A DNA stretch of 64,000 nucleotides from Acidimicrobiaceae bacterium (GTDB taxonomy: Bacteria > Actinomycetota > Acidimicrobiia > Acidimicrobiales > RAAP-2), in the NCBI GenBank assembly GCA_003132305.1, contig PKXJ01000018.1:194244-258243 (forward strand), read 5' to 3'. Below, one piece after another: positions 1 through 64,000 of the stretch. The translations under genes and the position numbers were made by a program. The notes beneath the pieces are model-generated. The model saw only the letters and a program-made list of their open reading frames with translations. It was not told the origin of the DNA and searched no databases. Position 1 is the first letter of the stretch. The number at the start of each line of letters is the position of its first letter.

Positions 1-1386
1 GACCACGTGCTGGTCGATGAGTTCCAAGACGTCAATCTGCTGCAACTCGACATTCTCAGGGCGCTGCGCCAACGCGACCCTCGCCTCACCATCGTCGGCG
101 ACGACGCGCAGGCGATCTACGGCTTTCGTGGAGCCTCGCCTCGGTACCTGCTCGACGCGGAACAGTACTTTGACGGTCTCACCACCATCACCCTCAACGC
201 GAACTACCGATCATCTGCTCCGATCCTGGACGTGGCGAACGCCCTCGCCGCCGATGCGCCCGAGGGATTCTGTGCGGTCCTGCGCGAAGAGGTGCCGACA
301 ATGGGTACCGTTCAACCGGCGCTGATCCACTGCGTCGACGAACGCCAGCAGTCCGTGGTCGTCGCTGAGCGTGTGCTGGAACTCTACGAACAAGGGATCG
401 CGCTGCAACGACAGGCCGTACTCTTTCGCGCCGCGCACCACAGCGCCGACCTGGAGATTGAACTGTCTCGCCGTCGTATTCCTTTCATTAAGTACGGTGG
501 TCTCCGGTATCTCGAAGCGGCACACGTCAAGGACCTCCTCTGCGCCTTTCGTCTCGTGGACAATCCCCGAGACGAGATGGCCTGGTTCCGACTTCTTCAG
601 TTGATGCCCGGCGTGGGACCGGCGAAGACTCGACGCGCCGTCGACGCACTGCGCGACAGCGACCGAATGCTCCCTCTCTCAATGGAGGCGATAAGCCAGC
701 GGTGGGCTCACGTTCGCCACGTGCTCCCGAGCGAAACCGGCGAGATGTCGCAGGCGCTCATTGGAGCTCTCTGTTCGACGAGCGACGAGCCGCTCGTCGT
801 GCACGCGGATCGACTTTGTCAGGCAATGGCGCCACTCATCATCGCCACGTACGACGACGCCACCCCGCGCTTGGAGGATCTCAGCGCGCTGGTACTGGCC
901 TGCAGCGACGCGACGCGTCTGAGCGACGTGGCGGCGGCGCACGCTCTCGATCCTCCGGCCTCGACGGGCAATCTTGCGGGACCGCCAATGATGGACGAGG
1001 ACTGGCTCGTACTCTCGACGGTCCACTCGGCAAAGGGCCTCGAATTCGACGCCGTACACGTCATCCACGCCGCCGACGGTAACTTTCCCTCCGACATGTC
1101 GCTGGGATCACCGGAAGGTCTGGAAGAGGAACGTCGACTCTTCTACGTCGCGGTTACCCGAGCTCGACGCAATCTGGCGATCTACGTTCCGCTTCGCTAT
1201 CACCATCATCGGGTTCGCGACGAGCACTCGTGGGCTCAACCGTCGAGGTTTCTCAGTGATGCGGTGCGATTGACGATGGCGGAGGTTGTCATCGCCGACG
1301 AAGCCAGCGCTGAGGACGCCGATTCACCACAAGTCATCATCGACAGCTTCGGCGCTGTCTCAAGTCAGATATCCCAACTGTGGTGA
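1..1386 (+). CDS. UvrD/Rep-family DNA helicase, C-terminal part (cut by window edge)
   Basis: ATP-dependent superfamily 1 DNA helicase. The reading frame is open from base 1 and begins inside motif II (VDEFQDV), so Walker A lies before the window. Later motifs are in order: GDDAQAIYGFRGA (motif III), LNANYRSS (IV), TVHSAKGLEFD (V, near residue 342) and LFYVAVTRARRNL (VI). The visible 461 codons are most of a roughly 650-700-residue protein. The family unwinds DNA in repair and replication restart; UvrD, PcrA and Rep cannot be told apart from this fragment. It ends in TGA with no close downstream partner. Confidence 0.93.
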   Translation, partial: DHVLVDEFQDVNLLQLDILRALRQRDPRLTIVGDDAQAIYGFRGASPRYLLDAEQYFDGLTTITLNANYRSSAPILDVANALAADAPEGFCAVLREEVPTMGTVQPALIHCVDERQQSVVVAERVLELYEQGIALQRQAVLFRAAHHSADLEIELSRRRIPFIKYGGLRYLEAAHVKDLLCAFRLVDNPRDEMAWFRLLQLMPGVGPAKTRRAVDALRDSDRMLPLSMEAISQRWAHVRHVLPSETGEMSQALIGALCSTSDEPLVVHADRLCQAMAPLIIATYDDATPRLEDLSALVLACSDATRLSDVAAAHALDPPASTGNLAGPPMMDEDWLVLSTVHSAKGLEFDAVHVIHAADGNFPSDMSLGSPEGLEEERRLFYVAVTRARRNLAIYVPLRYHHHRVRDEHSWAQPSRFLSDAVRLTMAEVVIADEASAEDADSPQVIIDSFGAVSSQISQLW

Positions 1387-1712
1387 TCGGCTGGCGACAT
1401 CTTTAAAGAACGACCTGAACAGTGTCGCCGACTTCGAGACAGTCGACCTCTCCTACGGAGTCTTTGACCGGCGAGGCAGCCACCGTCCTTGGGAGAGAGT
1501 GAAGTTTTCCAGCTCGTGTCACCGATCTCCGCTACCACTGGGATCACGCCCGCGGTAACGAACGAGAGCGGAGACCGCGTGCAATTTTTCACTCTCTAAC
1601 TCAGCCGCACTTCCCGACGACCTAGCCGGTTCAGCGCAGCTCCAGGTAGTGTCGGCACGGTGGGGATGACCCCCATTTATCAAGGCCTCCGGACTAAGGA
1701 AGAGAAACGGGA
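1387..1712. other. Intergenic stretch without recognised gene
   Basis: About 325 bases between the helicase stop and the DUF1801 gene. Only short unconvincing frames are present. The last 20 bases hold the purine-rich ribosome-binding region (AAGGAAGAG) of the next gene. No RNA gene or repeat was recognised. Confidence 0.5.
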
Positions 1713-2111
1713 ATGGAGAAGAGCGAGTCGCAGGAAAGCAAGTCTCCCTCTCAGCTGATAGACGCGAGAATCAAGGAGCTAGGCGACTGGCGGGGCGAGA
1801 TGCTCAGCCGGCTCCGTACCTTGGTCAAGGAAGCCGATCCCGACGTTGTCGAGGAGTGGAAGTGGCGAGGGGTTCCGGTGTGGTACCACGACGGAATGAT
1901 CTGCACCGGCGAGACTTACAAGAACGTCGTGAAGATGACCTTCGCCAAGGGGGCGGCTCTGAAGGATCCTTCGGGCCTCTTCAACTCCAGTCTTGACGGG
2001 AACACGAGGCGTGCCATGGACTTGCACGAGGGTGAGAAGATAGACGAGAAGGTGTTCAAGACTCTCGTCCGCGCCGCCGTGACCCTGAACAAGTCCAAAG
2101 CCAAGGGCTAA
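1713..2111 (+). CDS. DUF1801 domain protein (YdhG-like)
   Basis: Small soluble protein of 132 residues of the DUF1801/YdhG type. The family pattern is visible: an N-terminal helical part ending in a W-R-x-E-M-L-x-x-L-R segment, then VEEWKWRGVPVWYHDGMICTG, and a KNVVKMTFAKGA strand followed by a DPSGLFN loop. Biochemical function of the family is poorly known; members resemble frataxin-like folds. The start is set by AAGGAAGAG about 10 bases upstream of ATG. It stands alone between a helicase and a convergent DoxX gene. C-terminal lysines (KSKAKG) suggest a basic tail. Confidence 0.75.
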   Translation: MEKSESQESKSPSQLIDARIKELGDWRGEMLSRLRTLVKEADPDVVEEWKWRGVPVWYHDGMICTGETYKNVVKMTFAKGAALKDPSGLFNSSLDGNTRRAMDLHEGEKIDEKVFKTLVRAAVTLNKSKAKG

Positions 2112-2264
2112 TCCACGGAATCAAACGGGTCTTGTTCGACGGGGCCGAGTTCGCGCGGCGTCGAACAGTTGTCGCGGGTTGTGCAGCACCTGATCCATCG
2201 CGAACACGCCACTCGGTTCGGTTCGGGTTGGCGGCGACGATCACCCGCCTGAGTGCGCAGTGTT

Positions 2265-2630
2265 CTACAGCCAGGTGGTGGAAAGCCATATCGCGACGCC
2301 GGCGAGGGCAAGTAGGGCGATGTTTAGCCCGATCATCTTGGCTTCGCCCCGGCTGAGGTGCAGAGAAATCGCGCCAACCTGGATCAGCACGAGCCCGATA
2401 GCGGCCGCGAGGGCGAGACCTGGCGCGAGGCCGGTCAGTGGTGGCAGGACCAGTCCCCACGCGCCGAGCACCTCCAACACACCGATGGTTCGTACGAGTC
2501 GCAGCGGCACCGTGTCGATCCAGCCCATCATCGGCCGCAGCTGATCTTTGGACCGCACGACCTTGATCCCACCCGAGTACAGGTAGAGCAACGCCAACAG
2601 CGCGGCGACGATCCAGTAGGCCACCTTCAT
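2265..2630 (-). CDS. DoxX-family membrane protein
   Basis: Integral membrane protein of about 121 residues with four hydrophobic segments, of the DoxX/DoxD type. The N-terminus MKVAYWIVAALLALLYLYSG followed by a G-x-x-K motif (GGIKVV) is typical, and the second half has the usual AAIGLVLIQVGAISLHLSRGE pattern. The frame opens at 2651, but the methionine at 2630 starts the first membrane segment directly and is the better start. DoxX proteins are linked to redox or quinone-dependent processes in some bacteria; no specific role can be read here. It is the last host-like gene before the island scar. Confidence 0.75.
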   Translation of the reverse strand: MKVAYWIVAALLALLYLYSGGIKVVRSKDQLRPMMGWIDTVPLRLVRTIGVLEVLGAWGLVLPPLTGLAPGLALAAAIGLVLIQVGAISLHLSRGEAKMIGLNIALLALAGVAIWLSTTWL

Positions 2631-2721
2631 ACCGCACGCCCCACTCGTCACTCCTTGTAAGTAGCCTCACTTTAAATCACAATCGACGGGCTTACAAAAG
2701 TCACACCCGTGCGCGTAGCTC

Positions 2722-2928
2722 TCAGCGAGGTGCCCGGGTCTTCGCCGAGACCGTCTTACGAACCGGTCGACCAGCGGCGTCACGACCAATGGTTTGAGCG
2801 CCAAGCCATCGGGTATCGGCCGATCGCTGGTAGATCGAACCTTCCCCGTTTCCTCTACAGCGCGCCATTGAGTCTCGCTTTCGCGTTGCGGGCACCGTTG
2901 CTGACAACGGTCGCTTTGGGCGGAACAT
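2722..2928 (-). pseudogene. Truncated duplicate of the island integrase N-terminus
   Basis: The first 66 residues match the N-terminus of the complete integrase at 15386-16594 almost exactly (for example RWLGAQTIGRDAAGRPVRKT). Similarity stops abruptly after KTRA, where the complete copy continues into EVVRKMKK. The nucleotide match starts at 2731, runs through the upstream region and includes the att core at 2973. This is a leftover of a second or earlier integration event and cannot encode a recombinase, since the core-binding and catalytic domains are absent. Confidence 0.9.
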
Positions 2929-3049
2929 TGGTTGAAGATTCTCTAGAGAGAACGTCTCTAGCCAGGTTGATTTTGGTGGGCCGTACAGTGGTGGGTCTTA
3001 GCGGACGGCTTTCAAACCTTTCGTGGCTCCTCGATGATCTCGTGGAAGG
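2731..3049. repeat. Long direct repeat, copy 1 (int start plus att region)
   Basis: Collinear with 16397-16715 at a constant offset of 13666 bases, with only scattered substitutions and no indels. It covers the N-terminal coding part of the integrase, its upstream region and the tRNA-Val-derived att core. Similarity fades after the AACCTTTC tract near 3022. Confidence 0.92.
2973..2988. repeat. Attachment-site core copy, island left end
   Basis: TTGGTGGGCCGTACAG, identical to the 3' end of tRNA-Val including its CCA (17707-17722) and to 16639-16654. It lies 45 bases upstream of the truncated integrase start, as the second copy does for the intact one. Confidence 0.85.
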
Positions 3050-3244
3050 TTCCAATCAAGAGGAATCTTGACTATCGCCCCCCCCATCAGTGTTCTCATT
3101 AGATGAACCCAATTCACGCGCCTCAATCCGCCAGTGTGGGAAACATGAAGATCGGATTCGACAAACTTTCGATGCTTCAGCGCCGCGCTACGCGACCATT
3201 GTGGAGTGTCAAAATCAAGAATGCCGGGTCACGAATTGCGTATC

Positions 3245-3261
3245 GTAGCACGCCGTGCTAC
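3245..3261. promoter_or_regulatory. Palindromic operator of the first toxin-antitoxin pair
   Basis: Perfect 8-1-8 palindrome GTAGCACG-C-CGTGCTAC ending 9 bases before the antitoxin ATG. Autoregulation by the antitoxin or the complex is usual for this class. The GTAGCAC/GTGCTAC half-sites recur in front of the second pair at 16897-16917. Confidence 0.75.
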
Positions 3262-3270
3262 ACTTAGACG

Positions 3271-3525
3271 ATGAACCTAGAGATTACGCAGCGCCAACTC
3301 CGTAACGACAGTGGGGAGATCATGCGAGGTTTAGATGCAGGCCAAACCTACGTGGTGACACGGAACGGCGTTCCTGTCGGAGAGCTCACTCCTCTGCGCC
3401 GGCACCGCTTTGTCAGCACCGAGGCTGCCATCGCAACGTTCAAGGGAGCACCCGGCGTCGACTTGGATCGTCTGCGCGCCGATCTCGACAGCGTGGCGTC
3501 CCAAGACCTAAAACCCCGTGCCTGA
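3271..3525 (+). CDS. Phd/YefM-type antitoxin (pair 1)
   Basis: Antitoxin of 84 residues that would bind and neutralise the PIN toxin encoded immediately downstream and repress its own promoter. The N-terminal half has the Phd/YefM pattern: ITQRQLRNDSGEIMRGLDAGQTYVVTRNGVPVGELTPL. The C-terminal toxin-binding tail holds LDRLRADLDSV. Its stop overlaps the toxin start by 8 bases, so translation is coupled. A perfect palindrome sits just upstream of the ATG. The pair lies directly beside an att copy and an integrase remnant, consistent with an island stability module. Confidence 0.85.
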   Translation: MNLEITQRQLRNDSGEIMRGLDAGQTYVVTRNGVPVGELTPLRRHRFVSTEAAIATFKGAPGVDLDRLRADLDSVASQDLKPRA

Positions 3526-3931
3526 ACCGATTCGCCATGCACGCGGCGTCATCGACACCTCTATCGTCATCGATCTCGAACAGATTGATCCTTCACGTCT
3601 TCCCGTCGAACTCGCGGTCAGTTCTTTGACGATGGCTGAACTCGCAGCCGGGCCACACGCCACCAACGATGCCGACGAGCGTGCTCGGCGACAGGACCGT
3701 CTTCAAAGGGCAGAAGCCGTCTTTGATCCCCTTCCCTTCGACGCAGAGGCGGCTCGCGCCTACGGAAGGGTCTTCGCCGCGATCTCGGCAACTGGACGCA
3801 AGGCGCGTGGCGCGCGCGCCGTTGACCTCCTAATTGCGGCGACGGCGTGTGCCACTGGTCTCCCCCTCTATACGCGCAATTTCGAAGACTTTCGAGGGCT
3901 CGAAAACATCATCGAGGTTGTCTCTGTCTAA
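3518..3931 (+). CDS. vapC: VapC-type PIN-domain toxin (pair 1)
   Basis: PIN-domain ribonuclease of 137 residues, expected to cleave RNA when released from its antitoxin. Acidic residues of the active site are visible: D in GVIDTSIVIDLE, E in LTMAELAAGPH, D in ARAVDLLIAATA, and a late acidic residue in YTRNFEDFRGL. The start is a GTG at 3518 overlapping the antitoxin gene by 8 bases. Length is normal for VapC. The related toxin at 17201-17593 is clearly different in sequence, so the two pairs are not recent duplicates even though their operators resemble each other. Confidence 0.88.
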   Translation: MPEPIRHARGVIDTSIVIDLEQIDPSRLPVELAVSSLTMAELAAGPHATNDADERARRQDRLQRAEAVFDPLPFDAEAARAYGRVFAAISATGRKARGARAVDLLIAATACATGLPLYTRNFEDFRGLENIIEVVSV

Positions 3932-4000
3932 ACCTTCGATCCATGTGACTGAAGTGGCCCCATCCCTCGAACGACCTGAGGCCAATTCCGAGGATGTCGC

Positions 4001-4037
4001 TTTTGGTGGGCCTTAGCGGACAGCTTTCAAACCTTTC
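4001..4037. repeat. Damaged att-region copy
   Basis: Matches the att region at 2971-3022 and 16637-16688 but lacks 15 bases. The loss lies between two GGTGGG direct repeats present in the intact copies, so TTTTGGTGGGCC runs straight into TTAGCGGACAGC and the AACCTTTC tract. With the copy at 2973 it brackets toxin-antitoxin pair 1. Confidence 0.7.
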
Positions 4038-4397
4038 TCAACCACTGACGGAGCTGACCGACGGGGATCTACCTCGAACTCCAAGAGGTCTCTAGCAGTT
4101 GGAATGTGGTGCCACGAACGCCTTGAGGCAGTAAGAGAAGGAGAACGACAGGGTCGAGGGGTGATTTTATGAGTTGATCTGGGCGACAGACCAGTCAGAT
4201 CTCACGAACACAATCGCTCGTCGGCGAAACTCCGCTGCGCTCGACGTTGACATGGAACGAGTCTCTTACTCGGGCCCAATTTCAACCGCCGGAAGGGTAA
4301 CAAAACCCGGGACCGGTTAGGTGTACGCTTCAGCAGCCACCAACCAGGTAGCGTTCGCTTCATGTGGCGCGAGCCACCAAATACAGGAGGCCTCACG

Positions 4398-5042
4398 ATG
4401 AGTACCACCGCCCGGACCCGTCCGATCCGCCCGCTCCACCGGTCGCTTGCGTCGCGCGCGCTGCTCTTCGGCATCGCTGGGGTCTCAGTTCTCATCGCGG
4501 TCCCAGCGGTCGCCCAGGCGGCGTCTCGCTCGGGGGTCACGATCCAGGGGCGTCACACCGTCGCAGGCGATCCTAGGGCGGCCAAGTCGTCAATCTGCGA
4601 CAAGGTGAGCGCCGCATCCGTCTCGTCGATCGTCGGCTGGAAAGTTCCGCGTGGCACCGCCGGCACCTATACCGTCAAGCCAACGAAGGCGAATTACGAG
4701 ACCTCTGGGACAACTACGACCTGCACCTACGGGGCGGGATTGTCCATGGCCGCAGTTACCAAGATGGTCACGCTTTCGTACGAAGTCATCTCGAAACCCA
4801 TCACGTTGTCCGAGATGCAGCAGTCGATCGCCAAGGTGACCAAGGGCGCCAAGTTCAAGTTCATCGCGTACTCCGGCCTCGGCGTCCCCGGCTACTACTT
4901 CATTTTGACCGAGGCGGGCATCACGGGTCAGGGAATCACCGGGGTTGTTAGTGGCACCCATTACTTCGGGGCGAACGTGGAGACCAAGAATGTGTCGAAG
5001 TCGACACTTGCTGCGCTCGCAAAGCTCGCCGAGAAACTTTGA
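4398..5042 (+). CDS. Secreted protein of unknown function
   Basis: Protein of 214 residues with a basic N-terminus (TARTRPIRPLHRSLASR), a hydrophobic stretch and a signal-peptidase-like AVAQAA site, so export is expected. The mature part has two cysteines (SICDK and TTCTYG) that could form a disulfide, and resembles small secreted DUF3558-like proteins only loosely. ATG at 4398 is preferred over the ATG at 4362 because a perfect AGGAGG lies 8 bases before it. The gene is alone on the island between toxin-antitoxin pair 1 and the HNH gene; function is unknown. Confidence 0.75.
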   Translation: MSTTARTRPIRPLHRSLASRALLFGIAGVSVLIAVPAVAQAASRSGVTIQGRHTVAGDPRAAKSSICDKVSAASVSSIVGWKVPRGTAGTYTVKPTKANYETSGTTTTCTYGAGLSMAAVTKMVTLSYEVISKPITLSEMQQSIAKVTKGAKFKFIAYSGLGVPGYYFILTEAGITGQGITGVVSGTHYFGANVETKNVSKSTLAALAKLAEKL

Positions 5043-5443
5043 ACCGTTCGCTGGCTCGGCGAGTTCTTACCTAGGCCCATCCTCGTTACGGATTACGTTT
5101 CCCTTAACGCGGATGTGTTCGCGACGTACAAAACGACATGCGCTCGCCTCGTTAGCGATGTAACGACCGCGCAACGCATTGCGAGATCATCCTCAATGCC
5201 GAACAGAACTGTCAACCAATCAATCGAAAGTTCTCGGCCTAGGCTTCACAGGTTCAACTGTTCACGATGTCGTGACAGATCTCACACTTCAATAGCCTCC
5301 GATAACTTACTCGGCGCCATAGTTGTCGTCGTGCACTCCAAATGAATCAAAGGGCACCTATCACTAGTTCGAAAACTCGCGACCCATGATGTCTCATGTC
5401 ACAAACTTGTGCGAATATTCGAATCAGCACTTAAGGAGGAGAA
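5043..5443. other. Intergenic stretch, lower G+C
   Basis: About 400 bases between the secreted protein and the HNH gene. No convincing frame, RNA or repeat was seen. The last part holds the strong AAGGAGGA ribosome-binding site of the HNH gene (5433-5440). Confidence 0.45.
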
Positions 5444-5998
5444 TTGTTTAAGCGAGTAAACAATGTGGAATACTTCTGGCACGTTGATAATGCGATATTG
5501 CTCATGCGAGGCAAGGTCAAAACGTTTATCCAGATTGGGAGCAAGAAGTATTACTCGAAGGAACTGACTACCAAGGCGGAGTTTCGAGAGAAGAAAGCGC
5601 GCTCCAATTCTTTGCCGGAGTTCTATATAACCGTCAAAGGAGTCAACTACTGGCGCTACAAGGATAAGTGGTACGCAGATGACAACGATCTCAAGCAAGA
5701 TGAGGTCTTGGCCCTCATTAATTCATACGACCTGCAGCTCAAGAAGAAAATTAGTGAGGCAAAGACCGCCTCGGCCGCGGGCCGCGGGCCAGATGGCTCG
5801 CTCCGCGAAATGATTCCAGAAGACGTTCGTCACGCAGTCTGGCAACGTGATGCAGGGGCGTGTCGCTCGTGTGGAGCTACGAATGGCCTCCAATACGACC
5901 ATCTCATTCCCGTCAGCATGGGAGGAGCGAATTCAGTTGACAATCTTCAGATTCTCTGTGGCCCGTGCAATCGGCGGAAGGGTGCGAGCGTCGTGTGA
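5444..5998 (+). CDS. HNH endonuclease-domain protein
   Basis: Protein of 184 residues with a C-terminal HNH nuclease domain: paired cysteines CRSCG and CGPCN that bind zinc, and the central YDHLIPVSMGGANSVDNLQ with the catalytic histidine and the conserved N. The N-terminal 100 residues are rich in aromatic and lysine residues (KYYSKELTTK, YWRYKDKWYADD) and may bind DNA; I do not recognise that part. Translation probably starts at TTG 5444, placed 3 bases after AAGGAGGA. Base composition is more A+T-rich than neighbours, consistent with transfer. It could be a homing, phage or restriction-type nuclease. Confidence 0.82.
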   Translation: MFKRVNNVEYFWHVDNAILLMRGKVKTFIQIGSKKYYSKELTTKAEFREKKARSNSLPEFYITVKGVNYWRYKDKWYADDNDLKQDEVLALINSYDLQLKKKISEAKTASAAGRGPDGSLREMIPEDVRHAVWQRDAGACRSCGATNGLQYDHLIPVSMGGANSVDNLQILCGPCNRRKGASVV

Positions 5999-6250
5999 AA
6001 GAAGGGCGATCCGGCACCTCCACGTTCACTTGCTTTGAGTCCGACATATAGTCATTCGGCAAGGTGGACGTCGCATCTCCAATCCATCAACCTCCAGTCG
6101 GATTGTTGACGTCGCGCCTCCGACATGAGCACTCTGCGAACCGTCGATTTTCGCCTCTTCTAAGTCTTTCAATTGGCGATCATCGGTTAGATGCTGTTCG
6201 CAGGTGCTGTTAGACAGAGAGCGCACCCCGAGTTGCTCACTCGCCAATCT

Positions 6251-6718
6251 TTAGCTTGAGCCATTGGCAAGTCCACTTCTTAAATAGCCAAGTACCAACT
6301 GCTCGTCTCCAGGCGGGACGACGAGGTCGACCGACGAGTCACCGCTTGCACATGACATCACCGTAAACGCCGGTATCTCAATTACGCCAAACGCCTTGCC
6401 CTCCTTCTTCACGTTGGGTTCTCGATCATCGGCAGGGCGCGACGCAATTGTCAGGAAGGACGGACCGATCGTGACGGGATTTCGCCTCAGGCTCCAATAT
6501 GGCGACCACGACGCCACATCTGGGGAAATGTCAAGCCAACCCTGACTCAGTTTTCGAGGGTACGGCACAGTCGATCCCCTTAAGAAACAAGAGCTCCTCC
6601 TAACGAGTCCATCAGAAGCACCCTGACCGGGCGTCGGGCGCGCAGCGCTCGGCAGTCCGAAGGTCCTAAGGGTTGATCCGAAAATCCAATGACGTTGGCC
6701 AATGTTCAGATGGCCCAA
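6251..6718 (-). CDS. Hypothetical protein, possibly truncated at the start
   Basis: Frame of up to 155 residues. The C-terminal two thirds look like a real folded domain (GWLDISPDVASWSPYWSLRR, KAFGVIEIPAFTVMSC and a final VVPPGDEQLVLGYL), resembling small actinobacterial PH-like hypothetical proteins. The first 50 residues look random, so the true start may lie near 6570 or the gene may have lost its proper beginning. No function can be assigned. Confidence 0.4.
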   Translation of the reverse strand: MGHLNIGQRHWIFGSTLRTFGLPSAARPTPGQGASDGLVRRSSCFLRGSTVPYPRKLSQGWLDISPDVASWSPYWSLRRNPVTIGPSFLTIASRPADDREPNVKKEGKAFGVIEIPAFTVMSCASGDSSVDLVVPPGDEQLVLGYLRSGLANGSS

Positions 6719-7065
6719 CGAATTACAGGAGAGAGCATTCTTACTCCGGGTTGCTCACACGGTTGCTTACATGCTCACAAATCGGGATTCTGCCTAGCCA
6801 AGGGATATCTGGAATTCCTTGTAACGAAAGGTCTTCAATTGATGGGCCGTTCAGTGTCGAAGGCCCAACGTGACAAGTCTGCAAACTTGCACCGGCGGCT
6901 TAACGCAACCGAGGCCTGATTCGTGTCGGAGGTCCGATTCGTAAATTCTGCAGTCACGCACCGCCGACTACCTAGCTCAAAGGGAATCACTGTTACATTC
7001 GATATAGGGCCGTCGAACGAGAGGTCAAAGCACCTCGCCGGAGACACGATGTGGAGGCTGAGTCG
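6719..7065. other. Leader region of the CtpE gene
   Basis: About 350 bases upstream of the ctpE gene. It contains one copy of the GGTTGCTCACACGGTTGCTT repeat (6749) and several short self-complementary stretches such as GAGGTCAAAGCACCTC near 7021, so a structured leader is possible. No riboswitch class was recognised. Confidence 0.4.
6749..6770. repeat. 22-bp direct repeat, copy 1
   Basis: GGTTGCTCACACGGTTGCTT plus AC, itself built from two GGTTGCT units. An identical copy lies at 14398-14419, and a half copy (GGTTGCTTAC) at 17629-17638 near tRNA-Val. The two full copies bracket the metal-ATPase cargo. Confidence 0.8.
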
Positions 7066-7143
7066 GTGACCTACGTCCAAGTGATGTCCATCTCGCTCAT
7101 CCAGGGTGTGACCGAGTACCCTCAGGCTCGTCCTATGACATGA
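7066..7143 (+). other. Mini-frame resembling the UppP/BacA N-terminus
   Basis: A 25-codon frame starting at GTG reads TYVQVMSISLIQGVTEY, close to the conserved N-terminus of undecaprenyl-diphosphatase (TYLQ...GxxQGLTEF). It ends in TGA overlapping the ctpE start as ATGA. It could be a remnant of a uppP gene or a coupled leader peptide; it cannot encode an enzyme. Confidence 0.4.
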
Positions 7144-9542
7144 AGCAGGGTCGCGCCCATGAAGACTTCACCGCTGCCGCAGGCAGCGATGCCATCGCCC
7201 AGACAAGGCCCACCGGCCTCAATGAAGACGAGGTCGCAGAGCGGTTCGCCATGGGGCAGACCAACGTCAGCGGCGAGCGCACGAGCAGAACCGTGGGCGA
7301 GATCCTCCGGGCCAACGTCTTTACCCGGTTCAACGTCCTCCTCGGCACCCTGCTCCTGGCGATCGTCGCAGTCGGTCAACTGCAGGATGCGCTCTTCGGC
7401 ATCGTGCTGGTCACGAACGCCCTCATCGGGATCGTGCAGGAGCTACGGGCGAAGCGCACCCTCGACCGCCTCGCCGTGCTCAGCGCACCGCGCGCCAGCG
7501 TCGTGCGCAGTGGCACCGAGCAGGAAGTCCCAATCGACGCGATCGTGCTCGACGACCTGCTTAGCCTGCGCACCGGTGACCAGATCGTAACCGACGGGAT
7601 CGTGCGTGAGACCGCCGGGCTGCAGGTCGACGTATCCCTGGTCACCGGTGAGGCCGAGCCGGTCGACAAGGGCCTTGGGGACCAGGTCCTTTCTGGGAGC
7701 TTCGTGGTTGCAGGAGCGGGTCGCTATCAGGCGACTGTGGTGGGCGCTGACGCCTACGCGCACAAGCTCGCCGCCGAAGCACGGCGTTTTACCCTAGCGC
7801 GCTCCGAGTTGATGGATGGCATCAACCGCGTCCTGCGTTACGTGACCTGGGCGTTCTTCCCGATCGCGATGATGTTGCTCTTCAGTCAACTGCACGCAGG
7901 AGAGGGCGTCCGCGACGTTGTCAGCGGTACCGTCGCCGGACTCGTCGGCATGGTGCCGCAAGGACTTGTCCTGCTGACGAGCATCGCCTTCGCGGTGGCG
8001 GCGGTGTCGCTCGCCCGCAAGAACGTGCTAGTCCAGGAACTCCCTGCAATCGAGGCACTCGCCCGCGTCGACGTCGTGTGCTTCGACAAGACCGGGACCC
8101 TCACCGACGGATCCATCGTCTTGGACAGGATCGAGCGGGTCAAAGATTCGCTACCAATCGAGGCGGCTCTCGGGGCGCTGGCACATGACGAGAACGCCAA
8201 CGCCACTCTTGCGGTGATCGGGCAGGCCTTCCCGCCTATCGATGGCTGGACCCGCGAGAGCTCGATCCCCTTCTCGTCCAAGCGCAAGTGGAGTGCAGCC
8301 AGCTTCGGCACCAACGGCACCTGGGTTCTCGGTGCGCCGGAGATGGTGCTGCTCGCGGACAGCGATCCAACCCTCGAGCGGGCCGGACTGCTCGCCGCGA
8401 CCGGCCTGCGGGTTCTGGTGCTCGCCCACAGCGACGCCCGCCTTGAGGGCAACGCCCTGCCCCCCGACGTGATGCCCGCCGCGCTCGTGCTCTTCGCCGA
8501 ACGGGTGCGCGATGACGCAGCCGCCACGCTTGCGTACTTCGCCAAACAGGGCGTCGCCACCAAGGTGATCTCGGGTGACAACCCCCTCACCGTCGCGGCA
8601 ATCGCCACGCGGGTGGGAATGGCGGATTCGGGACAGCCCGTCGACGCTCGCGAGCTACCCGACGACGCTGACGCCCTCGGGAGAATTCTCGAGGAGCACT
8701 CAGTCTTCGGCCGGGTGACGCCCCATCAGAAGCAGGCCATGGTGGCCGCGCTGCAGGCGCGAGGCCACACCGTGGCCATGACTGGTGACGGCGTCAATGA
8801 CGCACTAGCCCTCAAACTTGCCGACATCGGCATCGCCATGGGCTCCGGCGCACCAGCCACCCGGGCGGTCGCCCAGCTCGTCCTGCTCGATGGACGTTTT
8901 GCGACGATGCCCCAGGTCGTCGCTGAGGGCCGCAGGGTCACCGCTAACATCGAACGGGTCGCGATCATCTTCATCACGAAGACGGTCTGGGCGACGATGC
9001 TGGCAATCACGGTCAGCAGCCTCCTGTGGCCGTACCCTTTCCTGCCTCGGCATCTGACCATCATTGACACGTTGACGATTGGCATCCCCTCATTCTTCCT
9101 GGCGCTCGCACCGAACCTGCGCCGCTACGTGCCCGGATTCGTCGTCCGGGTCCTTCACTTCGTGATCCCGGCCGGGTTCATCGCAGCCGGCTCGGTCTTC
9201 GCCGCCTACGCGCTGGTTCGATCCAAGGACCTCTCGCTGATTGAGCAGCGCACGAGCGCCACGATCGTCGCGCTCATGCTCAGCCTGACCGTGTTGGTGC
9301 TTGTCGCACTTCCGTTGACCTGGCGTCGAGCGCTGTTGGTGGGATCAGTGACTGTGGCCTTTGTCCTGTTGTTCCCGATTGCCGCAGTTCGCTCGTTCTA
9401 CGCTCTGCAGCTGCCAACGAAGGAACTCGCGGCGACCTTTCTCATCGGCATAGCCGGCATGACGCTATTGGTGCTGGCGTGGGTGGTCTCCCGGCGCCTC
9501 GGTCGGGGGCCCGACCCCGCCGTTCCGGCGGGCGATGACTGA
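7140..9542 (+). CDS. ctpE: CtpE-like P-type cation-transporting ATPase
   Basis: Membrane pump of 800 residues, the length of mycobacterial CtpE (about 797), a P-type ATPase reported to take up calcium. Sequence shows the N-terminal SRTVGEILRANVFTRFN, the actuator TGE (residues 169-171), the membrane motif VPQGLVLLTSIAFA, phosphorylation site DKTGTLT (D316), KVISGDNP and the hinge TGDGVND (near 550), with further membrane helices at the C-terminus. There is no N-terminal metal-binding domain. The mycobacterial proteins have VPEGLV; here the E is Q. The ATG overlaps a short upstream frame by ATGA. It lies on the tRNA-Val island together with a second P-type ATPase. Confidence 0.9.
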   Translation: MKQGRAHEDFTAAAGSDAIAQTRPTGLNEDEVAERFAMGQTNVSGERTSRTVGEILRANVFTRFNVLLGTLLLAIVAVGQLQDALFGIVLVTNALIGIVQELRAKRTLDRLAVLSAPRASVVRSGTEQEVPIDAIVLDDLLSLRTGDQIVTDGIVRETAGLQVDVSLVTGEAEPVDKGLGDQVLSGSFVVAGAGRYQATVVGADAYAHKLAAEARRFTLARSELMDGINRVLRYVTWAFFPIAMMLLFSQLHAGEGVRDVVSGTVAGLVGMVPQGLVLLTSIAFAVAAVSLARKNVLVQELPAIEALARVDVVCFDKTGTLTDGSIVLDRIERVKDSLPIEAALGALAHDENANATLAVIGQAFPPIDGWTRESSIPFSSKRKWSAASFGTNGTWVLGAPEMVLLADSDPTLERAGLLAATGLRVLVLAHSDARLEGNALPPDVMPAALVLFAERVRDDAAATLAYFAKQGVATKVISGDNPLTVAAIATRVGMADSGQPVDARELPDDADALGRILEEHSVFGRVTPHQKQAMVAALQARGHTVAMTGDGVNDALALKLADIGIAMGSGAPATRAVAQLVLLDGRFATMPQVVAEGRRVTANIERVAIIFITKTVWATMLAITVSSLLWPYPFLPRHLTIIDTLTIGIPSFFLALAPNLRRYVPGFVVRVLHFVIPAGFIAAGSVFAAYALVRSKDLSLIEQRTSATIVALMLSLTVLVLVALPLTWRRALLVGSVTVAFVLLFPIAAVRSFYALQLPTKELAATFLIGIAGMTLLVLAWVVSRRLGRGPDPAVPAGDD

Positions 9543-9602
9543 CTTCGCGATCGGACTTCGCACCTGGGTCCACCTCCCTCGACATTCCGTATCGCTGGGT
9601 GC

Positions 9603-9758
9603 ATGCCATTGGCTCGACTGTCGAGCACTGAGTTGACCGACCAGCTCGAATCAGCGGACTTCTCAATCCGCGGAGCGCCAAGAGGCGGCGAACAAGCCCT
9701 CGTCACTCGTCGAAAGAGGGAAGTGGAGTCCGCACCATTCGTCGGCTTGGACTCCTAG
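9603..9758 (+). pseudogene. Possible Phd-type antitoxin remnant
   Basis: Frame of 51 codons not flanked by a toxin gene. It reads LSSTELTDQLESA and then GGEQALVTRRKREVESAPFV, which resembles the Phd/YefM pattern (GERVLVTRxGRxVAAxVP). No PIN, RelE or Doc gene follows. I take it as a decayed antitoxin, but the match is short and the call is weak. The rest of 9543-10114 shows nothing recognisable. Confidence 0.3.
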
Positions 9759-10114
9759 TCGGCTCTGAGGCTGCGCCCGCGTATCACAGCGCGCTCAAAC
9801 TGGATCATCCGGAGTTCTGGATAAAGGTGCTTATCAGTAGCCGAGTGAGGTGTACTCGGAGAATGCTGATGGGAGGCCCGACCCATTAGGAACGCAATCC
9901 CCTGCACTGGCTTGGTCTCTCGCACGAACGCCTGTGGCCCGTCCCAAGGTTTCTTGCACCACGCGATTCTCACGCTGACCTTGATGACTCCAGAACCGAT
10001 GACTCATCGGTTAGACCGTCTCGGACTCTTCTCATAGAAAAGTCTACGCTCCGCGTCACTCACTCCGCCACGCGACGACCACGCCGTCCGCCCGAGCCAA
10101 GCGGGGCCTCACTT

Positions 10115-10798
10115 CTAAAAGGTGACTCGAATCACGCTGGCTTCGATCACGTGTCCGTCCTTGGCGGAGAGGGTGCGGAGCAAAAGCGCACCGGCGCGAG
10201 ACGATGGCAAAGCGAAAGATATCGATTTCTTAAAGGGACCCGTGACTCCCATTGAGCCCCCCATGACGGTGTCCGTCTTCAGCGGAGTGAGCTTCCCATC
10301 CTGGCGCACCTCGACATTGACAACGGCTTCAAACGCGGTGCTGCGACCTTGAATTACCACCGGTGAGGAAATGCGCTCAGACGACAAAGGGGCCGTCACC
10401 GTGATGTCCGGACACGACGCGCCGAGCACCCACCACGAGTTCCCCGATGTCAACTGGCGCACCAAGATCGTGGTCACGGCACCGGTCGGAGTGGCTCTGA
10501 CGGGAACTTCACCCGAGCGGCTATCCCCTTGTTGAAACTTACCCACGATTGGATTGACGAACCCCAGGTAGGCCGTAGCGAACGCTCGGGCGGCGAGAAC
10601 CGGATCACCAAACCGTGTCACAGTCGAAGCGAAGGGCCAAATTGCCGTTGCTGGCTGTGCGGCCGGCCCGAGTGTGGTCGTGGTCCTCTCTGACGTCGTT
10701 GGGGTCGGCACCGACTCCCATTGACGCCCCACCACGACACCCAAAGCGCCTACAATCACCAGCGCGCCCACGACCACCGCAACCATTCGCTTACTCAT
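10115..10798 (-). CDS. Membrane-anchored or secreted protein with Gmad2-like domain
   Basis: Protein of about 227 residues. From the methionine at 10798 it begins MSKRMVAVVVGALVIVGALG, a signal anchor, followed by a Ser/Thr/Pro-rich linker. The C-terminal hundred residues (ITVTAPLSSERISSPVVIQG, then a beta-rich region ending IEASVIRVTF) match the Gmad2 immunoglobulin-like domain known from spore germination and envelope proteins. An extracytoplasmic role is expected; the partner is unknown. The frame extends to 10840, but the internal start places the basic residues directly before the membrane segment. Confidence 0.72.
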   Translation of the reverse strand: MSKRMVAVVVGALVIVGALGVVVGRQWESVPTPTTSERTTTTLGPAAQPATAIWPFASTVTRFGDPVLAARAFATAYLGFVNPIVGKFQQGDSRSGEVPVRATPTGAVTTILVRQLTSGNSWWVLGASCPDITVTAPLSSERISSPVVIQGRSTAFEAVVNVEVRQDGKLTPLKTDTVMGGSMGVTGPFKKSISFALPSSRAGALLLRTLSAKDGHVIEASVIRVTF

Positions 10799-10840
10799 GC
10801 TCTGAGCCTTGCTCGTCGCCGTCACTACCAACAGGGTCAA

Positions 10841-11185
10841 AGGTCACAAAAACGTACGACGCCGTTGGGCGCTCTTGTCGCGAACGCGAGCAAGACCTCG
10901 GCTAGGGGACGTTCTGAACCGCGCCGGGAATACTGGAAGCTCTGACCTGTGACCTCCAAAAAACCCGGCGCGGTTCACCATTGTCCGAGTTTTGAAACAT
11001 CCAACCCACAAGGCTTGGAGTGATTTGTTCCTTCCGAGCGCACGGGTCACGGATTTGTGTTTCGAGGAGCACACACCAATCTGCGCGGAGTGGATCGCCG
11101 CTTGGCCGATTCATGGTCACACCAACGCGGAACGTCGGGCGAAGACACTAACTTTCGGCCCTAAGCGCCACCCAGCGGTACTCGT
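10841..11185. other. Divergent intergenic region between Gmad2 protein and P1B-5 ATPase
   Basis: About 345 bases between two divergently transcribed genes, so promoters for both are expected here. The only clear structure is the inverted repeat at 10916-10976. No protein-coding frame is convincing. Confidence 0.5.
10916..10976. repeat. 13-bp inverted repeat with 35-bp spacer
   Basis: GAACCGCGCCGGG at 10916-10928 is exactly complementary to CCCGGCGCGGTTC at 10964-10976. On the minus strand the second arm is followed by a T-run (GGGTTTTTTGG), but it lies upstream of the minus-strand gene, so it is not obviously its terminator. It may be an operator or a recombination scar. Confidence 0.55.
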
Positions 11186-13543
11186 ATGCTTTCTCTTGTG
11201 TCTGAGGCCCAATCTCATGGTTTCATCGTGCGGTCCAAGGACTTCACGGCGGCGATATCGCTCGCAACTGCGGTGCTCGGTATGACCGCAGGTGCGTGTC
11301 TGCATTGGGCAGCACTCGGTCGTGTTGGTGACATGGTATGGGTTGCGGTGGCGGCTCTGGGAATCGGGATTTCAATCTGGTCAATGATCCGGAGTCTGCT
11401 TAACGGTCGTATTGGTGTGGACGTTATCGCGCTCTTGGCACTCGGCGGTGCGGTGACCATTCGCGAATACCTCGCGGCGGCAATCATCAGCGTCATGCTC
11501 GCCACTGGCCAAACCCTTGACAGTTGGGCAACGGGTCGAGCCCAGCGTGAACTGGAGGCCTTGCTCGCACGGGCCCCGAAAACTGCCCACCGCTACCGCG
11601 AAAATTCGCTCGAAACAGTTGCGCTTGACACCGTCGTAGCCGGAGACCATTTAATGGTGGCCTCGGGTGAGCTCGTACCCGTCGACGGGTCCGTCATGGG
11701 ACTACCTGTCATCCTCGACGAGTCGGCACTTACCGGAGAACCCCTTCCCGTCGAACACGAACCCGGTGACTGGATTCGCAGTGGCGTGCTGAACGCGGGC
11801 GCCCCGTTCAAGATGCGTGCCACGGCCTCTGCGGCCGACAGTACCTTCTCGGGGATCATCCGCCTCGTTGGTCAGGCCAAGTCGGCTCAAGCGACGTTCG
11901 TACGAATGGCCGATCGTTATGGTCTCATCTTCCTCGGGGTGACGATCGCGGTCGCGAGCATCGGTTGGATTCTCGGTGGTGCCTCACGGGCGGTCGCGGT
12001 TCTCGTGGTTGCGACCCCGTGCCCTTTGATCCTCGCCGCGCCCGTCGCCTTCGTCGCAGGCCTCTCGCGCGCAGCCCACCGCAATATTGTTGTCAAGGGC
12101 GGTGCAGTGCTGGAGCGACTTGCCAAGAGCCACACTTTGCTGATCGACAAGACCGGGACGGTAACGCTCGGTCACCCGGAACTGATCGACGTAGTGAGTT
12201 CTGGAACTCGCTCCGATAATGAGATCCTCGCGTTCGCAGGATCAATTGACCAGATGTCGCCTCATGTCGTCGCGGCCGCAGTTGTGCGTGCTGCGCTCGA
12301 CCATGGCGCAACCCTATTCCAACCCACTGATGTCGTCGAACGCCCGGGGCAAGGAATCCTCGGCACTGTCGAGGGACGGGTAATTGCCGTTGGAAATGCA
12401 TCGTCGACTGGCGTAAAAGGGTCGCCCGCGTGGGCAAAGTCCGCTCGTCGAAATGCTCGACGCGAAGGGTACCTCACTGTATTCGTCGCCATCGATGGCA
12501 CGCCCGAGGGACTGCTCGTATTCAACGATCCGTTGCGACCGGACGCGGCGCGCACCATTCGGTCCTTGCGGCGCGAGGGCATTAGGCGCGTCGTTCTGGT
12601 GACCGGCGATCGAATCGACGTTGCCGAGATGATCGGTGCGGTTATCGGCGTCGACGAAGTCTTCGCGGAGCGGTCACCCCAAGAGAAGCTTGATGTCGTC
12701 GAGATGGAGAATCGTCTCGCCTCAACGATCATGGTCGGAGACGGTATTAACGACGCACCCGCCCTCGCCCTCGCCGACGTAGGTATTGCGATGGGAGCTC
12801 GTGGAGCAACCGCGGCTTCGGAAGCGGCCGACGTGGTCATCACCGTTGATCGCCTCGACCGACTCGAAGAAGCAATTCAAATTGCTCGTCGCACTCGTTT
12901 GATCGCTTTTCAAAGCATCACCGTCGGAATGTCCCTTTCGCTCGTCGCCATGGGCGTCGCCCTACTGGGATTTTTGCCGGCGACCTGGGGGGCGATCTTG
13001 CAGGAGTTCATCGACGCTCTCGTCATCTTCAACTCACTACGAGCGCTGCGGGCGGGTGCGCTCGAACAGCGACTGGGTGTTGAAGGCTCCGCTCTCACCC
13101 GACGATTTCGAGATGAACATCGAGATGTGGGGGACGTCATCACTGCAGTTCTCAGAGTCGCGGACGACCTCGACGCTAGGGAGAACCACTTCGACTTGTC
13201 CGACGTTCGAATCGTCCACCAGAAACTCATTGATATCGTCTTGCCCCACGAAGAAGCCGAGCAGCGCGACCTCTACCCTGTCCTTGAGCGGTACTTCGGA
13301 GGTACTGATCCAATGGGCACGATGAGTCGAGCCCATGTCGAGATTGCACATCGGATTCGCCGACTGGGACAGTTGCTCGACGAAATCGGGAGTGATTGCG
13401 ACACTATGGACCTGACCGAACTGCGAGGTATGCTGTACGGCCTCCACGCGATCCTCAAATTACATACCGCCCAGGAGGAGGAAAACTACTTATCACTCGG
13501 CGAGGACTTGGCCACCGTCGCTCCCGCCACTCAAGCCGTCTGA
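11186..13543 (+). CDS. P1B-5-type metal-transporting ATPase with C-terminal hemerythrin domain
   Basis: Heavy-metal P-type ATPase of 785 residues. Core signatures: actuator TGE (183-185), membrane metal-site motif TPCP (277-280), phosphorylation motif DKTGT (D321) and GDGINDAPAL (near 518). TPCP in place of CPC is the mark of the P1B-5 group, known to move Fe(II), Ni(II) and Co(II). The last 130 residues form an HHE hemerythrin-like domain, with HEEAEQRDLYPVLERYF, RAHVEIAHRIRR and LHAILKLHTAQEEENYL carrying the His/Glu ligands of a diiron site. Such fusions are characteristic of P1B-5 pumps and are thought to sense iron or oxygen. No N-terminal CxxC domain is present. A universal stress protein gene follows. 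Confidence 0.92.
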   Translation: MLSLVSEAQSHGFIVRSKDFTAAISLATAVLGMTAGACLHWAALGRVGDMVWVAVAALGIGISIWSMIRSLLNGRIGVDVIALLALGGAVTIREYLAAAIISVMLATGQTLDSWATGRAQRELEALLARAPKTAHRYRENSLETVALDTVVAGDHLMVASGELVPVDGSVMGLPVILDESALTGEPLPVEHEPGDWIRSGVLNAGAPFKMRATASAADSTFSGIIRLVGQAKSAQATFVRMADRYGLIFLGVTIAVASIGWILGGASRAVAVLVVATPCPLILAAPVAFVAGLSRAAHRNIVVKGGAVLERLAKSHTLLIDKTGTVTLGHPELIDVVSSGTRSDNEILAFAGSIDQMSPHVVAAAVVRAALDHGATLFQPTDVVERPGQGILGTVEGRVIAVGNASSTGVKGSPAWAKSARRNARREGYLTVFVAIDGTPEGLLVFNDPLRPDAARTIRSLRREGIRRVVLVTGDRIDVAEMIGAVIGVDEVFAERSPQEKLDVVEMENRLASTIMVGDGINDAPALALADVGIAMGARGATAASEAADVVITVDRLDRLEEAIQIARRTRLIAFQSITVGMSLSLVAMGVALLGFLPATWGAILQEFIDALVIFNSLRALRAGALEQRLGVEGSALTRRFRDEHRDVGDVITAVLRVADDLDARENHFDLSDVRIVHQKLIDIVLPHEEAEQRDLYPVLERYFGGTDPMGTMSRAHVEIAHRIRRLGQLLDEIGSDCDTMDLTELRGMLYGLHAILKLHTAQEEENYLSLGEDLATVAPATQAV

Positions 13544-13787
13544 GCTTTGGAAGATCGAGAGGACGGCCCGGGCAAAGACCATCTCACACGAAGATTACTG
13601 TTGTCGGAGACCCGACGCGACGAATCCGCTTCCAGTCCTTGGAGGTTGGGAGATTGAACGGGATTAATGAGGGTGAAACCCTTACTGGAGTCGGTTCGAC
13701 ATGGAGCGGGCTCCCTTGTCATCGACTGCGCAGGCATCGCCAGAGCAGAAGTAGATTGGCGTAGTTCGGAGGTTCCAGGAGAGTGCA

Positions 13788-14240
13788 ATGACCACGACGA
13801 ATCTTCCCAGCCTGAAGAAGCGCATTGTGGTGGGTGTAGACGGTTCGCCCGAAAGTTTGCGCGCAGTCGATTGGGCAGTGTGGGAAGCACAGCAAGTTGG
13901 TGTCCCCCTTGAGATCGTCCACGTGGACATTGTTGACGAAGATGTCCTGGAGCTCCTTGACTACACGGCCCGCCTAGAGAAAAGGGCTCTTACCAGCGGC
14001 GTCGAGCGCGCCCAAGCACTTGCGCCCGACCTTGACATCAGTGTCAAGGTCTTGGGTCCGCCCACCATCGAAGCCCTGTTGAAGGAGAGCGAGAACGCCC
14101 TCATGCTGGTGGTTGGATCACGAGGTCTCGGGGCTGTACGAAGCCTCATGCTTGGCTCAGTTAGCCAAGCCTGCGCTGCCCGAGCGAGGTGCCCCGTAGT
14201 GGTTATCGGCAGTACGGCTTCAATGACAGACGGCGTCTAG
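13788..14240 (+). CDS. Universal stress protein (UspA family)
   Basis: Single-domain Usp of 150 residues. The N-terminal strand RIVVGVDGSPESLRAVDWA and the C-terminal ATP-binding loop VVGSRGLGAVRSLMLGSVSQ (G-x2-G-x9-G-S) are intact, so it should be an ATP-binding form. Such proteins are induced by stress or oxygen limitation. It lies 245 bases downstream of the P1B-5 ATPase on the same strand; its own ribosome-binding site GGAGAG precedes the ATG. Confidence 0.88.
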   Translation: MTTTNLPSLKKRIVVGVDGSPESLRAVDWAVWEAQQVGVPLEIVHVDIVDEDVLELLDYTARLEKRALTSGVERAQALAPDLDISVKVLGPPTIEALLKESENALMLVVGSRGLGAVRSLMLGSVSQACAARARCPVVVIGSTASMTDGV

Positions 14241-14397
14241 CTGACTGCTCCTTTCGGACTTGTGATTCCGCTTGAAGAACGAATAGACGTGTCATGAACA
14301 ACAAGGTTGTCTTTGGAAGTGCACTGACGTTTGAAGTGTGAGTACCTAGCGGAACTTCGTCCAAGGAAGTACGTGGAGATGTCTCCAGATTCTTCGC

Positions 14398-14419
14398 GGT
14401 TGCTCACACGGTTGCTTAC
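14398..14419. repeat. 22-bp direct repeat, copy 2
   Basis: Identical to 6749-6770 and in the same orientation. Together the two copies frame a 7.6-kb segment with both P-type ATPases, the Gmad2 protein and the stress protein. Confidence 0.8.
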
Positions 14420-14453
14420 TTAGCCGCAGTCACTCCTCATACGTGGCCATCGA

Positions 14454-14819
14454 CTATTTTCGCGCGCTGATCAATTCGATGATTTGTAAACTGACGTCCT
14501 CACCGCGCGCGGCTCTTAGTAAATAAATTGCGAGTTCCATGTCCCTCGACAGGATGAACTGATCTCCGCATAGTCCATTGCGGTCAAGTATCCAACGCCT
14601 GACCAGTGGCGCTGTCCTCTTGTTACCCTCCGGAAAAGCCTAAGAATGCGCTATACGACTCATGGCGTTTGCCGCGGCCACCAACGGGTCAGTTTCAGAT
14701 TCCAAATCCGTGAGGATTCTTCTGACCCGATCCAGCTCGTCGAGTTCGTCGAACCATTCATCGTCGTAACGAATTGAATGGTTGAACGCGACGACGATCT
14801 CGAGTGAAGGGAGAATCAA
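14454..14819 (-). pseudogene. Fic/Doc-family toxin, disrupted at the active-site motif
   Basis: Read on the minus strand, the frame of 122 codons gives a Doc/Fic-like sequence: LPSLEIVVAFNHSIRY, DPLVAAANAMSRIAHS, then a TAG stop at 14640-14642, then AFPEGNKRTAPLVRRWILDR and a normal C-terminus ending in SARK. The stop falls where the Fic motif HxFx(D/E)GNKR has its catalytic histidine. Fic proteins transfer nucleotide groups to targets; this copy can make only a truncated product without the motif. The start overlaps the end of the upstream antitoxin remnant. It is too interrupted to appear as one long frame. Confidence 0.75.
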
Positions 14820-14947
14820 TTCGTACGGCGGAAGTCGAGAAGTTCTCGGTATTCAACAAGACGCTCCGCTAGCTAGACGCGATCTTCTTCACTTAGGACG
14901 TCGATCGTCTTGGCTCGGTTAGAAGACGTGAAAGGTGCCTTTGCCAT
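14816..14947 (-). pseudogene. Antitoxin remnant partnering the Fic/Doc pseudogene
   Basis: 44-codon frame on the minus strand starting at ATG 14947: MAKAPFTSSNRAKTIDVLSE, then an in-frame TAG at 14873-14875, then LAERLVEYRELLDFRRTN and TGA. The pattern LSEEDRxxLAERLVEYRELL is typical of short antitoxins paired with Doc-like toxins. The toxin frame starts at its end with a 4-base overlap. Both genes of the pair carry a premature TAG. Confidence 0.6.
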
Positions 14948-15385
14948 ATGCCTATTCTACCTTGGCGGAGTGTCAACTCAATGGTGAGTTTTCCAAGCAA
15001 TTGATTACTTGAATCTACGAGCATGGCAAATATGTCAGGTTGCCCGACTGGCCCCATACAACCAACGAAACTATTGAGGTAGAGAGTTGAGTGCCCGGCG
15101 TCGCCCTGTCACGACAACCACCACCGAACCAATGGACCCGATCCGCCTTGTTCAATTGGACCGTGATCTTCTCTTGAGTCATGCACGGGTGGATTAGTCC
15201 GCGAGTTAGTCCCTCACGAACGCTGTGTGAATCGTGATCGTGTTCTTCATTGACGCCGCACGAAGTTGATTCCATGTAACATCGAAATCCGAGCGGTCGA
15301 TGACCGTCTGATCGATTGATCGGAACTCGACGGCTTCGTCAAAGGCTTGTCAAACGGACAAGTCCTGAAGCAGAGCTGACGGTCC
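14948..15385. other. Stretch between antitoxin remnant and integrase
   Basis: About 440 bases without a convincing gene. A frame at 15015-15275 (minus) has no recognisable features. No repeat or RNA was identified. Confidence 0.4.
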
Positions 15386-16594
15386 TCACTCATCGTCTCC
15401 CCAGAGTGCATCATTCATCGCATCAGCTGCCACTTGCCTATCCGGCGCCAAGATGTGTCCATATACGTCAGCGGTCATACGAATGGACGCGTGCCCAAGC
15501 ACTTCGCTTACGACGTGCAACTTGACCCCGCTGGCGAGCATGAGGCTCGCCGCGGAATGCCTGAGTTCGTGCGGATGCCAGTGCTCTAGTCCCGCCCGCT
15601 TGCATATCGCCGCGAAGTCCCGATTGAGATTTCTGGGGTCGATGGGAGTGCCAATGCTCGTAGTGAAGATGAACCCCGTCTCGATCCAAGGTTCGTCAAT
15701 CACGTGGCGCTCCTCCTCCTGGCGCTTTCGATGTTCCGTCAGCAGCAACACCATTCGTCGGGGAAGATTCACGGATCGCCGGCTCCGAGAGGTCTTGGTG
15801 TCAGCAGTGATGAGCGTGCCGCCCTCTCTCCGCAACTGGCGTCGCACCGAGATGATGCTTCCGGTCTCGTTATAATCCCGCCACTGAAGACCCAGGGCTT
15901 CACCTCGCCGCAGTCCAGTAGAGAGCATTAACGAGTACAACGCTTGGTTACGATGACCCTCGAGCTCGGCAAGCAACATGTGCGCCTGTTCGTAGGTCAA
16001 AGTCCTTCCTTCCTTGCGCTGACCTTTCGGAGCGCGTGAGAGACGAGCGACGTTCCTAGTCACACTTTCCCAACGGATACCTTGATCGATGGCCTGGCCG
16101 AGAACGGAGCGAATGCGACGCACCGTGGAGACCGACAGGCCGCTATCGAGCTTCACCGAGAGCAACCGATCGATATCGGCGGTCGTGAGACTGACCAACT
16201 TCTTACTTCCCAGAGCCGGAACGATGTGGTGGTCTGCGATGGCCTTGTAGTTACGCGTCGCACTGGGCGCTACCTGGTGTCGCAGCACGTCGTCGTACCA
16301 TCGACATAGGAGTTGCGCCACCGTGAGGGTCGTGTCGGGCGCCGGAAGGCCGTCATCGAGTTGACGCTGCAGCTTCTTCATTTTCCTGACGACTTCTGCC
16401 CGGGTCTTTGCCGAGACCGTCTTACGAACCGGTCGACCAGCGGCGTCACGACCAATGGTTTGAGCGCCAAGCCATCGGGCATCGGCCGATCGCTGGTAGA
16501 TCGAACCTTCCCCGTTTCCTCTACAGCCCGCCATTGAGTCTCGCTTTCGCGTTGCTGGCACCGTTGCTGACAACGGTCGCTTTGGGCGGAACAT
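15386..16594 (-). CDS. Tyrosine recombinase, island integrase
   Basis: Site-specific integrase of 402 residues that should recombine the tRNA-Val att sites. It has an N-terminal arm-binding part (GEGSIYQRSADARWLGAQT), a SAM-like core-binding domain (TVAQLLCRWYDDVLRH onwards) and a catalytic domain with R in STGLRRGEALGLQWRDY (near 226), HPHELRHSAA (near 341) and the tyrosine in TADVYGHIL (near 378). All catalytic residues are present. The start may instead be the methionine at 16534 (MAGCRGNGEGSI). The att core lies 45 bases upstream of the first possible start. A duplicate of the first 66 codons is found at 2722-2928. Confidence 0.95.
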   Translation of the reverse strand: MFRPKRPLSATVPATRKRDSMAGCRGNGEGSIYQRSADARWLGAQTIGRDAAGRPVRKTVSAKTRAEVVRKMKKLQRQLDDGLPAPDTTLTVAQLLCRWYDDVLRHQVAPSATRNYKAIADHHIVPALGSKKLVSLTTADIDRLLSVKLDSGLSVSTVRRIRSVLGQAIDQGIRWESVTRNVARLSRAPKGQRKEGRTLTYEQAHMLLAELEGHRNQALYSLMLSTGLRRGEALGLQWRDYNETGSIISVRRQLRREGGTLITADTKTSRSRRSVNLPRRMVLLLTEHRKRQEEERHVIDEPWIETGFIFTTSIGTPIDPRNLNRDFAAICKRAGLEHWHPHELRHSAASLMLASGVKLHVVSEVLGHASIRMTADVYGHILAPDRQVAADAMNDALWGDDE

Positions 16595-16715
16595 TGGTTG
16601 AAGATTCTCTAGAGAGAACGCCTCTAGCCAGGTTGATTTTGGTGGGCCGTACAGTGGTGGGCGTTAGCGGACGGCTTTCAAACCTTTCCGGGTCCCTCGA
16701 TGAACTCATGAAAGA
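16397..16715. repeat. Long direct repeat, copy 2 (intact int start plus att region)
   Basis: Partner of 2731-3049 at offset 13666. This copy belongs to the complete integrase. The two copies enclose 13.7 kb including most of the island cargo, so recombination between them could excise it. Confidence 0.92.
16639..16654. repeat. Attachment-site core copy beside the integrase
   Basis: TTGGTGGGCCGTACAG, identical to the tRNA-Val 3' end and to the copy at 2973. Its place directly upstream of int is the usual attP-like arrangement. Confidence 0.87.
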
Positions 16716-16896
16716 GTCCTGAGGTCCTATCCTCCTCTCGGGAACGGTCCTCAAGTTGCGCACCGGGTTACCACGTTCCAACATTGCCGGGACGCTGAAT
16801 AATCTGACGAATATCCGTCTCACTCCTGAGAGCCCAATTTCTCGTTGGGGTGCCTTGCGCCAAAGCGATCCGCAACCAGTTCCCCATCCCCCACCA

Positions 16897-16917
16897 TGTA
16901 GCACATACTGTGCTACA
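16897..16917. promoter_or_regulatory. Inverted-repeat operator of the second toxin-antitoxin pair
   Basis: TGTAGCACA and TGTGCTACA form perfect 9-bp arms around TAC, ending 8 bases before the antitoxin ATG. The GTAGCAC half-site is shared with the operator at 3245-3261. Confidence 0.75.
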
Positions 16918-16925
16918 CCTATTGG

Positions 16926-17204
16926 ATGACCCGAATCGGAATCCGAGAACTGCGGCAGCACGCTAGCCGCTACCTGGAGAGGGTGAAGGCCGGTGAAGTG
17001 GTCGAGGTTACTGAACGAGGGAAACTCATCGCTCTTCTCGTGTCCCCTACCCCAACGGCCACCGAACGAGATCGCCTCATCTCAGCTGGTCGACTTGCGC
17101 CAGCGAAAACATCATTCCAACTGCCGGAACGCCGTCATTTGGCTGGTAGTGAGCGGACGGCATCGGAAGTCCTCACCGAACTGCGCGAGGACCGACTCAC
17201 GTGA
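16926..17204 (+). CDS. Phd/YefM-type antitoxin (pair 2)
   Basis: Antitoxin of 92 residues with the classic VapB/Phd N-terminus: MTRIGIRELRQHASRYLERV then KAGEVVEVTERGKLIALLVSP. The C-terminal tail (ASEVLTELREDRLT) would bind the toxin. The stop overlaps the GTG of the PIN toxin gene by 4 bases. It lies between the att copy next to int (16639) and tRNA-Val (17708), so this pair occupies the tRNA-proximal end of the island. Confidence 0.9.
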   Translation: MTRIGIRELRQHASRYLERVKAGEVVEVTERGKLIALLVSPTPTATERDRLISAGRLAPAKTSFQLPERRHLAGSERTASEVLTELREDRLT

Positions 17205-17593
17205 TCTACCTCGATACTTCGGCGCTCTTGAAACTTGTGTTCGAAGAGGACGAAAGTTCGGCATTGGCCGAGTGGATAGCCGAGAGGGTCGAGACGCCCA
17301 AGATCAGCAGCGACGTGTCAATAACCGAACTGCTTCGAACATGCCGGCGAATCGATGAAGCCGCGGTGGGCACCGCCAATCTCCTTCTCAGTGGCATCGA
17401 CTTGCTTCCCGTGGACCGTTCCGTCATTGAGCAGGCCACAACCGTCACTCCGAACGAGTTGCGGAGCCTGGACGCTATCCATCTAGCGAGTGCGTTGTCG
17501 GTCAAGGCCCACTTAATTGCATTTGTCGCCTACGACAGTCGACTGTGTTCAGCCGCACTTCAGGCAGGCATGATGGTCGAATCGCCCCGATAA
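17201..17593 (+). CDS. vapC: VapC-type PIN-domain toxin (pair 2)
   Basis: PIN ribonuclease of 130 residues. Active-site acids: D5 in YLDTSALLKLV, E in DVSITELLRTCR, D in RSLDAIHLASALS and D in FVAYDSRLC. Start GTG at 17201 overlaps the antitoxin stop, so production is coupled. Length and motif spacing are normal, so it should be active when the antitoxin is lost. It lies about 115 bases from the tRNA-Val gene used for integration. Confidence 0.92.
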   Translation: MIYLDTSALLKLVFEEDESSALAEWIAERVETPKISSDVSITELLRTCRRIDEAAVGTANLLLSGIDLLPVDRSVIEQATTVTPNELRSLDAIHLASALSVKAHLIAFVAYDSRLCSAALQAGMMVESPR

Positions 17594-17706
17594 ACCTCTA
17601 ACGAACACTTAGTTCACCGCCGTTGCATGGTTGCTTACACAACGGTCGCGGAGTGCCAACGACTAGACGAGAGAGTTTGTAAAGCATTGCAATCGCAAGG
17701 TTTTAA

Positions 17707-17722
17707 TTGGTGGGCCGTACAG
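17707..17722. repeat. Attachment-site core within tRNA-Val
   Basis: TTGGTGGGCCGTACAG: the last part of the T-stem, the acceptor strand and the CCA of tRNA-Val on the plus strand. It matches 16639-16654 and 2973-2988 exactly and is the likely original attB. Confidence 0.85.
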
Positions 17723-17784
17723 GACTTGAACCTGTGACCCCTTGCGTGTCATGCAAGTGCGCTACCAGACTGCGCCAACGGCCC
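17708..17784 (-). tRNA. tRNA-Val (anticodon GAC)
   Basis: 77 nt with encoded CCA. Acceptor stem GGGCCGT/ACGGCCC pairs fully; D-stem GCGC/GCGC; anticodon stem CTTGC/GCAAG around the loop ATGACAC giving GAC; T-arm ACAGG-TTCAAGT-CCTGT. The 3' end serves as the integration target of the island to its left. Confidence 0.95.
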
Positions 17785-17848
17785 CGTGGGAGGCCAGCCT
17801 ACCACCGGCTTCAATCGCGACAAGTCCCGACGTGAAGAAGTACTCGAT

Positions 17849-18502
17849 CTAAAGCGTCACAAAAAACTCATCGCCATCGGTTGGCAGAGAGAGCGACGCT
17901 TGACCGGCGTTGTTGTGCATCACCTGCTCCATGAAAACCTCCACCGACGCGCGCGCGTCGCCGAGTGCGTCGTGACCGCCTTGTTTCACTCCGTAGTGAT
18001 CGCACAAGTACGGGAGTCCTCGTCGAGGTCGGAGATCACGACTCGGTTCAATGGCGAGGTCGTGCTCGACGACGTCGATTATGCGCAGCAGCGATATGTC
18101 AAAGTACGCGTCGTCGAGCGCTCTCCCGAGGATGGACACTGCGCTTCGCCGCAACATCTCCAGATCAAATCTCCCGACGTTGGAGCCCACGACGTACGCC
18201 CCACGTTTGGAGAAATCGTGCAGGATCTTGATGGCCCGAGTCAATCCCGCTTCCACGTTGTACACCGCTGCGCTTTCGCGTTTCTCCTCCAGGTCCCGCA
18301 TCGAGAGACCGTGCACTCGCTGCGCGCCCGGACTTATGGGACGATCAGGAATGACGAAGTAGTGCTCGGACCACAGGGGAACCCCGAATCGATAGGCACA
18401 GAATCCGTATGAAATTGCGCGTTCACTCAACACGCTGAGTCCCGTGGTCTCGGTGTCAAAGCCAAGAATCAGCTCGGGCACCTGGAGATATTTCTTCGCC
18501 AC
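17849..18502 (-). CDS. DEDDh 3'-5' exonuclease (DnaQ/epsilon-like)
   Basis: Exonuclease of 217 residues related to the proofreading subunit of DNA polymerase III and to exonuclease X-type proteins. The three motifs are clear: GFDTETTGLSV (Exo I, DxE), VGSNVGRFDLEML (Exo II) and GHDALGDARASVEV (Exo III, HxxxxD). It has no fused polymerase or UvrC domain. The function is probably removal of nucleotides during repair or replication. It is encoded just beyond tRNA-Val, probably the first host gene outside the island. Confidence 0.9.
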   Translation of the reverse strand: MAKKYLQVPELILGFDTETTGLSVLSERAISYGFCAYRFGVPLWSEHYFVIPDRPISPGAQRVHGLSMRDLEEKRESAAVYNVEAGLTRAIKILHDFSKRGAYVVGSNVGRFDLEMLRRSAVSILGRALDDAYFDISLLRIIDVVEHDLAIEPSRDLRPRRGLPYLCDHYGVKQGGHDALGDARASVEVFMEQVMHNNAGQASLSLPTDGDEFFVTL

Positions 18503-18634
18503 CCCTCTACTCTTTCAGCCTCTTGTGACAGATGCCAACTGCGTCGATCGGCGAAACCACTGCACCATTCCAGACGGTAGACCAATTGCGTCTAGCACCC
18601 TGAGAACTAGCTCGACGGATCAGTCCCTGGCGAC

Positions 18635-18796
18635 TCATGGCGACAGCCGCGGAGACTTGTCTTTAGTCGTGGCGTCGAGTCCTCGGCGCGCCGAAATGAT
18701 GCCGTCGATGATTCCTAAGTCAAGGGCCCCTTCGGGCGTCACGAAGAGGTCGAGAGATACCCACTCGCTCAGTTCGCTCTCCCGCCACGACCAATC
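18635..18796 (-). pseudogene. Possible C-terminal remnant of a ClpP/crotonase-fold protein
   Basis: On the minus strand a frame reads SEWVSLDLFVTPEGALDLGI and then IDGIISARRGLD before a TGA at 18635. The pattern (F/W)xTxEEAxxxGLIDxII is that of the C-terminus of ClpP-like proteases. Nothing upstream restores the rest of such a protein, because the phosphatase gene begins on the other strand. The match is short, so the identification is tentative. Confidence 0.3.
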
Positions 18797-18815
18797 TCGT
18801 GTTTATAGTTTCAGT

Positions 18816-19565
18816 GTGACGAATGTTCCAGTGCCTTCTCCGCGAACTCTCTACGTGGAGGGCCTGGTGAACGCACGTGACTTGGGCGGCCTTCGTCGGG
18901 TCGATGGCACCACCACGCCACGAGGTGTCTTTTATCGTTCTGAGAACGTTGACGGAGTAACGCCGGCGGGCTGGGAGCAGATCTATCAAACTGGCATCAG
19001 AACGATCGTCGACCTTCGCGAGCCCAGTGAGCGCGCGAGTGATCGAAACGAACGACCGAGTTGGATTCACACCGAGACGGTTGAACTCAACGGGTTCGCG
19101 AACGACGAGTTTTGGCGTGACTATCTGCCGAACGGTCTTGCGAGAACGGCCCTTTATTTCCTTCCCCATCTCGAAGCCATGCCGAAGCGAGCAGTTTCCG
19201 CGCTCTCGGCGATCGTCTCAGCACCGCCGGGCGGCGTTCTCTTTCACTGCCTTCGAGGTAGGGACCGAACGGGAATGATCTCACTGCTGTTGTTGTCGGC
19301 AGTGAACACTGATCCGGAGGAGATTGTGGATGACTACCTCGAAACGGTCCGTCGCGGCGACTGGCGCGCGGCTTGGTCCTACGAGAACAACGAGGAGGCG
19401 GCCCTCGAGGCATTCTGCCAGTCGTTAGGAACCAGCACCGAGAACGCCTTTCGGGCGGCTCTAACAGCGCTTGATCTACGTGGAGTGCTGTCCGCAGCGG
19501 ACGTTAGTCCTAAGGTTGAAGAGGCCCTTAGGAGTTGGCGTGGAAGCATCCAGCCTCACTACTGA
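18816..19565 (+). CDS. Tyrosine-protein phosphatase (PtpB-like dual-specificity type)
   Basis: Soluble phosphatase of 249 residues. The signature loop HCLRGRDRTGM (HCxxGxDRTG) supplies the nucleophilic cysteine. The N-terminus EGLVNARDLGGLRR and FYRSENVDG are typical of the PtpB/LipA-type family acting on phosphotyrosine or phosphoinositides. The true start is probably GTG at 18816, directly before TNVPVPSPRTLYVEG; the longer open frame from 18444 is unrelated in composition. It could dephosphorylate the polysaccharide tyrosine kinase encoded at 33027, but this is only a guess from proximity. A divergent N-terminal fragment of a paralogue lies at 54508. Confidence 0.88.
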   Translation: MTNVPVPSPRTLYVEGLVNARDLGGLRRVDGTTTPRGVFYRSENVDGVTPAGWEQIYQTGIRTIVDLREPSERASDRNERPSWIHTETVELNGFANDEFWRDYLPNGLARTALYFLPHLEAMPKRAVSALSAIVSAPPGGVLFHCLRGRDRTGMISLLLLSAVNTDPEEIVDDYLETVRRGDWRAAWSYENNEEAALEAFCQSLGTSTENAFRAALTALDLRGVLSAADVSPKVEEALRSWRGSIQPHY

Positions 19566-19726
19566 AGCCACTCGAAGCCTTCAACAAAGTCCACCGGAGC
19601 GAACCTGAGAAACCAGCAGTCAAATGTTCCGTCGCCTTTGATGCCTAAGCACGAGCATCAGAAACGCCGCCGCAATAGACCGCTCCTTCGAATTGACCCA
19701 GTGCTGAGGCTAACGCAAGAGATTGA

Positions 19727-20104
19727 TTACCTGGATATGTAGTCCAACTTGCACGAAGTGCTATCGGGATTCTTAATCGTGAATGTGTACTTTCCCGTTT
19801 TCGAACCGAATGGAATCGATATCATGACGATGAGCTCGTTGCCATGGTCGTGAGTGACGACGAACCTCGTTCCCTTTTCGTTACTGGTAATTGACGGCTG
19901 GCCGTGAAAGCCAGAACCAAAGATATCTATCTCTTCGGTGAAGCCCCCTTTGCCGAAATGATGGACATAACCACAGTGAAGGCCATGCTTAAAGGGCGGC
20001 GGTGGGTACTTTGTCGCGCCAGCCGGCGTGATGCCAACGCCGATCGTCGTCGCGAATAACAAGGCCAAGACACCTGGAATAGCAAGAATCCTTCGACCGG
20101 TCAC
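19727..20104 (-). CDS. Small secreted protein of unknown function
   Basis: Exported protein of 125 residues. GTG at 20104 is chosen because AAGGAGG lies 5 bases upstream; the product then begins with TGRRILAIPGVLALLFATT and a typical AGA-like cleavage site. The mature part has two cysteines (HCGYVHH and TSCKLDY) and beta-strand character (FVVTHDHGNELIVMISIPFG). No family was recognised. It is encoded downstream of the DUF4012 gene on the same strand, with about 100 bases between. Confidence 0.65.
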   Translation of the reverse strand: MTGRRILAIPGVLALLFATTIGVGITPAGATKYPPPPFKHGLHCGYVHHFGKGGFTEEIDIFGSGFHGQPSITSNEKGTRFVVTHDHGNELIVMISIPFGSKTGKYTFTIKNPDSTSCKLDYISR

Positions 20105-20205
20105 GTAAGCCTCCTTCATCATTGGCCAATATAGACCAATAGGAACTTGATTGAACGGTACCACGCGGCGAGTAGGTCCGTCTAGCAACGTAAATTTTTT
20201 CTACG

Positions 20206-22017
20206 TTACGGTACAGCGACGAGTGAATACGTCAAGGTTGTGGGTCGAAGTAGTGAAAATGAGCCCGTGGGCCCCGAAACAGCCCATCCGACGCCGTGGA
20301 CTGTGACTGAAACCGTCGCTGGATTGAGCGTCGGCTGGGGCACCAGATGCAGAACGAACTTACCCCCAACCACCGCGAGCGGCAGGTAGGTCGAGAACGG
20401 CGTCGACGTCGAGTGTTGGGCGAAAACGTCCGTCGAAAATCCGTTCAACACGAGGCCCGACTCCGACTTGCCGCCGATGACCTTTGAGCCCGCTGGCGAC
20501 CACAGACAGATATTGGACACGTACTCCCCCGGTACGTGGGAGTTGATGTTGTCCGGGCCCAGCTGGTACGAAGGGGCTTGACCGGCGGGCGCGGCGTTGT
20601 GCACGGTAACGGTGGTCGCGACCCAGGCGTCACCACTAGGTAGGACCGTCACGTTGAAGGATTCGTGCACCGAGACGAAGTAATCCAACTTCGCCGCGAC
20701 CGCGCTCTCGACGGCAACGTGAAAGGTCCGCTTGGGCAACACCGTGTCAACCCTTCCCGACGCACCGAGCTGGACAATGGCTCTTTCGACGGAAGGATCC
20801 GCGCTCCACAGCAGCAGGTGGCGTCCGGGGATCTCTCCAGTAAGTGCGCGCAGATACGACACCTGATCGTGACGAGCGGAACGAAGTCGTTGCAGGAGTG
20901 CCGTCGCAATAGCGTTCAGCTCAGTTTTTCGCGGAACCTGAGTGCCGACTGGGTACTGCGCGTAGAGATCGTGCAGCACGACCGTTGAGAAGTTGGCCGA
21001 GGTGAGTTGCTCGGGAATACCCGGAATCGTCAGCGGACCGGTCACGCCCACGAGCGCGGCCATCGTCGGGACGTCGAGGGCAATGACCGCATTCACCGTA
21101 ATCCCAGTCGCCTTCTTGAACATTGCGGCGGCGGTTGCTCCCGTCCACGAGAAGTCCGCCGTGCCGTTCACGGACTGAAAGATTTCGTTCGCCCCCCAAC
21201 CGTAAAAAAATGCCTTCGTGCCGGGACTCGCTGGGACGTTCACCGGTGAAGTGAGATTGATGTCACTCACCGGACCGGAGCGAAGGACCGTGAACGATGC
21301 GTCGCGCGTGCGCACGAGACTGTAGGAGAGGATGGTTCCCTGATCGCGCATTTCTGCATTGTTCTCGGGCAGCAAGAGAATCGTCGAGGGCCCTCCAATG
21401 CCAAGAATCTCCCTTCCTACACTGAGGCCACTACTCACGTTTTTCAACTCAATCACCGCGTGCGTGACTTTCTTGTCAAACATTGCTCGTTCGCGACCAA
21501 CCGGCCCGAAGAGGCTCCCGACGTGCCGATTGAGCGATGTGATTTTCGACGTCGCGAGAGCCACCTCTCGCTGCAGTGCAGTGAGACTGACGCTCGAGAT
21601 GTCGCCCCTGGTGTCGCTCGTTTGAAACGTGTCGAGCGCATGGAAAATGTCCAGTCCACTCGATGCGGCGGTGGACGCGTCGGTGAACAATTTCTGCGCC
21701 CCCTTAATCTCGTCACCGAAATAAGGGATCCATTGCACTGCGCCCAGCACCACGGTGGACGTCAGCGAGCTGCTCGCCTCTTGGCTCTCACTTAGTGCCG
21801 TCTCGAGGTGCGCCTCGAGATTGGCTCGCCCGCGTGTGGTCGAAGCACTCGAGAGGTTGCGCTGGACGTACTGAAACTCAGTAAGCGCGCGTAACGCGTG
21901 AGAGCGAGCGGTCAGCGCCGAATAAGCGGCCAGGCCCGCCAGGATCAAGAGAACGGCGAGAACGCCCACAACCCATCGCCACCTAATACGGTGAAGTAAA
22001 GAATCGTATCGTTTCAC
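20206..22017 (-). CDS. DUF4012 domain protein, envelope-anchored
   Basis: Large protein of 603 residues with one N-terminal membrane helix (WRWVVGVLAVLLILAGLAAY), a coiled-coil-like region to about residue 190, then the DUF4012 domain, recognised by TILLLPENNAEMRDQGTILS and TKAFFYGWGANEIFQSVNGT. Members are found in actinobacterial and cyanobacterial polysaccharide loci, and a role in glycopolymer attachment or export has been suggested; this is not proven. The location at the edge of the polysaccharide locus fits. The C-terminal 150 residues are beta-rich. Confidence 0.85.
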   Translation of the reverse strand: MKRYDSLLHRIRWRWVVGVLAVLLILAGLAAYSALTARSHALRALTEFQYVQRNLSSASTTRGRANLEAHLETALSESQEASSSLTSTVVLGAVQWIPYFGDEIKGAQKLFTDASTAASSGLDIFHALDTFQTSDTRGDISSVSLTALQREVALATSKITSLNRHVGSLFGPVGRERAMFDKKVTHAVIELKNVSSGLSVGREILGIGGPSTILLLPENNAEMRDQGTILSYSLVRTRDASFTVLRSGPVSDINLTSPVNVPASPGTKAFFYGWGANEIFQSVNGTADFSWTGATAAAMFKKATGITVNAVIALDVPTMAALVGVTGPLTIPGIPEQLTSANFSTVVLHDLYAQYPVGTQVPRKTELNAIATALLQRLRSARHDQVSYLRALTGEIPGRHLLLWSADPSVERAIVQLGASGRVDTVLPKRTFHVAVESAVAAKLDYFVSVHESFNVTVLPSGDAWVATTVTVHNAAPAGQAPSYQLGPDNINSHVPGEYVSNICLWSPAGSKVIGGKSESGLVLNGFSTDVFAQHSTSTPFSTYLPLAVVGGKFVLHLVPQPTLNPATVSVTVHGVGWAVSGPTGSFSLLRPTTLTYSLVAVP

Positions 22018-22093
22018 CGACTCATTTTGCCATGGCTCGACACTCCTGGCTCACTCTTTGCCCCGATATCGAGCAGAGACACTAGGTGATCAA

Positions 22094-23135
22094 TCACACG
22101 GTCGAGGTCTTCACCAGACATGCAACTTCCGCTCGGCAGACAGTGGCCCGGCGGAAGATTTGTTCGGAGGTGCCGTCGATGTACCTCGGTGAGTCCGAGA
22201 AGAGTGGTTGAAGATGCATCGGCTTCCAGGTTGGTCGCGTTTCAATATTGGCAGCTTCCAGCGACTCACGGATCTGGACGGCGTCAATGCCAGCGATTTC
22301 TGGATCAACAGTTATGCAGCTCAACCACAAGTTGGGCGCACCCCGGACGGGAATCGGTGCAAAAGACACACGATGAAACCTCCCTAACGCCGCCTAGTAG
22401 CGGGTTCTGAACCCGGCGCGGCACGCCATTCACTTCTCCAGGATGGCCCGTTGTGCTCGACCGAAGGCAGCCAGAGCGTTTGAGAGCCGGTAGTTATAGC
22501 CAACCTCTGTGTGTTCGTAGAGGGCAGCCCCATCTGACCTGACGGGTTCCGTCTCGGGCCTAAGTGGAAAGTTTTCGGGCACGCGATGCGCTCTCGCCAT
22601 TCGGGTACAGAAACGTACCACCGTTGCTTTGATGTCACAATACTTGTTGTCGTTAAAAGAAACTACGGCGAAGGCGACAAACGAGACGGCTAGGGCGCCA
22701 TCTCGTTACGCCCCTAGAGCCTTAGCGGCATCTTCCACGACGGGGACTCTATATTCCGCAAAGAGTCGAGACAGCCGAGAGTAATCCGCGCACTGCCCAT
22801 ACAGGTTCACCACCGTGGCGGCCATTGGCAATTTTCCGGCCCTGCCCGATCTTTAAGTACCTCACGCACCAAATCTGGCGATAAACACCACGACAAGCGC
22901 TCGCTATCAACAAAGATGGCCCGAGTTCAATCGTACAACGCGGCGTTCGCAGTTGGAACAAAGGAAAGCGACGGTACCAGCACTTCGTCACCCGGTCCGA
23001 TTCCCAGTATCACGAGAGCGAGATAAAGAGCCGCTGTCTCGATGGAAAGCCGAACGGCGAAGGGCATCCGGGTCCAGTGAGATACCTCCTCCTCGAAAGC
23101 GTCAAGATCAGGTCCGATTGGAGCAATCCAATTAG
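22094..23135 (-). pseudogene. DegT/DnrJ/EryC1-type aminotransferase, main part (frameshifted)
   Basis: PLP-dependent sugar aminotransferase broken several ways. Going down the minus strand: NWIAPIGPDLDAFEEEV and GIGPGDEVLVPSLSFVPTAN (N-terminal half), then, in shifted frames, VVNLYGQCADYSRLSRLFAE and VPVVEDAAKALGA (the region before the PLP lysine), SFNDNK, HTEVGYNYRLSNALAAFGRA, and the C-terminal RPTWKPMHLQPLF. At least three frame changes and stops are present. The first 31 residues lie 3.1 kb away at 26283-26375, separated by an IS1595-type element. In an intact state it would make an amino-sugar nucleotide for the polysaccharide. Confidence 0.9.
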
Positions 23136-23188
23136 GGGGATGATATACCTCACACATCCGGAAACGGGTGCATGAGATGACGACTAGA

Positions 23189-24184
23189 TCATGGAAACTG
23201 CCGGGCGAACTCACTCAGCACGAGATGCACGAAGCTCTCCACTCGTTGGAGCGTGGCTACGGCAGCCCTCCCGTCGCCAAAGGCTACGAGAGGTCTCGCG
23301 AAACCTGCTGGATTGATTTCTGGCTCCACAGGCGGGACCAACCGCGCTCGCATCACTTCGAGGTCGAGTTCGAGCGGCTTGCCGATTCCAGTGACCTGCC
23401 AATCGTTGGTCTCGATATTCGGGTCGATAGATTCGGTCGGCGCCGGATAGACAGGGTGATCCATTCTGGTCACCACCATAAAGGTTCCAGGCCGAGTGAT
23501 CCCGATTGCCTTGGCTTGAGCAACCGGGATTCGCGCGATTTGGAGATAGGTCAAGTCCAATTGAGACGGCAGCATGAAAATGGGCCGACCAATACGGTGT
23601 TTATCGTCGTTGGCCAGGTCGCGCAGGAAGGCAAGCTGGTGGACGTAATCGCCATGCCAGGAATCGGCTCGCCCGTTTACTCCGTGGTACGGCTGGAATC
23701 GCTCGATGAAATCCCAGTGAGGTTTGCTGATCTGTCCTCTAGCTCGTCCCTGCTCAGCCCAGAGGTCGGGACTATCGGTTATGGGGAAATAGACCCCCTT
23801 CGGGTCTTTGGGGAATCCAGTCGTAGAGAAATCACAGGCGAGTTGCCACGCGAGTTGATCGAGCGCAGGGTGGAGGTTCTTGGCAACATCAGCGACCACA
23901 TGGGCGAAGTCTTCGGCGAATTGATCGAGGACAGGCAATTCGCTTACGCAAAACAGGTGCTCGCCCGATTGCGCGTCCAAATTTGCTCGGATCACTGCGT
24001 GGTTCGCTGGGAAGGTGAAGGTCTCAGTGATGTTGTGTTCCAGTGCGGCAAGGTGACGACGCGCCCAACCCAATTTACTGGCGGCGGGGGCTAATAACCG
24101 ATGACGGCGCAACTGTTCAATATCGATGAGGTTGGGGGGCGTGCCGCCCGCCATGGATATGTTGACCTGGTTGAAGGCGAACAA
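23189..24184 (-). CDS. Hypothetical passenger protein of the IS1595-type element
   Basis: Protein of 331 residues starting MFAFNQVNISMAGGTPPNLI. A conserved-looking core contains NLHPALDQLAWQLA and HQLAFLRDLANDDKHRIGRP, a pattern found in bacterial hypothetical proteins where the HPxLDQLxW and N/DDKHR segments are invariant. No membrane segment or enzyme motif was recognised. It lies fully inside the inverted repeats, oriented like the transposase. It is probably cargo of the element; function unknown. Confidence 0.7.
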   Translation of the reverse strand: MFAFNQVNISMAGGTPPNLIDIEQLRRHRLLAPAASKLGWARRHLAALEHNITETFTFPANHAVIRANLDAQSGEHLFCVSELPVLDQFAEDFAHVVADVAKNLHPALDQLAWQLACDFSTTGFPKDPKGVYFPITDSPDLWAEQGRARGQISKPHWDFIERFQPYHGVNGRADSWHGDYVHQLAFLRDLANDDKHRIGRPIFMLPSQLDLTYLQIARIPVAQAKAIGITRPGTFMVVTRMDHPVYPAPTESIDPNIETNDWQVTGIGKPLELDLEVMRARLVPPVEPEINPAGFARPLVAFGDGRAAVATLQRVESFVHLVLSEFARQFP

Positions 24185-24285
24185 TTGGTATGGCTCGTTA
24201 CTTATATTCGATCCGTCCTAACCTGGGGACTGGCATACTTCACGCGCCCGCCATCTTGGCAAGGTGATATACGGGGCGGTGCCCG

Positions 24286-24468
24286 ATGAGTCGTTCACTG
24301 GAGCGTCTTACCGAATTGGAGCGCGATAACGCATTCTTGCGCGAGGAACTTTGGTCTCAATGGGAGTCCAACCATTCGGAGCATTGTGACCGTGACTGGC
24401 CTCACCCTTCCGGTGCCCGGTGCCACTGGCCCCTCCCTGCCATATTGGGGGGCCCTCCGTGGCACTAG
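24286..24468 (+). CDS. Small hypothetical protein inside the IS1595-type element
   Basis: Frame of 60 codons starting MSRSLERLTELERDNAFLRE, a predicted helix, then a short region rich in Cys, His, Trp and Pro (SEHCDRDWPHPSGARCHWPL), which could bind a metal. It fills the gap between the two minus-strand passenger genes and overlaps the end of one by four bases. No strong ribosome-binding site is seen, so coding is uncertain. Confidence 0.35.
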   Translation: MSRSLERLTELERDNAFLREELWSQWESNHSEHCDRDWPHPSGARCHWPLPAILGGPPWH

Positions 24469-25073
24469 GCGCTCGCTTGTATTGCCAGAGGCATGATCCG
24501 CTGGACTTCGACAACGATTGTGGGGAGGTTGTACCTGTCCCCCCAGAAAATGAGATCGCCGGTCGATGGATCAAAGCTCCGAAACATCTCGTCCTCGGGG
24601 ATACCTTTGATCATCGCCGCCACATTGCCGATGTTCATATCTACATAGTTGTGGTCGGTGGAGATCGCAAACCAGGCGTCCAGCCGCTCATCAAAGTGGT
24701 CGAAGTGGTTTCGCATAGAAGTAGGTCGCAGGGGCGACGAGTCAGCCACACCGAGACTACGCCTCAATGGTTCCCGCTCGACCCCGAACTTGCCCCGTTG
24801 CCCCCAAAGGGCCTTGGAGATATTAGCTATTGCCGACAGGAACGACTGGATCGCCAACCAGGGCGGAGCACTCCAATCCATTCCGATCTCAATCGCCTTG
24901 GCGAGTCGTTCATTGTCTGGCATATCAAAAACTTCGGAAGTACGCGCACGCACCAGGTCATGGTCATCGTGCAAGCTGGCTATTCGCCGTGTCAGTTCAT
25001 CGTGCGACAGGAGAGCAAATTTGCATTGAATCGCAATCTGCGCCTGGAACAATTTGAGCAGAAACGAGTCCAT
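24465..25073 (-). CDS. Hypothetical passenger protein of the IS1595-type element
   Basis: Protein of 202 residues, mostly helical by appearance (MDSFLLKLFQAQIAIQCKFA, ASLHDDHDLVRARTSEVFDM), with a WLAIQSFLSAIANISKALWG segment that is amphipathic rather than clearly transmembrane, and a C-terminal FDPSTGDLIFWGDRYNLPTI. I do not recognise the family. It lies within the inverted repeats between the transposase and the 331-residue gene, on the same strand. It could act together with that gene. Confidence 0.6.
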   Translation of the reverse strand: MDSFLLKLFQAQIAIQCKFALLSHDELTRRIASLHDDHDLVRARTSEVFDMPDNERLAKAIEIGMDWSAPPWLAIQSFLSAIANISKALWGQRGKFGVEREPLRRSLGVADSSPLRPTSMRNHFDHFDERLDAWFAISTDHNYVDMNIGNVAAMIKGIPEDEMFRSFDPSTGDLIFWGDRYNLPTIVVEVQRIMPLAIQASA

Positions 25074-25164
25074 ATCTCACCTAACCCTTGGAGGAAGATG
25101 GATAAACCGACTGAGGCGCCATCATTCATGCCGAATTGTAACTCTCTAGACCTAGGATGTGCTT

Positions 25165-25305
25165 ATGGCGACACGTCACGAGAAAATGACTCGAAAGCCC
25201 AAGAAAACAAAGGCACAATCCGAGGCACAGCACTTCGAGGACGTGGCCCGAAAACTCTTCAAGGTGCCCAAGTCCGAGATTGCTCAGAAGGACGAAAAGG
25301 CTTAG
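25165..25305 (+). CDS. Lysine-rich small protein
   Basis: Frame of 46 codons reading MATRHEKMTRKPKKTKAQSE, then AQHFEDVARKLFKVPKSEIA and QKDEKA. The first half is strongly basic and disordered, the second forms an amphipathic helix; the form FEDVARKLFKVPKSEI looks like a genuine conserved small protein. Its stop overlaps the stop of the convergent transposase gene by four bases. Role unknown; it may be an element-encoded regulator. Confidence 0.5.
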   Translation: MATRHEKMTRKPKKTKAQSEAQHFEDVARKLFKVPKSEIAQKDEKA

Positions 25306-26240
25306 TTCCCAGCCTTCAATTCCTCGTAGGTGACGCGTTTTCCAGTCACGGCAGAAGTCACGGCAACCATTAGCTGAAGGTCATTCAAGTCACGGTTGTT
25401 GTACGAGAACGTGCGCTCGTCCACGTAACGAACGGTGTGCTTGGGCGCGTTGTGGGTGTAAGTGCCCTTCCATGCTCGCTTGTAGAGGTTCCAAAATCCC
25501 TCGATGGAGTTCGTGTGAACGTCTCCGCTCACGTACTCACCAATGCCGTGGTTTACAGACTTGTGCTCGTAAGTCCTCTTGAGACCGAGGTACGCCCGAG
25601 CCTGGTCGGTGTAGACGGTTGCCCCGGACTCAACCCACGCACGAATGCTGGCTTGAATCGTCGTGGCCGATACCGTCTCAATCACGTTTGCCACCAACGG
25701 ACCACCGCGCTCCAAGGCGCCGTGGATGGCAACCTTGTCCGTGTAACCCGTTCCGTGAATCTTGCGCTTTCGATCTACAGCGTGCATGTTCTTCGCGAGT
25801 CCGCCAATGTACGTCTCGTCAGTCTCCACGGTGCCCGACAACTTGCGAAAGGTTCCGCTTGCCATCGCGAGCCGAATGCGGTGGTTCATGAACCACGCCG
25901 TCTTTTGCGTCACACCAAGAGCGCGACCGAGTTCGTGCGACGATATGCCGTTCTTCGAGTTGGCGATCAGCCAAATAGCGGGGAGCCACTTGTCGAATCC
26001 AAGGGACGAGTCCTCGAAGATGGTTCCGACCTTCAAAGAGAACTGACGCTTGCAACCCTTGCATTTCCAAATCTTGCGCGTGGTCAAGAACGAGGTCTCA
26101 TTGTGACCGCAACGAGGGCAAACTACCGGACCATCCGTCCAGCGCAGACCCTTGACAAAGTCAAGGCAACGGTCGGCGTCGTCGAAATAACGAATCGCCT
26201 CGATGAGAGAATTTGGATGGTTTGTAGTCGTGTTTTTCAT
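25302..26240 (-). CDS. IS1595-family transposase (ISXO2-like)
   Basis: DDE-type transposase of 312 residues. It has an N-terminal zinc ribbon (CPRCGHNE ... WKCKGCKRQFS), a helix-turn-helix region (SHELGRALGVTQKTAWFMNH) and the ISXO2-like catalytic domain with TVETDETYIGGLAKN, GATVYTDQARAYLGL and HTNSIEGFWNLYKR (the DDN/E acids). The start is ATG 26240; the open frame continues upstream through the inverted repeat into the interrupted aminotransferase, which is a fortuitous fusion. The gene looks intact, so the element may still be able to move. Confidence 0.93.
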   Translation of the reverse strand: MKNTTTNHPNSLIEAIRYFDDADRCLDFVKGLRWTDGPVVCPRCGHNETSFLTTRKIWKCKGCKRQFSLKVGTIFEDSSLGFDKWLPAIWLIANSKNGISSHELGRALGVTQKTAWFMNHRIRLAMASGTFRKLSGTVETDETYIGGLAKNMHAVDRKRKIHGTGYTDKVAIHGALERGGPLVANVIETVSATTIQASIRAWVESGATVYTDQARAYLGLKRTYEHKSVNHGIGEYVSGDVHTNSIEGFWNLYKRAWKGTYTHNAPKHTVRYVDERTFSYNNRDLNDLQLMVAVTSAVTGKRVTYEELKAGN

Positions 26241-26282
26241 ACCCTTATTCTCCCAAACGGGTGTGACATGTATATCAGTCCC

Positions 26283-26375
26283 CCAATTAGAGTCAATAGC
26301 CTTGGGCAAGGCCTCCTGCTCAAGATTGAAGACATCTGGTGCGGAGAGAAAGTTCGGTTCACGTCTCGTCTCCAT
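26283..26375 (-). pseudogene. N-terminal piece of the interrupted DegT/DnrJ aminotransferase
   Basis: Encodes METRREPNFLSAPDVF and then QEALPKAIDSNW, after which the IS1595-type element begins. Removing the element and one CCAATTAG copy joins AIDSNW directly to IAPIGPDLDAFEE in the same frame. This proves that both pieces were one gene. Confidence 0.88.
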
Positions 26376-26633
26376 TGGGGAATCGACCGAGCACGTGGAT
26401 CATCGTAGATTCACGCATTTTGCTGCCTTCCGGGAATAGCCACCTCAAGCGTCGTCAAATTGAAGACTCCTCGGAGAGCCCGCCAGCGGCTCAACTTCAC
26501 TTGTCCGTTCTCGTCGAAGAAAGACCGAATGAGTGAGTCAAGGAACGTGGACTTCTACGGAACGATTGCCAAGTTCGACATGGTCTGGAGGGCCGAACAG
26601 GAGCGACAGGGTGATCCACTGATCTCGCTGACT

Positions 26634-27308
26634 TTACCACTCTTCATTCGTTTCTAGTGCTCCCTTTTCAGCGAGACTCAAGGCCCTCAGTCGAAACAAA
26701 GGGATGAGCGCAAATGCGGTCTGAACGAGGATGACGATGTCGACTCGTAAAGTCCAGTTCTCCAGATAATTGAGATTGATTTGGACCTTTTTGGGGACAA
26801 ATTCACTGATATACCGTGATTCAACTTCTTCATGCGAGTTACCGAAAAGTGTTTTCTCCTCATCGACCAAAACCGCTGGACCCGTAAGAGCAGGAGGAAC
26901 CCGAAACACTTGAGACTGTTCGGTTGTGTAGTGAGAGACATGCCGCGGATCCTCAGGTCGCCGACCTACCAAACTCATTGTCCCGCGCACCACTTGGAAG
27001 AGCTGAGGAAGTTCGTCAAGTTTCGAAGTGCGAAGATGACGTCCTATTCGTGTTATCCGTGGATCTCCACTCGCTGTGACAAGAGTACCCGGCATATCAA
27101 TTCTCATTGTTCGAAACTTGAGCATAATGAATTCGTTTCCGCCACGACCAACTCGAGTTGCCCTGTGGAGTACGGGACCCTTTGATGAGAGCCGGACGAG
27201 TCCAGCCACGATTAATTGGACTGGCAAAGAGATAATGAGCAGCGGAGTTCCGACGATCAAATCAAATGCTCGTTTTTTGGCCGCGTCTCTGGGTGATTTG
27301 AGTGACAT
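26634..27308 (-). CDS. Polyprenyl-phosphate sugar-1-phosphate transferase (initiating enzyme)
   Basis: Bacterial sugar transferase of 224 residues (WcaJ/PglC superfamily) that loads the first sugar phosphate onto undecaprenyl phosphate at the inner membrane. Features: KRAFDLIVGTPLLIISLPVQ (re-entrant helix), the GPVLHRATRVGRGGNEFIML then KFRTM motif, GRHLRTSKLDELPQLF and SLVGRRPE. The last motif is normally GPRPE; here P is replaced by R. A C-terminal extension of about 50 residues follows. The gene begins the central polysaccharide set, upstream of the interrupted aminotransferase on the same strand, suggesting a former operon. Confidence 0.88.
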   Translation of the reverse strand: MSLKSPRDAAKKRAFDLIVGTPLLIISLPVQLIVAGLVRLSSKGPVLHRATRVGRGGNEFIMLKFRTMRIDMPGTLVTASGDPRITRIGRHLRTSKLDELPQLFQVVRGTMSLVGRRPEDPRHVSHYTTEQSQVFRVPPALTGPAVLVDEEKTLFGNSHEEVESRYISEFVPKKVQINLNYLENWTLRVDIVILVQTAFALIPLFRLRALSLAEKGALETNEEW

Positions 27309-27476
27309 CAGCGCTCAAAAGATCGATTTCATATTATTATTAATGTAACAAAACCCAGCGCCACGGACGAGGTCGCTGAAAATGTAAGTCAATTGAGACT
27401 CGACTTGGCTAAGCGTTGTGCCGATACGGAGAGAACCGCGTGAGGCGATTTGACATGAGGCAACACGGAGGGCTCT

Positions 27477-28361
27477 ATGCTCACATCGATGACGGAATCA
27501 TCGAGAGACCCGACACCGAACCTCGATTCCGCGACGGTCGACCACTTCGGTGAAGAATGGTCCAGTTTCACGCAGGACAGGGGCTGGGGGGCCGACGGTC
27601 TGGACAAGGTCTTTGCTCAGTACTTCGCGCCCCTGCCATCGGGAGCTCTCAATCTGAACGCGGTCGTCGGAGACTTGGGAGCCGGCAGCGGGAGATGGGC
27701 TACGAAGGTTGCGCCACTCGTTTCCCATCTCTACGTATTGGAGCCGAGCTCTGCTGCCATGTCCGTTGCACGCAAGAACCTGTCGCGATTCAATAACGTG
27801 TCGTATATCGCTGAGTCCATCGGCGGGCTCTCGATGCCAGAAGGTCTTCTCGACGTCGCATATTCGCTCGGAGTTATTCATCATATCCCAGACCCAGAGC
27901 TGGCCCTCCGGGACGTCCGAGCGACGCTGAAGCCGGGTGGTATTTTTTTAGGATACTTATACTACGCGTTTGACAACAGGCCATTTTGGTTCAAAGCTAT
28001 CTGGAGAGCTTCTGACAAGATCCGCTCATGGGTGAGTCCGTTACCAGCCTCTCGTAAGCGGCGGGTGACCGACACCGTTGCGGCACTTGTGTACTGGCCG
28101 CTGGCCCGCACCTCCCGGCTCCTTTCCAGGCTCGGGGTACCAGTTGTTCAGGTGCCGCTTAGCCAGTACTCCGACAAGAGTTTCTACGTCATGAGGAATG
28201 ACGCGCTAGATCGACTAGGAACCCCTTTGGAGCATCGTTTCACCAGGACTCAGATTGCTGAAATGCTCTTGCGCGCAGGCTTCGACACGTCGACTTTGAT
28301 GTTTTCGGAGAGCGAACCATTTTGGTGCTTCTCGATTCGCACGCCGGAGCACGGAGAGTGA
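27477..28361 (+). CDS. Class I SAM-dependent methyltransferase
   Basis: Methyltransferase of 294 residues. The glycine-rich SAM loop is VVGDLGAGSGRWATKVAPL; the acidic residue after strand 2 is in LYVLEPSSAAM; the post-I region has DVAYSLGVIHHIPDPELALR and LKPGGIFLGYLYY. The C-terminal half contains hydrophobic helices that may associate with the membrane. In a polysaccharide locus it probably methylates a sugar. A 105-bp part of the gene (27836-27940) is duplicated in inverted orientation at 53866-53970. Confidence 0.85.
   Translation: MLTSMTESSRDPTPNLDSATVDHFGEEWSSFTQDRGWGADGLDKVFAQYFAPLPSGALNLNAVVGDLGAGSGRWATKVAPLVSHLYVLEPSSAAMSVARKNLSRFNNVSYIAESIGGLSMPEGLLDVAYSLGVIHHIPDPELALRDVRATLKPGGIFLGYLYYAFDNRPFWFKAIWRASDKIRSWVSPLPASRKRRVTDTVAALVYWPLARTSRLLSRLGVPVVQVPLSQYSDKSFYVMRNDALDRLGTPLEHRFTRTQIAEMLLRAGFDTSTLMFSESEPFWCFSIRTPEHGE
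27836..27940 (+). repeat. 105-bp inverted duplicate, source copy in methyltransferase
   Basis: Runs from GCCAGAAGGTC to GCCGGGTGG and is nearly identical to the reverse complement of 53866-53970, with a few changes near the middle. No indels between copies. Confidence 0.85.
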
Positions 28362-28908
28362 CGCTACCGAGGCAGAGCGCAACAGTACTTCTTTACCTTT
28401 CTTCACTTGGACGAACGGTAGGTCGGTGATTGGCGGGCGAAAATTCGACGTGCCAAGAAGCGCCTGGAAGAGTTCAAAGGGTAGGACGAAGAACTTCGCA
28501 GCACCGAAGTAGAACCCAAGGTCGTTCCCTCCAATGAGGTGTCCAATGGTTTTGAACTCATATACGTCAATGGCTTTGTCGAGAACTTTGGAGCCAGCGA
28601 CTTGGCAGCAATTGCTGGCGATGTTCTCGCATCACTAGGGATGTTCTGGACTACCTTTTAACTGGCCTCACCAAGTACAGTGGGCAAAGTTATCCCATCC
28701 AACATGCGTACGATGACGAGGACTTCAATAAGTGGACTCGAGGGATGAAACGACGGACATACTGAGGACATAATTCTGCCGTGATCGGATAGTTTCGTGT
28801 CACTTTTCGCGCACATCCAGTTTTGGATCAACTGCTTTCGCACAAGACCCTCATCTGGATTCTTGAATAAGTCAAGCACAATGTGTCTATGGTCAATTGA
28901 CCGGTTCC
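28362..28908. other. Decayed coding region with duplicated segment
   Basis: About 550 bases without an intact gene. Plus-strand frames at 28565-28770 show pieces of a real protein separated by a frameshift: VNGFVENFGASDLAAIAGDV, then DYLLTGLTKYSGQSYPIQHA and YDDEDFNKWTRGMKRR. I do not recognise the family. The segment 28567-28749 is repeated inverted at 48561-48743. Confidence 0.6.
28567..28749 (+). repeat. 183-bp inverted duplicate, copy 1
   Basis: Starts TCAATGGCTTTGTCGAGAAC and ends GGACTCGAGGGATGAAA. It matches the reverse complement of 48561-48743 with four or so substitutions and no indels. The two copies lie 20 kb apart in opposite orientation. Confidence 0.9.
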
Positions 28909-30240
28909 CTACAGATATTCCACGTTCGAGCCCGAGGGCAATCTGTGGCGGGTGTCAAAGATTCGCCGAGCTGAAAAGAGGACCGTTTTCCAATCAAAAG
29001 CATCATGGTCGGTGACGACGACTACAACGTCGGCGGCTTCAAGTTCCTCAACACACAAATCGGTTCGGATAACAGACGACGGAAACTGTGCGTTTGATAG
29101 GTGGGGGTCAATGGCGCGGACCTCTGCTCCGAGCGCTACGAGACGGTCACACAGTACGGGACCTGGAGCCTCGCGAGCATCTCCCGAGTTTCTTTTGTAG
29201 GCCAAGCCGAGTACGAGAATCCGCGAGCCATTGACTGCCTTGCGATCGCGATTGAGAAGTGCGGTGATCCTTCGTTCGACATAATCAGGCATGTGTTCGT
29301 TGACATCGTTAGCGAGTTCAACGAATCGAAATGACGCTCCTAGCGCCTGCTTAACCTTCCACGATAAGTAGGAAGGATCGACCGGGAGGCAATGGCCGCC
29401 TACTCCCGGACCAGGTGTGAACTTCATGAAGCCGAACGGCTTTGTCGACGCTGCGTCGATTGCTTCCCAAAAATCGACGCCGAGGTCGGAGGCGAACATG
29501 GCCAGTTCGTTCACCAATGCAATATTTACGTGGCGAAACGTATTCTCGAGCAGTTTCACCAATTCGGCCACTTTGGGACTGGACACGGGGATGATGCGAT
29601 CCACGAGCGATTCGTAGAATGCCCCCACAGAACTAAGTGAAGCGTCGTCAATGCCGGAAACGACCTTCGGCGTGTTACGGAACCCCCACGTGTGATTGCC
29701 GGGGTCAATCCGCTCTGGGCTGTAACCCAAGTAGAAGTCTCGACCAGGAACCAGCCCTGACCCGACGGCAAGGATCGGAGCAAGGAGTTCTTCCGTAGTT
29801 CCCGGATAAGTCGTCGACTCAAGAATGACCGTCGCTCCCGACCCGATCAACGGTGCCAGTTGGCGGGCTGCGCCTTCGATGAAGGAAAGGTCTGGCGCAC
29901 CATCGCGAAGCGGCGTCGGCACAGTAATGACTGCAATGTCAAACCCTGAGCATTCGCTAATTTCGTCCGTGGAGTGATAGCGACCACTGTCAATTGCTAA
30001 AGCCAGTATGGTATCGGAGACGTCTTCTACGTAAGAGACTCGGCCACGGAGGAGATTGACCCTATCAATGTTCAGTTCATAACCAACAACGTCAAAACCA
30101 ACTTCAACCGCTCGGATCGCAATTGGCAAGCCGACATATCCCTGCCCTATTACAACCACTTTGGGGATTCGGTGGCTATCGACATTCAAAAGTGCAGGAT
30201 TACGTATTTCGGTATGTGAACTCACGTTGTCAACTGGCAT
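28909..30240 (-). CDS. Nucleotide-sugar dehydrogenase (UDP-GlcNAc/ManNAc 6-dehydrogenase type)
   Basis: NAD-dependent four-electron dehydrogenase of 443 residues that oxidises a UDP-hexosamine or UDP-hexose to the uronic acid. The Rossmann start is VVVIGQGYVGLPIAIRAVEV; EST and YSPERIDPG loops are present; the catalytic cysteine is in GVGGHCLPVDPSYL; the C-terminal domain has LAYKRNSGDAREAP. The YSPERIDPGN and GGHCLPVDP forms point to the WecC/WbpA subgroup rather than UDP-glucose dehydrogenase. Supplying a uronic acid fits with the amidotransferase genes of the locus. Confidence 0.9.
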   Translation of the reverse strand: MPVDNVSSHTEIRNPALLNVDSHRIPKVVVIGQGYVGLPIAIRAVEVGFDVVGYELNIDRVNLLRGRVSYVEDVSDTILALAIDSGRYHSTDEISECSGFDIAVITVPTPLRDGAPDLSFIEGAARQLAPLIGSGATVILESTTYPGTTEELLAPILAVGSGLVPGRDFYLGYSPERIDPGNHTWGFRNTPKVVSGIDDASLSSVGAFYESLVDRIIPVSSPKVAELVKLLENTFRHVNIALVNELAMFASDLGVDFWEAIDAASTKPFGFMKFTPGPGVGGHCLPVDPSYLSWKVKQALGASFRFVELANDVNEHMPDYVERRITALLNRDRKAVNGSRILVLGLAYKRNSGDAREAPGPVLCDRLVALGAEVRAIDPHLSNAQFPSSVIRTDLCVEELEAADVVVVVTDHDAFDWKTVLFSARRIFDTRHRLPSGSNVEYL

Positions 30241-30461
30241 AACTCTGAATCACCCCGGGATCTGCAGAAGTAAATCTCTTCCAAAATATTCAGGCTATCG
30301 GACAACTTGTTGGCTTCAAAGTAGCGAGCCTCGAACTCGGACGGTGATTGAATCATTCGTATGAAAAATTTGAAGTCGTATCCAAAGCCTGTAAGAGTAA
30401 TCCACATTGTTCGACAGTTAGCGCCGGCGTCGGCAGGGGCGATCGGTGATACCCTCCTACT

Positions 30462-31280
30462 GTGGCGTCAGATCCCCGAGATAATCGCTTCGCCTTCGGC
30501 GAAAACTGGGCCAGTTTCCTCAGCCTTCTCGACGAGGACCGGATTCGAGCTGCTGAAGAATCGATCACCGAGCGGCTCGGAGATCTCAGAGGAAAGACCT
30601 TCCTGGATGTGGGATCCGGTTCAGGGCTTTTCTCGCTGGCGGCGCGGAACCTGGGGGCTTCTGTTGTGTCGTTCGATTTCGATCTCTCGTCGGTGTGGTG
30701 CACGGAAGAACTCCGGCGCCGGTATTACCCCGGCAGTTCGGGTTGGGACGTCATGCAAGGTTCAGTCCTCGATCAGCCCTTTCTTAAGAGCCTTGGGCAG
30801 TTCAACGTCGTCTACTCGTGGGGTGTTTTACACCATACCGGGAATCTGTGGCAGGCGCTCGAGAACGTGGCCAGCCTGGGACGCCCCGGTAGCCAGCTGT
30901 TCATCTCGATCTACAACGATCAGGGAGCAACCAGTAGATTGTGGACCCGTGTAAAGAGGCGCTACAACTCATCCGGTCGGGCCGGTCGGTTGTTTCTGGT
31001 CCTTGGGGTGGGTGGCTATTTTCAGGTAGGGAACCTATTCGACATTACACTTCGCCGCATCAAACATCGTCCCTCGCCGCAACGCGGGCGAGGGATGGAT
31101 CGCAAGCACGACCTTGTGGATTGGGTCGGCGGCTACCCCTTTGAGGTCGCCACACCTGACAAGGTGTTCACTTTCTACCGCGAGCGTGGTTTCCAGCTCA
31201 CGGGCCTGAAAACGTGCGGCGGAGGGCTCGGCTGCAACGAGTACGTCTTGGACTACCCGGCTCTGCCTTCGAATATCTAG
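30462..31280 (+). CDS. Class I SAM-dependent methyltransferase
   Basis: Methyltransferase of 272 residues starting at GTG. Signatures: NRFAFGENWASFLSLLDEDR, the SAM loop TFLDVGSGSGLFSLAARNLG, VVSFDFD and FNVVYSWGVLHHTGNLWQAL. A later HDLVDWVGGYPFEVATPDKV motif is common in methyltransferases encoded in polysaccharide and glycan loci. It stands on the plus strand between two minus-strand sugar-nucleotide genes. The acceptor sugar is unknown. Confidence 0.87.
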   Translation: MASDPRDNRFAFGENWASFLSLLDEDRIRAAEESITERLGDLRGKTFLDVGSGSGLFSLAARNLGASVVSFDFDLSSVWCTEELRRRYYPGSSGWDVMQGSVLDQPFLKSLGQFNVVYSWGVLHHTGNLWQALENVASLGRPGSQLFISIYNDQGATSRLWTRVKRRYNSSGRAGRLFLVLGVGGYFQVGNLFDITLRRIKHRPSPQRGRGMDRKHDLVDWVGGYPFEVATPDKVFTFYRERGFQLTGLKTCGGGLGCNEYVLDYPALPSNI

Positions 31281-31454
31281 ATCCTTTTTGGTGTCAAAGC
31301 GGTGAAAACAGTGAACGGGCTTTGTCAAATTGTTGGGTCCTCCGCCTGCCTCTGACGAAGAGAACATGGAAGCTATTAGAACGCCACGTTGAATCCATAG
31401 CGTTCATCAGTTTGATACTTTGTCGAAGAAATGCCGACTATAAATCCGCCGCTC

Positions 31455-32390
31455 CTACTGGGATTTCAGTTTCTCTTCGTACCATCTAACGGTCGATTCA
31501 AGGCCATTTCGCAGTGCGACGGGCCGAAGGTCGGGGAATAGTTCTCTGAGCCGATGCTCATCGGCCCGCGAATGTTGGATATCGCCGACTCTTGGGTTCC
31601 GGTGCTCGCGCTCGAGCGAGCGCCCCATCAAATCCTCAAGCACGGTGATCAGATCCAGGATCGATGCCCGCGATCCGAACGCAAGATTGACTGGTCGCTC
31701 GGATGTGATTGAAGCAACAACGGCTCTGGTGAGCACCTCAGTCACATCGTCAACGTGAGTGAAGTCTCTGAACTGTTCGCCGTCACCGTTCACAAGAAGA
31801 GGTCGTCCGCCAAACGCCGCATCAATGAATGCAGGAATAACAGCGGCGTACGCGTGATCGGCACGTTGAAATGGTCCATACACATTAAAGAATCGGAACG
31901 CGATGGTTCTCAGCTCGAAACACTCTTGGTAAGAAATTGCGTACGATTCAGCAGCCAACTTGGAGACGGCATAAGGACTCATCGGCATAGGCGTCAGGTC
32001 TTCAGTCTTAGGGATTGTCGGGTTCGCGCCGTAGACCGACGATGAAGACGCGACTGCGACGAATGCAATCATATTTCGGCGACAGGCTTCCAATACTTTA
32101 AGTGTGCCAGTCGCGTTCACTTCGTGGCTGGCCATTGGATCTGCGAGGGAAAGTGGAACTGAAGGTCGAGCGGCTAAGTGCACGACTGCGTGAACTCCGT
32201 GAAATGCCTCGTCTAGTGCGGCATCTTCAAGAATGCTGCCGTCGATAAACGGGGCACCGCTCGCCTCGACATTTTCACGGGTACCACTACTAAAGTCATC
32301 AAAGACGACGACATCTATCTCATCACGTTGCATACGAATCGCGAGATTCGTTCCAATGAATCCGGCGCCTCCTGTGATAACGACCTTCAT
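31455..32390 (-). CDS. NAD-dependent sugar epimerase (extended SDR)
   Basis: Extended short-chain dehydrogenase of 311 residues, UDP-sugar 4-epimerase type. N-terminal MKVVITGGAGFIGTNLAIRM binds NAD; the catalytic set is SSSVYG and YAVSKLAAE (YxxxK); RFFNVYGPFQ and the C-terminal substrate region are typical. The start ATG 32390 is chosen because GAAGGG lies 7 bases upstream and the NAD loop follows at once; the frame is open to 32426. The exact substrate cannot be read; UDP-hexosamine or UDP-hexuronate epimerisation would fit with the neighbouring dehydrogenase. Confidence 0.88.
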   Translation of the reverse strand: MKVVITGGAGFIGTNLAIRMQRDEIDVVVFDDFSSGTRENVEASGAPFIDGSILEDAALDEAFHGVHAVVHLAARPSVPLSLADPMASHEVNATGTLKVLEACRRNMIAFVAVASSSSVYGANPTIPKTEDLTPMPMSPYAVSKLAAESYAISYQECFELRTIAFRFFNVYGPFQRADHAYAAVIPAFIDAAFGGRPLLVNGDGEQFRDFTHVDDVTEVLTRAVVASITSERPVNLAFGSRASILDLITVLEDLMGRSLEREHRNPRVGDIQHSRADEHRLRELFPDLRPVALRNGLESTVRWYEEKLKSQ

Positions 32391-33026
32391 CGGTTGTCGC
32401 CCTTCAACCGAGTTCGCTTCGACCATGGTCTCAAATTGTAGTTTCCCCCAACTTCACTAGTTTCCAATGTCCCGTGCACCGACCTTCAATTCAGAATTGC
32501 GACAGAGGACTCGCCTGGATACTCACTCTGCGAACAACTTTGCGCTTTCGCACTACAACGCCTTTGCCACAAATGGAGACGCCTTTTGGGCTGAATGTCA
32601 CACAACCGAAGCCGCCCTTGGTCCAAGATCTCCGTGAGGTTACCCGGCCACGACCACTCTACCGCCCCCGTTTAGAAGTAGCGATGCATGAGGTCGGAAG
32701 AAAAAATCGAAGATACGCAAGGAGTCGTCATGCGCAACATCTTTCGCCGAGGTCGAGTGCAGCTACGGCGCGTTCGTGCACAATACGGTCGACGCGCAGG
32801 GATTAACTAAGTCTACTCGGGCAGTCAGGCGGGCGCCGTCCCCGAAATGTCATTCTTCCGACGTAATTGGCAACGCTAACTGGTGGATGCCCAAATGGCT
32901 AGATCGGATTGTTCCTCAAGTGGCAGGGAAGGCGACCGAATAACTTCTAAAGATACGACGGTCTAAACGAACCAACGACGAATCAAGTGTATCGATATGT
33001 CCTAAATCGCAAACCACTCGAATGAC
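32391..33026. other. Gene-free stretch
   Basis: About 640 bases between the epimerase start and the kinase stop. Only short frames are present, including an arginine-rich one near 32729 that shows no family pattern. It probably holds the epimerase promoter. No repeat was recognised. Confidence 0.45.
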
Positions 33027-34703
33027 TTACGAACCCTTCGTCCCGTAACTGCTATAGCCGCCGTAACCGCCGTAGCCGCCGTAGCCCCTACCCGACGGCT
33101 GTGAATGTAGCGCATTGAGGACAACACCTTTCACGGGGGCATCAACGTTGGCCAACAACTCGAGAGCTCGTGCCATGGCACGAGCGTGGGTTTGACCCGC
33201 CCTCGCGATGAGCACCACGAAGTCAACGGATTGCGCGATGACAATCGCGTCTGTAACTGGTAATACTGGAGGGCTGTCAACGAGAATGACGTCATTTATC
33301 GCACGAAGCGATTCGAAAAGGTCTGCAAGCCTTGGCGAACCCAGCAACTCTGAAGGGTTTGGAGGAATCGGTCCCGAAGGGATGCACATGAGGTTAGGAA
33401 AATCCTCCGAAACTACAACAACACTTTCGACGGATTCCAATCCGCTCAAAATCGAACTCACACCCAATGATTCAGAAACCTTGAAAAATTTATGGAGTCC
33501 CGGTCGTCTTAAGTCACAACTTACGACAGCCACGCGCGATCCACTCGAAGCCATAGTTACCGCCAAGTCGATCACCGTAGTGGTTTTCCCCTCGCTTTCC
33601 GTAGGACTCGTAATCTGAATGACTTTTGGATGATCAGTGTCAAAACCGATGAACTGAACCGCAGTTCTCAGGCTCCGATATGCTTCAGCGGCGGCTGATT
33701 TCGGTCGGTCGTTTGCAATGATCGCTGTTTCAGAGTGACTTTTCCAATTGTCGAACTCTGGAATTTCGCCAAGAAGTGGCACGTTTCCGCTTACTTCGAA
33801 CAACATTTCCTTATTGCGAATTCTGTCATCGAAAAAGTCTTCAAATAACGCCAATCCTGCGCCAACGAGAAGTCCGAGCAAACCTGCAATCAACCCATCC
33901 CTTAGCGGCCTAGGCGATATGGGCGTCGTATCAACGATTGCTGGTGAGACTTGAAGCGCTCCGGCCCGAACCAAGCTTTGATCGAGTTGAAGTTGAATGA
34001 GTGAAGTATTTACCTGCTCAAGTTGAGCGGCGTCACTGTTCAACTGCGTATTCAGTGCACTTGTTGACGCAATTGCACTGTTAGCTGCAATCTCAGTCTC
34101 AATGGTGCTGATCTGACTCTGAAGAGTCGTCGCCTCTGATTGAAGAATCGTCTTTTGTTCTTCTATTTGGTTCGCAAAACGACTCGCGGTGAACTGAATG
34201 TACGCGGCAACAAATGCGTTCGCTGCGCGAGCCGCAAAAGCCGCATTAGTTCCAGATTCGTTGATGTTCAGTACTTCAGTCGTGCCAACTTCAGTAACAC
34301 CCGGAGTAGGAACGGATCGACCAAGTTTGGCTTCGACAATCGATACAACTCCAGAACTCTGGACCAATTGAATATCAGTGGCTATATCTGATGGTTGTAA
34401 TGGAGTGACGCCACCGCCGAGCGACACTTCCTGTGAGACGACCTGCATCTCCGCATTTGCCCCGTAAACTTTGTGTGAAATTGCATCTCGGCCAATTGCC
34501 AACCCAACAATTACGATGACTACCAAGGCGATGAGATACTTTCGACGCCAAAACACCTCTGCGTAGTATTGAGGAGTGCGGTCTGTGGCACGTGGTGCAA
34601 TCAAAGTAACGACTTTCTGAATTGAGTTAAAGCTCGTCTGTTGTACGAAATACGTTTGCCAGGTCTTTAGGCTTGTCCAGCATATGCTACTTTGAGTACG
34701 CAA
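33027..34703 (-). CDS. BY-kinase-type polysaccharide co-polymerase (Wzz domain plus tyrosine autokinase)
   Basis: Membrane protein of up to 558 residues controlling polysaccharide chain length and export. A Wzz domain with a first membrane helix (YLIALVVIVIVGLAIG), a long periplasmic coiled coil (EEQKTILQSEATTLQSQIST) and a second helix (DGLIAGLLGLLVGAGLAL) is followed by the cytoplasmic kinase: Walker A SPTESEGKTTT, Walker A' VVSCDLRRPG, Walker B VILVDSPPVLP. The C-terminus carries a YGGYGGYGGYSSYG tyrosine cluster, the expected autophosphorylation site. The start is uncertain: the first 40 residues look non-coding and a TTG near 34606 may be used. Confidence 0.9.
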   Translation of the reverse strand: MRTQSSICWTSLKTWQTYFVQQTSFNSIQKVVTLIAPRATDRTPQYYAEVFWRRKYLIALVVIVIVGLAIGRDAISHKVYGANAEMQVVSQEVSLGGGVTPLQPSDIATDIQLVQSSGVVSIVEAKLGRSVPTPGVTEVGTTEVLNINESGTNAAFAARAANAFVAAYIQFTASRFANQIEEQKTILQSEATTLQSQISTIETEIAANSAIASTSALNTQLNSDAAQLEQVNTSLIQLQLDQSLVRAGALQVSPAIVDTTPISPRPLRDGLIAGLLGLLVGAGLALFEDFFDDRIRNKEMLFEVSGNVPLLGEIPEFDNWKSHSETAIIANDRPKSAAAEAYRSLRTAVQFIGFDTDHPKVIQITSPTESEGKTTTVIDLAVTMASSGSRVAVVSCDLRRPGLHKFFKVSESLGVSSILSGLESVESVVVVSEDFPNLMCIPSGPIPPNPSELLGSPRLADLFESLRAINDVILVDSPPVLPVTDAIVIAQSVDFVVLIARAGQTHARAMARALELLANVDAPVKGVVLNALHSQPSGRGYGGYGGYGGYSSYGTKGS

Positions 34704-35128
34704 TATTCATAGGTCGGGTTTTCACCAGTCAAGCGCAGCGTCCATAAGTGCACTTAACGGTGGGTTTGGCGGACGTCATGAGACCGCTTCATAATCTGCT
34801 GCCACCGAACAACCAACGGTTCGGTCGGAGCGACTTTGATCCGTAACGGGAAATGTGCCCATGGCATTTAATTGCGGTCTGCTCAATCACGTTCGAGAAG
34901 TATTTCGCGGGTGATTTCGCTACATCAGTTGCGATAGTTTAGCGACGCGTGCGATGATTCTCCCATGAGGACTAGGTTACGTGGATGTCGTCTCGCTTTA
35001 CCAAAGTCTGTTCATTCACTTTCAAGCCAATATAGACATGCCGACATTTTTGCTAATCAACCGTCGATTGGTTTTCAGAAGATATTTAATACAATGTCTT
35101 TGAGAACTCCGATTTAGGCTCTTTAATC
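34704..35128. other. Divergent intergenic region
   Basis: About 425 A+T-rich bases between the BY-kinase gene and the first asparagine-synthase gene, which diverge from here. It is the natural promoter region for both. No protein frame or named RNA motif was recognised. Confidence 0.5.
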
Positions 35129-37096
35129 ATGTGTGGAATTGTCGGCATGCTCGATCCAAATCATCGAAGCGCTGATCAACTGACTGCGATGGTAATTCGA
35201 ATGGGCGACACACTGATCCATCGAGGTCCTGATGGCACGGGCCATTGGTCGGAACCCTCAGGAACGGTTGCATTCTGTTATCGGCGACTTGCTGTAGTGG
35301 ATCTAACTTCATCAGGCTGCCAACCGATGATCTCGCCCGATGAACGGTGGGTTGTCGTATTCAACGGAGAAATTTACAACTTCCAGAATCTTAGAAAGCA
35401 GCTGAGTAACGATGGTGCCACCTTCAGAGGTCGCTCCGACACGGAAGTTCTTCTGATGGCCGTGCAATACTGGGGCTTGGATCGAACTCTTGAAGCTATC
35501 GAGGGTATGTTCGCGATCGCACTCTGGGATCGATTTCGTCGCGAGTTACACCTTGTTCGTGACCGTTTCGGGGAAAAGCCGCTGTACTACGGGTGGATTG
35601 ACGGACGATTAGCGTTCACGTCAGAACTAAAGGCCATCGCGGCTCTCCCAGGCTTTAGCCCCAACTTGGACCGTGACGCCATTTCTCTTTACTTGAGGCG
35701 CGATTGCATTCCAGCGCCGTTCACCGTGTACCAAGGTTTTTTCAAGTTATTGCCAGGATCATTCATCACAGTTCCAGCCGATACGCGACCTGGTTCGACG
35801 CTAATTCCGCGACCGTATTGGTCTGCCCTCGCTGAAGTCGAGATGGCGAAGCGCCAACCTCTGATCGGTTCCACGCGACAACTAACTGACGAACTTGAGG
35901 AGACTCTTTCTCGTGCCGTTTCATCTCGAATGGTTGCTGACGTCCCGGTTGGAGCCTTCCTTTCGGGTGGTGTCGACTCCAGCCTCATAGTTGCGTTAAT
36001 GCAAAAGTTGAGCAACCAACCGATTCACACTTTTACAGTGGGCTATTCAGATCGTGCGTTCGACGAGTCCACCGAGGCTGCTTCAATTGCCTCTCACTTA
36101 GGGACTGACCATTCGACGCTTCAAGTGAGCGATGAAGATGTCACCCAAGTGCTCCCCCAACTCCCGGAAATCTGGGACGAGCCGTTCGCCGATCCATCTC
36201 AAATTCCAACTCTCCTATTGAGTCGCTTCACCCGATCTAATGTGACAGTTTCTCTATCAGGTGACGGAGGGGATGAACTTTTTGCTGGTTACAATCGACA
36301 CGTTTCACTCGAAAAGATTTGGAGTCGAATAAATGCCGTTCCCCCTTCCCTCAGGCGATCTATTGAAAAAAGTCTAAATATAATTCCTCACAATCTGATT
36401 AATGGCGTAGATGCTTTTGCTCAGATTCTTCCAACTCGAATGAAGATTCGAAATCCTTCCAACAAGATTGCAAAGTTGGGAAAAATCCTTTCATCGACGA
36501 CTCTTGAACAGGCCTATTTCTCACTTATCTCGCAGTGGGACTCCGCGGACGCAATGGTCATAGGGTCTCGCGATCTTTACGCGACCAATTCGGTCCCAAG
36601 GCAACAACAGTCATTTTCCAGCTTCACTGAGGAAATGCTTTGGTTGGACCTCGTTACATACTTACCGGACGATATTCTGACGAAGTTAGATCGAGCTTCG
36701 ATGGCGGTCTCACTTGAAACTCGCGTTCCGTTCTTAGACCGTGACGTCTTCCGCTTTGCATGGCGGCTTCCAATGGAGATGAAAGTGAGAGAGAACAAAT
36801 CCAAGTGGATTCTCCGTGAAGTGCTTTACCGTCATGTCCCCCCGAAGCTCATTGAGCGGCCAAAAACGGGATTTGGACTACCACTCGGTGAGTTGCTCCG
36901 GGGGGGTCTTCGACCTTGGGCGGAGGAGTTACTCAACGAAAAGCGATTACGAAACCAAGGAATAGTGGAGCCGACACCGGTACTTCGTGCATGGCAATTG
37001 CACCTTTCTGGTCGTAAGGATCTCGAGTATGAACTCTGGAGCATTCTCATGCTTCAGAGCTGGATTGATCACTGGTCGCCTAGCCTGAACACTTAA
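35129..37096 (+). CDS. asnB: Asparagine-synthase-type glutamine amidotransferase (copy 1)
   Basis: Two-domain enzyme of 655 residues. The N-terminal glutaminase starts MCGIVGMLD with the nucleophile C2, and has HRGPDGTGHW, FNGEIYNFQNLR and SDTEVLL. The synthetase domain has the ATP loop VPVGAFLSGGVDSSLIVALM, SLSGDGGDELFAGYNRH and YLPDDILTKLDRASMAVSLE. All catalytic elements are intact. Copies in polysaccharide loci usually amidate a sugar uronic acid, as shown for WbpS-like enzymes, rather than make free asparagine. The uronate-forming dehydrogenase at 28909 supports this role. Confidence 0.9.
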   Translation: MCGIVGMLDPNHRSADQLTAMVIRMGDTLIHRGPDGTGHWSEPSGTVAFCYRRLAVVDLTSSGCQPMISPDERWVVVFNGEIYNFQNLRKQLSNDGATFRGRSDTEVLLMAVQYWGLDRTLEAIEGMFAIALWDRFRRELHLVRDRFGEKPLYYGWIDGRLAFTSELKAIAALPGFSPNLDRDAISLYLRRDCIPAPFTVYQGFFKLLPGSFITVPADTRPGSTLIPRPYWSALAEVEMAKRQPLIGSTRQLTDELEETLSRAVSSRMVADVPVGAFLSGGVDSSLIVALMQKLSNQPIHTFTVGYSDRAFDESTEAASIASHLGTDHSTLQVSDEDVTQVLPQLPEIWDEPFADPSQIPTLLLSRFTRSNVTVSLSGDGGDELFAGYNRHVSLEKIWSRINAVPPSLRRSIEKSLNIIPHNLINGVDAFAQILPTRMKIRNPSNKIAKLGKILSSTTLEQAYFSLISQWDSADAMVIGSRDLYATNSVPRQQQSFSSFTEEMLWLDLVTYLPDDILTKLDRASMAVSLETRVPFLDRDVFRFAWRLPMEMKVRENKSKWILREVLYRHVPPKLIERPKTGFGLPLGELLRGGLRPWAEELLNEKRLRNQGIVEPTPVLRAWQLHLSGRKDLEYELWSILMLQSWIDHWSPSLNT

Positions 37097-37146
37097 TTTC
37101 GGCTCCCAACGATTTCGTGCAAGGGGGTATCCGGCTTAGTGCAGTA

Positions 37147-37335
37147 GCCACTACATTTTGTGGTGATGCTACTGACCGCTGGAGCCCACTACCCCAGCAA
37201 CTACGCCGAACTGCTCTGTTGGTTCCCTACGACCGGAGCTGCCTCGAAATACCTGGACTGGTTGCGCTGGCGGGACGGTTTCGCGTGCCCGCGCTGTGGT
37301 GCCACGCAGTCGTGGGCGCCCCGTAAGAGCCGTGC
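37147..37335 (+). pseudogene. N-terminal fragment of an IS1595-family transposase
   Basis: Reads AHYPSNYAELLCWFPTTGAA, KYLDWLRWRDGFACPRCGAT, the zinc-ribbon start of IS1595-family transposases. It stops where the IS3 fragment on the opposite strand begins (about 37335). It is different in sequence from the element at 23136-26282, so it stems from another IS1595-type element. Confidence 0.75.
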
Positions 37336-37505
37336 GACGCTCGGTGAAAGCTCAAGATCTTGACGTTGAGTTCGTCGTGACGTTGTTCACTCGCCAGGTC
37401 AAGCTCACGACGCTGCGCGGCTCGCCAGGAATAGAAACCCGCCCTCGATACGTTTAACAGTCGGGCCATTCGAGTGACTTCAAAATTCGCGTACTCCGCG
37501 TCCAT
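37335..37505 (-). pseudogene. IS3-family orfB, N-terminal fragment
   Basis: Begins MDAEYANFEVTRMARLLNVS and RAGFYSWRAAQRRELDLASE, then LHRASHGSYG-like sequence, the classic start of IS3-family OrfB. It is cut off before the DDE catalytic domain, at the IS1595 fragment. Confidence 0.8.
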
Positions 37506-37825
37506 CAGCGCAAATCTCTCGGCTTTGGTGGATTTGCAGCGAAGTAGGTAGCCGCTTTGTTTAAGAAATCGTGGTCCTTCTGCAGTTCGCTCACTTCGCG
37601 TCGCAGTCGCACCAATTCAACTCGCTCGGCCGCGCTCAACGGTTCGTCGCTGGTGCCCTCTAACGCCTCCATACGTCGACGCTCGTCACGCACCCACTTA
37701 CTGAGCGTGTTCTCTTGAATCGAGAGTTCCGAGGCGACTGCTCGCACGCTTCGACCAGTGTCGACGACGAGATGAGCTGCCTCGGTTCTGAACTCCAGGG
37801 TGAATTTCCTTCTGGTGATTGCCAC
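37505..37825 (-). CDS. IS3-family transposase OrfA
   Basis: Helix-turn-helix protein of 106 residues encoding the upstream frame of an IS3 element: RRKFTLEFRTEAAHLVVDTG, RSVRAVASELSIQENTLSKW, and a leucine-zipper-like RVELVRLRREVSELQKDHDF. The frame is complete and ends one base into the OrfB start region, the normal arrangement for -1 frameshifting. Because OrfB is truncated the element cannot transpose by itself. Confidence 0.88.
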   Translation of the reverse strand: MAITRRKFTLEFRTEAAHLVVDTGRSVRAVASELSIQENTLSKWVRDERRRMEALEGTSDEPLSAAERVELVRLRREVSELQKDHDFLNKAATYFAANPPKPRDLR

Positions 37826-37981
37826 GGTGACATCCTTTCATCCGACCGATTAAGTCGGATAGTTGGGTGTCTACTTTCCCTGGGTAACCTCAGTTTGGCC
37901 GGATAAAGAATTCGATTCGAAGCGATGGAACTCAATAACTTCCACATGAGTCTCTCATTCGGTTTAGGGTCCTGACAATTC

Positions 37982-39337
37982 TCAACTCAAAAGGATGTCT
38001 TTACGGATATTCGAACTTTCTATTGTCTTCATCTGAGGTTTAGATCTAGCGAGACCGATCGAACTCCCAATTAGAACCCAGACTCCGGCGGTGAGTGGCA
38101 AACTCGAAAGAGAATCTATGGTGATCATTCCAACAAGGTAGGTCATCGTCACCGCAACTGCCGCATTACCGGAGTTGATTTGGCGCATCGAGCGAACGCC
38201 TTTGAAGAAGATGGTCACGAGGAGAATGAGCGCAGGTAATCCTACTTCAGCCGCAATGCGCAAAAAATCGTCGTGAGGCACCAGCAGTAGCCCCACCGAC
38301 GGTGACTGGACGGCACGAAAGGGAAAGTTCCCATAACCAATTCCGAATAATGGGTGTTGCAAACTAAGTTGCACCGCTAAACGAGCAAGATAAATCCGGG
38401 CGTCCGTTTCGTAGGAAAGATTTTGATGAAGGCGACCTTCAAGAAAGACACGCGATATATAACCGACAATCCCTGGCCACAATATAAGCGCGAGACAGAT
38501 TCCCCAGATGATGATTATTCGCGCACGCAACCCTCGACCCACGATATAAATGAAGAATAAACCGACCACAACTGCAACAATCGATCCACGAGATTTCGTC
38601 TCGGTAAGAGCAATCCAAATGGGCACCGTAGCCAGAAGCAGAAGTGGGTTGTGATAGTAAGTGGATAGTCCGGCAATTGCAACAACGCCGAGCGCAAGGA
38701 TTAAACCAAGGTAGTTTGGATTCAGTCCTAGCGCGCTAGATTGGCCAAACGTTAAGCCATTGAGCGGGTCAACGCTTAGAGAAACTTGACCATATGCTCT
38801 GGTGATAATCACCGTTGCGACAATCACTGACGATGCGCCAATTGACACCAAAATTAATGTGATCGATGGCTTGACGGAGGTGGCAACAACGCAAAGGCCG
38901 AGTCCCAATAAAAGCGTGAGGAGGTCTCTATATGCTGACACTCCTTGCACCGGTCCTTCGTTTGATTGAATGCTGATAATCAGAAACAGGGCGAAAGTCG
39001 CGGCGATTGCGAAAAGCGTCGGCTCGATTTTCCAATGCCCGCTCACGAGGCCCATCGCAAAGACAAGAAGAACAATCAGCGGAATGCCGACCTGTAAATC
39101 CCCACTAAATACAACGATGGTGATTGGCACCATTGCTATAAAAAGATAGAGCGTGACGTTCATAAAGCGAGCAACAAGGATGATCAGGAAAGGAAACATT
39201 AAAAATGCAAACTTTGTGTGACCACTAATCGGAAGCAAGAACATGAAGCCGGTCCAGGTCACAAGTCCCAGAAGCACGGCCATTTCGCGGATCCAAGACC
39301 GATCCAAGAGGCGTCGGACATCGTTCCACTGCCTCAC
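37982..39337 (-). CDS. O-antigen polymerase/ligase-type membrane protein (Wzy/WaaL)
   Basis: Polytopic membrane protein of 451 residues with about 11-12 hydrophobic segments. The diagnostic Wzy_C region is LSLQHPLFGIGYGNFPFRAV followed by PHDDFLRIAAEVGLPALILL, where the H-D-D loop is periplasmic and catalytic. It polymerises or ligates lipid-linked polysaccharide at the outer face of the membrane. Base composition is A+T-rich for the window. It is isolated between two decayed IS3 elements, so its present promoter may be IS-derived or local. Confidence 0.87.
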   Translation of the reverse strand: MRQWNDVRRLLDRSWIREMAVLLGLVTWTGFMFLLPISGHTKFAFLMFPFLIILVARFMNVTLYLFIAMVPITIVVFSGDLQVGIPLIVLLVFAMGLVSGHWKIEPTLFAIAATFALFLIISIQSNEGPVQGVSAYRDLLTLLLGLGLCVVATSVKPSITLILVSIGASSVIVATVIITRAYGQVSLSVDPLNGLTFGQSSALGLNPNYLGLILALGVVAIAGLSTYYHNPLLLLATVPIWIALTETKSRGSIVAVVVGLFFIYIVGRGLRARIIIIWGICLALILWPGIVGYISRVFLEGRLHQNLSYETDARIYLARLAVQLSLQHPLFGIGYGNFPFRAVQSPSVGLLLVPHDDFLRIAAEVGLPALILLVTIFFKGVRSMRQINSGNAAVAVTMTYLVGMITIDSLSSLPLTAGVWVLIGSSIGLARSKPQMKTIESSNIRKDILLS

Positions 39338-39492
39338 TCTGAACTCCGTCTCACACTAAAAGCATTCGCCCCCGCTATTTCTAAACAATTGAACCTTCGA
39401 ATGACTCGAAATGAACTGAACTCAATAATTAGTCTCAACTTCATCAGCGAAAGCCTATATGAAACAATTGAGAACTTCTCAAGAGTGGGTTG

Positions 39493-40560
39493 CTAAGAGT
39501 ACTGATATGAGATGCCCCAGGAAGAAGTTACCTGAGTATTGGATTCGACTCGTGTTCTGTAGAGCGCAATTCGTTTCTCAGCGGCCAGGCTCTCAGACTC
39601 GTGGGTGCCATAGTTGTGAGTCTCGAACTCGACCGACGGCACGTAGTCGAGCGACTCGTGGATGCGTCGGTTGTTGAACCAGTCGACGTAGTTAAGCGTC
39701 GCCCACTCGACGTGCTCGACGTTGCGCCAGGGTCCCTTGCGGTGGATCAGTTCGCTCTTGTAGTGGCTGTTGAACGACTCGGCCATGGCGTTGTCATAGG
39801 AGTCGCCACGAGAACCGACCGAGGCCACGGCGCTGGCCTCGCGGAGTCGCTCGGAGTAGCGGATCGAGAGGTCTTGCCGCCGCGGTCGGTGTCAAAGATC
39901 TTGGGCGTGCCGCAAAGACTCAGCGCTTCGCAGAGGGCCGCCACGCAGAAGTCGGACGTCATGGTGTTCGCGACGCGCAAGGTGAGCACCTTCCTCGAGT
40001 GCCAGCCCACGATCGCCCTCGAGAACACGTCGATGATGAAGGCGGCGTAGACCCAGCCCGAGAGGGATTTGACGTAGGTGAGGTCCGCGACCCACAGGCG
40101 ATTGGGCGCACTGGCCACGAAGTGACGATCGACGACGAGTCACTCGGTTGAGCGAGCGACTCGTCGCCGATCGTCGTGATCTTGTAGTGACGTCCCTTGC
40201 GCACGCCCGAGAGCCCGAGCTCTTTCATCAGCCGCTCCACCGTGCAGCGCGCCACGTTAAAGCCCTCGCGACGCAGTTGCTTCCAGACCTTCTTCGCGCC
40301 GTAGACACCGTCCAGACTAGCGTCGTGAACCCGGGTGATCTCGGGCTCTAGGGCCTCGTCACGACGCGCTCGAGCGCACGTCGGACGGGCCTTGGTGGCG
40401 TAGTAGGTGGCGGGGGCGAACTGCAGGACCTTGCAGATAGGCTCGACTCCCCATCGCTCTCGCCGAGAGTCGATGTAGTGAACTACCGCTTCGTTCGACC
40501 GTCGAGCTCGGTTGCGAAGAAAATCGAGGCGTCCTTTAGGATCTCGTCCGCTCGGCGCAG
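39493..40560 (-). pseudogene. IS3-family orfB with several frameshifts (element A)
   Basis: DDE transposase sequence spread over at least three frames: KVLQFAPATYYATKARPTCA and KKVWKQLRREGFNVARCTVE, then APNRLWVADLTYVKSLSGWV and DVFSRAIVGWHSRKV, then RGDSYDNAMAESFNSHYKSE and WFNNRRIHESLDYV. The catalytic D in ADLTYV and the E in NAMAES are both visible, but the frame breaks between them (near 40118 and 39830) prevent a whole protein. Confidence 0.85.
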
Positions 40561-40852
40561 ATCGCGCACCTCGCGTTCGAGCACCTTGAGGCGGAAGCGT
40601 TCGTCGCTGGTGAGACCGGGACGAGTGCCTTGATCGACCTAGGCCCTTCGAACCCAGGTCCGGAGCGTCTCTCGTGAAAGCCGAACAGTTTCGCGACTCC
40701 GCTGAAACTGGCCCACTCGGACGGGTAGCCCTCGCGCTTTTCAATGGCCATCCGCACGGCTCGTTCACGCAGTTCGGGTGAGTAGCGGGTGTTTCGTGAC
40801 ATGGAGTAATCCTCTCAGAGGAATTACTCTCCCGATTTCCCGGGTCGAATCA
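39508..40852 (-). mobile_element. Decayed IS3-family element A
   Basis: About 1.35 kb. One end near 40852 reads, inward, TGATTCGACCCGGGAAATCG and the other, at 39508, TGAGATGCCCCAGGAA, a weak 11/16 match typical of diverged terminal repeats. It is closely related to element B at 48743-50042. It separates the O-antigen polymerase gene from the second asparagine-synthase gene. No clear target duplication remains. Confidence 0.7.
40536..40802 (-). pseudogene. IS3-family orfA, frameshifted (element A)
   Basis: Starts normally, MSRNTRYSPELRERAVRMAI then EKREGYPSEWASFSGVAKLF, then loses the frame in GFHERRSGPGFEGP. The lost part (an ETLRTWVRRAQVD-like region) is seen in the other copy at 48840. 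Confidence 0.8.
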
Positions 40853-40990
40853 ATTAGGCAATTTCGAAAGTCCTTCTTTGCTGTCTGCCAAGACTGATAC
40901 ACCGCGAGGCCCCTTCGATCTTCTCAAGTAGCCTGCGCTAGTTGAATCTTTATCCATTCGGCCTATAGCACCCAAGGAGTTTGAATCGAA

Positions 40991-42850
40991 ATGTGCGGCA
41001 TCGTCGGACAGTTTGGACATTGTGTAAAACGCCGACCGGATCAATCGCTGGACAAAGTCCGTCGCGCGGTAACAAGTATGCGACATCGCGGTCCCGACGA
41101 TAGTTTTGCCGGCCTGGTCACGCCCACGGCCGCTTGGGGAATGTGCAGGTTAGCAATCCGGGACCTCTCTGACGCCGGTCGACAGCCGTTTTGGCATGGT
41201 GACACTGGTCTTATATTCAACGGTGAGATCTACAACACTGATGAACTTCGGGCCATCCTGGTCCGAAGAGGCCACGACTTCTCAACAGCTTGTGACACCG
41301 AAGTGGTACTCAAGACCTACGTGGAGTTTGGAATTCGCTCACTTTCAATGCTGGACGGAATTTTTGCAATTGCCCTCGTCGATCAGTCTCGCAACGAACT
41401 GGTTTTGGCAAGAGATGAATTCGGTGTTAAACCACTTTTCGTAGCCGAATCAGCAGGGCAACTTAGTTTTGCGTCAGAGCCGAAGGCACTCGATGAACTT
41501 GGCATTCTCACCGATATCGATGTCGATAATTTGGCTAGTTACTTGCGATACCAATACGTGCCAGAGCCAAAGACCGCTTGGCAAGGGGTGCGGAAAATTG
41601 AACGTGGAAGCGCTGAAACGTTTTCTCTCGATTCCCTCAAGCGAAAGCGCATCGAATACTACGTGCAACCTGGCCTCGAATTCGACTCCATCCCGTCATC
41701 GCTTGACGCGTGGATTGCTCGGACTGAAGAGGTAATACAGACTTCAGTACAGCGCCAAATGATCAGTGATCGACCCCTTGGTGTCTTTCTATCCGGCGGT
41801 ATAGATTCGACGCTCATTTCGATGTTCGCCTCTGAGATTCACCGCGGCCTCCAAGCCTTCGGCATAAGCGTCCCAGGCTGGACCCTCGACGAGCGGCAAT
41901 ATATGAGTGAAGCTTCTCAGTACCTCGATGTTGATCTCACTATTACGAACTTCACGGTTGAAGACTTCGACCGATTGACCGACCGTCTCCTCCCGACTTA
42001 CGACGAACCATTCGGTGATTTCAGTGCGCTGCCGACAATGAAAGTCGCCGAAATTGCCGGAAAGGATCTCCGAGTCGTTCTCAGCGGTGATGGCGGTGAT
42101 GAACTTTTCGGTGGCTATTCGAGGTACCAGTATGCACTGTTGGCCGAGCGTATTGGCATGTTCCCAGTCGTCGCCATTGATGGAGCTGTGGGAGTTCTTG
42201 GGCGTCTTCACAGAGAGAATTTGGCAGGTCGAATGAATTTGGTTGCCGACGAACGTCGAGGTGGAGGCCACGGTTATGGCGCCATGCTGGCCCTCCGAAA
42301 TTCTCGAGATGCCAATGCACTTCTCGGGCGGACCGGTCACTCCAAAGTCGCTTTGTCTAAACGAGCCAATGGCTGGTGGACTAATCGTGAGAAAGCATTA
42401 GCTTCGGCCATGGCCGTTGACATTGACCAGTACCTTCCGGCAGATATCCACACGAAGGTAGACCGAGCGACAATGTCAGTCTCTCTTGAGGCTCGAGTGC
42501 CACTACTCGGTGGGCCCGTAGCGCGTCTTGCCGCCACGATGCCGACAAGCGTCAAATTTCATGATGACACTGCTAAGTGGCCCTTGAAGGAGATTCTTCG
42601 TCGTCGCGGCTTTAGCGAGTCGTTCATTCATCGCCAGAAGACTGGTTTCTCTCTACCAATTAATGAGTGGCTCCGAAGCGCGATTGAACGTCGTCCGGAA
42701 CTTGCCAAATTACTCCTCGACCCACCGGCTCCACTGGATGGACAGAGGACCAAGGACGAATTGGCCTGCTTCATGAATGGGTCGAGCACCGGACACGCGA
42801 TTTGGACCCTCTTAGCCCTCAGTTCTTGGCTAGAGAAGTTCTCGCGATGA
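40991..42850 (+). CDS. asnB: Asparagine-synthase-type glutamine amidotransferase (copy 2)
   Basis: Amidotransferase of 619 residues: MCGIVGQFGH with nucleophile C2, MRHRGPDDSF, FNGEIYNTDELR, CDTEVVLKTY, then the synthetase loop RPLGVFLSGGIDSTLISMFA and VVLSGDGGDELFGGYSRYQY, QYLPADIHTKVDRATMSVSL. All key residues are present. It is only moderately similar to copy 1, so it is a separate acquisition rather than a recent duplication. The GT4 gene 43 bases downstream on the same strand probably forms an operon with it. Role as for copy 1: amidation of a sugar acid or of an amino-acid decoration of the glycan. Confidence 0.9.
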   Translation: MCGIVGQFGHCVKRRPDQSLDKVRRAVTSMRHRGPDDSFAGLVTPTAAWGMCRLAIRDLSDAGRQPFWHGDTGLIFNGEIYNTDELRAILVRRGHDFSTACDTEVVLKTYVEFGIRSLSMLDGIFAIALVDQSRNELVLARDEFGVKPLFVAESAGQLSFASEPKALDELGILTDIDVDNLASYLRYQYVPEPKTAWQGVRKIERGSAETFSLDSLKRKRIEYYVQPGLEFDSIPSSLDAWIARTEEVIQTSVQRQMISDRPLGVFLSGGIDSTLISMFASEIHRGLQAFGISVPGWTLDERQYMSEASQYLDVDLTITNFTVEDFDRLTDRLLPTYDEPFGDFSALPTMKVAEIAGKDLRVVLSGDGGDELFGGYSRYQYALLAERIGMFPVVAIDGAVGVLGRLHRENLAGRMNLVADERRGGGHGYGAMLALRNSRDANALLGRTGHSKVALSKRANGWWTNREKALASAMAVDIDQYLPADIHTKVDRATMSVSLEARVPLLGGPVARLAATMPTSVKFHDDTAKWPLKEILRRRGFSESFIHRQKTGFSLPINEWLRSAIERRPELAKLLLDPPAPLDGQRTKDELACFMNGSSTGHAIWTLLALSSWLEKFSR

Positions 42851-42893
42851 CATTTAATGAATTGATCTTATTCTCTACTTTGGTTGCATCTAG

Positions 42894-44126
42894 ATGAGAA
42901 TTGTCTTCGTTATTGGTTCACTAGACCTTGGTGGCGCCGAGTCGCAGGCCTGCAGACTTGCCCGCGAGTTGAAGGCCCGTGGCCACGATGTCAAATTGTT
43001 CGTCCTTTTCGCTGGTGGTCCTCTTCAAGACCAAGTCGAAGAAGATCAAATCGAATACGAGATCTTCGGGCTTCGGCGTTTCGTGTATCGAGAAGGTGAC
43101 CGCCGAATCGTCCTCGTTGAGCTGGCCAAGGGCTTCGCTGAAATGTGGAGATTCTGGCGTTCGCTTTGGCAGTTCAAACCCGACGTCTGCCACGCGTTCC
43201 TCGCCTATGCCTACTTTCTTGCCATGCCCGGTGCCACACTTGGCAGAGTTCCTGTGCGAGTCACAGCGCGGCGCAGCTTATCTAGCATGAGGGATACACG
43301 ACTTCCATTCCGAACAATGCAACAAGTCTCAAACCTGTGCGCGAACGTAATCGTGGCGAATTCGAACCTTGTACTGAAAGATGTTTTGCAAACAGAGCGG
43401 TCACTGCCGAAACGGTCGACCGTCATTCCTAATGGAGTTGATCTGCCAATCGAACTTGCCGATGTCGGAGTCGAACCACCTCGAGGTCTTGTCGTAGCGA
43501 ACCTAATCGCGTACAAAGGGCACAAGGATCTAATTGATGCGCTGTTTTCTATCGATGCGCCTCCCTCAATAATGTTTGTTGGCGAAGGTCCCGAACGCCA
43601 GCGACTTGAGGAGTTGGTAGCCATTCGGGGACTTGACAAAACGATTTCCTTTGCCGGGCGGCATATCGGAGCGCGTCAACTTTTCCATAATGTCCAGTTC
43701 GCCGTTCAACCTTCGCACGAGGAGGGGATGCCTAACGCCGTTCTTGAAGCAATGTCGTACGGTGTTCCCGTGATTGCAACTTCGGTAGGAGGCATTCCAG
43801 AGTTGATCGAAGATGGAATAGATGGATTGCTCGTTACAAGCCATGCGCCAGAGGAAATAGCTGCTGCTCTCATCCTCCTTTGTGACAACCCCGATATGCG
43901 CAGGCGACTAGGCCTTCGCGCCCGTGAGAAGGCTGCGACATTTTCTTGGGACCTATGCGCGGAAAGACATTTGGATCTGTACGCTGAACTGCTGCAACGT
44001 CGTCGTTTCAAAAGTGGCATGCGAGTTCGAATCATACGTTTTTGCTCGCCGATAGGCGCTTGGAAGAGGCGGTCGCGAGATGTACTTAGAAACTCTTTCT
44101 CGAAACAAGACCCGTGTGCCGATTAA
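42894..44126 (+). CDS. GT4-family glycosyltransferase
   Basis: Retaining GT-B glycosyltransferase of 410 residues. The N-terminus MRIVFVIGSLDLGGAESQAC binds the acceptor side; VIPNGVDLPIE starts the second Rossmann domain; the donor site is SHEEGMPNAVLEAMSYGVPV (E-x7-E motif) followed by IATSVGGIPELIEDGIDGLL. It acts at the cytoplasmic face of the membrane. It resembles the GT4 protein at 52614 in its start (both have a GGxE/GGTE motif). The last 40 residues are basic. Confidence 0.9.
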   Translation: MRIVFVIGSLDLGGAESQACRLARELKARGHDVKLFVLFAGGPLQDQVEEDQIEYEIFGLRRFVYREGDRRIVLVELAKGFAEMWRFWRSLWQFKPDVCHAFLAYAYFLAMPGATLGRVPVRVTARRSLSSMRDTRLPFRTMQQVSNLCANVIVANSNLVLKDVLQTERSLPKRSTVIPNGVDLPIELADVGVEPPRGLVVANLIAYKGHKDLIDALFSIDAPPSIMFVGEGPERQRLEELVAIRGLDKTISFAGRHIGARQLFHNVQFAVQPSHEEGMPNAVLEAMSYGVPVIATSVGGIPELIEDGIDGLLVTSHAPEEIAAALILLCDNPDMRRRLGLRAREKAATFSWDLCAERHLDLYAELLQRRRFKSGMRVRIIRFCSPIGAWKRRSRDVLRNSFSKQDPCAD

Positions 44127-44366
44127 TTAATCGTTTCAGATGATAAATACGTACTTCCGGGCAATTGATACTTGTTGCCGCTTTCATAAGTTTGAGGTTT
44201 GCTCTTCACAAAACCCGGCATGATTCGTAGTTAAATCATCAGCGAAGAAAAGGATTTTGATAGAGCAGATCGAATTGCCCTCAGGCGAACTTCTTAGGCG
44301 CCACATTGAATGGTAGGACGTCATCAAGGAAATAGGTAATGTCAATTCGGACCAAAGCGAATCTTC

Positions 44367-45659
44367 TTACGCGTCTTCGTGGCCAAATCTGGAATCGGTT
44401 CGAGTTGGAACTGACCACTTCACTGCAAGTCTCAGATAGCCGTTTGTGCTTGAGAACCAGGGGAATTCAATGTCTTCTGACTCAATGAACTCGACCATCC
44501 CGCCGCGGCGGGTCCAATCCTCAAGCCCTTGACTGCTTCGGATTGAAAATCCGACAGCGTAACGCCCTGGTTGCAGCGCTGCTGATTCTACGAGTAGGTC
44601 AACGCCATAATGTCCAAGCTCATTGAAATTGAACGGACGATGCGAGCTTGTCGATACTGACTGTGCCACCCAAACATCTTCCAGTGTGAAGATATCCAGC
44701 ACGAGGACGGCCTCTTTCGTCGGTTTCGTGACGTCGAACTCAACTCGAATTTCCATTTGACTTCCGACGGGGACGGTATCCGTATCATCGGGTTTAATGA
44801 GGAAGGCGCGCTCAAGAATAATTCCATTGCGCATTTCCACTTTTGGACGCTCAGCATTCTCAAGCTCCCACTCACGAGAGTTGCCCACGGTTGAATCGAC
44901 GTATCTGTCAATTGCTTGTCCGGTCGGGCCATCGAAGACGAGCGACCCGTGATTCAACAGAATCGATCGTTGGCACAGCATCCGAACTGCAGGCAAATTG
45001 TGGCTGACGAAGACGACTGTTCTGCCCTCCATCTTGGTCTCGCTGAGCTGTCCGAGGCACTTTCGCTGAAACGCTACGTCACCAACGGCGAGCACTTCAT
45101 CAACGATCAAGATCTCTGGTTCAAGGAATGCAGCAATAGAAAAAGCGAGTCTGACTTGCATGCCCGAGGAGTACCGCTTGATCTGGGTATCAATAAATTT
45201 TCCAGTCTCGGAGAACTCGACAATCTGATCGAACTTCTTGCGAATTTCGGTCTGTCGCATTCCGAGAATTGAACCGTTCAAATGCACGTTCTCGCGACCG
45301 GTCAGTTCCGGGTGAAAACCTGTTCCCACTTCGAGTAGTGCGCTCACTCGTCCATGAAGTGAGGCCCGACCCTCGGTAGGAGCGGTGACGCGCGCCAGGA
45401 GCTTTAACAGCGTGCTCTTTCCGGCACCGTTGTGGCCAATAATGCCAATAGCCTCACCTTGTCCGACATCAAAGGATATATCCCGGAGTGCCCAGAATAG
45501 TGGGTGTCGTTCCTCTGCGTTCGAACTGTTGTTCTTCTTAAGGAGATTGGTGACCGAACTCCGCACCGTTTTGTACGGCTCTCGTTGGCCGAGGCGGTAT
45601 TGCTTGCCAAGACCCTCGACCGTGATTGCCACATCGTGAGACGAGGAACTAAATGACAT
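44367..45659 (-). CDS. Polysaccharide ABC exporter, ATP-binding subunit (Wzt/TagH type)
   Basis: ATPase of 430 residues from the ATG at 45659. Domains: ABC ATPase with Walker A GIIGHNGAGKSTLLKLLARV, Q-loop region ALLEVGTGFHPELTGRENVH, signature IKRYSSGMQVRLAFS, Walker B EPEILIVDEVLAVGD and switch VFVSHN; then, after about residue 260, a beta-rich Wzt_C domain (MEIRVEFDVTKPTKEAVLVL) that reads the modified glycan end. The start overlaps the permease stop by 11 bases; a TTG 18 bases upstream is a less likely start. It energises export of the polysaccharide. Confidence 0.93.
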   Translation of the reverse strand: MSFSSSSHDVAITVEGLGKQYRLGQREPYKTVRSSVTNLLKKNNSSNAEERHPLFWALRDISFDVGQGEAIGIIGHNGAGKSTLLKLLARVTAPTEGRASLHGRVSALLEVGTGFHPELTGRENVHLNGSILGMRQTEIRKKFDQIVEFSETGKFIDTQIKRYSSGMQVRLAFSIAAFLEPEILIVDEVLAVGDVAFQRKCLGQLSETKMEGRTVVFVSHNLPAVRMLCQRSILLNHGSLVFDGPTGQAIDRYVDSTVGNSREWELENAERPKVEMRNGIILERAFLIKPDDTDTVPVGSQMEIRVEFDVTKPTKEAVLVLDIFTLEDVWVAQSVSTSSHRPFNFNELGHYGVDLLVESAALQPGRYAVGFSIRSSQGLEDWTRRGGMVEFIESEDIEFPWFSSTNGYLRLAVKWSVPTRTDSRFGHEDA

Positions 45660-46500
45660 CGGCAAACGTTCGCTCAACTCGCTTGAAATAGGCGATGCCG
45701 CTCACGAGAACTACGAAGAGGACACCCAATGAGGTCCCGAGCACACCCCACGGAACCGATCCTCGATGAAGCATCGACCATCGGAATGCAATCATGATGC
45801 CGGCCATCGGGTTAAGTGAATAAATCAACCTCAGGGTTGTGCTCAGGTGCGCCGGGGAGTAAACGGTCGGTGTAAGGAACATCCACAACTGAACGACGAT
45901 GGGGACTGCGTAACCAATGTCTCGGTACCCTACATTCAGTGCCGCGAGCCAGACGCCAAAGGCCCCGGCACAGAGCGCGGCGGCGAGAATAAAGAGAGGG
46001 GCAAAAACCATTACCCAGGACAATCTCAGGCCGTACGCGTAGATCAGCACGATCAGGATCGACATGGCGAAGACCAGGTCGAAGAGCGGTGAGACGATTG
46101 ATGAAAATGGTGCGATGAGGCGCGGGAAATATACCTTTGAGACCAGTACCTTGTTTGTCACCATACTTGTGCTCGCATTGTTGAGGGCGCTAGAGAAATA
46201 GAACCACAGAACCAGACCGCTGTAGGAGTAGACGGGATATGGAATTCCCGGAGCCGATGACACACCAGCGGCACCACTAAGAATGATCGTGAAGACGACC
46301 ATCGCCACTAACGGTTGCAAGATCGCCCATGCAACACCGAGAACCGTTTGCTTGTAGCGGAGCTTGATGTCACGCATGACGAGCATCCAGAGCAGTTCAC
46401 GAAACTGCCAGAGCTCTCGAAAATTGAGCAACGCCCATCCCCTGGGGGCCTCGATAACCGTTGTAATGGCTTTGTCGCGTGCGACGGGTTCTGACGTCAC
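45649..46500 (-). CDS. Polysaccharide ABC exporter, permease (Wzm/TagG type)
   Basis: ABC-2 permease of 283 residues with six hydrophobic segments. The N-terminal RELLWMLVMRDIKLRYKQTV and LGVAWAILQPLVAMVVFTII motif is diagnostic of Wzm/TagG transporters. A late LWMFLTPTVYSPAHLSTTLR and LIYSLNPMAGIMIAFRWSML segment matches the family. The stop overlaps the ATPase gene, so both are translated together. It should carry lipid-linked glycan across the membrane. The presence of both this exporter and a Wzy-type protein in one locus suggests two export routes or mosaic origin. Confidence 0.93.
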   Translation of the reverse strand: MTSEPVARDKAITTVIEAPRGWALLNFRELWQFRELLWMLVMRDIKLRYKQTVLGVAWAILQPLVAMVVFTIILSGAAGVSSAPGIPYPVYSYSGLVLWFYFSSALNNASTSMVTNKVLVSKVYFPRLIAPFSSIVSPLFDLVFAMSILIVLIYAYGLRLSWVMVFAPLFILAAALCAGAFGVWLAALNVGYRDIGYAVPIVVQLWMFLTPTVYSPAHLSTTLRLIYSLNPMAGIMIAFRWSMLHRGSVPWGVLGTSLGVLFVVLVSGIAYFKRVERTFADVI

Positions 46501-47060
46501 TTCGCGGTCACCTCGGGCCTTCCTCTACCGACGCGCCACTGCGGAGCTAGCGAGTTCGCAGCCGAGTTCCCAATTGGTGATGCTCCAGAAGTTCCGTGTC
46601 GACGTCCAGATGCGATTAAGTCCAACGATTCCCATGAAAATGACCCGACGCTCTTGCGGGCTTGGTAACCCCGTCGCTTGCGCAGATCGGGGTCCCTGCA
46701 TAATCTAACGAGGCCGGCTTGTAGGGGAACTGCGGCCCAGCTTGCAACGAGAAAAACGTTAGTTCCATCCTCGGTCAATTCGGAGAATTCTTCGACCCAA
46801 CTCGCATTCACTGGACCACTCTACGGCCTCGGTGTCAAATTTCCCAATGCCTCCCTCGCGCAATCGGCGAACATCCACTGCTCGCTCGGAAGGGCGCCGT
46901 TTGGGCTCTGCGCTCGTCGGATCACTTCTTCGAGATCTATTTGCGGCCATGAGCAGAGAATCTTCTTGATGAACGTCTTCTCCGACGACAGGGACTCTTG
47001 AATTCGCAGCCAATACGGGCAGCGTGGCAACTACACCTTCAAGGTCGGCGCGACTTCGGT
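46497..47060 (-). pseudogene. Decayed GT4 glycosyltransferase
   Basis: The frame at 46497-46811 reads ELTEDGTNVFLVASWAAVPL, then LVRLCRDPDLRKRRGYQARK and VGSFSWESLDL, the C-terminal part of a GT4 enzyme (normally PELIxDGxNGLLV ... DPxLRxRLGxxAR ... FSWE). Upstream pieces in other frames (LEEVIRRAQSPNGALPSEQW, MFADCAREALGNLTP) may belong to the same gene. No intact start or donor-binding E-x7-E motif remains. It was probably cotranscribed with the ABC exporter. Confidence 0.5.
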
Positions 47061-47235
47061 CGCGAACTCTAGGCAATCCTCGACTTGGAAGCGTGGCTAG
47101 AGCGATGGTAGACGAACCTCGGTAAGTAGTAGAGGCGACCTTCATCGTACATGTCGTTACGGTCAGCAGTTCGTGTACAGGTAAGACAAACCCCAAACGT
47201 CCCGGAACGACGCAGACGTAATTGAAAGTACAAAC

Positions 47236-48378
47236 CTAGGTCGAGGCCGGTCCAAGTCCTTCAGCTTCGTAACTTGATATGAGTCGATTAAAGATCAACT
47301 GTTCGCGATGGAAGGACGAAGCGCGACTCTTCGATGCTTTCCCCATGGCGATGAGATCGTCAGTACCGAGTTCAGCCATTTTCCTTAGAGCTCGAGCTAG
47401 CTGATCGGGCCTACCTACCGGAACCAACATGCCATTTGTTCCTTCAGCGACTAACTCTCGACAACCGCGCGTGTCAGTCGTCAAGATTGGTCGTCCGGCG
47501 GCAAGACCCTCAATCAAGGAGCGCGGAACACCCTCGCGATAACTAGGAAGTATAACGAGATCAACCGCACTCATTTCCTCGCGCAACTCTGACTGCGATA
47601 AGAGTCCAACGCATCGAACGCGCCCCTTCAACGAATCGGAGCCAGCGAGCCTTGCTACTTCACTCGCTACACCATCCCGATCGCTCGGCGCTTGTGCACC
47701 CACAACACATAGTTCCACGTCTTGCGCGTGCGCCAACGCCTCAAGCAAATCCAGAATTCCCTTCTCGCGCACTAGACGGCCTATGAATATGGCCTTTAGA
47801 GCGCCTCGCCGAACGGGCGGAGGAGGAACTTCAAACCATTCATCACCGACGCCATTACCGAGGTACACCAAATTTGATGAATAGCGACGGCGCTCAGCGT
47901 TTTCGAAGTCTTCAATAGATTGGAAGTACATGACATCCGTACGATGTGCGAGAAGCCGCTCGGTCCGTTCGAGAATGAAGTCCCTTGGTTTACCGGTGCC
48001 CCAAAGATGAGCGAAGCCATGCACGGTGTAAAGGATCTTCGTTCCCTTTGGAAACAAGCTGCGAGGAATAAATCGAAACTGAAGTGCAGCGGCTGGTGTA
48101 TGAAGGTGCACTGCCGCTGGGCGCATCTCATGAAGAATTGATAATACCCTCTCGCTAGCTTTCGCCACACCAATCAAGTCAACTTTTCGTGGATACCGGA
48201 TTTCGACCGGATCAAAAGGTGCCAACGAAGGGTCGAAACCAGTTTGACCGGGCTCACAAGCCAATCGAATGTCAAAGCCACGCTGTTGTAAAGCGACGAG
48301 CTGTGGTCTTAAAAGAGTTGTCGCGGTGATCTCAACAGCGCATAAATGAAGGATCGCGGTCGACAGTGAACGACTCAC
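47236..48378 (-). CDS. GT4-family glycosyltransferase (WcaL/PglA-like)
   Basis: GT-B glycosyltransferase of 380 residues: acceptor-side AAVHLHTPAAALQFRFIPRS and ILYTVHGFAHLWG (a pattern seen in PglA/WbnH-like enzymes transferring HexNAc), then LKAIFIGRLVREKGILDLLE, the donor site PSYREGVPRSLIEGLAAGRP and ILTTDTRGCRELVAEGTNGM. All motifs are intact. It is separated from the permease by a decayed paralogue. The linkage it makes cannot be predicted. Confidence 0.9.
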   Translation of the reverse strand: MSRSLSTAILHLCAVEITATTLLRPQLVALQQRGFDIRLACEPGQTGFDPSLAPFDPVEIRYPRKVDLIGVAKASERVLSILHEMRPAAVHLHTPAAALQFRFIPRSLFPKGTKILYTVHGFAHLWGTGKPRDFILERTERLLAHRTDVMYFQSIEDFENAERRRYSSNLVYLGNGVGDEWFEVPPPPVRRGALKAIFIGRLVREKGILDLLEALAHAQDVELCVVGAQAPSDRDGVASEVARLAGSDSLKGRVRCVGLLSQSELREEMSAVDLVILPSYREGVPRSLIEGLAAGRPILTTDTRGCRELVAEGTNGMLVPVGRPDQLARALRKMAELGTDDLIAMGKASKSRASSFHREQLIFNRLISSYEAEGLGPAST

Positions 48379-48560
48379 ATTGGGCTCAAGGCGTTTCTAA
48401 GTTGGACTCCGGCGGGCTCGTGTATATCCAACCCTTGGTCCAAAACGCATTCACGTATTTCGTTCCTAACACTTTGTGTCAGCCCATCCTTACTCGACAT
48501 GAAAATCTAGCGGATCCGCCACGTTAATGGATCTCGACGTCTTTCTCCAAGTAACAATTT

Positions 48561-48743
48561 CATCCCTCGAGTCCACTTATTGAAGTCCTCGTCATCGTAC
48601 GCATGTTGGATGGGAAAACTTTGCCCACTGTACTTGGTGAGACCAGTTAAAAGGTAGTCCAGGGCATCCCTAGTGATGCGAGAACATCGCCAGCAATTGC
48701 TGCCAAGTCGCTGGCTCCAAAGTTCTCGACAAAGCCATTGACT
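48561..48743 (-). repeat. 183-bp inverted duplicate, copy 2
   Basis: Reverse complement of 28567-28749 with few substitutions. Its end coincides with the left end of IS3 element B (48743). Confidence 0.9.
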
Positions 48744-48792
48744 GAATCGGGACGGGAAAGTTGGAGAGTGATTCCTCTGAGAGGATTACTCC

Positions 48793-49113
48793 ATTTCAGG
48801 ACACCCCCGGTACTCACCCGAGCTGCGTGATCGAGCAGTGAGGATGGTCAGCGACCAGCGCGAGCACTACAAGTCCGAGTTGGCGGCCGTCTGCGCCATC
48901 TCGAAACTGTTCGGCATGTCGCCCGAGACGCTCAGGACCTGGGTTCGTAGAGCTCAAGTCGACGGAGGGACGCGCCCAGGGCTCTCCACGGACGAGAGGG
49001 CGCGGCTCAAGCAGTTGGAGCGCGAAGTGAAGGACCTTGGCCGCGCCAACGCCATCTTGCAGGACGCGCCGATTTTCTTCGCGACTGCGCTCGACGGTGA
49101 AACCAAGAGGTAG
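48793..49113 (+). pseudogene. IS3-family orfA with lost start codon (element B)
   Basis: The frame reads HPRYSPELRDRAVRMVSDQR, then KLFGMSPETLRTWVRRAQVD and LKQLEREVKDLGRANAILQD. Comparison with element A (ATGTCACGAAAC) shows that the start ATG is ATT here (48793-48795). An internal GTG at 48838 could still give a shortened product. Confidence 0.75.
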
Positions 49114-49129
49114 TTCGTTACATTGACAC

Positions 49130-50006
49130 TCGCAGGAGTCGATGGGGGGTCGAGCCGATCTGCAGGGCCTTGCAGTTCGCCCCTTCGACGTACTACGGCG
49201 CCAAGTCCCGACCGCCGTGCGCGCGCTCACGTCGAGATGAGGTGCTCAAGGGTGAGATCCAACGGGTCCACGACGACAGATTCGACGGCATTTACGGCCA
49301 CAAGAAGGTCTGGAAGCAGCTGAACCGCGAGGGCATCGAGGTCGCCAACTGCACGGTGCGCCGGCTCATGCGAGTTCAGGGGCTCTCGGGAGTTCGCCGC
49401 GGACGCCACTTCAAGGTGACGACCACTTCCGACGACACCCAGCACCGACCGTGTGACCTCGTGGATCGCCAGTTCGTGGCCCCCGCGCCGAACCGTCTCT
49501 GGGTAGCGGACCTCACCTACGTGAAGACCCACACCGGCTGGGTCTACGTCGCCTTTATCATCGACGTGTTCTCAAGGGCGATTGTCGGTTGGTAGATCTC
49601 AACTTCGCTGCGTAGCGACTTAGCGATCGACGCCTTGGAGATGGCGATCTACTCGCGCAACGAGTACGACTTCAGCGGTCTGGTTCTTCATTCGGACCGC
49701 GGCGTTCAATCCCTCAGCATTCGCTACTCCGAACGTCTCGGCGAGGCCGAGATCGTGGCCTCGGTCGGCTCCAGGGGTGACAGCAACGATAACGCGCTCC
49801 CCGAATCGTTCAACGGTCTCTATAAGACTGAGTTGATCCACCGCAAGGGGCCCTGGCGCAACGTCGAGCACGTCGAATGGGCGACGCTCAACTACATCAG
49901 CTGGTTCAACAACCGCAGAATCCACGAGTCGCTCGACTACGTGACGCCCATCGAGTTCGAAGCTCACTACTATGGCTCCAACGAGTCAGAGAGACTGGCT
50001 GTTTAG
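49130..50006 (+). pseudogene. IS3-family orfB, disrupted (element B)
   Basis: Pieces: MQFAPSTYYGAKSRPPCARS and IYGHKKVWKQLNREGIEVAN, APNRLWVADLTYVKTHTGWV and YVAFIIDVFSRAIVGW ending in a TAG at 49593, then GLVLHSDRGVQSLSIRYSER and DNALPESFNGLYKTELIHRK, RRIHESLDYVTPIEFE. The segment between SRAIVGW and ALEMAIYS is short of the usual length and holds the stop, so a full transposase is not made. Confidence 0.85.
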
Positions 50007-50042
50007 AAGAGAAATAGTCTCCCGCAATCCCGTCCCGATTCA

Positions 50043-50818
50043 ATCAGAGATACAGAGAATTCATCGCAAGTGAAGGAAGGAAGATCCCATATCCGTTTAC
50101 AAAGACTGCTTCCACTGTTGGTGAGACTCTTATTGGTAGACCACATAAAGGCAAGTTCACTATACGGCTTGGGCGATTCGCAATGAGAGTTGCATTATCT
50201 GATGCTCTAAATCGATATGGACAGGTGATGTCATACTTTCTTCCTTGGGATGAGGTTAACCCTTATCGTCCCGAGTTCGCAGCAATAGTCCGAGATTCAG
50301 ATCCATATCGACTTACTCAGTTAGCCTGGGATCACGCTAATAAGACCGACACCATCAACCGACTCCTTGCGTGTGATATTAAGCTTTACCTTCCGGGAGA
50401 TCTTCTACCGAAGGTCGATATCACAACTATGGCTGTTTCATTGGAGGCACGTAACCGTCTTCTTGACCAGCACCTCATGAAGTGGGCTGCTTCGTTACCA
50501 GGGGATCTGAAAGTAAATCATGGTATCACTAAGTACCTATTTAAAAAGGCACTTGAACCCTGGCTTCCATCCAATCTCATACATCGAAACAGGATGGGGT
50601 TTGAAATTCCACGTGATGAGTGGTTGCGAGGACCACTTCAACCGATGGTGCACGATTTACTCTGTTCTAGCGATACAAGAATTGCTACCTATCTCGAACC
50701 AGAGAAAGTGAGTCGTTGGGTTACAAGTCATGAACAATATGGAAATGCGAGAGCCCGTGTTTGGGCTTTGCTCATGTTAGAACTGTGGCACCGAGTGGTT
50801 CAGGAGGTTCGGGTCTAG
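50043..50818 (+). pseudogene. Asparagine-synthase-type amidotransferase, C-terminal fragment (copy 3)
   Basis: Open frame of 258 codons immediately from the end of IS3 element B: QRYREFIASEGRKIPYPFTK ..., then LACDIKLYLPGDLLPKVDIT, TMAVSLEARNRLLDQHLMKW and RNRMGFEIPRDEWLRGPL, the C-terminal synthetase region. The glutaminase domain and the SGGxDS ATP loop are missing. A GTG/ATG at 50183 could start a fragment, but without the ATP loop it cannot work. It runs into the next gene with a TAGTG overlap, so it remains part of that transcript. Confidence 0.88.
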
Positions 50819-52590
50819 TGGTCAATGGGATAGATTCGCCGCTCAAGGTTGGACTACTTGTAAGTTCATTGTCGGCGAGCCCTGAGAATATCAAGTTAGC
50901 GCGATGGGCTGCAGCGCACCCGCGTCTCGATGCGTCGATCATCCTTATCGCACTAGATCCACCACCATCGGATTCGTCGCGCTCGTTTCGCCATCGGTTG
51001 ACCCAGAGGCTACTGTCACTTTGGAAGCAGGATCATAAGGCGTTAGCAATGCACGTGGCGATTCAAATGAAGGAGGCGATATACAACTGGCAGGTGAAAG
51101 GTCCTGATTCATCATCGAAGAGCGATTCAGAGTCTGCAGATTGCGAATCCTCACTTGATGAAATCTTACCGATCGTTCATATCTTCGAACCAGTAGTATC
51201 ACCAAGTGGTTTCGTCCACCGGTTGACGGACGATGACTTAACTTCCTTAATTGATTCTGAGTACGATATTCTTGTAAGGCTTGGGAATGGGATCTTGCGT
51301 GGCGGCATACTGACCGCAAGCAAACATGGAATCCTTTCTTTTCATCACGGAGATAACCGAGTTAATCGGGGGGGGCCGTGGGGATTCTGGGAGGTTCTTG
51401 AGCAAGCAGACTCTACCGGCTTCGTGTTGCAGCGCCTTACCAATGAGCTGGATGGCGGCGAGGTGTTGATCCGTCGTAACTACACGACAGCGCGGACTGT
51501 CCTTCGCAACCGCGCCAATTTGATCCGGCGTTCGTATCCGCTTCTCCGGGAAGTTCTACTCGATCTTGCGGAGACAAATGAATTGCCGACACCGGAGCCG
51601 CCCTTTCCATATACGGGAAGACTCTATCGGACGCCAACAGTCAAGGAATCGCTCCGGTTCGCGATACCTAATTTGCGGGGAATCTTGAAGTCGATCACAT
51701 ATCGTTTATTAGTCAGGTCTCATCAAGAATGGCACGTAGGTGTTCTGAATCATCATTGGATGATCACTTCATTTCGGAATAGTCGGTTGGTTCCTAAATG
51801 GCACGTAGGTGTTCTGAATCATCATTGGATGAGCGCTTCATTTCGGAATAGTCGGTTGGTTCCTACTCATCCAGGAACCTGGGTTGCCGATCCATTCATC
51901 GTCTCGTGGGCTGGACAGCGATGTCTATTTGTCGAGGAGTTTGTTGAGGCTGAAGGGAAAGGGCATATTTCTGTTTGCTCTCTTGACGAGAGCGGAAGTC
52001 CCAGCTTGCCAATCAAGATTATCTCGGAGGAATTTCACCTTTCGTTTCCGTGGACATTTACCTTCAACGGTGTACTGTATATGACTCCGGAATCGGCGAA
52101 TGCTCGTGAAATCCGGCTGTACCGTTGTGTTGACTTTCCGTATGCGTGGGAATTTGTTGGGCCTGTCATGACTGAAGTATCGGCTGTTGATCCGATGATC
52201 TTTGAACATGAGGATAAGTGGTATATGTTAGTCAATATTGACCCACTTAATGCTGGAGATCTTAATTCCGAACTGCATGTATTTATAGCAGATGATCCAG
52301 TAGAGGGTGACTGGGAACCAATTCTTGGAAGTCCAAGTGTTGTAGATCCCCGACAAGCTCGCAACGGTGGGCTTGTACGAGATCGCGATCGACTATTTCG
52401 TATCGGTCAACGCCAAGTGTACTCCCAGTATGGAAGAGCTTGTGGGGTCTATGAGGTGGTTAGAATCGGAATCGATGGGTATTCAGAAAAGTTAGTCTTT
52501 CCTCTTGAAGCGGAGTGGGAAGAAGGTCTTCGTGGAATGCATCACTTGTCATCGGATGGAGGAATTACCGCGTTCGATTTCTTGATTTAG
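50818..52590 (+). CDS. Formyltransferase-like/GIPC-transferase-like fusion protein
   Basis: Protein of 590 residues from GTG 50818, which overlaps the upstream TAG and is preceded by AGGAGG. The first 280 residues look like a formyl-transferase fold: SEYDILVRLGNGILRGGILT, GILSFHHGDNRVNRGGPWGF and LQRLTNELDGGEVLIRRN. The C-terminal part, from THPGTWVADPFIVSWAGQRC through FVEEFVEAEGKGHIS and SAVDPMIFEHEDKWYMLVNI, resembles the five-bladed propeller of glucosamine-inositolphosphorylceramide transferase-like/GH43-like proteins. It probably modifies or transfers a sugar of the glycan. Between the domains a 23-residue unit is present twice. Confidence 0.8.
   Translation: MVNGIDSPLKVGLLVSSLSASPENIKLARWAAAHPRLDASIILIALDPPPSDSSRSFRHRLTQRLLSLWKQDHKALAMHVAIQMKEAIYNWQVKGPDSSSKSDSESADCESSLDEILPIVHIFEPVVSPSGFVHRLTDDDLTSLIDSEYDILVRLGNGILRGGILTASKHGILSFHHGDNRVNRGGPWGFWEVLEQADSTGFVLQRLTNELDGGEVLIRRNYTTARTVLRNRANLIRRSYPLLREVLLDLAETNELPTPEPPFPYTGRLYRTPTVKESLRFAIPNLRGILKSITYRLLVRSHQEWHVGVLNHHWMITSFRNSRLVPKWHVGVLNHHWMSASFRNSRLVPTHPGTWVADPFIVSWAGQRCLFVEEFVEAEGKGHISVCSLDESGSPSLPIKIISEEFHLSFPWTFTFNGVLYMTPESANAREIRLYRCVDFPYAWEFVGPVMTEVSAVDPMIFEHEDKWYMLVNIDPLNAGDLNSELHVFIADDPVEGDWEPILGSPSVVDPRQARNGGLVRDRDRLFRIGQRQVYSQYGRACGVYEVVRIGIDGYSEKLVFPLEAEWEEGLRGMHHLSSDGGITAFDFLI
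51730..51867 (+). repeat. Tandem 69-bp in-frame duplication
   Basis: Two 69-base units (51730-51798, 51799-51867) differing at only a few positions, encoding WHVGVLNHHWM-(IT/SA)-SFRNSRLVP twice. The length is a multiple of three, so the frame is kept. Confidence 0.92.
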
Positions 52591-52613
52591 AAGAAGATAA
52601 GTTTGTGGCCTAG

Positions 52614-53786
52614 ATGAGAATTCTATTTATTATCGGTCAGCCATACGTTATCGGAGGTACGGAGCATCAACTAGTCCGGTTGGCCCGAATGCTCACCGAT
52701 GCAGGTCATCCAACCAGAGTGCATGTGATGGTTGGAACCGGCGCCCTGACAGCGTTGATGGATCAAAATGGGGTTGCGTACACTGCACCTGTTCAAGGTG
52801 CGGTAGTTCAGTATCTGGAAAATCATTGTGGAATTCAGGGTCGAAGGGGCGCCTTTCTCTTTTCTCGATGGCGAGTGGATTGGTCGCTTAGAAAATCAGT
52901 CAAGAAGTTCCAGCCAGATATCGTGCATGCCTTCTTGCCAGGTTGTATCGCTGATGGGCTTCCTATCGTGAGACGTACTAATCGAAGGGTGGTTCGGGTT
53001 GCTGGTATTAGAGGGGTTACACCAGTACCATCGAATGTTATCGGTAGCTTCGGTATGCGTCGAAGTCTCGAGGCAAGGATGCAGGAGTCTTTAGGGTCTT
53101 GCGATGCGGTTGTTGTGAATGCTCCACATTTGGTGGAAACTGAGACTCGTAGGTTAGGTGTACCTGACAATCGAGTACATGTGATTCCAAATGGAGTGAA
53201 TATTCCATGTTTCCAATCAGATCCTTCGGTTGAACCAGTTAGGGCGGTGGTGATTGCCAATTTCGGCCCGTACAAGGGTCATGATGTCCTTGTCAGAGCT
53301 ATTGCCAGGGCGGGAGTAGATATCAAGATCCGAATGTGTGGAATCGGCCCAATGGCAGATCGAATCTTGGACCTAGCTCGTGAAGAAGGTATTGGAGATA
53401 GGTTCGAGATTGTACCTCCTCCTGCGGATATTGGTGAGGAGTTAGCTTCGTCACAACTAGCGATTCATCCCTCATTGACTGAAGGGCTTTCGAATGCGAT
53501 TCTTGAGGAGATGGCGGCCGGGTTGCCAATCATCTGTACCGCCGTTGGAGGGGCCACGCTTCAAGTGGACGATGGAGTGAATGGGATTCTGGTTCCCGCT
53601 GATGATGTAGATGCGCTTGCTCGTGCCATCAGTGCGTTGGCCGTTGATCCAGACCTACGAGCCGCGATGGGCTTGGAGTCACGTACTCGAGCACTTCAGT
53701 TCTCTTGGGCGAAGTGCCTTGAGTCGCATGTCGATCTTTACTCTTCCCTCTTGCGCATGCAGAGGACACCCTCGTCCCAGATTTGA
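52614..53786 (+). CDS. GT4-family glycosyltransferase
   Basis: GT-B enzyme of 390 residues starting MRILFIIGQPYVIGGTEHQL. Further motifs: CDAVVVNAPHLVETETRRLG, VHVIPNGVNIP, AVVIANFGPYKGHDVLVRAI, the donor site HPSLTEGLSNAILEEMAAGL and ICTAVGGATLQVDDGVNGIL. It lies 23 bases downstream of the fusion gene, probably in the same operon. The codons are A+T-rich in this 50.0-53.8-kb block compared with the rest of the window, suggesting a separate origin. Confidence 0.9.
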   Translation: MRILFIIGQPYVIGGTEHQLVRLARMLTDAGHPTRVHVMVGTGALTALMDQNGVAYTAPVQGAVVQYLENHCGIQGRRGAFLFSRWRVDWSLRKSVKKFQPDIVHAFLPGCIADGLPIVRRTNRRVVRVAGIRGVTPVPSNVIGSFGMRRSLEARMQESLGSCDAVVVNAPHLVETETRRLGVPDNRVHVIPNGVNIPCFQSDPSVEPVRAVVIANFGPYKGHDVLVRAIARAGVDIKIRMCGIGPMADRILDLAREEGIGDRFEIVPPPADIGEELASSQLAIHPSLTEGLSNAILEEMAAGLPIICTAVGGATLQVDDGVNGILVPADDVDALARAISALAVDPDLRAAMGLESRTRALQFSWAKCLESHVDLYSSLLRMQRTPSSQI

Positions 53787-53865
53787 GACACTCGTTTTCT
53801 GATCTCAGCGCTCTCTACTAGTGGACGTAACAATCTCCGCGAACTCCTCCAATGGTTTCTTGTAG

Positions 53866-53970
53866 CCACCCGGCTTCAGCGTCGCTCGGACGTCCCGGAG
53901 GGTCTGCTCTGGGTCTGGGATATGATGAATAACTCCGAGCGAATATGCGACGTCGAGAAGACCTTCTGGC
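53866..53970 (-). repeat. 105-bp inverted duplicate of a methyltransferase gene fragment
   Basis: On the minus strand encodes PEGLLDVAYSLGVIHHIPDP and LRDVRATLKPGG, copied from 27836-27940. It is a free-standing scrap, not a gene. It ends at the base of the hairpin at 53967-54000. Confidence 0.87.
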
Positions 53971-54000
53971 TTCGGAGTCCGCCAACGGACTCCGAAGCCA
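53967..54000. repeat. Perfect 15-bp stem hairpin
   Basis: TGGCTTCGGAGTCCG pairs with CGGACTCCGAAGCCA around a CCAA loop. No T-run follows on either strand, so it is not a plain intrinsic terminator. It is followed by GGGTCGCGCATTCAAATCGC and GGGGCACCA, which looks like the 3' part of a tRNA but lacks proper T-stem pairing. Confidence 0.8.
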
Positions 54001-54041
54001 AGGGTCGCGCATTCAAATCGCGCTGGGGCACCAGTAAACAA

Positions 54042-54507
54042 ACGGCTTTACGAGCGATTTGCCTTATAAATAAGGGTTCCAGGTGCGAGGCCACGCTCCC
54101 CATTATTACCGGCTTTTCTCGAGTGTGACGAGAAACATCTGTTTCAGATCTGTGTCACGAAGTTTGGCGGTCAGGCATGCGGCACAGTCACCGGGGATGA
54201 TGACGCGTAAGTGTCGACGCTCCCGTACACTCGGCAAGTTGGCCCCCGCGGCGATTGCTGCCGCAGGTGTCAATTCAGGCGCAAACTATACCCCGGAGCC
54301 GACGGCTACGTACCCTTCGAGTCGGACCCAATCCTAACGCCGAATCCAGGGAAGTGAATGCTGGCCGAGAAAGACCAATCCACAGTGGCTCGCCGTTCCG
54401 GTTAGTCCGTCCCCTCTCACCCTGCAACTCACGAAGCCCTAGGTTTGAGAAGTGAGTTACCTTCACTGCGAAACGATCGCGATGACTCCGGCGTTTAGAA
54501 TTCTGGC
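54042..54507. other. Scrap region without intact gene
   Basis: About 470 bases. A plus-strand frame at 54130-54337 ends in APAAIAAAGVNSGANYTPEP but shows no family. Together with the neighbouring methyltransferase and phosphatase fragments this looks like a graveyard of gene pieces at the edge of the polysaccharide locus. Confidence 0.4.
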
Positions 54508-54588
54508 GTGAAGCAGGTTCCCACGTCATCCGACCGCACGCTGCGTGTTGACGGCTTGGTAAATGCCCGTGACCTTGGCGGTTTCAAC
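54508..54588 (+). pseudogene. N-terminal fragment of a PtpB-like tyrosine phosphatase
   Basis: From GTG 54508 the frame reads KQVPTSSDRTLRVDGLVNAR and DLGGFNR, matching the start of the phosphatase at 18816 (RTLYVEGLVNARDLGGLRR), after which similarity ends. The nucleotide match is weaker than the protein match, so it is a diverged paralogue, not a recent copy. The catalytic HCxxGxDRTG region is absent. Confidence 0.75.
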
Positions 54589-54657
54589 CGGTCATGTCGC
54601 TCCACCTCCTCATCGCATTCTGTCGGTACGGTTGATCTCATAGAGGGCGGACCGAGA

Positions 54658-55701
54658 TCAGAGCGTTACGTCACGTGGAGCGGCGCCAGCCATATTAGAA
54701 TTTCTCTCTGATCGCGTCGACAAAGCAATGACGAGTGGTGTAATGATGATTGGCATAAAATAGATAGATATACGTCCCACATTGTACGTAACGTCTCCGA
54801 CCGAAGCAGCGAGGATTAGAGCTACAAGGCCGAGTGAATCGATGCGTTTGTACTCGCTCTTCGGGCTCCTCCACAGGTAGAAAACTGCAAGAGTCAAAAG
54901 GACGACCGGCAGTACGTTGAGTATCAGGCCCTTAGAGTTGAGACAATGCAGTAGCGTCGCATAAGCCTGCCGCGGGTATAACAAGATGTCGCGCTGATTA
55001 TTATCGCCAGGTAAGTGCCACAGCGCTACGAGAGTCCCGTAGATGGCTGCAGAAGCCGAGACCGCAATGAGTTGCATCGTTTGTATGTAATCCTCATGGC
55101 GAATCTTGGCATAGAAATAACGGCCCCACAGGATAGCAAACCACAGAACTACGATCTTTTCGTTGACGATCGCCATTGGAAGAACTGTGAGAGAGAACAG
55201 AATTGGCTTATCGATCCACAAAAAGAGGACACTGATCATGAAGAGCGCAAGCGGGTCAATCGTGGTGAGTCCAATGAACCCACAACCAAGAAAAAATAAG
55301 AAAGCACCGCAAACTGCGAGTTCTCTCGTGACGCGCAATCGCCTTAGGATCAAGTATTGGATTGCAGATCCACCTATGACGCTTAAGAAGGAGATCATCG
55401 ACAGTGCCTCAGTGGCGCGCAGATAGGTGGTGGCCATCTGGGGTGCATTGGTGAATCGGTACAGGGGTTCAATATAGTAAAGCGGTATCGCTATCGCGAC
55501 GGAGAGGAATCTGTAGCCGAACGGAGACCCGAATTGTGAGCCTCCGAGATGAATTATATGCAGCAAGTATGGTGCATAGTCGTCTCGCGGAGTTGTATTG
55601 AATACGGCGGTGCGGAGTATCGAAAAGTAGAGCGGGGAGCAAACAGCTAGTACAAGCAGCGAGATCAATATGAATCGCACAGTTCCCGCCAGAACCTTCA
55701 T
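54658..55701 (-). CDS. Polytopic membrane protein of the polysaccharide locus
   Basis: Protein of 347 residues from ATG 55701 (GGAGAG 6-7 bases upstream; TTG 55713 is an alternative). Nine or ten hydrophobic segments are visible, e.g. FILISLLVLAVCSPLYFSIL, LAVCGAFLFFLGCGFIGLTT and FSLTVLPMAIVNEKIVVLWF. Conserved-looking loops contain DDYAPYLLHIIH and VNEK. No Wzy_C or GT-C catalytic motif was certain, but EpsG/Wzy-like or GT-C-like glycan enzymes have this look. Base composition is A+T-rich, like the block 50.0-53.8 kb. Confidence 0.7.
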   Translation of the reverse strand: MKVLAGTVRFILISLLVLAVCSPLYFSILRTAVFNTTPRDDYAPYLLHIIHLGGSQFGSPFGYRFLSVAIAIPLYYIEPLYRFTNAPQMATTYLRATEALSMISFLSVIGGSAIQYLILRRLRVTRELAVCGAFLFFLGCGFIGLTTIDPLALFMISVLFLWIDKPILFSLTVLPMAIVNEKIVVLWFAILWGRYFYAKIRHEDYIQTMQLIAVSASAAIYGTLVALWHLPGDNNQRDILLYPRQAYATLLHCLNSKGLILNVLPVVLLTLAVFYLWRSPKSEYKRIDSLGLVALILAASVGDVTYNVGRISIYFMPIIITPLVIALSTRSERNSNMAGAAPRDVTL

Positions 55702-55713
55702 GATGCTCTCCAA

Positions 55714-55936
55714 ACTTGTATTGCATCGTCATGAACTATGCAGTTTGGACCACTATACGGGGCGAGTTCCAACGGTCGCTGCAACGGACCAAACATGATG
55801 GCTGGGTCAACCCGAACAGCGAACCGGAACCCGAGCGAGTTCCTCGCTCAGATGGCCGAGCCGCTTGTCGCCCGGTCGCGGACTCGCTCACAATGCCGTC
55901 ACGCAAGTCGACGTTGAGGCATTCTGGCGCCTGCCC
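55714..55936. other. Boundary between locus and integrase remnant
   Basis: Base composition changes sharply here from A+T-rich to G+C-rich. Short frames only. It may hold the promoter of the membrane protein gene and marks the right edge of the acquired polysaccharide DNA. Confidence 0.4.
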
Positions 55937-56700
55937 CTACTCTCCGAACACGCGCTTCAGAGCCGCCATCGTTCGAGAGTTGTCGGCGGCCACGACGTGC
56001 AGGTAATAGCGCGAAAGGGTCTCGATGCTGGAGCCCATCAGAACCGACAGCTCCGCGACGCCCACACCCTGGGCCGCGGCGTTGCTCGCGAACGCGTGCC
56101 GGAATGCGTACGGTTTGCGGTACTCAACGCCGGCCTTCGCGCACCTAAGCTTCAGCGACCGGCCCCAGTTGCTTTAGCTCGGGCGCTCGGCGCCACCTCG
56201 CCCCACGAAGAGACGCCCCGAGGAGATGTGCGGGAACTCCAGAAACGCGCGCACGTCGGCCACGCAGGACCGCGCCAGCGGCACGCAGCGGTACGAGGTG
56301 GTGGTCTTCGGCTTGCCGATCTTCTTATTGCCCGGCGTGTCGTAGCGCCGGCCAGCTCCGATCCAGGCCTCCTTGATGCGCACTATCCCCCACCCCCTCT
56401 CGGGCAGGTCGAACAACGACACCTCAAGGATGACACACTCGGACGGTCGGGCGCCCGACCAAAACGTGATGGCTGTCGCGCACCGGAACATTCGGCTGGA
56501 CGGCTGGTGGGAGATCATCGCCTCGGGGATCGCCACGGCGTCAGCGACGGCCATCGCCTCGTTGTCCGGTCTCGGCGCCTGGTTGGCGTTGCGGTTGTTG
56601 GCGCCACGTGGAGCAGCCGGCCAGAGTTTTGCGTCCATCTTCTCGGCGGCGACGACGTGGACGAGGCACCGCCGCGCGATCTTGATGGCTCGGTGACTTG
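55937..56700 (-). pseudogene. Tyrosine integrase catalytic domain remnant next to tRNA-Cys
   Basis: One minus-strand frame from the tRNA-Cys end: MFRCATAITFWSGARPSECV with the catalytic R, PGNKKIGKPKTTTSYRCVPL, SSGRLFVGRGGAERPS, then an in-frame TAA (56174-56176), then VEYRKPYAFRHAFASNAAAQ (HxxR) and SSIETLSRYYLHV with the nucleophilic tyrosine. The N-terminal arm and core-binding domains are missing: the frame runs directly into the 3' end of tRNA-Cys. The gene is therefore doubly broken, by truncation and a stop. Confidence 0.85.
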
Positions 56701-56771
56701 AGGCGGCGTCCGGATTCGAACCGGAGTACGGGGCTTTGCAGGCCCCTGCCTAACCACTCGGCCACGCCGCC
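56701..56771 (-). tRNA. tRNA-Cys (anticodon GCA)
   Basis: 71 nt without encoded CCA. Acceptor stem GGCGGCG/CGCCGCC, discriminator T; anticodon loop CTGCAAA gives GCA; T-arm TCCGG-TTCGAAT-CCGGA. The integrase remnant starts directly at its 3' end, so this gene was probably also an integration target. Confidence 0.94.
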
Positions 56772-56806
56772 AGAACTGTCAATCCTAGTGGGCTGCGTTA
56801 ATCGAG

Positions 56807-56971
56807 CTAATGCTTCTTGAAATAGTGATAGACGGCGTAACAGATGGCCACGACGATAAGTATCAGAAGAACCGACTTAATGATCGCCGTGAGGACCCCC
56901 ACGACGGAGAAAATCAACCAAAGGGCCAACAAGACGACAACAATCACCCCCATTGTTTTGACCATGGCCAC
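56807..56971 (-). CDS. Small membrane protein
   Basis: Protein of 54 residues: MGVIVVVLLALWLIFSVVGV followed by LTAIIKSVLLILIVVAICYA and VYHYFKKH. Two close hydrophobic helices or one long hairpin are predicted, with a basic tail. GTG at 56971 is preferred (AGGGG six bases before); ATG 56965 is also possible. Similar tiny hydrophobic proteins are common in actinobacteria, often without known function. It diverges from the L,D-transpeptidase gene. Confidence 0.65.
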   Translation of the reverse strand: MAMVKTMGVIVVVLLALWLIFSVVGVLTAIIKSVLLILIVVAICYAVYHYFKKH

Positions 56972-57035
56972 CGCTCACCCCTTTCGTAAACCAATTGTAA
57001 GGCTGCCACCACGATGCACTCGGTAACCTGGAGGA

Positions 57036-58076
57036 GTGATCCGACGATTGAGACTCGCCTGCACCTTGGCGGGGGTGCTCTTGGGTTCTACCTTGGTGCC
57101 CTCGCTCAGTGCGGCCGGCGTCACGATGACCCGCGTTGCGGCCACGTTGCCGTCGACGCTCGCGGCGAATCTGCCCGTGTTGCGTTTGCACTTCAGCGTG
57201 CCCACGAAGGCTCGCAAACTTCCCGCACTCGTCATTCGGCCAGCCCTCGCCACGCAATGGCAACAGATTGGACCGAGGGACGTACAAGCGGTCGCCACCA
57301 GTTCGCTGCATCCTTCAACGACGTACACCTTTAACACTCCGACGCTGATGCGTTGCGCGAAGACGTGCACCTTCACCGCGACGCGACCACGAGTCGCGAG
57401 CGTGTCGACGAATCTCACGTGGGAGGCGCAACTGCTCGCCGAGTTGAACTACTTGCCACTCACCTTCACCCCCGGCACCAATCAGAGCACTCCCTCGATA
57501 CAAGTGAACGGCACGTTCACGTGGGCCTATCCCAATCTTCCAACGACCCTCAGTTCGCAGTGGCGCCTCGGCACCGACAACATCGTCCTGCAGGGCGCGC
57601 TTCGAACCTTCCAGAGCCAGTCCAATATTCCCGTCACCGGTGAAGCCGACGCGACCACGTGGTCGGACCTACTAAGTGCCGTTACCGCGAAGCGCGTGGA
57701 CCCGGTGACGTACAACTACGTCGAAGTCAGCGAATCCAGTCCCGAAACACTCACCCTCTACGTCGCGGGCCACGTCAAGTTTCGCGCGCTCGTCAACACC
57801 GGGATCTCGGTCGCGCCCACGGCGACGGGCACTTACCCCGTCTTTTCGCGATTTGTCAGCGGGACCATGTCGGGGACCAATCCCGACGGCACTAAGTACG
57901 TCGACCCGGGGATTCCCTGGATCTCGTACTTCAACGGTGGTGACGCCCTGCACGGCTTCCTTCGATCGTCCTACGGCTACCCCCAGAGCCTGGGCTGCGT
58001 GGAGATGACCTACGCCTCGGCAGGAGTCGTCTTTCCCTACACGCCGATTGGCACCCTCGTCACGGTTCGCGCGTAA
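57036..58076 (+). CDS. L,D-transpeptidase (YkuD) with peptidoglycan-binding domain
   Basis: Exported cell-wall enzyme of 346 residues forming 3-3 cross-links or attaching proteins to peptidoglycan. Signal peptide RRLRLACTLAGVLLGSTLVP ending in SLSAAG; a putative peptidoglycan-binding segment with LQGALRTFQSQSNIPVTGEA (typical xxLxxFQxxxGLxxxGxxD pattern) near residue 190; C-terminal YkuD domain with the catalytic motif HGFLRSSYGYPQSLGCVEM (H ... S-x-G-C). Start GTG 57036. It converges on dinB with a 17-base overlap of the 3' ends. Confidence 0.92.
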   Translation: MIRRLRLACTLAGVLLGSTLVPSLSAAGVTMTRVAATLPSTLAANLPVLRLHFSVPTKARKLPALVIRPALATQWQQIGPRDVQAVATSSLHPSTTYTFNTPTLMRCAKTCTFTATRPRVASVSTNLTWEAQLLAELNYLPLTFTPGTNQSTPSIQVNGTFTWAYPNLPTTLSSQWRLGTDNIVLQGALRTFQSQSNIPVTGEADATTWSDLLSAVTAKRVDPVTYNYVEVSESSPETLTLYVAGHVKFRALVNTGISVAPTATGTYPVFSRFVSGTMSGTNPDGTKYVDPGIPWISYFNGGDALHGFLRSSYGYPQSLGCVEMTYASAGVVFPYTPIGTLVTVRA

Positions 58077-59418
58077 CGTCACCTTCGTCGCCGTCGATTT
58101 CGGGACCAAAGGCGTGACGTCCTCGTTGCGTCGCGACGGCGACCCCGTCCTCACGTAACTCACTGGCCGTGCCCAGTGACGTGCGCCCAAAGCGCCGGCG
58201 AACTTCGTCAATCGCGTCGCGCAGCGCTTCGTTGCCCACCTGGCGACCTCGAGAGAGCGCGATCGCGCCCGCCTTCGCGTCCCGCGACGCCGTCTCAATG
58301 CCAAAGCTCAGTTGCATCTGATTCTCACTGCGCTCTAGGAATCCCGAGGCGTGCAGACCGAGTAGGCGAACGCTCCTCGAGAGATCGACGGACTGCAAAA
58401 GCGCCTCGCCAATGGCCTCGATAGCCACCTCGTCGTCAATCCCAAAGGAGAGGGTCTGTGACCTCGAGACGCTCGAGAGATCGTCGAATCGAACGATCAC
58501 GCTGACGGTGCGCGCCACTCGATCTTTTTCGCGTAGCGCTCGCGCGACGACGCCGGCGTGGACTCTCAGGGCCTCACGCACCTCGTCGACACCCGAGAGC
58601 GAACGCGCGAACGTCTGGTCGTGCCCGAGGGACTTGAGCGCGCGGTCCACGACGACCTCGCGGTAGTCATCGCCCTTGGCGTACGCGGCGAGAGCCGCGG
58701 CCATGGCGGGACCCACGTGCTGCGCGAGCGTGGCTTCATCGACGCGCGCGAGGTCGCGCACCCAGGTGAGGCCGAGCTGCGCGAGCTTCGCCGCCGTCGC
58801 GGGTCCAACGCCCCAGAGCGCGCGAACGGGCAGTACGTCGAGCCACTCGGCTTCTTGCTCGGGATTCACCCAAAAGACCCCGGAACCCTCGACGAGACCA
58901 CGATCGACCACGCGTGGTTTCGACTCCTTGGAGGCGAGTTTCGCGAAGAGTTTATTTCTCCCGAGACCCACGCCACAGAGCAGACCGAGTTCGTCGTTGA
59001 TTCGACGTCGCAGCGTCGCGGCGGCCTCGAGCGGGCGCACGTCGAGACGGCGAAGACTGCGCAGATCGGCGAAGACTTCGTCGAGGCCCAGTGGTTCGTA
59101 GTCCGGCGTGAGGTCGCGCACGACGTCGTGAAACTGTCGAGAGTAGACCTCGTAACGATCGAAGCGGCCCGGCAAGATGATCAGTGACGGACACGCGCGC
59201 TTCGCGACCACGCTCGGCATCGCGCTGCGCACCCCGTAACGACGCGCTTCGTAGCTCGCGCTGGCGATGACGCCGCGCTCGCCCGCCCCGCCGACCGCGA
59301 CGGGCTTACCCTGCAGCGCCGGATTGTCGAGAACTTCGACGGACGCAAAAAAGGCGTCGAGATCCACGTGCAGGATCGGGGCCTCGTCGACCGTCGGACT
59401 CTTAGAAGGCGAGTTCAA
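58060..59418 (-). CDS. dinB: DNA polymerase IV (Y-family translesion polymerase)
   Basis: Y-family polymerase of 452 residues that copies past damaged bases. Motifs: HVDLDAFFASVEVLDNPALQ (first metal site), GVIASASYEARRYGVRSAMP, LGLDEVFADL (second acidic pair D-E), LLCGVGLGRNKLFAKLASKE and the helix-hairpin-helix LPVRALWGVGPATAAKLAQL. The C-terminal little-finger domain and a short tail follow. The start TTG 59418 overlaps the PIG-L gene by 17 bases. It is the last gene of a transcript that begins with the SOS-boxed LysM gene, which would explain its damage induction. Confidence 0.93.
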   Translation of the reverse strand: MNSPSKSPTVDEAPILHVDLDAFFASVEVLDNPALQGKPVAVGGAGERGVIASASYEARRYGVRSAMPSVVAKRACPSLIILPGRFDRYEVYSRQFHDVVRDLTPDYEPLGLDEVFADLRSLRRLDVRPLEAAATLRRRINDELGLLCGVGLGRNKLFAKLASKESKPRVVDRGLVEGSGVFWVNPEQEAEWLDVLPVRALWGVGPATAAKLAQLGLTWVRDLARVDEATLAQHVGPAMAAALAAYAKGDDYREVVVDRALKSLGHDQTFARSLSGVDEVREALRVHAGVVARALREKDRVARTVSVIVRFDDLSSVSRSQTLSFGIDDEVAIEAIGEALLQSVDLSRSVRLLGLHASGFLERSENQMQLSFGIETASRDAKAGAIALSRGRQVGNEALRDAIDEVRRRFGRTSLGTASELREDGVAVATQRGRHAFGPEIDGDEGDVTREP

Positions 59419-60109
59419 CGCAGCGAAAGGCCTCGCCGTACGCGACGCCCACCGGTCGACCGGCCTGCTCGGCGCGCTCTAAGACGACGTCGCGAATAGC
59501 GACGGCGTCGTCCGCTAACTGCGAAGCGTGCGCCAGCACGGCCTTGACTTTGGTGTCGATGGTCTTGGACACGTCGGCGACGACGTCGGGTTCGTGGGTG
59601 CCGCTCAAGAGAAGGACGCGCACTTGATGAGGTGGACCCTGCTCGGGAAAGTACAGCGGCATCGCGGCGGCCGGCGCGACGGCGTCTAACAGCGCCCAGC
59701 CGGTCTCACGGTGGTCACGGTGATTCACGTAGACCTCGCCAAAAAAGGTGGCCGTGGGGTCGGGCCCGAGCACGACCTCTGGTTTGAGCTTGCGCACCAG
59801 ACCCACCAAAGTTTCGCGCAACTCGAGGGTGTTGTCGACGGTGCCGTCGGGCCAGTCCAGCGACGTGACACTTCTGGCGCCCAGTAGGTCGGCCGCGCTC
59901 TGGAGTTCTTCCCTGCGGGTCTTACGAATCACCGACGAAGCCAGGTGCGGCGAGTGCGAACCCTTGGCGCCGTCGCAGATGACCACGAGATGGACGTCGA
60001 TCCCCTCGCTGGCCCACTGCGCCATGAGGCCGCCCGCCGCGACGTCCGCGTCGTCGGGATGGGCGTAGATGGCGAGAGCCGAATGTGGTTGTAACCGCAG
60101 CGCGCGCAC
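59402..60109 (-). CDS. PIG-L family deacetylase
   Basis: Zinc-dependent N-deacetylase of 235 residues of the LmbE/MshB type. Metal ligands: AIYAHPDDADVAAGG (HPDD) and VNHRDHRETGWALL (HxxH). Members remove acetyl from GlcNAc derivatives, including mycothiol intermediates or bacillithiol-like and cell-wall sugars; the exact substrate is not readable. It lies 2 bases after nrdR and overlaps dinB, so all belong to one transcript. Confidence 0.88.
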   Translation of the reverse strand: MRALRLQPHSALAIYAHPDDADVAAGGLMAQWASEGIDVHLVVICDGAKGSHSPHLASSVIRKTRREELQSAADLLGARSVTSLDWPDGTVDNTLELRETLVGLVRKLKPEVVLGPDPTATFFGEVYVNHRDHRETGWALLDAVAPAAAMPLYFPEQGPPHQVRVLLLSGTHEPDVVADVSKTIDTKVKAVLAHASQLADDAVAIRDVVLERAEQAGRPVGVAYGEAFRCVELAF

Positions 60110-60111
60110 GA

Positions 60112-60585
60112 CTAACCGCGATGTTTAGGAGCCGTGGTCTTCACCAGCATGCCGATCTCTCGAGCAAAGTCCTCGGTACCTTCGAATCCCTTGTAGACCG
60201 ACGCGAAGCGCACGTAGGCCACGTCGTCGATGTCGCGGAGGGCCTCCAACGTGGCCATGCCTACTTCTTCACTCGTGACGTCACGGTTGAGCAGGCGCAT
60301 CGACTCTTCCACCGTGACGGCTACCCCACTCAAAACCTCGTCGTCCACGGGCCGGTTCTTCGCGGCCGAGCGAACGCCACTGAGGATCTTCTCTCGTATG
60401 AAAGGCTCCCGGTCGCCGGAGCGCTTCAGAACGTAGAGGCCGATTTCCTCTATTCGTTCAAAAGTCGTGTAGCGCTGTCCACAGTTCGCGCACTCGCGAC
60501 GTCGACGAATGGCCACGCCGTCTTCGGCCAGGCGCGAGTCCACGACGCGGTCGTCATCTGCCGAACAAAAAGGACAACGCACCAT
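60112..60585 (-). CDS. nrdR: Transcriptional repressor NrdR
   Basis: Repressor of ribonucleotide reductase genes, 157 residues from ATG 60585. The N-terminal zinc ribbon is MVRCPFCSADDDRVVDSRLA with the second pair CANCGQRYTTFERIE, followed by the ATP-cone domain (VLKRSGDREPFIREKILSGV and DVAYVRFASVYKGF). All four cysteines are present. In many actinobacteria nrdR sits beside lexA and the LysM division suppressor; here the LysM gene is 28 bases upstream. Confidence 0.96.
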   Translation of the reverse strand: MVRCPFCSADDDRVVDSRLAEDGVAIRRRRECANCGQRYTTFERIEEIGLYVLKRSGDREPFIREKILSGVRSAAKNRPVDDEVLSGVAVTVEESMRLLNRDVTSEEVGMATLEALRDIDDVAYVRFASVYKGFEGTEDFAREIGMLVKTTAPKHRG

Positions 60586-60613
60586 TGCACGATACACCTA
60601 AAGACCTAATTTC

Positions 60614-61051
60614 TCAGGGGATTAGGACGTGTTCGCCGGGCACGACGACCGACGAACCGAGCTCGTGTGCGAGGAGCGATCGCGCCAGCGAAGGATTGAC
60701 CGGGTTCACGTCCTTCGCGATCGAGCCCAGCGTGTCACCGGGTTGCACCACGTAGTCCATCCCCGAGGCGAGAACCGACGAATTCGCTAAGTCCGTCGAG
60801 AGTCCCGAGCCCGTGGTCGCGCCCAAGGTGTGACCCGGCAGCGCCAGAATCGTCAACGCACTAACTATGACGAGCGTGGCCAGCGCACGCCGGCGACGCT
60901 GCACCAGGCGAGCTCGTTGCGCGCGACGTTGGTGCAGGGGCGGTCCGTGGCGAAGGGGCTGCGGGAGTGGCGCGGAGACGACCAGGCGCAGGTACGGCCT
61001 CGCGACGAACTCGGCAACGCCGGGGTTTTCGAGTACTTCAACTGCGGCCAT
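60614..61051 (-). CDS. LysM-domain cell-division suppressor (ChiZ/DivS/YneA-like)
   Basis: Membrane protein of 145 residues: a basic cytoplasmic N-terminus (RRAQRARLVQRRRRALATLV), one membrane helix (LVIVSALTILALPGHTLG) and an extracytoplasmic LysM domain (MDYVVQPGDTLGSIAKDVNP). This is the layout of the SOS-induced division inhibitors ChiZ (Rv2719c) of Mycobacterium and DivS of Corynebacterium, encoded between nrdR and lexA. AAGGGAG precedes the ATG. The promoter carries two SOS boxes, so expression should rise when LexA is cleaved. lexA itself is not adjacent. Confidence 0.88.
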   Translation of the reverse strand: MAAVEVLENPGVAEFVARPYLRLVVSAPLPQPLRHGPPLHQRRAQRARLVQRRRRALATLVIVSALTILALPGHTLGATTGSGLSTDLANSSVLASGMDYVVQPGDTLGSIAKDVNPVNPSLARSLLAHELGSSVVVPGEHVLIP

Positions 61052-61070
61052 TTCGGGCTCCCTTGCTTTA

Positions 61071-61084
61071 CGAACACCTGTTCG
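61071..61084. promoter_or_regulatory. SOS box 2 (LexA site)
   Basis: CGAACACCTGTTCG, a full match to the actinobacterial consensus CGAAC-N4-GTTCG. It lies between the -10 box and the LysM ATG, covering the expected transcription start. Confidence 0.93.
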
Positions 61085-61086
61085 TC

Positions 61087-61115
61087 ATCATAAGACGAAC
61101 AGGTGTTCGATGCAA
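61087..61115 (-). promoter_or_regulatory. Promoter of the LysM-nrdR-PIG-L-dinB operon
   Basis: On the minus strand, TTGCAT (-35, 61110-61115) and TATGAT (-10, 61087-61092) are separated by exactly 17 bases. The spacer is almost completely filled by SOS box 1. It lies 36 bases upstream of the LysM ATG. Confidence 0.82.
61096..61109. promoter_or_regulatory. SOS box 1 (LexA site)
   Basis: CGAACAGGTGTTCG, consensus match, located between -35 and -10. Its centre is 25 bases from that of box 2, so two LexA dimers could bind on nearby faces and block RNA polymerase fully. Confidence 0.93.
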
Positions 61116-61142
61116 ATTTATTTGGAAGTGCTCCGAAAACCC

Positions 61143-62498
61143 CTACATTCCAGCACTTTCGCGAAGTTGATGGCCTACTCGACCAAAGGCGGCGAAGTGA
61201 GCGGGCGTCATTGGGCGAGCCGAACGCAACGTCGCTGACGCTCCGGCGAGGTCTCGGACCAATCGGATCCGATGGCGCCGCACGAGGTTCGCGCACTCGA
61301 GCGTGAGGCCGGGGTCGGGGTGATCGTGAGAGTCGGTGACCTGACCGTCGGTGATCCACACGACGGGCTCGTTCGCGTGACGCTGCGCGAGCGCCCATCG
61401 AAGTACCGGTCCATCGACGCCGTTACCGACGTTGCCCGAAGGGCACGCCGTTGGTATCGAGCCACGATCGCACAGCAACCACGCGTTGGGCGTCGAGCCA
61501 CGATCACCGGGTCGATGACTGTAGCCAACGACGAGCGCGTGCGGTGCACTACGTGCGAGATCCTTCAGCGCTTCCGGGTCAAGGTCCATCGAGCCCGATT
61601 GATCGATCACGACGACCCCGCCGTGACGGCGCCGACGCTGGGCGAAGGCGCGTCGATGATCGTCGGTAAGAAGACGTCCCGGGTAACGCAACGTGGTACC
61701 CGAGGTCGTCGCCCTCGTTCGACGAAGGAATCCGACGGCGCGACGAACGGAACGTCCGAGTGAGTCGTCGAACACCAGCGCGGCGAAGCGTCCGGTGGGT
61801 GGTCGCCGTCCCCCCACTTCGAGCGAGCGGCGAAACGCTCGTAACTCCTCGGGCGTTACGGGCACGCGCGCCTCCAGGGACTGGGTCAACATTCGAGCGA
61901 TCACCAGCGTCGCACTCGCGTAGCCACTCGGCAGTCCCTCGTCGTTGAGGCGCGTCGACCCGAGCGACGTCGTACTTTGTTGATCTAAGAGCGCGAGGGC
62001 CCGCTTGCGAATCGCGCGCAGCGCCGGCAACCACGAGGCGCGGCCCTGTCGAACCCCGGCGAGGTACTCCTTCTCCGCGCCGGTACCCAGTACCGCCATC
62101 AAGAAGCAGACCGCTTCGGCCCACTCCCCCGCTTCGCCGACGCGTCGGCCGCCGATCTTCTCGGTGCCGTCCTTCAAGAGCGTGAGGTCAAAGTGCACTC
62201 GAGCAAGCAGCGTGTTCACTCGTAACTCTTCGGCACACTCGAGCGCCCTCGGCGACACCTCATCGAGGGCCTTCATCAAGTGGTGTACGTGAGGACTCAC
62301 GCGAGCGTGCATGAGTTCGTGCGCTCGAACGACGCGGGCCTGCGCGCCGGGACCGAGGGGCACTTCTAAGATTCGCTCGGCCAGATTGCAACTCGCCGTT
62401 CCTCTTGTCGTTGAACCCTCGCGAACGGTCCAGGGTCGCGTGACCTCTTCGTCTTCTCGGCCACTCAGCAGTTCGGGAAAGATGACCCCAGCGGTCAC
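61143..62498 (-). CDS. Zincin-like and VWA-domain protein (MoxR partner)
   Basis: Protein of 451 residues. An early RAHELMHARVSPHVHHLMKA carries an HExxH-type motif (HELMH) suggesting a zinc metallopeptidase-like domain; the C-terminal third is a von Willebrand factor A domain with the MIDAS motif VVVIDQSGSMD and a later WITDGQ. VWA proteins of this kind work with MoxR ATPases in complex assembly or metal insertion. Its ATG overlaps the stop of the MoxR gene (ATGA), so both are coupled. The 3' end lies only 27 bases from the SOS promoter of the next operon. Confidence 0.8.
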   Translation of the reverse strand: MTAGVIFPELLSGREDEEVTRPWTVREGSTTRGTASCNLAERILEVPLGPGAQARVVRAHELMHARVSPHVHHLMKALDEVSPRALECAEELRVNTLLARVHFDLTLLKDGTEKIGGRRVGEAGEWAEAVCFLMAVLGTGAEKEYLAGVRQGRASWLPALRAIRKRALALLDQQSTTSLGSTRLNDEGLPSGYASATLVIARMLTQSLEARVPVTPEELRAFRRSLEVGGRRPPTGRFAALVFDDSLGRSVRRAVGFLRRTRATTSGTTLRYPGRLLTDDHRRAFAQRRRRHGGVVVIDQSGSMDLDPEALKDLARSAPHALVVGYSHRPGDRGSTPNAWLLCDRGSIPTACPSGNVGNGVDGPVLRWALAQRHANEPVVWITDGQVTDSHDHPDPGLTLECANLVRRHRIRLVRDLAGASATLRSARPMTPAHFAAFGRVGHQLRESAGM

Positions 62499-63223
62499 GA
62501 GACCGCGCCAATGACGAGCGCGTCGAGGACGCTCTGGGCGACGTCCTCACCAAAGACGAGGCGCGCCGCGCGCGAGGGGCCGTGGTGACGTCGCAGTTCG
62601 TCAAAGGCGTAAAAGCTTCGAAGGGAGACCCGACGTTGCTCGGGACCCAGGGAACCGGCGAGGGCCGGCGCGCGAAGGTCACCACTCAAGCGCGCCACGG
62701 CCGAAGGATGGGGTCGATCAACGCGGATACTGACCGGAAAGCGATCACGCAGAGCCCGAGGGACGTCCTCGAGATCTTCGATGTTCGACGTCATCACCAC
62801 CGAGAACTCCGGTCCGGGTCGTACCCACTCGAGCGTTTCGGGATTTCGCCAACGCGCTGAATCGGGCGAATCGGTGATGGCGAGCAACGTCGCGAGGGCG
62901 TCGCCCGAGGCGCGATCGACCTCGTCGAGGACGAGACGCCCCCCGCGGCCTTCTATCCCTCGCCACGCGCGAATCGCCGGACCTTCGCGCCATTCGAAGC
63001 GGCTCTCCCCGGTCGGCATCCAGGTGCCCGTGATCTCGCCCGAGGTGAGGTCTTCGGTGCACACCAGGCGCTCGGCGTGGCCCTCGACGACGCCGTGATG
63101 AAGGGCCGCGAACGTCTTGCCGGTGCCGGGCGGACCGTAGAGGAGCACTCTCGACACGCCGGCCGAGAGCACGTCGGCCACGTCACGCCAGCACGAGCCC
63201 ACCACATCATCATCGTCCACCAA
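62495..63223 (-). CDS. MoxR-type AAA+ ATPase
   Basis: AAA+ ATPase of 242 residues: Walker A LLYGPPGTGKTFAALHHGVV, Walker B GRLVLDEVDRASGDALATLL, sensor 1 FSVVMTSNIEDLEDVP and the arginine-finger region RALRDRFPVSIRVD. It would remodel or activate a target with the VWA protein encoded next to it. It is shorter than typical MoxR (about 300), with a reduced lid domain. An ATGA overlap joins the two genes. Confidence 0.87.
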   Translation of the reverse strand: MVDDDDVVGSCWRDVADVLSAGVSRVLLYGPPGTGKTFAALHHGVVEGHAERLVCTEDLTSGEITGTWMPTGESRFEWREGPAIRAWRGIEGRGGRLVLDEVDRASGDALATLLAITDSPDSARWRNPETLEWVRPGPEFSVVMTSNIEDLEDVPRALRDRFPVSIRVDRPHPSAVARLSGDLRAPALAGSLGPEQRRVSLRSFYAFDELRRHHGPSRAARLVFGEDVAQSVLDALVIGAVS

Positions 63224-63264
63224 TTCTCCTTTGAAACCGTCACAACGGTCGCGAGGGCGGACGC

Positions 63265-63756
63265 TCAGGGGCGAATCAGCGTGAGCGCGACGGCGTTGGT
63301 GAGATCGCGCAGCTCGTCGTAGGTCGTCGCGAAGACGGCGTTCGGGGTGCCACAGGCCGACCAGATCTCGTCGTAGTTCGCCAGCGAGTCATCGATGAAG
63401 ACGCGCAGTCGCGACGGCCACCCGACGGGCGAGACGCCCCCGATGGGTTGCCCGGTGGCGCGTCGAACTTCGTCCGCGCTGGCGCGTCGAAGAGACGTGC
63501 CGCCGGTCAGGACCGCGAACTGTTCGGTGTCGACGCGAAAGGCGCCACTCTTTAGGATCACCACGGGCTCCTCGTCCAGCACGAAGACGAGACAACTGGC
63601 GATGGCGCCCACGTCACAGCCGAGCGCCAACGCCGCGTCGGCCGAGGTCTTCGTGGAGACCCTGAACTCGCGAAAGGGTCCCTTAACCCCTCGATCGATC
63701 AGTACTTGGGCGACGCGAGCGGCACTGGGGTGCAGGCCTTCGCAACCGGACACCAC
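63265..63756 (-). CDS. YbaK/EbsC-type aminoacyl-tRNA deacylase
   Basis: Single-domain protein of 163 residues of the YbaK/ProX superfamily, which hydrolyses mischarged tRNA such as Cys-tRNA(Pro). Visible: TSADAALALGCDVGAIASCL, the catalytic-lysine strand VVILKSGAFRVD, RASADEVRRATGQPIGGVSP with the G-x-x-P loop, and a final DELRDLTNA. GTG 63756 overlaps the LivF stop by one base (TAGTG), so it is cotranscribed with the ABC genes. A clear trans-editing role is likely, but the amino acid is unknown. Confidence 0.88.
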   Translation of the reverse strand: MVSGCEGLHPSAARVAQVLIDRGVKGPFREFRVSTKTSADAALALGCDVGAIASCLVFVLDEEPVVILKSGAFRVDTEQFAVLTGGTSLRRASADEVRRATGQPIGGVSPVGWPSRLRVFIDDSLANYDEIWSACGTPNAVFATTYDELRDLTNAVALTLIRP

Positions 63757-64000
63757 TAGCTCTCGACGGATTCGCCGAGGTAGACCGCGCGCACGCGCTC
63801 GTCGTGGAGCAGATTCTTCGCGAGATCGCCAAAGACGATGCGGCCGTTCTCCATGACGTACCCGCGGTCCGCCAAGCGCAACGCCTGCGAGGCGTTCTGC
63901 TCCACCACGAGCACCGTCGTGCCCGCAGTGCGAATCTCACCGATGATGCCAAAGATCGTCTCGACGATCATCGGGGCGAGTCCCATCGAGGGCTCGTCGA
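63756..64000 (-). CDS. livF: Branched-chain amino acid ABC transporter ATPase, C-terminal end (cut by window edge)
   Basis: Reading frame open to the window end. It begins in the Walker B follow-up DEPSMGLAPMIVETIFGIIG, then TTVLVVEQNASQALRLADRG (switch histidine replaced by Q-N as usual in LivF: VEQN) and YVMENGRIVFGDLAKNLLHD ERVRAVYLGE. The VEQN and AYLGE-type ending is characteristic of LivF. The ATP-binding front half lies beyond the window. Confidence 0.9.
   Translation of the reverse strand, partial: DEPSMGLAPMIVETIFGIIGEIRTAGTTVLVVEQNASQALRLADRGYVMENGRIVFGDLAKNLLHDERVRAVYLGESVES

Follow-up and report, generated by a model that had tools for sequence, protein, structure and literature searches.

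The 64,000-nt window analysed here, from an Acidimicrobiaceae bacterium (GCA_003132305.1, contig PKXJ01000018.1, positions 194,244-258,243 of the forward strand), holds at 23136-26282 an IS1595-family element flanked by exact 8-bp repeats (CCAATTAG). Besides its transposase, the element carries genes for proteins of 202 and 331 residues, each of which is, judging from sequence, a member of an undescribed family. The chances seem to us evenly balanced that this is an IS1595-family transporter IS whose cargo is an immunity or toxin module of phage type and HEPN-like character. Simple insertion sequences are not often regarded as vehicles of immunity genes. Here, one cargo slot of IS1595 elements is filled by very different members of a single undescribed family, and the gene pair of the window is found again in temperate phages.

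Borders, transposase and insertion site

The initial annotation had fixed the borders exactly by an 8-bp target duplication, and this stands: CCAATTAG is present at 23128-23135 on the left and at 26283-26290 on the right, and agreement of eight bases by chance at two abutting sites fixed in advance has a probability of 1.5e-5. The inverted repeats that it described on both sides also exist, at 23136-23161 (plus strand, beginning GGGGATGATATACC) and 26257-26282 (minus strand, beginning GGGACTGATATACA), but end comparison showed them to be imperfect, with 20 of 26 positions equal in an ungapped alignment. Terminal inverted repeats starting with GGG and an 8-bp target duplication are the features given for the family in a section of PMC12561309 on ISApl4, and the window element has both, together with an ISXO2-like DDE transposase with a zinc ribbon.

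This transposase (312 aa, 25302-26240, minus strand) matches PF12762 (6e-36), PF12760 (5e-14) and NF033547 (1e-51), all above the curated cut-offs, and retains the DETY, VYTD and HTNSIEGFW motifs and two CxxC pairs. Family profiles and kept motifs agree with the earlier description of an IS1595-type element whose transposase is, from its sequence, intact-looking. The genome contains one full copy of the element and three short partial matches.

The insertion target is a DegT-type aminotransferase gene, the frame of which starts at 26291-26375 and continues at 22927-23135, both on the minus strand; DegT_DnrJ_EryC1 is matched by the left-flank piece, running 7 bases into the element. When the flanks were joined by script through a single CCAATTAG, one aminotransferase frame was restored, as had been claimed. 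The gene is, however, broken (or mis-assembled) elsewhere too, since it contains a stop and changes of frame at points other than the insertion. A search for a natural empty site gave none: the left flank matched only its own genome (1 of 109 genomes).

Two cargo protein families

Both sizeable passengers reported for the element are present as open frames within the inverted ends, that is, inside 23136-26282, as in a transporter IS; we infer that they are unrelated to transposition. Neither protein matched Pfam or NCBIfam at E 1 or better, nor any family of PADLOC-DB 2.0.0 at 0.01, and the remark that the passengers look undescribed thus holds.

The 202-aa protein (24465-25073, minus strand; open frame, homologues and alignment) is, on sequence evidence, a member of an accessory family found mainly in phages and prophages, with genes on 17 viral contigs and in three phage records. 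An R-[ND]-x3-H motif is invariant in all 18 aligned rows and corresponds to R121-x4-H126 in the window protein, which therefore conforms to Rx4-6H, the motif pattern of HEPN domains as described in a portion of PMC3710099. We did not assign the protein to the HEPN superfamily, because the 18 family members gave no Pfam match at E 0.03 or better; the same scan returned four unrelated-looking single matches at 0.038-0.088. Structure prediction yielded a good helical model, better than that of the 331-aa protein. Compared with a viral structure library, it had one match below 0.001, to a protein of Gordonia phage Madeline that is uncharacterised, and a relative of the family lies in the lysogeny region of that phage. 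Foldseek gave no match below 0.001 in the PDB, and a second PDB comparison returned unrelated helical bundles (best Z 8.1), from the rows of which HEPN was absent, a result uninformative either way. Among 296 genomes of the class, the family profile matched only the genome of the window.

The 331-aa protein (23189-24184, minus strand; listed with a TTG start, the start being uncertain) is, from its open frame, homologues and alignment, a member of a second family, with an LD...DKHR signature. An arginine nearly invariant in this family (44 of 45 rows) is a histidine in the window protein, which reads NLHPALDQ at the place of the family R-x4-H, the histidine of this motif being itself present in only part of the rows. 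The window protein thus lacks the HEPN Rx4-6H pattern, and for the absence of R-x4-H we did not assign it to that superfamily. Its structure model is weak (pLDDT 58) and Foldseek found nothing significant in the PDB, with no match below 0.001. Among the best 10 structural rows for this weak model, eight are HEPN or HepT/MntA entries (Z 7.2-8.4), one of them classed by its title; Z values of 7-8 may reflect a common helical arrangement. The window protein had no match on plasmids and no relative in a single-protein scan of viral contigs, and a second protein of the family gave no improvement.

A cargo slot in IS1595 elements and its relatives in phages

Recurrence of the passengers in other IS1595 elements was sought, and 331-family genes were found at the matching place in several. 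At 12 of 41 loci of this family an IS1595 transposase lies upstream in the same orientation, and at 19 there is an oppositely oriented small ORF, the recurring layout being transposase, opposite-strand small ORF and co-directional 331-family gene. All three components plus an exact 8-bp duplication were found in five elements: the inverted-end script gave ends with exact duplication for 5 of 11 elements, none in the sequence examined for L063, L186, L188, L192 and L198, and for L114 only a palindromic end match without duplication. Four further cases (G576:C61, G534:C49, G681:C326 and G681:C480) lie outside the 41 loci, and the two copies of L194 count as one locus.

The small ORF is present in 11 of the 12 loci with both transposase and 331-family gene and in 4 of 43 control loci. 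The counts lean to the positive loci, and Fisher's value of 1.3e-7 is descriptive, because the profile used was built from these same loci. Controls were the 43 of 47 IS1595 loci without a 331-family gene that had at least 300 bp downstream. Counting relied on the profile, earlier expressions having missed IPVPT variants; L192 was added by hand, its small ORF lying 22 bp from an earlier start whose frame ends at an internal stop. In the window, the corresponding ORF (25165-25305, plus strand, 46 aa from ATG, convergent with the transposase) is of the VARKLFKVPKSEI type, here 'type B', and most partners of 331-family genes are type A. A type A small protein had no match on plasmids.

The content of this slot varies. 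Transposases 82% identical carry 331-family proteins only 21% identical, which indicates that the slot is constant and the cargo changes. Transposase and 331-family distances are uncorrelated (r 0.12). On a tree of the 41 proteins, many forks of which are weak, the IS1595 label (13 rows, among which G086, although transposase-less, and the copy on C21 were counted) required 9 changes, where shuffling gave 11.2 on average and 42 of 500 shuffles were as low. The tree fits repeated capture without proving it. Small ORF and 331-family gene stand without a co-directional transposase in the sequence examined at eight loci, three of them with less than 200 bp upstream.

Outside IS1595 elements, where the gene pair was also sought, 202- and 331-family genes are adjacent and co-directional, in matching order and strand, in cassettes of the temperate Gordonia phages Samba and ZiggyZoo, which count as one independent case because the two phages are near-identical here. 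In Samba these are genes 32-33, and gene 32, the 331 relative, retains the arginine. Single relatives adjoin type IIG restriction and TIR-like genes, a CBASS cyclase and effector, or type I restriction genes, each at one locus among the few neighbourhoods scanned with defence profiles.

Possible roles of the cargo and of the minor ORFs

Three roles had been proposed for the passengers, namely host service, defence and control of the element, and defence or toxin-type immunity appears to have the most circumstantial support, given the 17 viral contigs, the phage pair and the restriction and CBASS neighbours. The 202- and 331-aa proteins would together make up a module of anti-phage (superinfection-immunity) or toxin type, most likely of HEPN-like RNases that are restrained until the cell is infected or a partner is lost; the small divergent ORF would regulate or neutralise the adjoining cargo gene, and the element could be retained partly via this cargo, by host protection or by punishment of loss. 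The invariant motif in 18 of 18 rows, the Madeline lysogeny region, the Samba/ZiggyZoo pair, the recurrence of 331-family genes in IS1595 elements, the exchange of cargo and the HEPN toxins as best structural rows argue for this module. Against these stand the lack of Pfam, NCBIfam and PADLOC matches for either protein, the poor 331 model (pLDDT 58), the null Foldseek results, the unrelated bundles among the PDB rows of the 202 model, the histidine that replaces the arginine of 44 of 45 rows, and a type B small ORF where type A prevails elsewhere. We consider the immunity or toxin module to have about an equal chance of being right or wrong.

The constant place beside the transposase and the small-ORF counts (11/12 against 4/43) would also suit a transposon regulatory or addiction module, in which small ORF and 331-family gene hold transposition down or keep the insertion stable, with no direct anti-phage role; passages of PMC7157771 offer a precedent, arguing that toxin-antitoxin pairs in Tn3 transposons act on transposition or stability. 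By analogy this could apply here, but the eight loci without co-directional transposase, the residence of the 202/331 pair in phages and the uncorrelated distances speak against it, and we regard it as rather unlikely. Less probable still is that the element spreads genes of some unrelated function in host fitness or metabolism, with R-x4-H and helical folds coincidental: the missing matches to known functions and to significant Foldseek PDB structures would allow it, whereas phage and prophage residence, restriction and CBASS neighbours and an invariant motif speak against it. Decayed host genes, present without the element in relatives, had been named as the finding that would overturn the annotation. 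The 331 family was matched in only 5 of 148 relatives and the 202 family in 3 of 148, own genome counted in both and one of the three (G050) not confirmed by the family profile. The absence of the nearly invariant arginine could be read as decay, but with open frames, rarity in relatives and kin in IS1595 elements and phages the passengers do not look, from their sequences, like trapped host genes, an explanation that is largely refuted and very improbable.

Transporter ISs of the IS1595 family (Siguier, Gagnevin and Chandler 2009, as cited in passages of PMC8496243 and PMC3129680) share, in those passages, the IS1595 transposase, inverted ends, 8-bp duplication and internal passenger genes; the window element differs in its two profile-less cargo families, recurrent divergent small ORF and divergent 331 alleles beside close transposases. 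The Tn3-family pairs, as far as described in the passages of PMC7157771, likewise place a module at a fixed position beside transposition genes, but in another transposon family and with known toxin families rather than a candidate toxin. By its weak model, the 331-aa protein may resemble the HEPN toxin chains of HEPN-MNT (HepT/MntA) systems; unlike in these, a small ORF takes the place of the MNT partner, no MNT nucleotidyltransferase antitoxin having been found among the seven element ORFs scanned. The prophage-mediated defence of Gordonia phages such as CarolAnn, in the part of PMC6426606 that treats it, similarly involves accessory genes of temperate Gordonia phages. A literature search on HEPN with IS1595 returned papers on other subjects by title.

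More broadly, and tentatively, IS1595 elements might serve as vehicles for a new and rapidly diverging family of immune effectors, with a conserved small protein (EPSQxTxKGLEIPVPKR or VPKSE type) and a HEPN-like DKHR-family effector in one slot, exchanged with phages, as a toxin-antitoxin or defence type without a name. For both families there are named candidate residues with which phage protection or toxicity could be tested directly, and more such genes may come to light if this slot is inspected across IS1595 elements.

Two plus-strand ORFs of the element, of 308 and 317 aa, were discounted as antisense shadows, the 308-aa one, which was scanned, being without a family. Where the initial annotation counted one or two small proteins, a 60-aa and a 62-aa ORF are unsupported, having no family match in the Pfam and NCBIfam scans, and the latter, a probably spurious frame at 24101-24289, shares bases with the start of the 331 gene. 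The ORF at 25165-25305 is supported by a homologue at the matching place in another element, in G080, and the segment upstream of it and of the cargo (25085-25197) is conserved in contig C21 of the same genome (79%) and in parts in G080 and G086.

Borders and insertion site of the element

At 23136-26282 lies an IS1595-family element, a transposable unit that carries two further genes, one of them belonging to a phage-accessory family; its layout recurs elsewhere. The 8-bp target duplication claimed in the initial annotation is present, with CCAATTAG at 23128-23135 and at 26283-26290, flanking an element of 3,147 bp. The claimed inverted repeats are found at both ends but are imperfect (20/26 positions equal), while the transposase (25302-26240, minus strand), previously described as appearing intact, is indeed an IS1595-family enzyme that has a zinc ribbon and retains its motifs. 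Joining the flanks at one repeat copy restores one frame, which in part matches DegT/DnrJ/EryC1 aminotransferases; the rejoining had been called perfect, but the gene is damaged elsewhere too. A stop and frame changes lie away from the element in the aminotransferase at the insertion site (22094-23135).

The genome carries a single full copy of the element. Three short stretches match it in part: contig C11 has an isolated left end as well as a portion of a second transposase, and contig C21 has the internal segment. Between the two cargo genes lies a 60-aa plus-strand ORF (24286-24468) with a Cys/His-rich second half, for which Pfam and NCBIfam gave no family.

Recurrence of the cargo beside IS1595 transposases

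The initial annotation proposed looking for the gene pair in other IS1595 elements, and relatives of one of the two genes were found there: among 41 distinct loci encoding relatives of the 331-aa protein (the 331 family), 12 have a same-strand IS1595 transposase at most 1.5 kb upstream, which in L200 is a fragment. The chance expectation is about 2e-4 per locus, given how dense transposases are in relatives and assuming a mean genome of 2.3 Mb. In 11/12 such loci the transposase is followed by a small opposite-strand ORF, in the window at 25165-25305 (plus), versus 4/43 control IS1595 loci with a similar ORF, one of which is weak. Two kinds of this ORF were recognized. Type A (EPSQxTxKGLEIPVPKR-like) lies beside the 331-family gene in 17/41 loci (16 by script plus L192), and eight of these 17 have no co-directional transposase within the locus sequence examined. 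Type B (VARKLFKVPKSE-like) occurs in the window, where the 202-aa gene stands between it and the 331-aa gene, and in the relative genome G080, where it touches the 331-family gene. By these tests the other 22/41 loci showed neither type, though L209 among them looks frameshifted. Similar type B ORFs occur at three IS1595 loci that lack a 331-family gene; at one of these a PIN-domain gene comes after it. At L181:1504-3880 (G307:C36), the row is IS1595 transposase, type B-like ORF, a 276-aa protein without known family and the PIN-domain gene. A further IS1595 element (L071:6597-9019, G122:C7) carries as cargo a DNA methylase fused to an HNH endonuclease domain.

Exact 8-bp duplications, read from the flanks, enclose transposase, small ORF and 331-family gene in five elements: the window (CCAATTAG), G080 (CTATTTAA), G223 (AAAACAAG), G468 (TAACGCAA) and G492 (ACATCGGT). 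In the remaining six elements tested, the ends were not found or were ambiguous. In genome G086, matching ends enclose no transposase but a 331-family gene together with the gene for a 136-aa membrane-type protein; this is a non-autonomous derivative, and its 331-family protein is the nearest relative of the window's (44-46% identity). Between the window and G080, the transposases are 82% identical and the 331-family proteins 21%. Across 11 elements, the transposase and 331-family distance matrices showed no correlation (r 0.12, p 0.22; r 0.07, p 0.44 when the window is left out), a pattern read as cargo exchange. Membrane-type proteins without a Pfam match adjoin 331-family genes at L062:152-568 (G080), L061:5169-5579 (G086) and L058:7543-8379 (own contig C21).

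The two cargo families and their pair in Gordonia phages

Coherently with the claim that the passengers are undescribed, Pfam and NCBIfam (at E 1) and PADLOC (at 0.01) gave no match for either the 202-aa or the 331-aa protein. Among solved-structure sequences, the 331-aa protein obtained a chance-level match only (0.36) and the 202-aa protein none. In family-wide scans, none of 13 331-family members had a match at 0.1, and 18 scanned members of the family of the 202-aa protein (the 202 family) gave four single weak matches, the best at 0.038. PHROGs matched 1/7 331-family and 0/18 202-family members at 0.01. IS1595 elements with passenger genes are already known (PMC8496243, PMC3129680). The present element resembles those in bearing passengers and differs in its two cargo families and its small ORF; a literature search, run without ISfinder and most subscription papers, found no account of these or of the phage-shared pair.

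Outside the element, where a search had also been suggested, the same pair occurs in two Gordonia phages, Samba and ZiggyZoo. Their gene 33 belongs to the 202 family (E 3.1e-28 in Samba, 1.9e-28 in ZiggyZoo) and their gene 32 to the 331 family (4.6e-33 and 7e-33, respectively). The genes are 33 bp apart, in the window's order (202, then 331), on the opposite strand to nearby tail genes, and a serine integrase is encoded only a few genes away. Because the two phages are near-identical at this place, the pair counts as one independent case. No type A/B small ORF was seen there among ORFs of at least 60 aa, the size to which the scan was limited.

The 331 family occurs in 9/296 genomes of the class and 30/396 of the phylum, own genome counted. 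The 202-family relatives comprise 17 IMG/VR contigs, seven plasmid records, three phage records and one Actinomycetota MAG contig. At least one opposite-strand neighbour was present at 14/15 viral loci inspected (mechanical ORF list, judged by eye).

HEPN-like features and possible roles

In the 202-family alignment (window, MAG and 16 viral members), R121 and H126 are invariant in 18/18, with N or D next after the R; phage gene 33 retains RNHVEHFDDR. In the motif of HEPN domains, an N or D is common directly behind the R. The R121/H126 pattern is the Rx4-6H motif known from HEPN domains (PMC3710099). The 202-aa protein was modelled well (pLDDT 85, pTM 0.79), as a mostly helical structure. PDB searches with the model returned nothing informative, and the one structure it matched significantly belongs to an uncharacterised protein from Gordonia phage Madeline, whose 202-family gene sits in the lysogeny region with a repressor, a metalloprotease and an integrase.

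The 331-family members share the blocks K..RA..HL, GD..xNLRxALD, FP, QP and LxNxDKHR. The H of DKH is kept in 44/44 aligned rows and the R of NLR in 44/45, the exception being an H, which the window protein also has. Of the window's two cargo copies, the 331 one may be altered or inactive, and the 202 one keeps its motif. The predicted 331-aa model is weak (pLDDT 58), and no significant Foldseek match was obtained with it. In a second structural comparison, 8/10 best rows, 5yep among them, were HEPN toxins or HepT/MntA pairs (Z 7.2-8.4, 119-132 residues aligned); this resemblance is a lead, because for helical bundles a Z under about 13 may reflect mere common arrangement.

In the likeliest reading, the cargo would give immunity or toxin-type protection via HEPN-like RNase activity, and the small ORF would act as controller. 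The main rival reading is that the module may serve the transposon, a role argued for Tn3 elements (PMC7157771).

As regards immunity or toxin-type protection, defence profiles were run on few neighbourhoods, and the cases found are single loci that give no rate. At the MAG locus (L014:2301-7588, JADDQX010000006.1), the 202-family gene is flanked by a type IIG restriction enzyme on one side and two TIR-like ThsB-type genes on the other. In G012:C54 (L064:6373-8996), a CBASS cyclase and a 2TM effector gene are directly followed by a 331-family gene, possibly an extra CBASS-linked gene, which overlaps the end of the effector gene. Another 331-family gene, in G195, has type I restriction and PD-(D/E)XK genes in its vicinity.
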